From NCBI GenBank assembly GCA_903863905.1, contig CAIPDT010000167.1, forward strand, positions 1 through 35,897: DNA of 35,897 bases. Reading direction: 5' to 3'. Within the stretch, counting starts at the first letter, position 1; each line of letters starts with the position of its first letter. The stretch is from an uncultured Methylococcaceae bacterium. Lineage in GTDB: Bacteria; Pseudomonadota; Gammaproteobacteria; Methylococcales; Methylomonadaceae. A program made the translations under genes and the position numbers. Shown here one piece after another: positions 1 through 35,897 of this stretch. Under the pieces are notes generated by a model. That model made no database searches. It had not been told where the DNA came from and was given only the letters and a program-made list of their open reading frames with translations.

Positions 1-1
1 A

Positions 2-1365
<1,364 letters not shown>

Positions 1366-1366
<1 letters not shown>

Positions 1367-2568
1367 TGTCGGCTAGAGAAATTTTAGATAGCATTGAGCC
1401 GCATTTTACAAAAGGTGGTCGTCTTGCTAAGTATTACGGTCTCTATGAGATGGTGGATACTTTCATTTATACGCCTGCTGATGTAACACGCGGCACAACT
1501 CATGTTCGTGATGGTAACGACCTGAAACGAACCATGACTTTTGTAGTAATCGCCACATTATTTTGTGTGTTGATGGCCATGTATAACACCGGTTATCAAG
1601 CCAATTTAGCCATGGAATCAATGGGGCTTGAGAAAATTGCTAACTGGCGTAGTGTCCCGATGATGATTTTCGGGTATAACACCATGAATCCTTTTTCTAA
1701 TTTGGTTCACGGCGCTTTATATTTCTTACCTATCTATATCACTACGTTAGCGATTGGTGGTATTTGGGAAGTTTTATTTGCGACTGTTCGTGGCCATGAA
1801 GTTAACGAAGGTTTCTTAGTTTCATCGATGTTGTATACCTTAATCATGCCGCCTGATATGCCTTTATGGCAGGTTGCTTTAGGTATCTCATTTGGTATCG
1901 TGATTGGTAAAGAAGTTTTTGGTGGTACCGGTAAAAACTTTTTAAATCCCGCGTTAACAGGTAGAGCTTTTTTATACTTTGCTTATCCTGCTTCAATGAC
2001 AGGCGATTCAATTTGGGTGGCTGTTGATGGTTATACTAGAGCAACTCCCTTAGGGATTGCAGCAAACGGTGGTCTTGACGCAGTTCGTGCGGCTGATTAC
2101 AGTTGGGTACAAACTTTCTTTGGTTTTGAGCCAGGTTGTTTAGGTGAAACGTCAACACTTGCGATTTTAATTGGCGCCGCCTTCTTGATATACACTCGCG
2201 TTGCTTCTTATCGCATTATGGGTGGTGTTTTTGCCGGTATGGTGATTATTTCAACCCTATTTAACGTGATTGGTAGCGATACTAATCCTATGTTTGCTCT
2301 TCCATGGTATTGGCATTTAACCTTAGGTGGTTTTGCTTTTGGTATGGTTTATATGGCTACTGATCCAGTGAGTGCGGCAATGACTAATACAGGTCGTTGG
2401 GTATTTGGTGCCTTAGTAGGGGGTATGACAGTGTTAATCAGAGTTGTTAATCCAGCGTTCCCCGAAGGTATTATGCTGGCAATTCTATTTTCAAACATGT
2501 TTGCGCCAACGATTGATTATTTTGTCATTCAGGCTAATATTAGAAGAAGGATGAAACGTCATGCCTAA
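1366..2568 (+). CDS. nqrB: Na+-translocating NADH:quinone reductase subunit B
   Basis: A 400-residue multi-pass membrane subunit of the Na+-NQR that carries a covalently bound FMN and is central to sodium translocation. The flavinylation motif is seen as DGYTRAT with the acceptor threonine at about residue 227; the Vibrio motif usually reads SGAT, so the two residues before Ala-Thr differ, but the Asp and the Ala-Thr pair are kept. Membrane segments are spread from about residue 55 to the end, interrupted by the soluble loop holding the FMN site. The AAGGAAGG just before the ATG is a good ribosome site inside the end of nqrA. The 3' end overlaps nqrC by 8 bases. Confidence 0.96.
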
Positions 2569-3487
2569 TAAATGTAAACACATGGAAAAATTGAATGCGA
2601 CCTTAGAGCAATACGAGCAGTATCGTAAGTTCATTATCTATAAAGATAAGGTATTGGCTCTTGGAAATGATAGTTTAGAAAAAACAATTGCTATCGCAGT
2701 GTCTTTATGTCTCGTATGTGCGGTTTTAGTATCATTTGCAGCGGTGGCTTTAAAGCCGTTACAAGTGGGTAATAAAGCGGCAGACATGAAGAAAAACATT
2801 TTGGAGGTAGCAGGTTTATTAGAAGATGGTGCTGATATTAACGCGGCATTTTCTGACAAAATCGAATCTAAAATTGTTGACTTAGAAACCGGTGATTATG
2901 TTGATAGCGTTAATGCTGAAGAATATGATCAACGTAAAGCGGCTAAAGATCCTGCTCAAAGTATCTTAATCCCAAAAGATAAAGATATCGCACATATCCG
3001 TGTTAAAGCTAAATACGCTAAAGTATTTTTAGTGAAAGAAGCGGGCCAAGTTAAATCAATTATTCTGCCAATTAACGGCTATGGTTTATGGTCAACTTTA
3101 TACGGCTTTTTATCTTTAGAAGCAGATGGTCAAACGGTTCAAAGTATTAACTTTTATGATCAACAAGAAACTCCAGGCTTAGGTGGTGAAGTTGTAAACC
3201 CTGTTTGGCGTGCGTTGTGGAAAGGTAAAAAAGTCTATGCTGAAAGTGATCAACCTTCGTTAGATAAAGGTTTGATTGGTGAAGCGGATATTGGTGAGCC
3301 TGCTTTAAGTTTAATTAAAGGAACAGTCGATACCACTAAACCCGGATCACAATACCAAGTTGACGGTCTTGCAGGTGCGACCTTAACCAGTACGGGTGTG
3401 ACCAATTTAGTGAGATATTGGACAAGTAATGAAGGTTTTGCACCGTATTTGAAAAAAGTTAGAACGGTTAAAGGGGTAAAATCATGA
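2561..3487 (+). CDS. nqrC: Na+-translocating NADH:quinone reductase subunit C, with N-terminal extension
   Basis: NqrC carries the second covalent FMN of the Na+-NQR on a periplasmic domain anchored by one N-terminal membrane helix. The helix is at about residues 41-63, and the flavinylation motif D-G-L-A-G-A-T places the acceptor threonine at residue 274. At 308 residues it is longer than the roughly 260 usual for the family: about 35 hydrophilic residues precede the point where known NqrC proteins begin (NDSLEKT, residue 36). I kept the ATG at 2561 because AGAAGG lies 10 bases upstream and it overlaps nqrB in the manner of the other operon junctions. The ATG at 2582 has no visible ribosome site, and a TTG near residue 32 is possible but weak. 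Confidence 0.93.
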
Positions 3488-4164
3488 GTGCAATTTTAAA
3501 TGATGAAACAAAAAAAGTATTAACCACACCATTGGTTAATGATAATCCAATCACGCTACAAGTATTGGGTATTTGTTCTGCATTAGCGGTAACATCACAA
3601 ATGTCTACTTCGCTGATTATGGCGTTGGCTTTGACTTTAGTAACTGCATTTTCAAGTGCAGCCATTAGTGCAATTAGAAATCACATTCCAAGCAGTATTC
3701 GTATTATTGTGCAAATGACCATTATTGCTTCTTTAGTAATCGTGGTTGATCAGTTGTTAAAAGCGTTTGCTTATGATGTGAGTAAACAGTTATCAGTATT
3801 CGTGGGTTTGATTATTACTAACTGTATCGTTATGGGTCGTGCTGAAGGTTATGCGATGAAAAATCCACCTTTAGAAAGCTTCATGGACGGTATCGGTAAT
3901 GGTTTAGGCTACAGTTTGATCTTGATCATCGTGGCTTTCTTTAGAGAAACATTGGGGTCTGGTAAATTATTAGGCATCGAAGTTTTTAAATTAACTAAAG
4001 ATGGCGGTTGGTACGATCCAAACGGTTTAATGTTATTACCACCGAGTGCTTTCTTTATCATTGGTTTGATTATTTGGGGTGTCCGTCAATGGAAACCTGC
4101 TCAAGCTGAAAAGGTAGAGTTTAAGATTATGGCGATTTCTCATGGTGAAGGAGGACATCACTAA
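3484..4164 (+). CDS. nqrD: Na+-translocating NADH:quinone reductase subunit D
   Basis: A 226-residue integral membrane subunit, homologous to NqrE and to the electron-transport subunits of the Rnf complex. NqrD and NqrE form an inverted-topology pair in the membrane core of the complex and hold an intramembrane iron centre. Hydrophobic helices cover most of the protein; the family signature [17 protein letters not shown] is visible in the middle and contains the conserved cysteine. It starts in an ATGA overlap with nqrC, after a purine-rich AAGGGG, and its stop overlaps the nqrE start by one base. Confidence 0.96.
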
Positions 4165-4772
4165 TGGAAGCTTATATTAGTTTATTTGTAAAAGCTGTCT
4201 TTATTGAAAATTTGGCCTTGTCCTTCTTTTTGGGCATGTGTACCTTTATCGCAGTATCAAAGAAAATTTCTACTGCGATGGGTCTAGGGATTGCCGTAAT
4301 GGTGGTACAAGCCATTACAGTACCTGCCAATAATGTTGTTTACCATGCGTTGTTAAAAGAAGATGCCTTGTCTTGGATAGGGATAACAGGCGTTGATTTA
4401 AGCTTTTTAGCCTTATTAAGCTGTATCGGTATGATTGCGGCATTAGTACAGATTCTTGAGATGATTCTGGATAAGTTTTTCCCCGCGTTATATTTTGCTC
4501 TGGGTGTGTTTTTACCTTTAATCACCGTAAACTGCGCTATTTTAGGCGGCAGTTTATTTATGATTGAACGTGATTACAACTTTGGTGAAAGTGTTACTTA
4601 CGGTGTAGGTAGTGGCTTGGGTTGGGCATTGGCTATTACAGTCATGGCCGGTGTTCGCGAAAAACTTAAATACAGTGATATTCCAGCCGGTTTGCAAGGT
4701 TTGGGCATTACTTTTATTACTGCGGGTCTGATGTCACTTGGCTTCATGGCTTTCTCTGGAATCCAACTATAA
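4164..4772 (+). CDS. nqrE: Na+-translocating NADH:quinone reductase subunit E
   Basis: A 202-residue membrane subunit, the partner of NqrD. The sequence is almost wholly hydrophobic, with the family features [14 protein letters not shown] near the start and [14 protein letters not shown] in the second half. The two cysteines in these segments match those that ligate the intramembrane iron centre in the family. A strong ribosome site (GAAGGAGG) lies inside the end of nqrD, and the stop codon of nqrD overlaps the start. It is followed 12 bases later by nqrF. Confidence 0.97.
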
Positions 4773-4784
4773 GAAGGTAGTGTA

Positions 4785-6005
4785 ATGCTGGAAATTCTCT
4801 TAGGGATCATTATTTTCACGGCGTTTGTGATTGCACTGGTATTTGTTATTATCGGAGCAAAAAGCAAATTGGTCGCGGAAGGAGATGTTGAGATCCTGAT
4901 CAATGATGAAAAGAAAATTCATGTGCCCGTAGGTTCAAAACTATTAACAGCGTTAGCAGATAGTGGTTTGTTTGTATCGTCTGCCTGTGGTGGTGGCGGT
5001 ACCTGTGGTCAATGTAAAGTAAAAATAAATTCAGGGGGTGGAGAAATCTTACCGACTGAATTAAGCCATATTACTAAACGTGAAGCGGCTCATGGCGAGC
5101 GTCTTTCATGCCAAGTAACGGTAAAACATAACATGAACATTGAAGTTGAAGATGAAGTCTTCGGCGTAAAAAAATGGGAATGTACTGTTAAGTCTAACAA
5201 TAACGTAGCAACGTTTATTAAAGAGCTCGTGTTGGAATTACCGTCTGGCGAAGAAATAAATTATAAAGCTGGTGGTTATATTCAAATTGAATGCCCAGCG
5301 CATATTGCTAAGTACAGTGATTTCAAGATTGAAGAACGTTTTCATGAAGATTGGAATAAGTTTAACTTATGGCGTTATGTCTCTGACGTTAAAGAGCCTG
5401 CGTTACGTGCCTATTCCATGGCAAGTTATCCTGAAGAAAAAGAAATTATGCTGAACGTACGTATTGCGACACCGCCTCCTGGTGCGCCTGATACTGTACC
5501 GCCTGGTATTATGTCTTCTTATATCTTTGATTTGAAACCAGGCGATAAATGTACCATTTCAGGACCTTATGGCGAATTTTATGCTAAAGAAACTGAAGCA
5601 GAAATGGTATTTGTGGGTGGTGGTGCTGGTATGGCACCCATGCGTTCACATATCTTTGATCAATTACGTCGATTGAAATCTAAACGTAAAATGACTTTCT
5701 GGTACGGTGCTCGTAGCAAACGCGAAATGTTCTATGTAGAAGATTTTGATATGCTGGCTAAAGAAAATGATAACTTTGAATGGCATGTAGCGTTATCAGA
5801 TCCATTACCGGATGATAACTGGGATGGTTATAAAGGCTTCATTCACAATGTATTGTTTGAAGAGTTTATTAAAAATCATCCAGCTCCAGAAGATTGTGAA
5901 TTCTACATGTGTGGACCTCCAATCATGAACACCTCAGTGATTAACATGTTGATTGCAAATGGCGTAGAGCCAGAAAACATCATGTTAGATGACTTTGGCG
6001 GTTAA
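4785..6005 (+). CDS. nqrF: Na+-translocating NADH:quinone reductase subunit F (NADH dehydrogenase)
   Basis: The electron-entry subunit: it oxidises NADH on FAD and passes electrons through a 2Fe-2S centre. A single membrane helix spans residues 2-24. The ferredoxin domain follows, with cluster cysteines at C68, C74, C77 and C109. A ferredoxin-reductase domain comes next, with the FAD motif RAYS at 208-211, the NADH-loop motif [11 protein letters not shown] near 278-288, the cysteine motif FYMCGPP near the C-terminus, and the terminal LDDFGG. The length (406) is normal. AGAAGG lies upstream of the ATG. It is the last gene before a clear terminator. Confidence 0.97.
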
Positions 6006-6022
6006 TTAAGGCGGTAGTACAG

Positions 6023-6056
6023 CACACCTCTTAAGGGTTTTTATTTAAGAGGTGTG
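6023..6056 (+). other. hairpin after nqrF
   Basis: A perfect 12-bp inverted repeat (arms 6023-6034 and 6045-6056, loop 10 bases) lies 17 bases after nqrF. It has no downstream T-run of its own. It may stabilise the 3' end of the nqr messenger or act together with the canonical terminator that follows at 6071. Confidence 0.6.
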
Positions 6057-6070
6057 TCACAAAAGAAATA

Positions 6071-6107
6071 AAACGAGGTTTGGCTCAGTCTATTCCTCGT
6101 TTTTTTG
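6071..6107 (+). terminator. Rho-independent terminator of the nqrABCDEF operon
   Basis: The stem AAACGAGG/CCTCGTTT (6071-6078 and 6095-6102) runs directly into a T-run ending at about 6106. This is the standard intrinsic terminator shape, and it separates nqrF from nqrM. nqrM is therefore probably expressed by read-through or from its own promoter in 6108-6170; I could not pick out convincing promoter boxes there. Confidence 0.85.
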
Positions 6108-6184
6108 TTATGGGTGAATTATATTTAGGTCAGGCGTACTTTATATTACGTGCTACCTAACAAATAACTATTGAGGATGAAATC

Positions 6185-6376
6185 ATGACTATGTTTTTAA
6201 GTACTTTTGTAGTAATGCTGGTAGTGATTGCTATTATGGCAATTGGCGTTATCTTTGGTAGACGCGCTATTAAAGGCTCTTGTGGGGGCGGTATGAGCAA
6301 AGCGGAATGTGTGTGTGTTGAGAAATGTGATAAAAGAAAAAAGATGGATGCAGAAGCCCAGTTAAACCAAGGGTAA
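6185..6376 (+). CDS. nqrM: Na+-NQR maturation protein NqrM
   Basis: A 63-residue membrane-anchored protein of the NqrM (DUF539) family, needed for assembly of the Na+-NQR, apparently by delivering iron to the NqrD/NqrE centre. It has one N-terminal membrane helix (residues 4-25), a basic step (GRRAIKG), and then the conserved cysteines C33, C42, C44 and C48 in the pattern SCGGG..ECVCVEKC. A good ribosome site (TTGAGGATG) precedes the ATG. It follows the nqr operon after a terminator, the usual location in gammaproteobacteria. Confidence 0.93.
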   Translation: MTMFLSTFVVMLVVIAIMAIGVIFGRRAIKGSCGGGMSKAECVCVEKCDKRKKMDAEAQLNQG

Positions 6377-6392
6377 GTTGCGTTAATACTGA

Positions 6393-7817
6393 ATGCAAAC
6401 TTACTACTGGCACGATTACGAAACCTTCGGTATTGATCCTCAACGTGATCGTCCGGCTCAATTTGCCGGACTTAGAACGGATGAAGACTTTAATATCATT
6501 GATGACCCGTTGGTTATTTACTGTAAACCAACCGCTGATTACTTACCTAATCCCGATGCCTGTTTAATCACCGGCATTACTCCGCAACTTGCCTATCAAA
6601 AAGGGCTGTGTGAAGCTGAATTTATCGCACAGATCAATTCAGAAATGTCCGAACCCAATACCTGTACCTTGGGTTATAACACCTTGCGTTTTGATGACGA
6701 GGTGACCCGCAATTGTTTATATCGAAACTTTTATGATCCTTATGCCAGAGAATGGCAAAATGGAAATTCTCGTTGGGACATGATTGATGTCGTCAGAGCG
6801 GCAAGGGCACTGCGTCCAGATGGCATTCATTGGCCCGTTGATGAACACGGCAAAGCGAATATAAGACTGGATCAATTAACCATCGTGAATAATATCGCCC
6901 ATGAATCGGCTCATGATGCGTTATCCGATGTCTATGCAACTATCAATGTTGCCAAATTAATCAAACAGGCTCAACCTAAACTGTTCCAATTTTTAATGAG
7001 CCATCGCTCTAAAGCAAAAGTACTGGAATTATTGCAATTAGGCAGTTTTAAACCGGTGGTACATATTTCAGGTCAGTATGGCACCGCAAAAAGTTCTTTA
7101 GCCGTCGTCGTCCCCCTGTGTAAACATCCTACCAATACTAATGGGGTAATCGTTTATGATTTATCCGTCGATCCAGAAGCTTTGTTAACATTATCAATTG
7201 AGGAAATTCGGTATCGACTCTTTACTCGTAAAGAAGACTTACCAGAAGGTATGAGTCGAATTCCGCTTAAAACCGTGCATATTAATAAGTGTCCGGTGGT
7301 AGCTCCGCTCAATGTATTGCGCCCCGAAGATCAACACCGCTTAAGGCTTGATGTCGCGTTGTGCATAGCTCATAACGAACAATTTAAATCCTGTGCTCAT
7401 ATTGATCAGAAAGTTGCAGACGTTTTTTCGGGGAATGGCTATGGTGAGCCCAGTTCTGATCCTGATTTAGCCCTTTACAGTGGTGGCTTTTTTTCTGAGT
7501 TGGATAAGCACGCGATGAATAAAATTAGACTGTCAGCGCCTGATAAGTTAGCCAGACAGACATTTAAATTTATGGATAAGCGTTTGGCTGAGATGCTCTT
7601 TAGATATAGAGCCCGAAACTACCCGGAAACATTAACTCAAGAAGAGCAGGTGCATTGGGTTGCGTTTTGTAATACTCGGTTAACAGGACGAGAAGAGGGC
7701 GGTGGGCTCAGTTCTGAAGTTTTTCAAGCGCGGATAAAAGCGCTCCGTGAAACGCATCCAGAGCAGGGGAGTCTTTTAGACGAACTGAGTGTATATGGCT
7801 TAAGTTTACTGTCTTAA
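6393..7817 (+). CDS. sbcB: exodeoxyribonuclease I
   Basis: Exonuclease I degrades single-stranded DNA 3' to 5' and acts in mismatch repair and recombination. The length (474) matches the E. coli enzyme (475). The DnaQ-like catalytic residues are all present, at a constant offset of 7 from E. coli: D8 and E10 (HDYETFG), D101 (NTLRFDDE), H174 and D179 (HDALSD). The exonuclease domain fills about residues 1-190; the SH3-like and helical C-terminal domains follow. It begins 16 bases after nqrM without a strong ribosome site. Its stop codon overlaps that of the convergent yfbR by 4 bases. Confidence 0.95.
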   Translation: MQTYYWHDYETFGIDPQRDRPAQFAGLRTDEDFNIIDDPLVIYCKPTADYLPNPDACLITGITPQLAYQKGLCEAEFIAQINSEMSEPNTCTLGYNTLRFDDEVTRNCLYRNFYDPYAREWQNGNSRWDMIDVVRAARALRPDGIHWPVDEHGKANIRLDQLTIVNNIAHESAHDALSDVYATINVAKLIKQAQPKLFQFLMSHRSKAKVLELLQLGSFKPVVHISGQYGTAKSSLAVVVPLCKHPTNTNGVIVYDLSVDPEALLTLSIEEIRYRLFTRKEDLPEGMSRIPLKTVHINKCPVVAPLNVLRPEDQHRLRLDVALCIAHNEQFKSCAHIDQKVADVFSGNGYGEPSSDPDLALYSGGFFSELDKHAMNKIRLSAPDKLARQTFKFMDKRLAEMLFRYRARNYPETLTQEEQVHWVAFCNTRLTGREEGGGLSSEVFQARIKALRETHPEQGSLLDELSVYGLSLLS

Positions 7818-8419
7818 TGGGTTTGCATTAAGCCATCTAAGGTTAAACCACAACTGGGTACAAAAGCCTGCATAAAAAAGATGACTTCGGGTTGATCTGA
7901 TTCACCAATGGCTAAGGCAATGTGTTCGGCGGCGATTTCAAATTCAGAGTTACCGGCTTTTAATTCGGCTTGGCATTTAAGATAGGCGGATATTTTATCG
8001 GCCGCTTTAATGATTTTTACATGCTCTTCGGGCAGTAGATCATGACTGATTAAAGGCGCAAAATCAGCTTGTAAATCTTTGGGCAACAGCGCCAGTAATT
8101 CTAACTCGGCTTGATGTTCAATTTGTTTATAGGCTTTTTTAATGGCGGTGGAGTGATATTTAATGGGTGTGGGCAGATCGCCGGTAATCACTTCAGAAAT
8201 ATCATGATAAAGAGCCGCCGTTGCAATAGCATTAGCATCGACCGTACCGTTGTAATAGCGATTCTTGATCAGCGCAAGGGTATGCGCAATAACAGAAACT
8301 TCCCAACTGTGTTCCATGACATTTTCTTCATGCGCATTACGTTTAAGCCCCCAGCGTTTAATCCAGCGAAGTCTGGATAAATAGGCATAAAAAGTACTGG
8401 ATACTAATATCTCTTTCAT
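7814..8419 (-). CDS. yfbR: 5'-deoxynucleotidase, HD-domain (YfbR)
   Basis: YfbR hydrolyses deoxyribonucleoside 5'-monophosphates and helps keep dNTP pools balanced. The protein (201 residues; E. coli 199) keeps the full active site shifted by 4 from E. coli numbering: R22 and W23 (substrate selection), metal ligands H37, H72, D73 and D141, and E76 and D81. It is transcribed toward sbcB and shares 4 terminal bases with it. Its 5' side faces ylqF across a 107-base divergent intergenic region. Confidence 0.93.
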   Translation of the reverse strand: MKEILVSSTFYAYLSRLRWIKRWGLKRNAHEENVMEHSWEVSVIAHTLALIKNRYYNGTVDANAIATAALYHDISEVITGDLPTPIKYHSTAIKKAYKQIEHQAELELLALLPKDLQADFAPLISHDLLPEEHVKIIKAADKISAYLKCQAELKAGNSEFEIAAEHIALAIGESDQPEVIFFMQAFVPSCGLTLDGLMQTH

Positions 8420-8526
8420 TATGTTGAATTTCCTACTTTTAAAAGCGCTGATCTGCTAAGGTGTACAGTAAAACATGGGTGTATTTTACGCCTACTTGTC
8501 AATTTCACTTATTTTATTATTAAATT

Positions 8527-9462
8527 ATGTTAATTCAGTGGTACCCCGGTCACATGCACAAGGCCAGCAAAGAGGTTAAACAAACTTTGCATCAAGTTGA
8601 TGTGGTGATTGAAGTGCTTGATGCACGTCTCCCTTTTAGCAGTCAAAACCCAATGCTAACCACGTTACGAGGTGATAAACCTTGTATCAAAATCTTAAGT
8701 AAAAGTGATTTAGCCGATCCAGAACGAACGCAAGAATGGCAAACCTATTTAGAGCAAGAGCAGGGCGTTAAAACCTTAGCGGTGACGGTTGAGCACCCAG
8801 AGAAAATTCGCCAACTATCCGATTTATGTCACAAAATGTTACCGGATAAAGCCCCGAGTGGCCGCTTGATTCATGCGCTGATTATGGGGATTCCTAATGT
8901 TGGAAAATCAACCTTAATTAATGTGCTTGCCGGACGAATGATCGCTAAAACTGGTAACGAGCCCGCGATTACTAAAATGCAGCAACGTATAGCTTTGGGG
9001 AATGGTATTGTTTTGTTGGATACGCCTGGTATGTTATGGGCGAATGTTGAAAATAAAAACAGTGGTTTTAGGTTGGCGACCACCGGTGCCATTAAAGATA
9101 CTGCTATTGATCATGAACAAATTGCCTATTTTGCGGCCGAGTTTTTGTTAACGGACTATCCAGAACAAGTAAAAGAACGTTATCAACTCGAAGCATTACC
9201 TGTTTCAGAGCAAGCCTTATTAGAAGCGATTGGTAAAAGTCGAGGTTGTTTAAAGTCCGGTGGCCGAGTGGATGTCGATCGCGTTTCTAAAATATTGTTA
9301 GCCGAACTAAGGGCCGGTATGATCGGCAGATTAACCCTTGAAACCCCAGCGATGATGGAAGAAGAGTTAATTGAATTAGCGATTATTCGTGCAGAAAAAG
9401 CCGCCAAAAAAGAAGCAAAAAAACTGAAGTCTAAGAAAGGCTCAAGAGATTCTGCTTCTTAA
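8527..9462 (+). CDS. ylqF: circularly permuted ribosome-biogenesis GTPase, YlqF/RbgA family
   Basis: A 311-residue GTPase with permuted motif order. The G4 motif SKSD is at residues 58-61, the G1 P-loop GIPNVGKST at 121-129, and the G3 DTPG at 165-168, all after the typical N-terminal QWYPGHM. Members assist late assembly of the large ribosomal subunit. The C-terminus ends in a lysine-rich tail (about 290-305), consistent with RNA binding. I see no clear Shine-Dalgarno sequence before the ATG. A strong GGAGG lies at the very end, belonging to whatever follows. The exact orthologue name in gammaproteobacteria is less certain than the family. Confidence 0.9.
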   Translation: MLIQWYPGHMHKASKEVKQTLHQVDVVIEVLDARLPFSSQNPMLTTLRGDKPCIKILSKSDLADPERTQEWQTYLEQEQGVKTLAVTVEHPEKIRQLSDLCHKMLPDKAPSGRLIHALIMGIPNVGKSTLINVLAGRMIAKTGNEPAITKMQQRIALGNGIVLLDTPGMLWANVENKNSGFRLATTGAIKDTAIDHEQIAYFAAEFLLTDYPEQVKERYQLEALPVSEQALLEAIGKSRGCLKSGGRVDVDRVSKILLAELRAGMIGRLTLETPAMMEEELIELAIIRAEKAAKKEAKKLKSKKGSRDSAS

Positions 9463-9472
9463 GGAGGGTTTG

Positions 9473-9529
9473 ATGTTAGGCAGGAAAATGAAAAGCAGCA
9501 TTCATTTTCCGGTTAATTATTTAGAGTAA
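9473..9529 (+). CDS. possible 18-residue peptide (leader-like)
   Basis: An ATG follows a strong GGAGGG with good spacing and opens an 18-codon frame, starting MLGRKMKSS and ending NYLE. It begins 10 bases after ylqF and contains a perfect 10-bp hairpin. Nothing about its composition points to a function. The strong ribosome site is the only reason to list it; it could be a leader peptide, or the site may be fortuitous. Confidence 0.25.
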   Translation: MLGRKMKSSIHFPVNYLE

Positions 9530-9623
9530 CTAATGCCTTGAGAAAGGAAACATTAGCGAATCACCACACAGGGATGTAAGAGGTGATTGGAAATGTACAA
9601 TTGAACATTACACTTCATAAATT

Positions 9624-9857
9624 TTGTTCAATTTGTTATGTTTGATTCAAATGATTGTGCACAAGCATCATTATTCAATATTTCAGACACCTGACGTAAA
9701 TCCAGATTTGTGGAAGCAAGTTAGGGTATCTGCTTTTTGGGATAGACCTAATTTAACTTACGAGAAGTGGTTAACCGCGCTTTTAACAGGTGATGCCCGA
9801 AGCAATACCATGACTGAATTATGTAAAACTCTCTGTCTAAATTATGTTTTAATCTGA
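9624..9857 (+). CDS. hypothetical protein, 77 residues (doubtful)
   Basis: A 77-codon frame ending 24 bases before cydD. The first 25 residues are hydrophobic and unremarkable. The middle (PDVNPDLWKQVRVSAFWDRPNL) reads like a normal soluble protein, with well-placed prolines and tryptophans. There is no visible ribosome site at the ATG, and I recognise no family. It may be a small gene, the remnant of a longer one, or chance. Confidence 0.3.
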   Translation: MFNLLCLIQMIVHKHHYSIFQTPDVNPDLWKQVRVSAFWDRPNLTYEKWLTALLTGDARSNTMTELCKTLCLNYVLI

Positions 9858-9881
9858 GCCTACTTTTTAGTTGGATAGTAT

Positions 9882-11600
9882 ATGCGCTTAACAGAGTTAG
9901 ATAATCAGGCTTTTTTTGATAAAAATAAAGCGAGAGAAAAGGTGTGTGCTGGTTGGTTAAAGACCTTGGCAAAAACTGTCCGAACACCTTTAATGCTGGC
10001 AGCTAGTGTGGGTGTTTTAAACGGTTGGTTGGTGATAACTCAAGCTGCGTTACTGGCTTATCTGTTACAAGCCATTATTATCGATAAAGTCTCAATAAAC
10101 ACTTTAAGCCCTTACTTAGCGGCCTTAGTTGCGGTATTTATAGCCCGTAGTGTTTGCATATACAGTTATCCCGTATTAGGTTTTGAAGCCGGTGCTACTA
10201 TTAGAACGTCTGTTCGACAACAGTTACTGGATCACTTTTTGGCTTTAGGGCCTTCTGCACTTAAGCACTATCAAAGCGGTGAATTAGCCGCGCTAACTTT
10301 AGAGCAAGTGGATGCTTTAGAGTTTTATTTCTCGCGTTATTTACCTCAACAAATGATCGTCGGTATTTTGCCTCTCAGTATGATAGCGGTGGTGATGCCT
10401 GTTAATTGGGTGGTGGGGGTTATTTTTTTAATCACGGGGCCATTGGTCATTGTCTTTATGGCACTGATTGGGATGGGCGCCGCTTCTGCTAGTCGTAATC
10501 AATTTTTAGCCTTGTCTCGGATGAGTGGTTATTTTCTGGATCGTTTACAAGGCTTAAGTACGCTTAAGTTGTTTGGACAAGCCACGGCAGAATTACACAG
10601 TATCAATGAGAAGGCCGATGGCTTTAGAGAAAAAACGATGACGGTTTTACGCATTGCGTTTTTATCATCGGCGGTGTTGGAGTTTTTTAGTGCGGTAGCG
10701 GTGGCTTTAGTCGCGGTATATGTCGGCCTAGGTTTATTAGGCCAGATTCATTTTGGACCTGCTGAGCATATCACTCTAAAAGAAGCGTTGTTTGTATTGT
10801 TATTAGCGCCTGAATTTTTTATGCCTTTACGACAATTAGCGATTAATTACCATGATCGGGCTGCGGCCTTGGGCGCGAGTGAGGCCATTTTAGCGGTGCT
10901 TGAACAAGTGCCTGGTGTACAGAACAGCAATGAGGTGTCTTCGGGTGAAAGTCCCAATGCTTTGATTGCCTTTCAGCAAGTGAGTAAAAGTTATGCGCAA
11001 CGTACCGTGTTAACTGCGATTAATTTTGAGATTCATCCAGGTGAAAAGGTGGCGTTAATAGGTGAGTCTGGGGCCGGTAAAACTACGTTATTAAATGTGT
11101 TACTCGGCTTTGAGCAACCAACGACGGGAGCCGTTTTTTTGAAAGGGGCGCTGGTGAATAAAACGGATTCTACTCAAGCGATGGCTTGGGTGGGTCAAAG
11201 TGCGGCTATTTTTCATGGCAGTATCAAAGAGAATATTGCCTTAGCTAAACCTGAAGCCAGTGGACAACGTATTAATGAAGCGGCTGTGGCAGCGGGAGTC
11301 ACGGAGTTTACGGCAGCTTTACCATCGGGTTTAGATACTCAAATTGGTGAGCGGGGTTATGGTTTATCAGGTGGGCAAATACAACGCATTGCTTTGGCCA
11401 GAGCATTTTTAAAGAATGCGGACATTGTGGTGTTGGATGAACCGACGGCTAATCTGGATAGTGAGAATAAAACCCGCTTGTTAGCGGTGATTGAGCATTT
11501 GTTTAAGGATAAAACCTTAATTATTGCGACCCATGATCCCATTGTCATTAACCGTCTCACTAGACAATTAGTGCTTAAACAAGGACGGTTAGTAGGATGA
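9882..11600 (+). CDS. cydD: thiol reductant ABC exporter subunit CydD
   Basis: Half of the heterodimeric CydDC ABC transporter, which exports glutathione and cysteine to the periplasm and is required for assembly of cytochrome bd. The protein (572 residues) has an ABC-exporter membrane domain with about six helices (roughly 35-320), then a nucleotide-binding domain with Walker A GESGAGKTT at about 394, signature LSGGQIQR at about 495, and Walker B VVLDEPT from about residue 516. It overlaps cydC by 4 bases (ATGA). The neighbouring cydAB genes run convergently from the other strand, supporting the CydD assignment over other ABC exporters. Confidence 0.94.
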   Translation: MRLTELDNQAFFDKNKAREKVCAGWLKTLAKTVRTPLMLAASVGVLNGWLVITQAALLAYLLQAIIIDKVSINTLSPYLAALVAVFIARSVCIYSYPVLGFEAGATIRTSVRQQLLDHFLALGPSALKHYQSGELAALTLEQVDALEFYFSRYLPQQMIVGILPLSMIAVVMPVNWVVGVIFLITGPLVIVFMALIGMGAASASRNQFLALSRMSGYFLDRLQGLSTLKLFGQATAELHSINEKADGFREKTMTVLRIAFLSSAVLEFFSAVAVALVAVYVGLGLLGQIHFGPAEHITLKEALFVLLLAPEFFMPLRQLAINYHDRAAALGASEAILAVLEQVPGVQNSNEVSSGESPNALIAFQQVSKSYAQRTVLTAINFEIHPGEKVALIGESGAGKTTLLNVLLGFEQPTTGAVFLKGALVNKTDSTQAMAWVGQSAAIFHGSIKENIALAKPEASGQRINEAAVAAGVTEFTAALPSGLDTQIGERGYGLSGGQIQRIALARAFLKNADIVVLDEPTANLDSENKTRLLAVIEHLFKDKTLIIATHDPIVINRLTRQLVLKQGRLVG

Positions 11601-13279
11601 AAGACGGCTGGTTTTTTTTAAAGTTATTTAAACCTTACAGTGCTTGGTTGCTGGGCGGTATTGTCTTGTCATTAATCACCAGTTTAGCCGCGATTGTGTT
11701 GCTGACTTTATCCGGTTGGTTTATTAGCGCGTCAGCCCTAGCGGGCTTGATGGTGGTGGATGGCCAAGTCTTAGCGTTTAATTTTATGTTACCGGCGGCA
11801 CAAATTCGTGCCTTGGCAATTACGCGCACGTTAGGTCGTTATGGCGAGCGTTTAGTGACTCATGAGGCCACTTTTCGAGTACTTGCAGAGCTGCGCAGTT
11901 GGTTTTTTCAACACTTGATTCCATTAGTGCCGGGACGGTTAGCGTTGCTTCGTAGTGGTGATTTATTGTCTCGGATGACAGCCGATATTGATGCGTTGGA
12001 TGCCTTGTATTTGCGTTTAGTGGCGCCTCTTACCGTGGCTATTATTGGTGGCGTTGCAGTGACGGTGTTTTTGGCTGCGTATGCGCCGGTGATTAGTTTA
12101 ACCAACGGTTTGTTTTTGTTAGCGGCAGGTGTTGTGGTGCCGTGGCTTTTTAATCGTTTAGGTCGAGAGGGTGCAGAACGTATTACGGTGTTAATGGCCA
12201 ATTATAGAATTCGTCAAGTGGATACCTTACAAGGGTTGGCTGATTTAATGGCGAATCAAGCCTACGAACGTTTCAGTGCCTTCTTAAGTCGATTTTCTGA
12301 GCGGCTGATTCATACCCAACGGCAAAATAATCGCTTAACCGCTATTTCTTCTGCGCTTACTTTTTTGCTGGCGCAGTTAAGTGTCTTAGTGGCGCTGGTA
12401 TTGGCGGCGGTTTTATTTGCTAATGGAGTTTTAGCGGGGCCAGAGGTAGCCTTGGTGGTATTTTGCGTATTAGTAGCATTTGAATTAGTCACGCCTTTGG
12501 CAATGGCGATGCAGATGTTAGCCAAAACCTTAACCGCAGCAGGGCGTATTAGACAGGTGGCTGAAATGACGCCAACCATACAACAACCGGTGCAAGCACT
12601 CTCGTTACCTGAGGAGTTTGCTTTACAAGTCTCTGGTGTTAGTTTTCGCTATTCTGAGCAACAAGATTGGGTGTTAAAAGATCTTAATTTAATGATTCCA
12701 CAAGGATATAAAATTGCGATTGTAGGCGCCAGTGGTTCGGGTAAAACGACTTTACTACACTTATTAATGCGTTATTATGATCCTGAATTAGGGCAGGTCT
12801 CTTTAGGTGGACAGTCTTTAATAAGCGTGGGGTCTGACCCCTTGATGAGCTGTTTTGGGGTATTATCACAACGCACGCAATTGTTTGCGGCTAGTATTAA
12901 AGAGAATTTGTTATTAGCTAAACCCACCGCGACGGACTTAGAACTGGCGGCGGCTATTAAAGCGACGGGACTGGAAAAATTTATCAGTTATTTACCCGAA
13001 GGGTTAGAGACGTGGGTGGGGGAGAGCGGCGTTAAAGTATCGGGCGGCGAAGCGAGGCGGATTGCCTTAGCGCGGTTGTATCTTAAAGATGCACCGATAC
13101 TGATTTTAGATGAACCTACCGAAGGCCTAGATGCCGAGACAGAACGGGATGTGTTGCAGGCTTTAAGCCATTTTTCAGTTCATAAAACCGTGATTATGGT
13201 CACGCATCGTGAAGCGGGTTTAGGTTGGGTTGATGAAGTGTATAGAATGGAGGGGGGCGTGTTAAGTCATTCTAGGTAG
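11597..13279 (+). CDS. cydC: thiol reductant ABC exporter subunit CydC
   Basis: The second half of the CydDC exporter (560 residues). The membrane domain occupies about residues 10-310. The nucleotide-binding domain shows Walker A GASGSGKTT at about 377, the signature VSGGEARR at about 481 and Walker B ILILDEPT from about residue 501. The family-typical N-terminus (LLTLSGWFISASALAG) distinguishes CydC from CydD. It is translationally coupled to cydD through an ATGA overlap. A lipoprotein gene follows on the same strand. Confidence 0.94.
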   Translation: MKDGWFFLKLFKPYSAWLLGGIVLSLITSLAAIVLLTLSGWFISASALAGLMVVDGQVLAFNFMLPAAQIRALAITRTLGRYGERLVTHEATFRVLAELRSWFFQHLIPLVPGRLALLRSGDLLSRMTADIDALDALYLRLVAPLTVAIIGGVAVTVFLAAYAPVISLTNGLFLLAAGVVVPWLFNRLGREGAERITVLMANYRIRQVDTLQGLADLMANQAYERFSAFLSRFSERLIHTQRQNNRLTAISSALTFLLAQLSVLVALVLAAVLFANGVLAGPEVALVVFCVLVAFELVTPLAMAMQMLAKTLTAAGRIRQVAEMTPTIQQPVQALSLPEEFALQVSGVSFRYSEQQDWVLKDLNLMIPQGYKIAIVGASGSGKTTLLHLLMRYYDPELGQVSLGGQSLISVGSDPLMSCFGVLSQRTQLFAASIKENLLLAKPTATDLELAAAIKATGLEKFISYLPEGLETWVGESGVKVSGGEARRIALARLYLKDAPILILDEPTEGLDAETERDVLQALSHFSVHKTVIMVTHREAGLGWVDEVYRMEGGVLSHSR

Positions 13280-13343
13280 GGTGCTAAGCATGAGGGTAAA
13301 CAAGGATAGGATTTTTAAAATAATAAAAAGTGAGGAGGTGTTT

Positions 13344-13868
13344 GTGAAGCGAAATTTAATCAGTTCATTAATCGGTGTAGTCTTAGGAAGTTTGCTTTTG
13401 AGTGGCTGTGATGATAGTCAAAAGAGTGCTAAAGTGTTTCCTACGGTCGTTAGAAAATATACTCAGAACACTGCTATAGAAGGGATAGTGAGTAATAACA
13501 AAGGCGTGCTTAAAACGGGTCATGTTAAGGTGATATCTACAAGTGATCAGTTAATCACTCAAGCCAATTTAGACAGTGGTCATTATAAGGTAGAGATTCC
13601 TGCTAACACGGATTTGCCCATTTTAATAATCGCCATAGCAGAGGGAGAAACTGAGAAGTTGTCAGTGGCGGTAGTGGATGACAGTATCAAACAGTATCAG
13701 ATTAATCCAACTACAACAGCCATTGCTAAAGCGGCTAAAGCCATGGGGGGTTATACGCGAGCTAATTTAGTGAGGGCGGCAGAAGAAACGGTGCATATTC
13801 CTGATGCTAATAAAACCACAACAGGTTGGCGAGGTGATCCAACCACACAATACGGTGGTTGGCATTAG
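13344..13868 (+). CDS. putative lipoprotein with carboxypeptidase-regulatory-like (Ig-fold) region
   Basis: I start this gene at the GTG at 13344, because GAGGAGGTG lies just upstream and the resulting N-terminus is a clean lipoprotein signal: basic MKRN, a hydrophobic stretch, and lipobox LSGC with the lipidated cysteine at residue 22. A longer reading from 13281 would bury that signal behind 21 charged residues. Asp follows the cysteine, which in enterics can mean retention in the inner membrane. Residues about 47-100 (IEGIVSNNKGVLKTG..GHYKVEIP) resemble the beta-sandwich of carboxypeptidase-regulatory-like domains. Function is unknown. It sits directly after cydDC, so a link to cytochrome bd assembly is possible but not shown. 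Confidence 0.8.
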   Translation: MKRNLISSLIGVVLGSLLLSGCDDSQKSAKVFPTVVRKYTQNTAIEGIVSNNKGVLKTGHVKVISTSDQLITQANLDSGHYKVEIPANTDLPILIIAIAEGETEKLSVAVVDDSIKQYQINPTTTAIAKAAKAMGGYTRANLVRAAEETVHIPDANKTTTGWRGDPTTQYGGWH

Positions 13869-13873
13869 GCTAA

Positions 13874-14323
13874 TTACTTTTTTCGATCATATTCATTATC
13901 TTCTGGGCAGCCGAAATGTTTGCCAGTGTAAGATAAGATTAAAATGGCAACACTGAGTAGAGCAATTGCAACCGTTATACTCAGCAATAAGTAAAGATGA
14001 AAGCTGTCGGCTACTTTCTGTACATCAATCACTAAATGCCTTGATAAAGCGGTAATGGCAATATAGATTAAGAATTGTACAGGTAGCCGACGGGTTTTAA
14101 AGTAGGTGCCCACCATGGCTCCTAATTCTAGATAAATAAAGAGTAATAAGATTTCTTCTAAATCCGCATGGCCCGATTTCATCATTTCAATATAGTCGTG
14201 AATAGCTGACCAAACAATGGTTGCACCAATGCCAAATAATGCGAGGTAATGAAAACTATCGACTAGGATATCGCCGATCTTATGAATGTAGGCTGTTTTA
14301 TTATTCATGGGGGGGCTAAGCAT
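13874..14323 (-). CDS. psiE: PsiE-like membrane protein
   Basis: A 149-residue protein with four predicted membrane helices (about residues 20-45, 58-75, 82-100 and 108-133) and the PsiE-family look (YLELGAMVGTYFKTRRLPVQFLIYIAITALSRHL). PsiE was named for phosphate-starvation induction in E. coli; its biochemical role is unknown. An alternative start 5 codons later (14308) is equally possible, since neither ATG has a clear ribosome site. It follows the cydX-GGDEF gene on the same strand after a 59-base gap containing a strong hairpin, and converges on the lipoprotein gene with 5 bases between stops. Confidence 0.82.
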   Translation of the reverse strand: MLSPPMNNKTAYIHKIGDILVDSFHYLALFGIGATIVWSAIHDYIEMMKSGHADLEEILLLFIYLELGAMVGTYFKTRRLPVQFLIYIAITALSRHLVIDVQKVADSFHLYLLLSITVAIALLSVAILILSYTGKHFGCPEDNEYDRKK

Positions 14324-14335
14324 TTTATTAATATG

Positions 14336-14367
14336 AAGGAACGCTTTTTTAAATGAAAGCGTTCCTT
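14336..14367 (-). terminator. 12-bp hairpin between the cydX-GGDEF gene and psiE
   Basis: A perfect 12-bp inverted repeat (arms 14336-14347 and 14356-14367, 8-base loop) lies 15 bases beyond the stop codon of the GGDEF-fusion gene. There is no strong T-run on either side, so it may be a weak terminator, an RNA-stability element or an attenuation point that lowers psiE expression relative to cydAB. Confidence 0.5.
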
Positions 14368-14382
14368 TATGTGGTGGGGGTG

Positions 14383-14952
14383 TTAAGTGCGTCTATTCGC
14401 TGTTGCTACGCTGATTAATTGATTAACATCGAGTGCCGAGGTCGCTAACACGGGGGTGCTGTTAGAAAATTCGGCAACACCGGTTGATAATTCTACAATT
14501 AAACCCTGCGGGGCATGAACTCGTTCAGCAATGATGTTTTTAATGCGTTGACCGACTTCTTCTGCTTTGTAGGAAGGTGATCCTGGCATAGCAATCAGAA
14601 ATTCATCGTCGTGCATTCTAGCGGCAATATCAACTCCCGCTCTAATTTCATCCTTAAAGCATTGTGCAGTCCCACGTAAAATGCTGTCCATTTCGTGCGT
14701 GTCTATATTATGGCGAGACTTAAAGTCACTTAAATTTAATAGCAAAATAGAAAAGGGAAAGCCATTGCGCTTAGAGTTTTCAACTTTTTCTTTTAAGCGA
14801 CCTAGCATAGTCTCTTTTGTCATTAAATGCGTGAGCGGGTCTAAAGCGATATGCTCTTTATCCCACGCTTCTTGTGCTTCTAATCTAAGCACATTGATAA
14901 TGCCTAATGAACAGGCGAGTAATAAACCCAGTATCCAAGTAAAGTACCACAT
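14383..14952 (-). CDS. CydX (bd oxidase small subunit) fused to a degenerate GGDEF domain
   Basis: Residues 1-30 are a recognisable CydX: MWYFTWILGLLLACSLG matches E. coli CydX closely, keeping W6 and E25, and forming one membrane helix. After a linker of about 10 residues a GGDEF domain begins at DPLTHL (about 38) and runs to the end (189). The GGDEF motif reads HDDEF (114-118). The metal-binding aspartate of the canonical DIDxFK loop is N73 and the second is S75. The GHxxGD stretch is altered and one residue short. The RxxD inhibitory site has Ala at the Arg position (A105, with R104 shifted by one). Cyclase activity is therefore doubtful. The gene starts 9 bases after cydB with TAGGAG upstream of its ATG, exactly where cydX normally sits. 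Confidence 0.9.
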   Translation of the reverse strand: MWYFTWILGLLLACSLGIINVLRLEAQEAWDKEHIALDPLTHLMTKETMLGRLKEKVENSKRNGFPFSILLLNLSDFKSRHNIDTHEMDSILRGTAQCFKDEIRAGVDIAARMHDDEFLIAMPGSPSYKAEEVGQRIKNIIAERVHAPQGLIVELSTGVAEFSNSTPVLATSALDVNQLISVATANRRT

Positions 14953-14961
14953 AGTCGGCTC

Positions 14962-16101
14962 CTAATAAGCGGTATGATCGTTTTTGTGAATATGATCGAG
15001 TGTGATTTTTCCGCGTAACACTCTAAAAGCCCACGTGGTATAAGTCAGGACAATCGGTAAAAAGATCAAGGTGACCCATAGCATGATTTTTAAAGTAGCT
15101 AAGCTAGAGCTTGCATCCCATACCGTTAAAGAGCTATTAAGCGCTGAACTTGAGGGAATTAAGAACGGAAACATGGAAACCCCGGCTGTTACAATAATAG
15201 CCGCTAAGGTTAAGGAACTGCTGATAAAGGCGAGTCCAGGTTTATCAAGTTTAGATAATAATAACGTGAGGGTGCCCATTACAAAGGCTGACATTGGAAT
15301 AAGCCATAAGATAGGGTAATGGCTATAATTAGCGAGCCATAAGCCGGGCGCTTTGATGACGGTTTTTGCTAAAGGATCCGAATATGCATTAGGTGAAATA
15401 GTACTGCTAATTTGATAACCATCAATATTGGCTATCCAAATACCCGCTAATGCAAACACCACTAAGGTGAGTAAACTAAACACGGTGACGACCGTTTTAC
15501 AACGTTGGTTAATGTCACCTTCGGTTTTGATTTGTAAATAAACCCCACCGTGCATTAGAATCATGCTTAAGCTAACTACACCGGCGGTTATTGCAAACGG
15601 ATTTAACAACGCCCAGAATGAACCGGTATAGAAACTGCGCATATCGGTATCAAAATGAAAAGGCACACCTTCTAATAAATTACCAAAGGCAACGCCAAAG
15701 ATTAAGGCAGGCACTAAACCACCAATACATAAAGCGATATCCCAGTTGCTACGCCATTTTTTAGAAGGCAGTTTACTTCGATAATCAAAGCCTAAAGGTC
15801 TTAAAAATAAAGCAAACAAAGTGAGTAATAAGGCGAAGTATAAGCCTGAAAAAGCCACTGAATAAGCCATAGGCCAAGCGGCAAAGAGAGCGCCACCGGC
15901 GGTTACAAACCACACTTGATTGCCTTCCCAAGTAGCCCCAACGCTGTTAATAATGACGCGGCGTTCTGTATCATTTTTACCTAAAAAGGGTAATAGCGTG
16001 GCTACACCTAAATCAAAACCACCCGTGACGGCAAAGCCAATTAAAAGTGCGCCTAAGAGGGCCCACCAAATAAGGCGCATCGTTTCATAATCCAAAATCA
16101 T
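14962..16101 (-). CDS. cydB: cytochrome bd ubiquinol oxidase subunit II
   Basis: The second large membrane subunit of cytochrome bd, which supports CydA structurally and stabilises the haem arrangement. It has 379 residues, the same as E. coli CydB, begins [20 protein letters not shown], and shows the family segments [12 protein letters not shown] and [20 protein letters not shown], with about eight membrane helices. It starts in an ATGA overlap with cydA and is followed 9 bases later by the cydX fusion gene. Confidence 0.96.
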
Positions 16102-17660
16102 AATGAAGCTCCTGAAGCAATTTCAAAATGGTAGCGACCTTTATGGAGGCTACTAGGGCCTAGTTTAATGAACTTAAGCATTAAGAACATTTCGATAACT
16201 AAAAAGACGGTATATAAACAGATATAACCGGCTAAACTGAGATATAAATCTAATTCTGTTAAAGACGAGACACTTAAAAAAGTGGGTAATATTTCTGCGA
16301 TGGTCCACGGTTGTCTACCAAATTCAGCGACAAACCAACCTGCTTCACAGGCAATCCACGGTAAGGGCATCATGTATAAACTGGCTTTTAATAACCAGTT
16401 TTGTCGGCATTTTCTAATAGAGCTGGCAATCACGGCTAATACAAAAATAGCTAACATGGCAAAGCCACACGCAACCATGACTCTAAAGGTCCAGAATAAA
16501 GGTACGACGCGAGGAATTGAATATTTTGTCGCTAAGTCAATTTGTTCATCAGTCGCGTCTACGACTTTATCGGTATAACGTTTTAATAATAAGCCATAAC
16601 CTAAATCGGCTTTGTTAAGATTAAATGCGGCCACGGTGGTTTCATCACGTTGTCCGGCGCGTAAGGTTTGTAAACTGCTATAGGCTTTCATGCCATTACG
16701 AACCCGTTGGCGATTTTTTTCTAAAATTTCTGTTAAGCCGGTGATGGGGGTATCAATAGAACGTGTACCAATTAAACCTAATACCCATGGAATTTTTACA
16801 GCATAGCGTGTTTCCATTGCGTCCTGATCAGGAATGCCGATAGCGGTAAAGGAGGCAGGGGCCTCTTCGGTATGCCATTCGGCTTCGATAGCAGCGAGTT
16901 TGGCTTTTTGAACTTCACCATCCGTGTATCCACTTTCATCACCTAAGACAATAACGGATAAAATAGCAGCTAAGCCAAAACCGGCGGCAATGGTATACGA
17001 GCGTTGCGCAAAAGCCGCGTCACGACCTTTTAGCATATAAAAAGCACTAACGCCTAAAACGAAAGCGGAGGCCGTGGTATAACCAGCAGCTACGGTGTGG
17101 ACAAATTTAACTTGTGCGGCCGGATTAAACAGTAAAGAACCAAAGCTGGAGAGTTCCATACGCATGGTTTCATAATTAAAATCGGCGCCGACTGGATTTT
17201 GCATCCAACCATTGGCGACCAAGATCCATAAAGCCGATAAGTTAGTGCCTAAAGCAACTAACCAAGTGACGAGTAAGTGTTGGCCTTTACCTAACTTATC
17301 CCAACCAAAGAAAAACAAGCCGACAAAGGTTGCTTCAAGAAAAAAGGCCATTAAACCTTCAATGGCCAAGGGGGCGCCAAAAATATCGCCTACGTAATGT
17401 GAGAAATAAGACCAGTTCATCCCAAATTGAAACTCCATCGTTAGGCCGGTAGTGACGCCTAAGGCAAAGTTTATTCCGAAGAGTTTCCCCCAGAACTGGG
17501 TCATATCTTTATAAATTTCTTTACCCGTCATGACATAGGTAGACTCCATGATGGCGAGTAAAAAAGATAGACCGAGGGTAAGAGGTACAAATAAGAAGTG
17601 ATATAACGAGGTTGCTGCAAACTGCCAGCGGGATAAATCAACTATAGATTCTGAAATCAT
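16098..17660 (-). CDS. cydA: cytochrome bd ubiquinol oxidase subunit I (long Q-loop type)
   Basis: The catalytic subunit carrying haems b558, b595 and d; it oxidises quinol and reduces O2 to water without pumping protons. The length (520; E. coli 522) and the long hydrophilic insertion around residues 255-380 place it in the long-Q-loop class. The N-terminal haem ligand is seen in [12 protein letters not shown] (H21). The proton-channel glutamates lie in [15 protein letters not shown], and the [18 protein letters not shown] and [12 protein letters not shown] segments are typical. A GAGGAAC ribosome site precedes the ATG, with a small hairpin immediately upstream of it. Confidence 0.97.
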
Positions 17661-17985
17661 GAGTTCCTCTTGTGGAGTTTAAGCTCCAAATGATGGGTGA
17701 ATATCTATATAGGCGGCATCGTATGCTAATAAAACCAATGCGTTAAGTTGTTATCTAAAATTTTGATAACTATATCTAATAAAAGGATATATAATAAAGT
17801 TATTACATTATATTGTCTAATGATATTTATAGATTACTCCTCAGTTGTTTGATGTTATCGGGGTGATTAGCGTCACTGTTTCACTGCTATGTAATGATAT
17901 TAACAGTAATTATGGCTCAATTACCATATAAGTATAGTGTTAATTTGGGTGCTTAACTAGAATAATAATTAACGAGGAGAATAAC
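17661..17985. promoter_or_regulatory. 325-base divergent promoter region of cydA and sqr
   Basis: This AT-rich stretch must hold the promoters of both cydA (reverse) and sqr (forward). Two palindromes stand out: a 16-bp near-palindrome at 17673-17688, within the cydA leader just before its ribosome site, and a 21-bp near-perfect palindrome at 17750-17770 (GTTATC...GATAAC, one mismatched pair). TATAGT at 17933 is a possible -10 for sqr, but the matching -35 (TTATGG) is poor. I found no good FNR box. Shared control of sqr and cydAB is an inference from the layout. Confidence 0.5.
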
Positions 17986-19266
17986 ATGGCACGTATAGTT
18001 GTTTTAGGTGCGGGCATTGGCGGTGTACCAATGGCTTATGAAATGAAAGAAACGGTAGGTAAAGCGCATGAGGTGATTGTAATCTCCGATAGCCCAACGT
18101 TTCACTTTGTCCCTTCTAATCCTTGGGTTCCACCCAAGTGGCGTAAACCGGAAGACTTAAAAATTGAGTTGGCACCGGTCATGAAAAAGAAAGGGATCGA
18201 ATTTATTCAAAAGGCCGCAGTAAAGATAGAGCCTATTAACAATCAAGTGTTATTGGATGATGGTTCTGCGGTGGCTTATGATTATTTAATTATCGCCACG
18301 GGCCCTCGTTTAGCGTTTGATGAAATTCCGGGGTTAGGCCCTGATGGTTTTACCTCTTCAGTCTGTCATGTGGATCATGCTGCCGTAGCTGCACAAGACT
18401 GGGATAAGTTTATGGAAAACCCAGGCCCTATTATTATTGGAGCCGTGCAGGGCGCGTCTTGTTATGGCCCCGCTTATGAATATTTAATGATTCTGGAAAC
18501 CGAGTTACGTAGACGTAAAGTACGTGATAAAGTCCCTATGACGTTTGTAACCGCCGAACCTTATATTGGTCATTTAGGTTTAGGTGGCGTGGGTGATACA
18601 AAAGGCTTATTAGAAAGTGCGTTACGTGATAAATCTATTAAATGGATCACCAATGCCAAGGTCGATAAGATCGAAGAAGGCATGATGTTTGTCACGGAAG
18701 TGGATGATGACGGTGTTGATAAGAAAAAACATGAACTCCCGTTCAAACATTCGATGATGCTCCCTGCGTTTACAGGCATTGACGCTGTTCGTCATGAGGC
18801 GGCTCCTGGCTTAGTCAATCCACGCGGTTTTGTTTTGATTGATGAGCATCAACGTAATCCAACCTATAAAAATATTTATTCAGTCGGGGTTTGTGTGGCT
18901 TTACCGCCTGTTGAAAAGACCCCCTTACCGGTGGGTACTCCAAAAACCGGTTATATGATTGAATCGATGGTGACCACCACAGCACATAACATTGCCGAGG
19001 AATTAGTCGGTAAAGAACCGTCTCATCATCCTACCTTAAATGCACTGTGTTTAGCGGATTTTGGTGATTCTGGGGTGGCTTTTTTGGCAATGCCGCAAAT
19101 TCCACCGCGTAATGTAACGTGGTCAGCCCATGGTAGATGGGTACATATTGCTAAGATTGGTTTTGAAAAATACTTTATGCGTAAAGTCAGAAAAGGCATT
19201 AGTGAACCCTACTATGAAAGACTCATGCTTAAAATAATGGGCGTGGTGCGTGTTAAAGGACACTAA
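17986..19266 (+). CDS. sqr: sulfide:quinone oxidoreductase
   Basis: A membrane-associated flavoprotein that oxidises sulfide to sulfane sulfur or polysulfide and reduces quinone. The sequence follows Acidithiobacillus ferrooxidans SQR throughout, including [16 protein letters not shown] and EPYIGHLG. It has the N-terminal FAD motif VLGAGIGG (residues 6-13) and all three catalytic cysteines at C127 (SVCHVDHA), C159 (GASCYGP) and C355 (NALCLADFG). An additional C303 is present. The C-terminal region ([15 protein letters not shown]) matches the membrane-binding helices. The length (426) is normal. GAGGAG lies 8 bases before the ATG. The next gene, a small membrane protein, starts 1 base after its stop. 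Confidence 0.95.
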
Positions 19267-19267
19267 G

Positions 19268-19468
19268 ATGAATGTCGATAGAATCGTATTGGCTGTAGCC
19301 GGTAGCTTTATTTTATTGAGTTTAGTGCTGGCACATTATCATTCCGAACTGTGGTTATGGTTTACCGCTTTTGTAGGCGTTAATCTATTTCAATCTGCAT
19401 TTACCGGCTTTTGTCCTATGGCCATCATTCTTAAAAAATTGGGCATTAAGTCGGGTTGCGCCTTCTGA
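19268..19468 (+). CDS. DUF2892 (YgaP transmembrane-domain-like) small membrane protein
   Basis: A 66-residue protein with two membrane helices (about 6-25 and 29-48), of the DUF2892 family related to the membrane part of the rhodanese YgaP. The motif [13 protein letters not shown] is typical, and cysteines at residues 49 and 64 flank the C-terminal segment. The start is the ATG at 19268, preceded by AAAGGA; a GTG in frame at 19250 lies inside sqr and has no ribosome site. It is coupled to sqr with a 1-base gap. This pairing occurs in sulfur-metabolism clusters and suggests a role near sulfane sulfur, with no known activity. Confidence 0.85.
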
Positions 19469-19500
19469 TGACTTAAACGTCATTATAAAGAGATAGTTTT

Positions 19501-19529
19501 AATCCATGCTGTTCTAAATAGCATGGGTT
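19501..19529 (+). terminator. possible terminator hairpin after sqr-DUF2892
   Basis: A 10-bp stem including one G-U pair (arms 19501-19510 and 19520-19529) with a 9-base loop lies 32 bases after the DUF2892 gene. No T-run follows, so it may be a Rho-independent terminator of poor quality or only an RNA structure separating this pair from the efflux operon. Confidence 0.4.
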
Positions 19530-19574
19530 ATGACTAGGATTTAAATAAAGGTATTCAGACTTTTCGGAAAGACC

Positions 19575-20975
19575 ATGTATAAAACAAATACGCATCCGTG
19601 TGTGAGCAGTTTTTTAGCTCTGTTTTTAGTATCTACTGCCACATTAGCAGCGGATTTTACTTCTTCTAAACAGAGTGAAAAAACCGCTATTAATCAAGTA
19701 GTCGGACAATCAATCACCTTAGATCAAGCCATTGATTACGCTTTAGCTAATAACCCCGATCTACAAATTGCTGTTGAAAGGATTAATCAAGCAGATGCTC
19801 AATTAGGCGTGGCTTTATCTGCATTTTATCCCCAAATTTCAACAAAAGTAACGTATGAAACCTCTAATAATCCGGCTCAAGTCTTTGCGATGATTGTGGC
19901 ACAGCGTGATTTTAATAATCCGGGTTCTATCGCTAATATTAATAATCCGGGCTACCGGCAAAATTTTCGTCCTGAAATAATAGGCAAGTTATCGTTGTTT
20001 AGGGGCGGACAAGACTATCAAAATAGTAAAGCGGCGGCTTTAGGTATAGAAGCGGCCGAATTTGAACGCTCATCTATTCGTAATGCCTTAATTCAAGCAG
20101 TAAATTCAACTTATTACGCGTATTTAGCCGCTTTAGAAGCTCAACAGGTTGCTCAACAAGCTGTGATAGCGATTGAGAGTGAGTTAAAACAAACCCAGTT
20201 AAAACAAGCTGCAGGTACTGTGCTTAAATCTGAAGTGTTATCGTTAGACGTTAAATTAGCTGAAGCACAAGAAGCCCAAATTAGAGCAGCGAACGGCATT
20301 GAGTCTGCAAAAGTAGGGATGGCCAATTTATTAGGTTTACCTAGTCAGCAAGTGTTTAGTATCTCTCCAGCGTCTTCTATTTTTGTGGCGCCTAAGTTAA
20401 CGTCATCTTTTAATGAGTTATTTGAGCAAGCGCTGGCTCAAAGACCTGAAGTGAAAGCGGCTGCTAATCAGTTGGAAATAGCGACACGAAAGGTAAAAAG
20501 TGCAAGAGGTGCTTATTTACCAAAAGCAGATGCGTATGTGAGTTATGGTCAAAATAGTCAGACACCCGATTTTTCAAGTAGTAAAGACAATGTAACTGCC
20601 GGTATTGCCGTTGAGATGGATCTTTTTTCTGGTTTTAATACCCAGCAACAACTTAGAACGGCCGAATTAAAAGTAGCAGAAGCCACCGAAACAGAACGTA
20701 AAACTAAATTAGCCATTGAACAAGAAGTTAAAATGGCTTATTTAAAACTTCAGGAAGGTTTAGCTCGTTTAAATGTAACAGATAAGTCAGTTCAGGCCGC
20801 AGATGAGGCTTTACGATTAGTTAAGGAAGAAAGACACGCCGAGGTAGTCACTGTTACCCGTTATATTGAAGCCGAGGTTGCTAGAAACACGGCTCAATCA
20901 AATTCTATTGCCGCCCATTATGATGTGTTGAGTGCTGAAGCGGCTTTAAAAAAAGCGATAGGCACTTGGAAATAA
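19575..20975 (+). CDS. TolC-family outer-membrane efflux protein
   Basis: The outer-membrane channel of a tripartite efflux system (466 residues). A signal peptide with likely cleavage after ATLA (about residue 25) is followed by two repeated outer-membrane-efflux-protein halves, each starting with a helix pair (ALANNPDLQIAVERINQADAQLGVALS and ALAQRPEVKAAANQLEIATRKVKSARG). Repeated Gln/Ala-rich coiled-coil segments are seen. It is followed 10 bases later by the membrane-fusion adaptor. The substrate cannot be inferred from sequence. Confidence 0.92.
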   Translation: MYKTNTHPCVSSFLALFLVSTATLAADFTSSKQSEKTAINQVVGQSITLDQAIDYALANNPDLQIAVERINQADAQLGVALSAFYPQISTKVTYETSNNPAQVFAMIVAQRDFNNPGSIANINNPGYRQNFRPEIIGKLSLFRGGQDYQNSKAAALGIEAAEFERSSIRNALIQAVNSTYYAYLAALEAQQVAQQAVIAIESELKQTQLKQAAGTVLKSEVLSLDVKLAEAQEAQIRAANGIESAKVGMANLLGLPSQQVFSISPASSIFVAPKLTSSFNELFEQALAQRPEVKAAANQLEIATRKVKSARGAYLPKADAYVSYGQNSQTPDFSSSKDNVTAGIAVEMDLFSGFNTQQQLRTAELKVAEATETERKTKLAIEQEVKMAYLKLQEGLARLNVTDKSVQAADEALRLVKEERHAEVVTVTRYIEAEVARNTAQSNSIAAHYDVLSAEAALKKAIGTWK

Positions 20976-20985
20976 AGGAACACTT

Positions 20986-22071
20986 ATGTCACACACTGAA
21001 TCAAAAAATATTAATAAATTGATCGCTATTACCGGAACTGTATTAGCACTGATCTTATTGTTACTGTATATGCAAGGGAGTTTCGTCAGTAAAGTGTCAC
21101 CCGGGGTGAGCGCAACCGCACAGGATATCAGTACAACGAGCGTCTTAACGAGTCAGGTCGTTAAACAGCAAGTGGACGATATAGTGACATGGCCTGGTAC
21201 CGTAAAATCAAGAACAGTGGCTAATATTGCACCTAAGATGACCGCGCGGATTATTGATATAAAAGTTCATGCCAGTGATAAAGTCAAACAAGGTGATGTG
21301 CTGGTGCAGTTAGATGAGCGTGATATTGTTGCAAAAGAACAAGCGGCATCGGCGGTGTTAGCAGGCGCTACGGCACAAAGTAATCGAGCTAAAGCAGATA
21401 GGGAGCGTATTGAAGGCTTGTATGCTAAAGAAGCGGCAACACGTGAAAATCTTGATGGCAGGGTGGCTCAAGATAAAACGGCCCAAGCTCAAGTGACTCA
21501 AGCGAATAGTGCCTTGAATGAAGTAAGATCACAACATGCGGATGCTGTCTTAAGAGCGCCTTTTGATGGTGTGATTTTAAAGCGTTTTAAAGAGCCCGGG
21601 GATATGGGTTTACCCGGTGTGCCTGTTTTAGCTTTACAAGCGCCACAAGGTTTACGCTTAGAAGCCGATGTGCCTACCGGTTGTGCGGGGCGCTATACGA
21701 TAGCCATGCCTGTTACCGTGCGTATTGATGCGTTGGGGCAAACCGTAACGGCTTATATTGATGAAATTAGTCCTGATGTAGATACCCAAACTAGAACCCA
21801 ATTGATTAAAGTGACTTTGCCGGCCATGAAGAATTTGCAAGCCGGTTATTTTGGGTGGTTAGAACAGGCGTGTGCGCAACATGAGGCCTTATTAATTCCT
21901 AAGAGTGCTGTTCAACATATAGGTCAATTAGAGGCGGTTAAGGTATTAGCAGAAGGGCATTTCAGTCTGCGTCATATTAGAACAGCTAAAACCTTTGGTG
22001 AGCAGATTGAAGTTATTTCTGGCTTAACCCAGGGTGAAGTGGTCGTAACTCATCCTCAGCAGGCACAATGA
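20986..22071 (+). CDS. RND efflux periplasmic adaptor subunit
   Basis: A HlyD/AcrA-type membrane-fusion protein (361 residues) bridging the pump and the TolC channel. An uncleaved N-terminal membrane helix at about residues 12-30 precedes the lipoyl-like barrel (VKSRTVANIAPKMTARIIDIKVHASDKVKQGD), a helical hairpin (about 110-180), and the returning half (LRAPFDGVILKRFKEPGD). AAAGGAACACTT precedes the ATG, and the stop overlaps the pump gene start. Confidence 0.92.
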   Translation: MSHTESKNINKLIAITGTVLALILLLLYMQGSFVSKVSPGVSATAQDISTTSVLTSQVVKQQVDDIVTWPGTVKSRTVANIAPKMTARIIDIKVHASDKVKQGDVLVQLDERDIVAKEQAASAVLAGATAQSNRAKADRERIEGLYAKEAATRENLDGRVAQDKTAQAQVTQANSALNEVRSQHADAVLRAPFDGVILKRFKEPGDMGLPGVPVLALQAPQGLRLEADVPTGCAGRYTIAMPVTVRIDALGQTVTAYIDEISPDVDTQTRTQLIKVTLPAMKNLQAGYFGWLEQACAQHEALLIPKSAVQHIGQLEAVKVLAEGHFSLRHIRTAKTFGEQIEVISGLTQGEVVVTHPQQAQ

Positions 22072-25000
22072 TGGCAGATTCACAAAACACAAAGCCACGC
22101 CGTGGCTTGACCACTAAGATTGTTGAAATCTTTACGACGTCTCAGTTATCTATTCTATTTTTAATTATTTCTTTGTTAGCGGGGGCGGCGGCGTTAACGT
22201 TAACAGCGCGTGAAGAAGATCCGCAAATTGTTGTGCCGGTGATGGATGTATTAATTGAGTATCCAGGTGCATCGAGTGAAGAAGTAGAAAAGTTAGTTGC
22301 TACGCCTTTAGAAGTGTTGCTTAAACAAATTGAAGGGGTGGAGTATGTGTACTCTATCTCTAGACCGGGCGCGGCGATTGTAACGGTGCGCTATTTAGTC
22401 GGGCAATCCTTTGAAGATAGCTTGGTTAAAACGTGGGATCGGTTGATGTCTAATCAGCATCTTATTCCGGCGGGTGTGACGCATTGGAAAGTCGCACCTG
22501 TCGAAATTGATAATGTGCCGATTGTATTATTTTCTCTTTCGTCGCAAAGTTCAAACATCGATGCCATGGCGTTGCGCCGTATTGCAGATGAGTTAATCGT
22601 TTCGTTACGAACCGTGTCTGATGTCGGTAAAAGTTGGGTCGAGGGTGGTGAAGAACGCCAAGTGTCTATCTATGCAAATCCTGCCAGTTTAGCGGCTTAT
22701 AACTTAACGGTGTTGGATATTACCCAAGCGCTGATCCGTGCTAATGTCAATATTCAAGCAGGGAGTCTTGAGCGTAATAATCAGGAACTTTTATTAGAAG
22801 TCGGGCCCTATTTTAAAGCGGCTGATGAAGTCAGTTCGCTGATTGTAAAGAATGTTGAGGGACGTCCGGTTTATTTACGTGATGTGGCACGTATTGAAGA
22901 AGGTGCGGCGGATGTCGATCATTATACCCGTATAGGTTTTGGCCCCGCTGTGGCAGACATGCCAACGGTAGGGACTGCTTCGGGTGCTCAACCGCAAATA
23001 GGTCAAGAGCGTTCAATGGTGACGGTGGCGATTGCTAAACGTAAAGGCAGTAATGCCGTAGACGTAGCTAAAGCAGTGATTGCAAATGCAGACAGTCTAA
23101 GGGGGTCTGTGATTCCTGAAGACGTTTTATTAACCATTACCCGAGATTATGGTGAAACCGCTAATCATAAAGTTAATGAATTGGTTAAGCACTTAAGTTT
23201 CGCTATTGTTATTATAGTCGTGCTATTGGCCTTTTCTTTAGGGTTAAAAGAGTCCTTTATTGTGTCTATTGCGGTACCCATGACCTTAGCTTTGACTTTG
23301 TTGTTGGATTATATCTCGGGTTATAGTATCAATCGAGTTACTTTGTTTGCGTTGATTTTATCCTTAGGTTTATTGGTTGATGATCCTATCGTAGATGTGG
23401 AAAATATTCATCGGCATTATAAATTACGCAAAGAATCGCCCTTACAAGCCTTATTAACTGCGGTTGATGAAGTAAGGCCGCCCACTATATTGGCGACCTT
23501 TACCGTTATTGTGTCCTTTTTACCGATGTTTTTTATCACCGGAATGATGGGGCCTTATATGGCACCGATGGCCTTTAATGTGCCAATTGCTATGATTGTG
23601 TCTTTAATCGTGGCTTTTACCGTAACACCCTGGGCGAGTTTTAAATTACTGCAAGGTGAATATCATAAACATAGTGATGAAGCGCCTGAAGATTTCAAGC
23701 AGGGTTTGATTTATAAAGTATACCGCTCTGCCTTAGGGCCTTTATTAGCGACGACGGGTCGGGCTAAATTGTTTTTATTGATTGTGTTAATTGCGTTTGT
23801 GGGTTCAACGATGTTAGCGGTGACCCGTGCAGTGCCGCTTAAGCTATTACCGTTTGATAATAAAAATGAATTGCAAATTATGATCGATATGCCTCAGGGC
23901 GCGAGTTTAGAAAAAACAGATCAAGTGGCGCGTGCTTTAGGCAGTTATTTTGCCACCGTGAATGAAGTGACAGATTATCAAACCTATACGGGGTTGGCGG
24001 CTCCTATGGATTTTAATGGCATGGTTCGACATTATTATCTGCGTAGTGGGGGCTATTTAGGGGAGGTTAGGCTTAATTTATTACCTAAAGATCAGCGTGA
24101 GCAACAGTCGCATGAAATTGCTTTACGAATTAGACCTGAGATAGAAAAAATCGCTAAACAATATGGCGCTAACCTTAAGATTGTAGAAATACCACCTGGC
24201 CCGCCTGTGCTTGCTGATTTAGTGGCTGAAGTTTATGGTCCACCAGAAGCGAGTATCAATGATTTGGTCACTGTGTCTAAACGAGTGAGAGCAGATATGG
24301 AAAAAACCGAAGGGGTGGTTGATGTTGATGATTTCTCTGAAACGCCTCATGATAAAATTCGTTTTGACTTAAATCGAGATAAGGCGGCGTTATCGGGTGT
24401 CAGTGTTGATCAAGTTGCCAAAACCTTACGCATCGCGCTGGCGGGTCAACAAGTTGGAACTATTCATATCGACAGTGAACGGCAGCCTTTAGCGGTGCAA
24501 TTACAATTACCTCGGGCTTTGCGGTCATCAGAATTTGATTTGATGGCGCTGCGCGTCAGAACGGATAAAGGCGGCTTAATTCCTTTAAGTGAAGTGGGTA
24601 CGGTGACAACTCTAATTGAAGATCAGCCCATTTATCATAAGAATTTACAACGGGTGGCTTATGTGGTTGCCGGGATGGCGGGACGGAGTCCGGTTGAAGC
24701 AGTTTTTGATTTAAATGATACGTTTGCGGAACGCCCTTTGCCGACGGGATATAAAGCGGAATTAGCGGGTGAGGGCGAGTGGAAAATTACGGTTGACGTG
24801 TTTCGTGATTTAGGACTGGCGTTTGCGGCGGCCTTAGTGATGATTTATGTATTATTAGTGGGGCAAACGGGTTCTTTAACGGTGCCTTTGGTGATGATGA
24901 TTGCCATTCCTTTGACCGTGATTGGTATTATGCCAGGCTTTTGGATACTCAATCAGTTGATGGCGTCCCCCATTGGCGCGTATCCTAACCCTATCTATTT

Positions 25001-25328
25001 TACCGCTACTGCGATGATTGGGATGATTGCTTTGGCGGGGATAGTGGTGCGTAATTCAATTATCTTAATCGATTTTATTGAGCGTATACGAGCCCGAGCT
25101 GATGTGACTTTAACAGAGGCTTTAATTGAAGCAGGGGCTATACGTCTTCGACCTATCTTTTTAACCGCCGGTGCCGCTATGTTTGGGGCTTTTGTGATTA
25201 TCTTAGATCCCATATTTTCCGGTTTAGCGTGGAGTTTTATCTTTGGTATTTTTGCGTCAACGTTGTTTTCTTTGTTAGTTATTCCAGTGGTTTATTTTTT
25301 GATTAATAGAGATAAAACGATAGCGTGA
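22068..25328 (+). CDS. RND efflux pump, inner-membrane transporter (AcrB-like, HAE1 type)
   Basis: A 1086-residue proton-driven pump of the resistance-nodulation-division family. The N-terminus has the first membrane helix (about 25-47) followed by the usual porter-domain start (PGASSEEVEKLVATPLE). The proton-relay aspartates are present in membrane helix 4 as GLLVDDPIVDVENIH, which matches the hydrophobe/amphiphile class rather than the heavy-metal CusA class. The second half repeats the architecture, ending in several helices (GIVVRNSIILIDFI). It overlaps the adaptor gene by 4 bases (ATGATG). The next element is a long palindrome at 25420. Confidence 0.94.
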   Translation: MMADSQNTKPRRGLTTKIVEIFTTSQLSILFLIISLLAGAAALTLTAREEDPQIVVPVMDVLIEYPGASSEEVEKLVATPLEVLLKQIEGVEYVYSISRPGAAIVTVRYLVGQSFEDSLVKTWDRLMSNQHLIPAGVTHWKVAPVEIDNVPIVLFSLSSQSSNIDAMALRRIADELIVSLRTVSDVGKSWVEGGEERQVSIYANPASLAAYNLTVLDITQALIRANVNIQAGSLERNNQELLLEVGPYFKAADEVSSLIVKNVEGRPVYLRDVARIEEGAADVDHYTRIGFGPAVADMPTVGTASGAQPQIGQERSMVTVAIAKRKGSNAVDVAKAVIANADSLRGSVIPEDVLLTITRDYGETANHKVNELVKHLSFAIVIIVVLLAFSLGLKESFIVSIAVPMTLALTLLLDYISGYSINRVTLFALILSLGLLVDDPIVDVENIHRHYKLRKESPLQALLTAVDEVRPPTILATFTVIVSFLPMFFITGMMGPYMAPMAFNVPIAMIVSLIVAFTVTPWASFKLLQGEYHKHSDEAPEDFKQGLIYKVYRSALGPLLATTGRAKLFLLIVLIAFVGSTMLAVTRAVPLKLLPFDNKNELQIMIDMPQGASLEKTDQVARALGSYFATVNEVTDYQTYTGLAAPMDFNGMVRHYYLRSGGYLGEVRLNLLPKDQREQQSHEIALRIRPEIEKIAKQYGANLKIVEIPPGPPVLADLVAEVYGPPEASINDLVTVSKRVRADMEKTEGVVDVDDFSETPHDKIRFDLNRDKAALSGVSVDQVAKTLRIALAGQQVGTIHIDSERQPLAVQLQLPRALRSSEFDLMALRVRTDKGGLIPLSEVGTVTTLIEDQPIYHKNLQRVAYVVAGMAGRSPVEAVFDLNDTFAERPLPTGYKAELAGEGEWKITVDVFRDLGLAFAAALVMIYVLLVGQTGSLTVPLVMMIAIPLTVIGIMPGFWILNQLMASPIGAYPNPIYFTATAMIGMIALAGIVVRNSIILIDFIERIRARADVTLTEALIEAGAIRLRPIFLTAGAAMFGAFVIILDPIFSGLAWSFIFGIFASTLFSLLVIPVVYFLINRDKTIA

Positions 25329-25419
25329 TGATGGTGTTAATTTGATTAGAGCGTGGAGAGTGTTGTATAAATGGGCGACAATTATTCTTCAGTAGGCCAT
25401 ATTACTTTATTCCTTATGC

Positions 25420-25470
25420 AAACGCCCCTAATACTGCATCAGAACTTGCTATGCAGTATTAGGGGCGTTT
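25420..25470. terminator. 20-bp perfect inverted repeat, probable bidirectional terminator
   Basis: Arms at 25420-25439 and 25451-25470 are perfectly complementary over 20 bp, with an 11-base loop. The repeat lies between the convergent RND pump gene and the carbonic anhydrase gene, 91 and 23 bases from their stops. The stem contains a GC-rich block (CGCCCC/GGGGCG) and ends AAA/TTT at its base, so it can form in either transcript, though neither side has a long T-run. The length and perfection of the stem exceed the usual terminator. Confidence 0.7.
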
Positions 25471-25493
25471 AGATTTGACTTCTATTGAATCTT

Positions 25494-26075
25494 TTAGCTT
25501 ACTTTACCTGCTTCAGTTGCAGCAGGTACTTCAAGCAAATTGCCGGTAGTGCATTCATAGATATAGCCATAAACCGGGATATCAGAGGGGACTAATGGAT
25601 GATTTTTAATTCTTAAGACATCTTCCAGCACACTGGCAGATTGTTCTTTTATGGTTAACCAGTTGATATAACGACCTTCCGCTGAGCCATGTCCCTCACA
25701 GCAATCTTGCCAGCCATTTTCATCAATTGAGGCTGTTTTTAAGCTACTTGCCAACAAATCGCTCATGATTTCGTTATTAAATAACTCCATGCCGCAATTT
25801 GTATGGTGAATAACAAACCATTCACGAGTGCCTAGTAATTTATATGAAATAACTAATGAGCGAATGGCGTCATCACTTGCGCGACCACCGGCATTACGAA
25901 TAACGTGTGCATCGCCTTCTGACAAACCTGCATATTTAGCCGGATCTAAACGCGCATCCATACAGGTTAAGATAGCAAACTGTCTAGCGGGTGGCAGTGC
26001 TAATTCACCTTTGTCACCAAAGTTATTGACATAATCTCTGTTGGCAGATAAAACCTCATTAAGAATTTTGCTCAT
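25494..26075 (-). CDS. beta-class carbonic anhydrase
   Basis: A zinc enzyme interconverting CO2 and bicarbonate (193 residues). The beta-class residues are visible: the zinc ligands C38, H91 and C94 (CMDARLD and HTNCGM) and the catalytic Asp-Arg dyad D40/R42. It also has [15 protein letters not shown], typical of the shorter prokaryotic subgroup. No signal peptide is present, so it is cytoplasmic. It is divergent from the lysR gene across 179 bases, so the regulator could act on either. Confidence 0.92.
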
Positions 26076-26113
26076 AAGTCTCTCTTATTGTATTTTTATT
26101 AGGTAATAAAAAA

Positions 26114-26152
26114 CCGTTTTAACCAGTCAAATAAATTAACAGATTAAAACGG
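26114..26152. promoter_or_regulatory. 9-bp inverted repeat in the carbonic anhydrase/lysR intergenic region
   Basis: CCGTTTTAA (26114-26122) and TTAAAACGG (26144-26152) form a perfect 9-bp inverted repeat separated by 21 bases. It lies 38 bases upstream of the carbonic anhydrase start and may be a two-half-site operator or a leader hairpin of that gene. Confidence 0.4.
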
Positions 26153-26208
26153 CGTATAACTATCTCCGACTAAAAGTATACATTAATTAATATGCGTGAC
26201 AAATGGGG

Positions 26209-26243
26209 CTATAAATTTATAGAATATAAACTTTAAGTTTATA
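26209..26243 (+). promoter_or_regulatory. two adjacent palindromes upstream of lysR
   Basis: A perfect 14-bp palindrome (26209-26222, CTATAAATTTATAG) is followed 2 bases later by a perfect 19-base palindrome with a central T (26225-26243). The second ends 11 bases before the lysR ATG and shares the TATAAA/TTTATA half-sites of the first. This is a plausible operator for autoregulation; LysR proteins usually bind dyads of the T-N11-A kind. Confidence 0.5.
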
Positions 26244-26254
26244 ATAAACAGGTT

Positions 26255-27163
26255 ATGGATAAGTTAAATAACATGCGTGTATTTTGTCGCATTGTTGAAT
26301 TAGGTACATTTGCAGCAGTAGCTCGTGAAATGAATCTTTCAGCCATGATGATTAGTAAGTATATGACTCAGTTAGAAGAATCTCTGGGAGTTGCGTTGTT
26401 GAATAGAACGACTCGGCAAATAAGTTTAACGGAAGCAGGTGATATTTATTATCATCGCAGTAAGCAACTCATGGATGATTTTTCAGAATTGGATGAATAT
26501 ACTTCTCAACTAGGTCAGCGTGTTAAGGGTACTCTGAAAATAAGTGCGCCTATTGATTTTGGTGGGTTATATTTGGTCGGGGCCATTGATGCTTATCAGC
26601 GTCAATATCCAGATGTTAAAGTGTTGATGACTTTGCATAATAATCGGGTTGATCTAAGTAAAGGGAGTTTTGATTTATCACTGTTAGTCACAGTCAGTTT
26701 AGATTTAGGTGTTGTGGCTAGAAAATTGGCTGAAACTAAATTATGCACCTATGCATCACCTAATTATCTCAACCAGTACGGAACGCCAGAACATATTGAT
26801 CAATTGGCATTACATCGCTGTCTACTTTATATTGATACGCCTCATCATGATTATTGGTTATTTAAACAACATACTCAGGAAGTAAAAGTGAAGCCAAACT
26901 GGTATTTTTGTTCAAATAATGGGCGTGCCTTATGTCAAGCGGCGGCGTTGGGAATGGGCATTATTCAAGTGCCAGAAATATCAGCAGTCAATTATGTAGA
27001 ACAAGGAAAACTAATTGAAGTGTTACCGGATTTTCAAATTCCACCTATAACGATTTATGCAACCTATTTACAGCGGCGTTTTTTACCTGCCAAATTAACC
27101 ACCGTTGTTGATTTTATGGTTGCATATTTTGCAGAATTGAAGCCAACTGAAAAGTTTAATTGA
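26255..27163 (+). CDS. LysR-family transcriptional regulator
   Basis: A 302-residue regulator with the N-terminal winged helix-turn-helix (about residues 4-62, with FAAVAREMNLSAMMISKYMTQLEE and RTTRQISLTEAG) and a C-terminal periplasmic-binding-protein-like effector domain (about 90-295). It belongs to the large subgroup containing DsdC/AaeR-like proteins; the effector cannot be told. AACAGG is a weak ribosome site. The flanking genes are a carbonic anhydrase (divergent) and, 358 bases downstream, the multicopper oxidase/methanethiol oxidase cluster. Confidence 0.9.
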   Translation: MDKLNNMRVFCRIVELGTFAAVAREMNLSAMMISKYMTQLEESLGVALLNRTTRQISLTEAGDIYYHRSKQLMDDFSELDEYTSQLGQRVKGTLKISAPIDFGGLYLVGAIDAYQRQYPDVKVLMTLHNNRVDLSKGSFDLSLLVTVSLDLGVVARKLAETKLCTYASPNYLNQYGTPEHIDQLALHRCLLYIDTPHHDYWLFKQHTQEVKVKPNWYFCSNNGRALCQAAALGMGIIQVPEISAVNYVEQGKLIEVLPDFQIPPITIYATYLQRRFLPAKLTTVVDFMVAYFAELKPTEKFN

Positions 27164-27521
27164 AACAAATTTGTATTTTAGTTATTGATTAATAATATGA
27201 TTTTAATTTTTCATTGATTGGTTTGATAAGGGATATATCAACTGATTTCCTTCATGATTCTTTAATATGCTTAATTTGTTTTAAATAGTACTTACAAATA
27301 AGACGACCGGTCGCATAATATCGCCATGTAATTATTAAATCCAAGTAAAATCTTTTTTTTACACTAAACACCCGAAGTTAGGAGTACTATTAAGAAAAAA
27401 AGGAGAGGGCTAATACGTCAACCATTTTTTCTGGTACTGCATATCCAAAATAAGTGCTTTACAACACTTGATTCAAAAATGATTATTATAATAATGAGCC
27501 TATCAAGGCCTAGGAGAGGAA
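27164..27521. promoter_or_regulatory. 358-base leader region of the multicopper oxidase gene
   Basis: No gene is seen. A perfect 10-bp palindrome CGACCGGTCG at 27304-27313 stands out in AT-rich surroundings; GACCGGTC cores are common in operators of TetR-type repressors. A second palindrome, ATTATTATAATAAT, lies at 27482-27495, close to the start codon. A purine-rich stretch near 27400 (AAAAAAGGAGAGGG) resembles a ribosome site but opens no useful frame. The true ribosome site is AGGAGAGGAA directly before 27522. Confidence 0.45.
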
Positions 27522-29297
27522 ATGAATAAATCAATTAATCTATCTCGTCGTCGTTTTTTTACGCAAACGGGAGCAGGTCTTTTAGTCGGGGCGGCAGTAC
27601 CTAGTTGGTTACAAGCGATGGAGGGCATGAGTGAAATGCCTAAAAGAGCGCCCAATAAAGCATCCCCTAATTTTCATCCCGATGTAGAAGTTGATTTGTT
27701 ATGTAAACCGTCTACACTTTCTATACTACCCGGTCAACCGACCCAAGTTTTACAATATTTTGCAACATTAGTTAAAGGCCCCAATCATACTTTGACTGAA
27801 ATCCCCGGTTCTTATTTAGGCCCTATACTCCGCTTTGAAAAAGGTCAAAAAATTCGTATTAATCTACGTAGCGAACTCAATGAACCGACTATTACCCATT
27901 GGCATGGTTTACATGTGCCAGCGTTAATGGACGGTCATCCCGTTTATGCAATTGATAAAGGGCAAGTGTTTGTGTACGAGTTTGAGATGCTTAACCGTGC
28001 CAGTATGAACATTTATCATCCTCATCCTCATAATAGTACCGCTAGTCAGGTTTACCGTGGTTTAGCGGGGGCTATATTAGTCACTGATCAAGAAGAACAG
28101 AAATTGGGTTTACCCGATGGTGAGTATGAAATCCCTATAGTCATTCAAGATCGTCAATTTGATGATAATAATCAACTGGTCTATGCAAGTCACATGCGTG
28201 ACCGGATGATGGGCTTTTACGGTGATAGGATACTGATTAATGGTCGGCCTGATTTTAATCTTGAAGTGGCCAGTCGTGCTTATCGTTTTAGAATACTGAA
28301 TGGTTCTAACGCCCGTATTTATAAATTAGCGTGGGATGATAATACGCCTCTAACAGTGATAGGAACTGATGGTGGCTTGTTGGAATCTCCGGTTCATAAG
28401 CCTTATGTGATGTTGGCACCGGGTGAACGTTTAGATGTGTGGGCCGATTTTAGCGGTCGAAATGTTGGCTCGCAATTAGTATTACGGAGTCGTGAATTTT
28501 CAGGCGTTCTACCTAAAATGGCGGAGCGGATGATGGGCCATGCGGGTCGTATGCATACTAATGCTTTACCGGTCGGCAGTGATTATCCACTCTTCACTGT
28601 TAAGGTGACACGCCAGGTAAGTGATAGTCCGACGTTGCCGAATAAGTTATCGACGTACTCACATTATCAGATCAGTGACACGGTTAATCCTAACAAACCC
28701 GTGCCTATTGCAATTTCTGAAGGGCCCATGTCTATGTTACTAAATGGAAGACCGTATGCCTATAATGATGTTTTACCGAGTGAACGTATTCCCGTTAATA
28801 GCATACAACTGATGGAAATTTTTCATGCTCATGGAGGCACGGGCGGTCATGGTGCTGATAAATCTCAAACCGAAGAACACAAGATGGGCGGTATGGGCAT
28901 GGGAATGATGCGCAAAGGGGGTATGGGTGGCATGATGGGCGGCATGAATCATAGCGATACCGATAATGCACAAGGGGAAGGCCATAAAATGGGGGGTATG
29001 GGCGGCGAAGGCATGAGTGGCATGGGAATGATGATGTCAATGGCACATCCGATACACATGCATGGCCAGTCATTTCAAATCTTAAGTCGTACTATTGGCG
29101 CAACAGAAACCGAAGGTTACGCAACGGTTAAAGACGGTTTTATCGAGGGTGGTTGGAAAGATACGGTGTTAGTGATGCCCGGTGAAAGCGTAAAAGTCAT
29201 TAAGCCGTTTCAGGATTTTAAAGGGGTGTTTATGTATCACTGTCATAATCTTGAGCATGAAGATATGGGGATGATGCGAGATTTTTCTGTAGAGTAA
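27522..29297 (+). CDS. Tat-exported multicopper oxidase with Met-rich insert
   Basis: A periplasmic blue-copper oxidase of the CueO/CopA kind (591 residues). A twin-arginine signal (SRRRFFT, residues 8-14) precedes a hydrophobic stretch ending near residue 32. The copper ligands are visible: HWHG at 126-129, HPHPH at 166-170, HPIHMHG at 509-515, and HCHNLEHEDMGM, with H573, C574, H575, H579 and M584 forming the last trinuclear and type-1 sites. Between about 437 and 508 lies an insert extremely rich in Met, Gly and His, as in CueO, where it binds Cu(I). It is followed 93 bases later by the methanethiol oxidase. A role in copper tolerance or in copper supply to that enzyme is inferred. Confidence 0.92.
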   Translation: MNKSINLSRRRFFTQTGAGLLVGAAVPSWLQAMEGMSEMPKRAPNKASPNFHPDVEVDLLCKPSTLSILPGQPTQVLQYFATLVKGPNHTLTEIPGSYLGPILRFEKGQKIRINLRSELNEPTITHWHGLHVPALMDGHPVYAIDKGQVFVYEFEMLNRASMNIYHPHPHNSTASQVYRGLAGAILVTDQEEQKLGLPDGEYEIPIVIQDRQFDDNNQLVYASHMRDRMMGFYGDRILINGRPDFNLEVASRAYRFRILNGSNARIYKLAWDDNTPLTVIGTDGGLLESPVHKPYVMLAPGERLDVWADFSGRNVGSQLVLRSREFSGVLPKMAERMMGHAGRMHTNALPVGSDYPLFTVKVTRQVSDSPTLPNKLSTYSHYQISDTVNPNKPVPIAISEGPMSMLLNGRPYAYNDVLPSERIPVNSIQLMEIFHAHGGTGGHGADKSQTEEHKMGGMGMGMMRKGGMGGMMGGMNHSDTDNAQGEGHKMGGMGGEGMSGMGMMMSMAHPIHMHGQSFQILSRTIGATETEGYATVKDGFIEGGWKDTVLVMPGESVKVIKPFQDFKGVFMYHCHNLEHEDMGMMRDFSVE

Positions 29298-29390
29298 TTC
29301 ATACAATAAATCAAAGAAAAACAACAGAAGAAAGATAAACACCTTGATCAAGCTGTTGCGTTATTACAATAATATATAAGGAAGAACTTT

Positions 29391-30704
29391 ATGAATTTTA
29401 AACTAACTACGCTGAGTGCGGCTTTTATCTTAAGCTGTGCGAGTCTTTCTGCCAATGCAGACGAAACGTGTGCTTCGCCTTACATGGCTAAAATTACAGG
29501 GCAAGAAGATTTTGTTTATATTTGGACCTTAGGTGCAGAAGGTGTGGGTGACGAGCAGGATAAATTGGTGACTGTTGATGTGAATCCTAAATCAGCTAAA
29601 TACGGTAAGGTCATTGGTAGTTTGTCAGTCGGGGGGCGTAATGAAGCGCATCATTCCGACTTTACCGATGATCGCAAATTCTTGTGGGCCGGTGGCCTAG
29701 ATACCAACAAAATTTTTATTTTTGATGTAGCGACTGATCCAGCTAACCCAACGTTGACTAAAACGATTACTGACTTTGTTGTTAAAAGTGGTGGTGTCGT
29801 TGGTCCTCATAGTTTATATGCCTTACCAGGGCGTATGATTGTCACTGGTTTGTCTAATAATAAAGATCATGGTGGTCGCACTGCTCTGGTTGAATACAGT
29901 AATGCTGGCGATTATATTGCAACTTATTGGCTACCGACGGACAGCAATCTGGAAGGGGCTATTAAATCAGGTAAATATGCCGACGGTTATAACTACGATG
30001 TGAGAGTCTTGCCACGTAAAAACGTGATGTTGACCTCTTCATTTACCGGTTGGTCAAATTATATGATGGATTTTGGCAAAATGTTAGCGGATCCCGAAGC
30101 CATGAAACGTTTTGGTAACACAGTCGTGCAATGGGACTTAAATACCCGTCAACCTAAAAAAGTATTTGATGTGCCTGGAGCGCCCTTAGAAATTCGATGT
30201 GCATGGAATGAGCAACATAACTATTGCTTTACCAGTACTGCACTGACTTCAAAAATATGGCTAATTTATCAAGATGATAAAAATGAGTGGCAAGCAAAGG
30301 ATGTCGCAGACATTGGTGAGCCCGCTAAAATCCCATTACCTGTTGATATTTCTATTTCTAGTGATGATAAAAGCTTATGGGTTAATACCTTTATGGATGG
30401 TATGACGCGGCGTTTTGATATTAGCGATCCCTTTCATCCTAAACAAGTGTTTGAGCAAAAGATCGGTGCTCAGGTGAATATGGTATCGTCCAGTTGGGAT
30501 GGAAAAAGATTGTATTACACCTCTTCACTCTTAGCTAATTGGGATAAAAAAGGCACTGATAATGAGCAGTTCTTTAAAGCTTATAGTTGGGATGGCAGTA
30601 AACTGACTGAGCAATTCTCCATCGACTTTAATAAAGAAAAATTAGGTAGAGCGCATCAAATGCGTTTTGGCGCGTATGCTTTGTATGGTAAAGAAGCCAA
30701 ATAG
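29391..30704 (+). CDS. mtoX: methanethiol oxidase (SBP56 family, periplasmic)
   Basis: A member of the selenium-binding-protein-56 family (437 residues). The bacterial enzyme from Hyphomicrobium is a copper-dependent methanethiol oxidase converting CH3SH and O2 to formaldehyde, H2S and H2O2. A Sec signal peptide with likely cleavage after SANA (residue 23) places it in the periplasm. The family blocks are seen: VGGRNEAHHSDF, GVVGPHSLYALPG, YNYDVRVLPRKNVMLTSSF, PLPVDISISSDDKSLWVNTF and LGRAHQMRFG. Conserved histidines in the first, second and last are metal-ligand candidates. AAGGAAGAAC precedes the ATG. The next gene encodes SCO and MauG domains, the same partners found with mtoX in Hyphomicrobium, which strongly supports the assignment. 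Confidence 0.9.
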   Translation: MNFKLTTLSAAFILSCASLSANADETCASPYMAKITGQEDFVYIWTLGAEGVGDEQDKLVTVDVNPKSAKYGKVIGSLSVGGRNEAHHSDFTDDRKFLWAGGLDTNKIFIFDVATDPANPTLTKTITDFVVKSGGVVGPHSLYALPGRMIVTGLSNNKDHGGRTALVEYSNAGDYIATYWLPTDSNLEGAIKSGKYADGYNYDVRVLPRKNVMLTSSFTGWSNYMMDFGKMLADPEAMKRFGNTVVQWDLNTRQPKKVFDVPGAPLEIRCAWNEQHNYCFTSTALTSKIWLIYQDDKNEWQAKDVADIGEPAKIPLPVDISISSDDKSLWVNTFMDGMTRRFDISDPFHPKQVFEQKIGAQVNMVSSSWDGKRLYYTSSLLANWDKKGTDNEQFFKAYSWDGSKLTEQFSIDFNKEKLGRAHQMRFGAYALYGKEAK

Positions 30705-30740
30705 TCAGTGGTGATATAATAAGCGTTTGCTCTGTTTTAA

Positions 30741-30778
30741 TGTCCTCTTCTGTACTGAAAAGTATCATGAAGAGGACA
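30741..30778 (+). other. hairpin between mtoX and the SCO-MauG gene
   Basis: Perfect 10-bp arms TGTCCTCTTC (30741-30750) and GAAGAGGACA (30769-30778) enclose a second small stem TACT/AGTA capped by a GAAA tetraloop (30753-30764). It starts 36 bases after the mtoX stop. There is no T-run, so it may protect the mtoX transcript 3' end or attenuate read-through. Confidence 0.55.
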
Positions 30779-30839
30779 GTTAACCCACAGTAAATCAATA
30801 CCTCAGTGTGAACCCCTCTCTATAGGGTAACAAAGCCTC

Positions 30840-32720
30840 ATGAAAACGTGTTATTTCTTCAGTTTTTTCTTAATCGTGATAACCACAGTAGTACACGCTC
30901 AAGACCCCCAATCCTTGGCCATCGGTTACTCAGAACTCCCCTTTAAATCAGCACCTCCAGGCAGTTATCGCTTGCCCATCATTGGTCCTGCGGCTGAGGG
31001 TGATGTTTTGACAACTGATCATCAGTCTAAGCGATTACATCAATTGATGGGTGATAAGATTGTGTTACTCAGTTTTATTTATGCGACGTGTAGTGATGTT
31101 AATGGTTGTCCTTTAGCGACTCAAGTACTCCATAGGATGAGTCAACAATTACAAACACAACCTGAGTTGGCGAATAAATTAAGATTATTAACCTTAAGTT
31201 TTAATCCCACTTATGATACGCCCGATCGGATGCGTGAATACAGTGAAGGCTTTAAAACAGATAATTTTGACTGGCAGTTTCTGACTACGCGTGATGAAGT
31301 CACCTTGCAACCCTTACTTAATGCCTATCAGCAAAACGTACAGAAAATAGTTGATGATAAAGGGCGGTTTACAGGTACCTATTCACATTTGCTGAGAGTG
31401 TATTTAATTGATACTGATAAAAATGTACGTAATATCTATAGTGTTGATTTTTTGCATGCGGATACCGTTATTAATGATATTAAAACCCTATTAATAGGTA
31501 ACCAGTCTCCCGTGGTTGAGTCAGTCCCTCTTAAAACGGCTGGCTTATATCAGGCGGGAGATAACAAACAAAATTATCAGGATATTAATTATCAAACCCG
31601 TTCGATGTCCTTAAGTCAACGGCAAGGTAAAGCCATTGATCTTATCCAGTTTACCCAACATCCGCCTTTAGGGCTACCCAAATTACCTCAACCTAAAGAT
31701 AATGTAGTCACGTCTGCTAAGATTTCTTTAGGCCGTAAGCTATTTTATGATCGTCGATTGTCTTTAAATAATACCTTTTCGTGTGCAATGTGTCATATCC
31801 CTGAGCAGGGTTTTAGTCATACTGAAATGACTACAGCTATCGGTATAGAAGGGCGTAGTGTGAGACGTAATAGTCCGAGTCTTTATAATGTCGGTTATAT
31901 GCAACTTTTATTTCATGATGGCCGAGAAAATAGCTTAGAACAGCAGGTATGGGGGCCATTATTGGCACATAATGAGATGGCTAATCCTTCTATTGGCTAT
32001 GTCGTGGATAAAATAAAAGACCAAGCTGATTATAAGGGACTATTTGAGAGAGCCTTTAATAAAGGCCCGACTATGGAAACGATAGGGCAGGCGATAGCCA
32101 GTTATGAACGAACTCTTAATTCTGCTGATTCAGCATTTGATAGATGGCATTATGGAAAGCAGACCAAAGCGATTAACGAGGCGGCTAAACGAGGCTTTGA
32201 TCTCTTTGTGAGTAAAGCGGGCTGTAGTGGTTGCCATGCTATTGATAAAAGTTCAGCGATATTCACTGATCAAAAGCGTCATAATACCGGTATTGGTTAT
32301 GCAGTATCTATGCATAAAGATCCCGAACACCAAAAAGTACAAGTGGCCCCTGGCGTGTTTGTTGATGTTCCTCGACAACATTTAACCGGATTGAGTAATG
32401 AAAAACCTAATGACCTAGGGTTCTATGAAATTAGTCAAAATCCCAAAGATCGTTGGTCTTACAAAACACCGTCACTTCGTAATATAGCACTGACAGCACC
32501 TTATATGCATAACGGCTCTTTAGCGTCTTTAGAAGAGGTGGTCCGTTTTTATAATCAAGGGGGTATTCTGAATGAAAATTTATCACCGCTATTAAAGCCG
32601 TTGAATTTATCAGAGTTAGAAATGGCTGACTTGGTTGCTTTTTTAAAGTCGTTAACGGGGGATAATATTAACGATTTGATTTTAGATGGTTTTGCTGCAC
32701 CTGTGGGGGATAGTCTTTAG
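30840..32720 (+). CDS. SCO1/SenC - MauG (dihaem cytochrome c peroxidase) fusion protein
   Basis: A 626-residue periplasmic protein with two recognisable enzymes. A signal peptide (cleavage near HA-QD, residue 20) is followed by an SCO1/SenC thioredoxin-like domain (about 40-220) with the copper cysteines in CSDVNGCP (C84 and C90) and a conserved histidine at H183 (TYSHLLRVYLID). A linker of about 60 residues leads to a MauG/cytochrome c peroxidase domain (about 290-610) with two haem-c sites, CAMCH (315-319) and CSGCH (462-466). SCO and MauG are separate genes next to mtoX in Hyphomicrobium; here they are one chain. The likely role is maturation of the methanethiol oxidase, copper delivery plus oxidative modification or electron transfer (inference). 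The ribosome site is weak (AGGG, 13 bases upstream). Confidence 0.92.
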   Translation: MKTCYFFSFFLIVITTVVHAQDPQSLAIGYSELPFKSAPPGSYRLPIIGPAAEGDVLTTDHQSKRLHQLMGDKIVLLSFIYATCSDVNGCPLATQVLHRMSQQLQTQPELANKLRLLTLSFNPTYDTPDRMREYSEGFKTDNFDWQFLTTRDEVTLQPLLNAYQQNVQKIVDDKGRFTGTYSHLLRVYLIDTDKNVRNIYSVDFLHADTVINDIKTLLIGNQSPVVESVPLKTAGLYQAGDNKQNYQDINYQTRSMSLSQRQGKAIDLIQFTQHPPLGLPKLPQPKDNVVTSAKISLGRKLFYDRRLSLNNTFSCAMCHIPEQGFSHTEMTTAIGIEGRSVRRNSPSLYNVGYMQLLFHDGRENSLEQQVWGPLLAHNEMANPSIGYVVDKIKDQADYKGLFERAFNKGPTMETIGQAIASYERTLNSADSAFDRWHYGKQTKAINEAAKRGFDLFVSKAGCSGCHAIDKSSAIFTDQKRHNTGIGYAVSMHKDPEHQKVQVAPGVFVDVPRQHLTGLSNEKPNDLGFYEISQNPKDRWSYKTPSLRNIALTAPYMHNGSLASLEEVVRFYNQGGILNENLSPLLKPLNLSELEMADLVAFLKSLTGDNINDLILDGFAAPVGDSL

Positions 32721-32735
32721 AAAACACTTCAAGAC

Positions 32736-32772
32736 TGATTAGGATGGTAATTTAACATTGCCATCCTAATCA
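32736..32772. terminator. terminator-like hairpin after the mto cluster
   Basis: A perfect 12-bp inverted repeat (32736-32747 and 32761-32772), extendable inward by a G-T and two A-T pairs, lies 16 bases after the SCO-MauG gene and 64 bases from the end of the convergent reverse-strand gene. It could terminate transcripts from both sides, although T-runs are lacking. Confidence 0.6.
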
Positions 32773-32835
32773 TTCGCTTGCATTGTAACAACTTCTCCGT
32801 TAATAGGTTTAACCGAATATTAAATAAAAGCAAAT

Positions 32836-33339
32836 TTAAATATAGTAGTCGGCAACATATTCAGAAAAATCGTTAAGCTCAGCTTTCTTAATGGTACTTT
32901 GTAGTTTTCTAGTGGTTATATCTTCAATGTCTTCAAGACATTCTTCACGGTAGGATTCTCTAAAAAATTTGATCCATTCGTGCTTACCTTTACAGAGCTC
33001 TTCAAAAGAGCCTACAAATTGCAGTTGTACTTCAAGGTCACGGAAGAATAGATTGAGGTCTTGTAATAACTCATCTGGTTTGGTATCAACAGTCAAGGAT
33101 TCAAAGATGTTGCCAATCTCAGTCTTCACAATGTTTGTAGCGTCTTCTTCTGCATCAGAAAGTTTATCAATTAAATCATTTTTGATAGCCAGTTGCATTT
33201 CTTTTGCCGTGGAATACCAAAAGAAACTACCGCTTACACTATTGTCATAATTGTCTTCAAGATAGAATCCAAAGGGAAATTCAATCGGGTTTCTTCCTTG
33301 AGTATCTTCTAAAGAGATCGATAGTGCGGGGGTATTCAT
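32836..33339 (-). CDS. hypothetical protein, 167 residues
   Basis: I do not recognise this protein. It is acidic and hydrophilic, with no signal peptide and no membrane helix. The first 50 residues look like beta-strands with aromatic residues (FPFGFYLEDNYD, GSFFWYST). The rest is rich in charged helix-forming residues (about 48-160), perhaps coiled-coil. AAGGT about 10 bases before the ATG is an acceptable ribosome site. It is isolated between the mto cluster and the hydrolase pair and is transcribed away from the latter. The amino acid pattern looks like a real coding sequence. Confidence 0.65.
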   Translation of the reverse strand: MNTPALSISLEDTQGRNPIEFPFGFYLEDNYDNSVSGSFFWYSTAKEMQLAIKNDLIDKLSDAEEDATNIVKTEIGNIFESLTVDTKPDELLQDLNLFFRDLEVQLQFVGSFEELCKGKHEWIKFFRESYREECLEDIEDITTRKLQSTIKKAELNDFSEYVADYYI

Positions 33340-33785
33340 TAATTATTTACCTTGTTAATAGTGTCATTATCTGGACTAGGATATGTCCTGAATGCTTTAA
33401 TGTCCAATGTTTTAAGTGGGTTAAGCGTTTGTTGGGTAAACTAATGATAATGTTTCAGGGTACACTATGATAGTAGGCCATACAACATACCCATTGCGGA
33501 AAAAAACCATTGATAGAATCAGGTGAATCATGCTTGATTTTAAAGTAGCGATAAATCCAAAACATATATCATTCTTTTTTAATTTATTTTGCTAAGTAAA
33601 CTAACATAAAAACTTAAAAATTACGCCTAATTTTTTATCTTTTAACCTAACGATATTTAAGAGTAGTCTCGGTGGGTTATTGTTGATATGATTCTTTCGC
33701 ATGGTTTATTTCAAAGCTATTCACTGGGTCTTTAGTAGCTTGTTTTTAAAAGCTTTTTTAATTTTTTTAAATCAGGAGCAATGAA
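33340..33785. other. 446-base AT-rich gap upstream of the DUF2235 gene
   Basis: I see no convincing gene. The stretch becomes very AT-rich after about 33590. Near its 3' end a short stem AGCTT/AAGCT (33737-33741 and 33750-33754) is followed by long T-runs (33755-33768), a terminator-like arrangement just before the DUF2235 ribosome site. It could end a small upstream RNA or act as an attenuator, but the 5-bp stem is weak. The reverse-strand hypothetical gene and the DUF2235 gene must both be started from here. Confidence 0.4.
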
Positions 33786-34922
33786 ATGTCGAAGAATATT
33801 GTAGTTTTATCTGATGGTACTGGCCAGGAAGGCGGCGTAGGAAACAATACTAATATCTACAAAATTTTTAACCTGCTTGAGGATCGTACCGAGAAACAAG
33901 TCGTTTTTTATGATCCAGGCCTAGGAACTAATTGGCAGAAGTTGTCTGGTAATGCTTTTGGCTCGGGTATATCGGAAAATATTTTGCAATGTTACCGATT
34001 TATTTTTGACCATTATGAGGCGGGCGATAAGATTTATCTATTTGGTTTTAGTCGCGGCGCTGCTACGGTAAGAAGTTTGTCCGGCTTTATTCATTCTTTT
34101 GGTATCTTACCCCAGTCTAGGCCTGAGCTGATTAAAAAAGCCTATAAAATTTACGAGGCTATGAATGGCAAAGATTATTCTAATGGTGATGAAGGTGCAA
34201 CGAATCAAACCAGTCCGGCAGAAGCTTTTGTCGAGAAGCACCATACCATGTGGGCAAACATTGAGTTTATAGGGTGCTTTGATACGGTCGCTGCATTGGG
34301 TATCTCACAGTTTCCAGCCCTTGATTCATTGATTAATAAATTTCCTAGATTTAAACATAACTTTCATAACTTTAATTTAAGTCAGAGTGTCATCCGTGCC
34401 TATCATGCATTAGCGATTGATGATGAAAGAAAAACCTTTCATCCCATTATATGGACCCCACAAGACGAGGGGAAAAAGTTAGAGGATAAAAGCGTGACAC
34501 AGGTTTGGTTTTGCGGAATGCATACCGATGTAGGCGGTGGCTATAAAGAACAAAATCTATCTGATATCCCTTTAGTTTGGATGCTTGAAAAGGCGACCAA
34601 GTACGGCTTGTTGTTGTATATCCCCAAGGATCCCAAGAAGGCTCATATCAATATTGCTGAAGATGCAAATGGTGTAATGCACGACTCTCGTGCGGGCGGG
34701 TTAAATCATTTGTATCGTAAAGCCCCCCGTCATTGGGATAACGCAGAATTACCTTTGATACATCAGAGTGTTTTGGATCGAGCTAATAACCCAAAGAATA
34801 ACTATCATCCTTGGATATTGAAAGGTTACAAAGATAAAGAGTACGTGGTCATACCCTGGGTAGGTTATGAGCAAGTCTTGGAAAATTACAATTTAAAGAG
34901 AGAAAATAATGACAGCATATAG
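33786..34922 (+). CDS. DUF2235 alpha/beta hydrolase (Tle1-like lipase/phospholipase family)
   Basis: A 378-residue protein of the DUF2235 family, which includes Tle1 phospholipase effectors of type VI secretion as well as uncharacterised cytoplasmic hydrolases. It opens with the family's VVLSDGTGQ, has the nucleophile elbow GFSRGA (S89), and the acid-residue region FCGMHTDVGGGY (D248). A histidine in PLIHQSVLDR is a candidate for the triad. There is no signal peptide, as expected for T6SS effectors, but no T6SS gene is in the window. AGGAG lies 7 bases before the ATG. The 3' end overlaps the next lipase-like gene by 14 bases, so the two are probably co-translated. Confidence 0.88.
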   Translation: MSKNIVVLSDGTGQEGGVGNNTNIYKIFNLLEDRTEKQVVFYDPGLGTNWQKLSGNAFGSGISENILQCYRFIFDHYEAGDKIYLFGFSRGAATVRSLSGFIHSFGILPQSRPELIKKAYKIYEAMNGKDYSNGDEGATNQTSPAEAFVEKHHTMWANIEFIGCFDTVAALGISQFPALDSLINKFPRFKHNFHNFNLSQSVIRAYHALAIDDERKTFHPIIWTPQDEGKKLEDKSVTQVWFCGMHTDVGGGYKEQNLSDIPLVWMLEKATKYGLLLYIPKDPKKAHINIAEDANGVMHDSRAGGLNHLYRKAPRHWDNAELPLIHQSVLDRANNPKNNYHPWILKGYKDKEYVVIPWVGYEQVLENYNLKRENNDSI

Positions 34923-35757
34923 ATTCACCGCAGACTTTACTAAATTTAATGCAACTGCAACACAGTACCATGGCGAAAATGGCTTAGTTTTGGCTGATAT
35001 AGCTAAACTTGCTTATGAAACCGAAGACGTTATAAAACAGGCTATTAACACTTGGGGACTTAATAAGTTTACGTTTTTTGAGGGGCCAATAACAAGCACG
35101 GAAGCCTTTATTGCGGGAAATGATGCAACCATCATTGTTGCTTTTAAAGGCACACAATCACCAAAAGATTTTCTTACAGACGCAGAGTTTGAATTAGCCA
35201 ATACCCCATACGGTAAAGTACATGATGGATTTTATAAGGCGCTGACTGAAGTATGGGAAGACATGTTTAAGACGATTGAAAGCTTTAAAGATAATAATCA
35301 AACGGTATGGTTTTGTGGACATAGTTTGGGTGCTGCATTAGCGACGCTAGCCGCCGCTGAATATGTGCTTGTAAAACATAAAACAATCAATGGTCTTTAC
35401 ACTATTGGTCAACCGCGTACGGGAAATGATGTTTTTGCTAATAATTTTGATGCAAAATTGAAAGATAAATCTTTTCGTTATATTAATAATGCTGACATAG
35501 TCACGCGTAATCCCGTTCCTGGCTTAATCCTTAAATATCGACATATTGGTGTTCCTTTATACATAGATGGCGACGGTGTATTATTGGACTCAATATCTTT
35601 GGGGAAAAAGACGATAGATATAATCACAAGTATGCTGAAGGGGATACTCAAAAGTCATAATCTTGAAGATCTTGAGGATCATAAATCAGAAAACTATGTG
35701 AAACTTATTTTTAATAATAGTTCTTCAATATTTTGGGTTAAAACTAACGCAAAGTGA
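34909..35757 (+). CDS. class-3 lipase-like alpha/beta hydrolase
   Basis: A 282-residue protein of the lipase class 3 (fungal-lipase-like) family. The nucleophile motif is GHSLG (S139), followed by the family's YTIGQPRTGND. The likely acid is D196 (NNADIVTRNP) and the likely base H212 (YRHIGVPLYI), giving a complete Ser-Asp-His triad. Also typical is FKGTQSPKDFLTD (about 79-91), near the oxyanion region. There is no signal peptide or membrane helix. It overlaps the DUF2235 gene by 14 bases and is followed by a short AT-rich stretch and a tandem repeat. Confidence 0.88.
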   Translation: MTAYRFTADFTKFNATATQYHGENGLVLADIAKLAYETEDVIKQAINTWGLNKFTFFEGPITSTEAFIAGNDATIIVAFKGTQSPKDFLTDAEFELANTPYGKVHDGFYKALTEVWEDMFKTIESFKDNNQTVWFCGHSLGAALATLAAAEYVLVKHKTINGLYTIGQPRTGNDVFANNFDAKLKDKSFRYINNADIVTRNPVPGLILKYRHIGVPLYIDGDGVLLDSISLGKKTIDIITSMLKGILKSHNLEDLEDHKSENYVKLIFNNSSSIFWVKTNAK

Positions 35758-35809
35758 AGGGGCTTGCAACGTTATATTACGTAAAGTCAATTAACAAATT
35801 AATACGCGG

Positions 35810-35897
35810 ACATTACTTTGCAGTGAATTAAAGTTAGTTTGGTTGGGCGAACATTAGTTTGCAGTGAATTAAAGTTAGTTTGGTTGAACGAACATTA
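35810..35897. repeat. 41-bp tandem direct repeat running off the window end
   Basis: Two contiguous copies (35810-35850 and 35851-35891) are identical at 38 of 41 positions; the differences are one C/G change near the start and GG versus AA near the end. A third copy begins at 35892 and is cut by the window edge. There is no spacer between copies, so this is a minisatellite-like array. It begins about 50 bases after the lipase gene. Confidence 0.9.

Follow-up and report, generated by a model that had tools for sequence, protein, structure and literature searches.

A cytochrome bd oxidase small subunit fused to a degenerate GGDEF domain in Methylococcales

Introduction

Why would the small subunit of a respiratory oxidase end in a domain of the diguanylate cyclase type? 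The question arises from one reading frame in the window, by which we mean the whole stretch of 35,897 nucleotides analysed here. An earlier note, written from the letters alone, had described the frame as a CydX protein that runs into a degenerate GGDEF domain, and had taken the product for a tethered sensor or pseudo-cyclase carried by the cytochrome bd oxidase. Here, we ask whether the fusion is real, how widely it occurs, and what its second domain may do for the oxidase.

Results

The fusion gene occupies positions 14383..14952 of the minus strand, with its ATG at 14952 and its stop codon at 14385-14383. Translation of the frame confirmed the 189 residues and the distance of 9 bases from cydB reported before; the strand had been absent from the earlier note. 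Of 68 fused loci, encoding 49 distinct proteins, 67 have 8-15 bases between cydB and the fusion gene; in the remaining one the spacer measures 65 bases. Upstream lie cydB (14962..16101, minus strand; 379 aa), recognized by PF02322 and TIGR00203, and cydA (16098..17660, minus strand; 520 aa). The CydA protein is of the E. coli type with a long Q-loop. It aligned along the full length of E. coli CydA (6rko_A, E 4.1e-240), and D239, Y243, and R298 of the E. coli enzyme, with positions counted on the alignment, are conserved in it. The CydX part of the fusion, delimited by Pfam, the structural model, and the alignment with E. coli CydX (6rko_X, E 7.7e-9), comprises residues 1-33 (14854..14952, minus strand). 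Residues 1-27 matched PF08173 (YbgT_YccB) with 54.8 bits (E 9.7e-15), the curated cut-off being 26.2. The degenerate GGDEF domain extends over approximately residues 37-165 (14458..14844, minus strand), and PF00990 matched residues 36-164 with 59.1 bits (E 5.8e-16; curated cut-off 23.8). Among the NCBIfam models, cyd_oper_ybgT (TIGR02106) scored 50 bits against a cut-off of 31.6, and the GGDEF model TIGR00254 was likewise over its cut-off. With both parts above the cut-offs of both collections, the claim of an intact CydX in frame with a GGDEF domain was upheld. Calling the domain full-length was slightly generous: the domain was matched, but only profile positions 2-135 of 161 were covered, and the end of the domain has therefore diverged. 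The 189 residues lie outside the ~30-50 typical of CydX, length being no part of the CydX profile.

The next gene downstream of the fusion encodes a membrane protein of the PsiE family (13874..14323, minus strand; Pfam). A PsiE gene lies close to the fusion in 16 of 42 loci of relatives (L038-L079, several of them short), for example in L038, L039, and L044. Inspection by eye also revealed a PsiE-like frame after a plain cydX (G003, locus L149). On the plus strand, two adjacent ABC exporter genes (9882-13279), CydD/CydC-like as judged by eye and by their place, converge on the operon formed by cydAB and the fusion gene; similar genes are found near 7 of the 42 relatives' loci. Between the exporter and PsiE genes there is a small open reading frame (13281-13868, plus strand) with a start that by eye resembles that of a lipoprotein (LLLSGC).

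Motifs were counted in 61 distinct complete fusions, those cut by a contig end being left out, and in a reference set of 11 ordinary GGDEF domains from the genome of the window and from related genomes. Residue roles were assumed to follow PleD, whose D327 we take to be the first metal Asp. This residue is absent from all fusions (0/61; S in 49 and N in 12) and present in all ordinary domains (11/11). The GG of the GG[DE]EF motif is distributed in the same manner (0/61 versus 11/11), and the third position of the motif holds D or E in 19/61 fusions versus 11/11 ordinary domains. A C-terminal pattern of the simple AK..GRN type, which is presumably the usual C-terminal motif of GGDEF proteins, was detected in 8/11 ordinary proteins and in 0/61 fusions. 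The Asp and Thr of the DxLT motif at the domain start (D38 and T41) are kept in 61/61 fusions and 11/11 ordinary domains, and the residue preceding the GGDEF motif is Arg in 59/61 fusions and Lys in 2. In the window, the start of the domain reads DPLT, HDDEF stands in the place of GGDEF, and N73 replaces the metal Asp; W6, E25, N73, and H114-D115-D116-E117-F118 were all found as the earlier note had them. Since neither the metal Asp nor the GG was found in any of the 61 fusions, the domain is, by its motifs, the pseudo-cyclase that had been supposed.

The I-site required a correction. The RxxD had been considered lost, and strictly it is in the window (A105xxD108), but R104 and D108 are each invariant (61/61) and G106 occurs in 58/61 fusions. 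The region reads RxGxD in 58/61, RLPHD in two, and RREID in one, the deep-branch member L033, which is the only fusion with a strict RxxD (1/61). The corresponding R and D are present in 10/11 and 11/11 ordinary domains. RxGxD may be read as the Arg and Asp of the I-site kept with one residue inserted; a different Arg would be compatible with the same alignment. D108 and R112 are conserved in ordinary domains too. The positions of the guanine-contacting Asn and Asp, which we assigned on the assumption that they are those of PleD, hold N in 36/61 and D in 49/61 fusions. In the CydX part, Met1, Trp2, and Glu25 are each present in 61/61 fusions. Residue 23 is Arg in 56/61 fusions and Trp in 5/61, and by eye mostly Trp in the plain CydX proteins of loci L081-L117; this residue, charged in most fusions, lies where the membrane helix reaches the cytoplasm.

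An AlphaFold2 monomer model was obtained from an alignment of 44 fusions (mean pLDDT 79.1, pTM 0.68). It predicts a helix at residues 2-33 followed by alternating strands and helices in the arrangement of a GGDEF fold. Confidence was lowest in residues 21-40 (pLDDT 63-64), which include the junction, and in residues 161-170 (pLDDT 63). A Foldseek comparison with the PDB returned an Idiomarina phytochrome cyclase, SiaD, the GCN4-WspR chimera 3i5c, WspR, PleD, and DosC. When the sequence profile of the fusions was compared with the PDB, the best GGDEF chain had an E value of 2e-16 and E. coli CydX (6rko_X) one of 1.2e-10.

The earlier note had proposed a search for other CydX-GGDEF fusions beside cydAB. 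A profile built from 44 fusions was used to search 311 Methylococcales genomes, and 69 of them had matches at E<=1e-30. In 67 genomes the match spans position 1 to at least 163, and these were counted as full-length; the two others are partial (G295 and G300). Such fusions are thus found in 67/311 Methylococcales genomes, which represent 14 genera and two families. Genomes of the same genus carry the fusion at 56-81% identity to the window protein. Nearly all of the named records (L038-L080) bear the label Methylococcales, Methylococcaceae, Methylobacter, or Methylomonas, and both Methylobacter tundripaludum SV96 and OWC-G53F carry the fusion, as do a one-contig genome (G019) and a four-contig genome (G031). 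This recurrence in same-genus genomes, in named records, and across the order speaks against the frameshift or misjoining that had been considered as a possible source of the frame, and an assembly artefact was ruled out on these grounds. Two full-length copies of the fusion are present in G019 (contig C1). A 3-kb contig (L075, CAIJNA010000055.1) from a draft labelled Epsilonproteobacteria has a Methylococcales-type fusion and is probably a binning error.

PF08173 matches were found in at least 194/311 Methylococcales genomes (at least 190 over the cut-off), so plain CydX is common in this order too. Translation of 70 Methylococcales loci gave 22 fused and 48 plain (G027 counted twice). Of the 35 genomes in the genus of the window, its own included, 24 are fused and four read plain (G001, G003, G010, and G027); G023 has a weak PF08173 match, and six have none among the matches listed. 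The window's own genome has one PF08173 match. Among the matches listed for the 67 fused genomes, many of them drafts, no second or free CydX was found; each has one match, except G019 with two, both of them fused. Beyond the order, PF08173 was matched in 60/369 genomes of the class and 98/398 of the phylum, two samples (not a census) that overlap and both include the genome of the window. We fetched all 6 other class matches with an open frame of >=100 aa and ten further phylum matches with a frame of >=108 aa, and CydX proper has 36-56 residues in 16/16. Such frames (982 aa in G481, for example) owe their extra length to sequence ahead of the CydX start and were rejected as further fusions; long frames in some non-fused Methylococcales loci are the same artefact. 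The other frames are too short to hold a GGDEF domain, and the window genome is therefore the only one with a fusion among the CydX-bearing genomes of the class (60) and phylum (98) samples.

A cydX gene followed by a separate GGDEF gene, the other finding that the earlier note thought would undo its claim, was not seen in any of 101 plain-CydX loci (G027 counted twice) searched with two GGDEF profiles, six of which, with less than 700 bases counted from the start of cydX, are too short to reveal a following gene. The sole GGDEF match in these loci lies near the far end of L098, ~2.9 kb before cydX. Split genes were consequently rejected as the ancestral state. In a tree of 151 CydB rows, of which 58 are fused and 93 were counted plain, all 58 fused rows fall in a clade of 60 rows with a support of 99, the method being a quick one without bootstrap. 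Two rows complete the clade: L080, a disrupted fusion that entered the count as plain, and L099, a plain locus from a Thiotrichaceae with an uncertain position. The tree covers loci with a cydB of at least 330 aa and a recognisable CydX, identical sequences being omitted, and as counted it requires at least three label changes. A single gain of the fusion is favoured, not proven. The plain Methylococcales rows, L080 apart, lie outside the fused clade and thus represent other cydAB lineages.

The median ratio of segment dN to gene dS was 0.015 for residues 1-33, 0.168 for residues 34-165 (ratio of sums 0.162), and 0.333 for residues 166-189. These values come from 192 non-independent pairs of 55 sequences with a whole-gene dS of 0.05-1.2, six later fusions being left out. 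The GGDEF domain is under purifying selection (dN/dS ~0.16) and is kept as a protein.

Two irregular copies were observed. In one (L205, on the same contig as L080; G295), the fusion has an internal deletion and a shifted frame that leaves a 75-aa open reading frame; this is either genuine decay or an error of the draft assembly. In the other (L204; G300), a cydB-like stretch directly precedes a GGDEF fragment of the fusion family, which looks like a deletion or a misassembly in a draft genome.

Discussion

CydX-GGDEF is a real, conserved, in-frame fusion, and the findings suggest that respiration is wired to a regulatory module in the methane-eating bacteria that carry it. With no free CydX among the matches listed for the fused genomes, the domain seems to belong to the enzyme permanently, provided that it is not cleaved from it.

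Published work on E. coli supplies a geometry for the domain. CydX is described as contacting helices 1, 5, and 6 of CydA, with its hydrophilic C-terminal part in the cytoplasm and Glu25 acting as a float (PMC6853902); an earlier prediction of a periplasmic C-terminus is quoted in PMC5322542. We prefer the cytoplasmic location because the cryo-EM paper states it and a domain of the nucleotide-binding type suits the cytoplasm. A further article (PMC13189123) reports an E. coli bd-I dimer built around a CydX-CydX contact with a leucine zipper, a higher activity of the dimer than of the monomer, and a contact in the dimer between Trp2 of CydX and Asp239 of the CydA Q-loop. Both partners of this contact are present in the window proteins, and the two CydX residues that take part in the E. 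coli dimer contact, Met1 and Trp2, are invariant among the fusions (61/61).

Because E. coli bd-I forms its dimer through CydX and is more active in that state, we hypothesized, with a probability of roughly 40%, that a pair of pseudo-GGDEF domains serves as a clamp or switch for the bd oxidase at the CydX dimer interface. The observed part of the argument consists of the fusion, its conservation, its clade, the catalytic loss, the selection on the domain, and the lack of a second CydX; the fold is a prediction. The fusion is the sole CydX found for a bd quinol oxidase of the E. coli type (long Q-loop), with a catalytically dead GGDEF domain at the cytoplasmic end. The C-terminal location, the CydX dimer, and its activity are taken from the E. 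coli literature, and the dimer arrangement and its control in the present oxidase are what we infer from it. If CydX pairs with CydX at the interface as in E. coli, the two fused helices would bring two pseudo-GGDEF domains together just below the membrane. Ordinary diguanylate cyclases, with their helical stalk, and the engineered GCN4-WspR chimera would offer parallels to this arrangement. The paired domains might then establish the dimeric state of the oxidase, which is the more active one, or stabilise it, be it constitutively or under the influence of a ligand or partner. This hypothesis is more specific than the tethered sensor of the earlier note. Against a clamp count the other organisms whose CydX does without the domain, including 48/70 Methylococcales loci, and the facts that all dimer data concern E. 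coli bd-I and that our model is of a monomer with low confidence at the junction. A narrower version, in which a second messenger or guanine nucleotide switches the dimer state and turnover of the oxidase through the pseudo-GGDEF pair in the CydX interface, is possible but rather unlikely. If true, it would amount to direct second-messenger control of a respiratory enzyme.

The domain could alternatively be a receptor of c-di-GMP or another guanine nucleotide, perhaps through the modified I-site RxGxD, that alters the activity of the oxidase. We consider this doubtful, although R104, D108, and most G106 residues persist where the catalytic residues are lost and the guanine-contact positions are partly kept. 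The window's own genome has 11 GGDEF matches (the fusion and 10 others), one PilZ match, and one heme-copper oxidase match, and parts for c-di-GMP signalling therefore exist there; degenerate GGDEF receptors such as PopA and PelD are described in PMC3974145. The near absence of a strict RxxD and the lack of metal Asp and GG in all fusions argue in the opposite direction, and a structural role is possible for R104 and D108; conservation of D108, and of R112, extends to ordinary domains. It is also conceivable, if tentatively so, that the domain docks onto a partner protein (a GGDEF/EAL enzyme, a landmark protein, or another respiratory complex) and thereby places the oxidase or the partner. An inactive GGDEF domain acts in this manner in PdeB, by contact with HubP (PMC9061725). 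In the helix at residues 46-63, E55 (46/49), K56 (47/49), and N59 (46/49 distinct fusion proteins) are conserved, and by eye they are not in the 11 ordinary domains aligned alongside. Such family-specific residues could equally serve an external partner, a point against the clamp or switch. Docking is weakened by the lack of a constant partner gene, neither PsiE nor cydD/cydC being a regular neighbour in L038-L079, among which many loci are too short.

That the domain is a neutral passenger, a misassembly, or a missed frameshift is very improbable and refuted in the main: disrupted copies in two draft genomes (L205 and L204) speak for it, and against it stand the 67 fused genomes, including the one-contig, four-contig, and named M. 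tundripaludum ones, purifying selection with no internal stop, and the absence of a split form in the 101 plain loci, six of them short. A working diguanylate cyclase that uses the oxidase as an oxygen or redox sensor can claim the predicted fold, the DxLT motif, and PDB chains named 'Ammonium transporter' with a matching GGDEF domain (8qj3, 8qpf), and was rejected as scarcely credible on the motif data (metal Asp, GG, and C-terminal pattern each 0/61).

The domain would lie where the E. coli work locates the activity-raising dimer interface, which makes the monomer-dimer balance of a bd oxidase directly testable as a cellular control point. The fusion is relevant, too, to the way in which methane-oxidising bacteria cope with low oxygen. 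In agreement with the earlier note, which knew of no described system of this kind, no description of CydX-GGDEF was found among the papers listed from the open-licence literature, nor any case there of a terminal oxidase in which a subunit carries a signalling domain of its own; the two domains may already stand side by side in database entries. In the passages concerned, PMC4465626 uses the words CydX and GGDEF in unrelated places; for M. tundripaludum SV96, two bd oxidases and 20 GGDEF proteins are given in PMC6956133, and for wetland Methylobacter, cyd genes are reported in PMC6222125, the last two without mention of the fusion.

Among known systems, E. coli CydX (YbgT, 6rko chain X) is like the fusion in its N-terminal 29 residues, which align without gaps, in its place after cydB, and in its partner, a CydA with a long Q-loop. 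The E. coli protein, of 37 residues in all, ends in a short hydrophilic tail, in place of which the fusion has ~155 residues with a predicted GGDEF fold. C-terminal regions of CydX proteins are reported to reach 44 residues by Allen et al. 2014 (PMC4325964), whose main text contains none of the words diguanylate, fused, and fusions. The cyclases SiaD, WspR, PleD, and DosC share with the fusion the predicted fold, the DxLT motif with which the domain starts, and the Arg preceding the GGDEF motif, and SiaD gave its best NCBIfam score, far under the cut-off (62.9 versus 290 bits). Unlike them, the fusion is without metal Asp, GG, and C-terminal pattern, and has the standard I-site in 1/61.

For the ammonium transporter-GGDEF proteins, it has been proposed that the transporter drives an active cyclase. 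These proteins (8qj3, 8qpf) resemble the fusion as membrane proteins with a C-terminal GGDEF domain; the domain of the fusion differs in being dead by motif, with a terminal oxidase as its partner. PopA and PelD (PMC3974145) and the PdeB GGDEF domain that contacts HubP (PMC9061725) are described as dead cyclase domains kept by selection, as is the case here, but they belong to signalling or exopolysaccharide proteins, whereas the fusion is a subunit of a respiratory oxidase with RxxD altered in 60/61. Finally, the chimaeric CydA proteins of delta-proteobacteria, described as fused to c-type cytochromes (PMC5322542), also join a bd-type subunit to another domain. In that case there is no cydB and the added domain is a redox partner, while here an ordinary cydAB is accompanied by a signalling-type domain on CydX.
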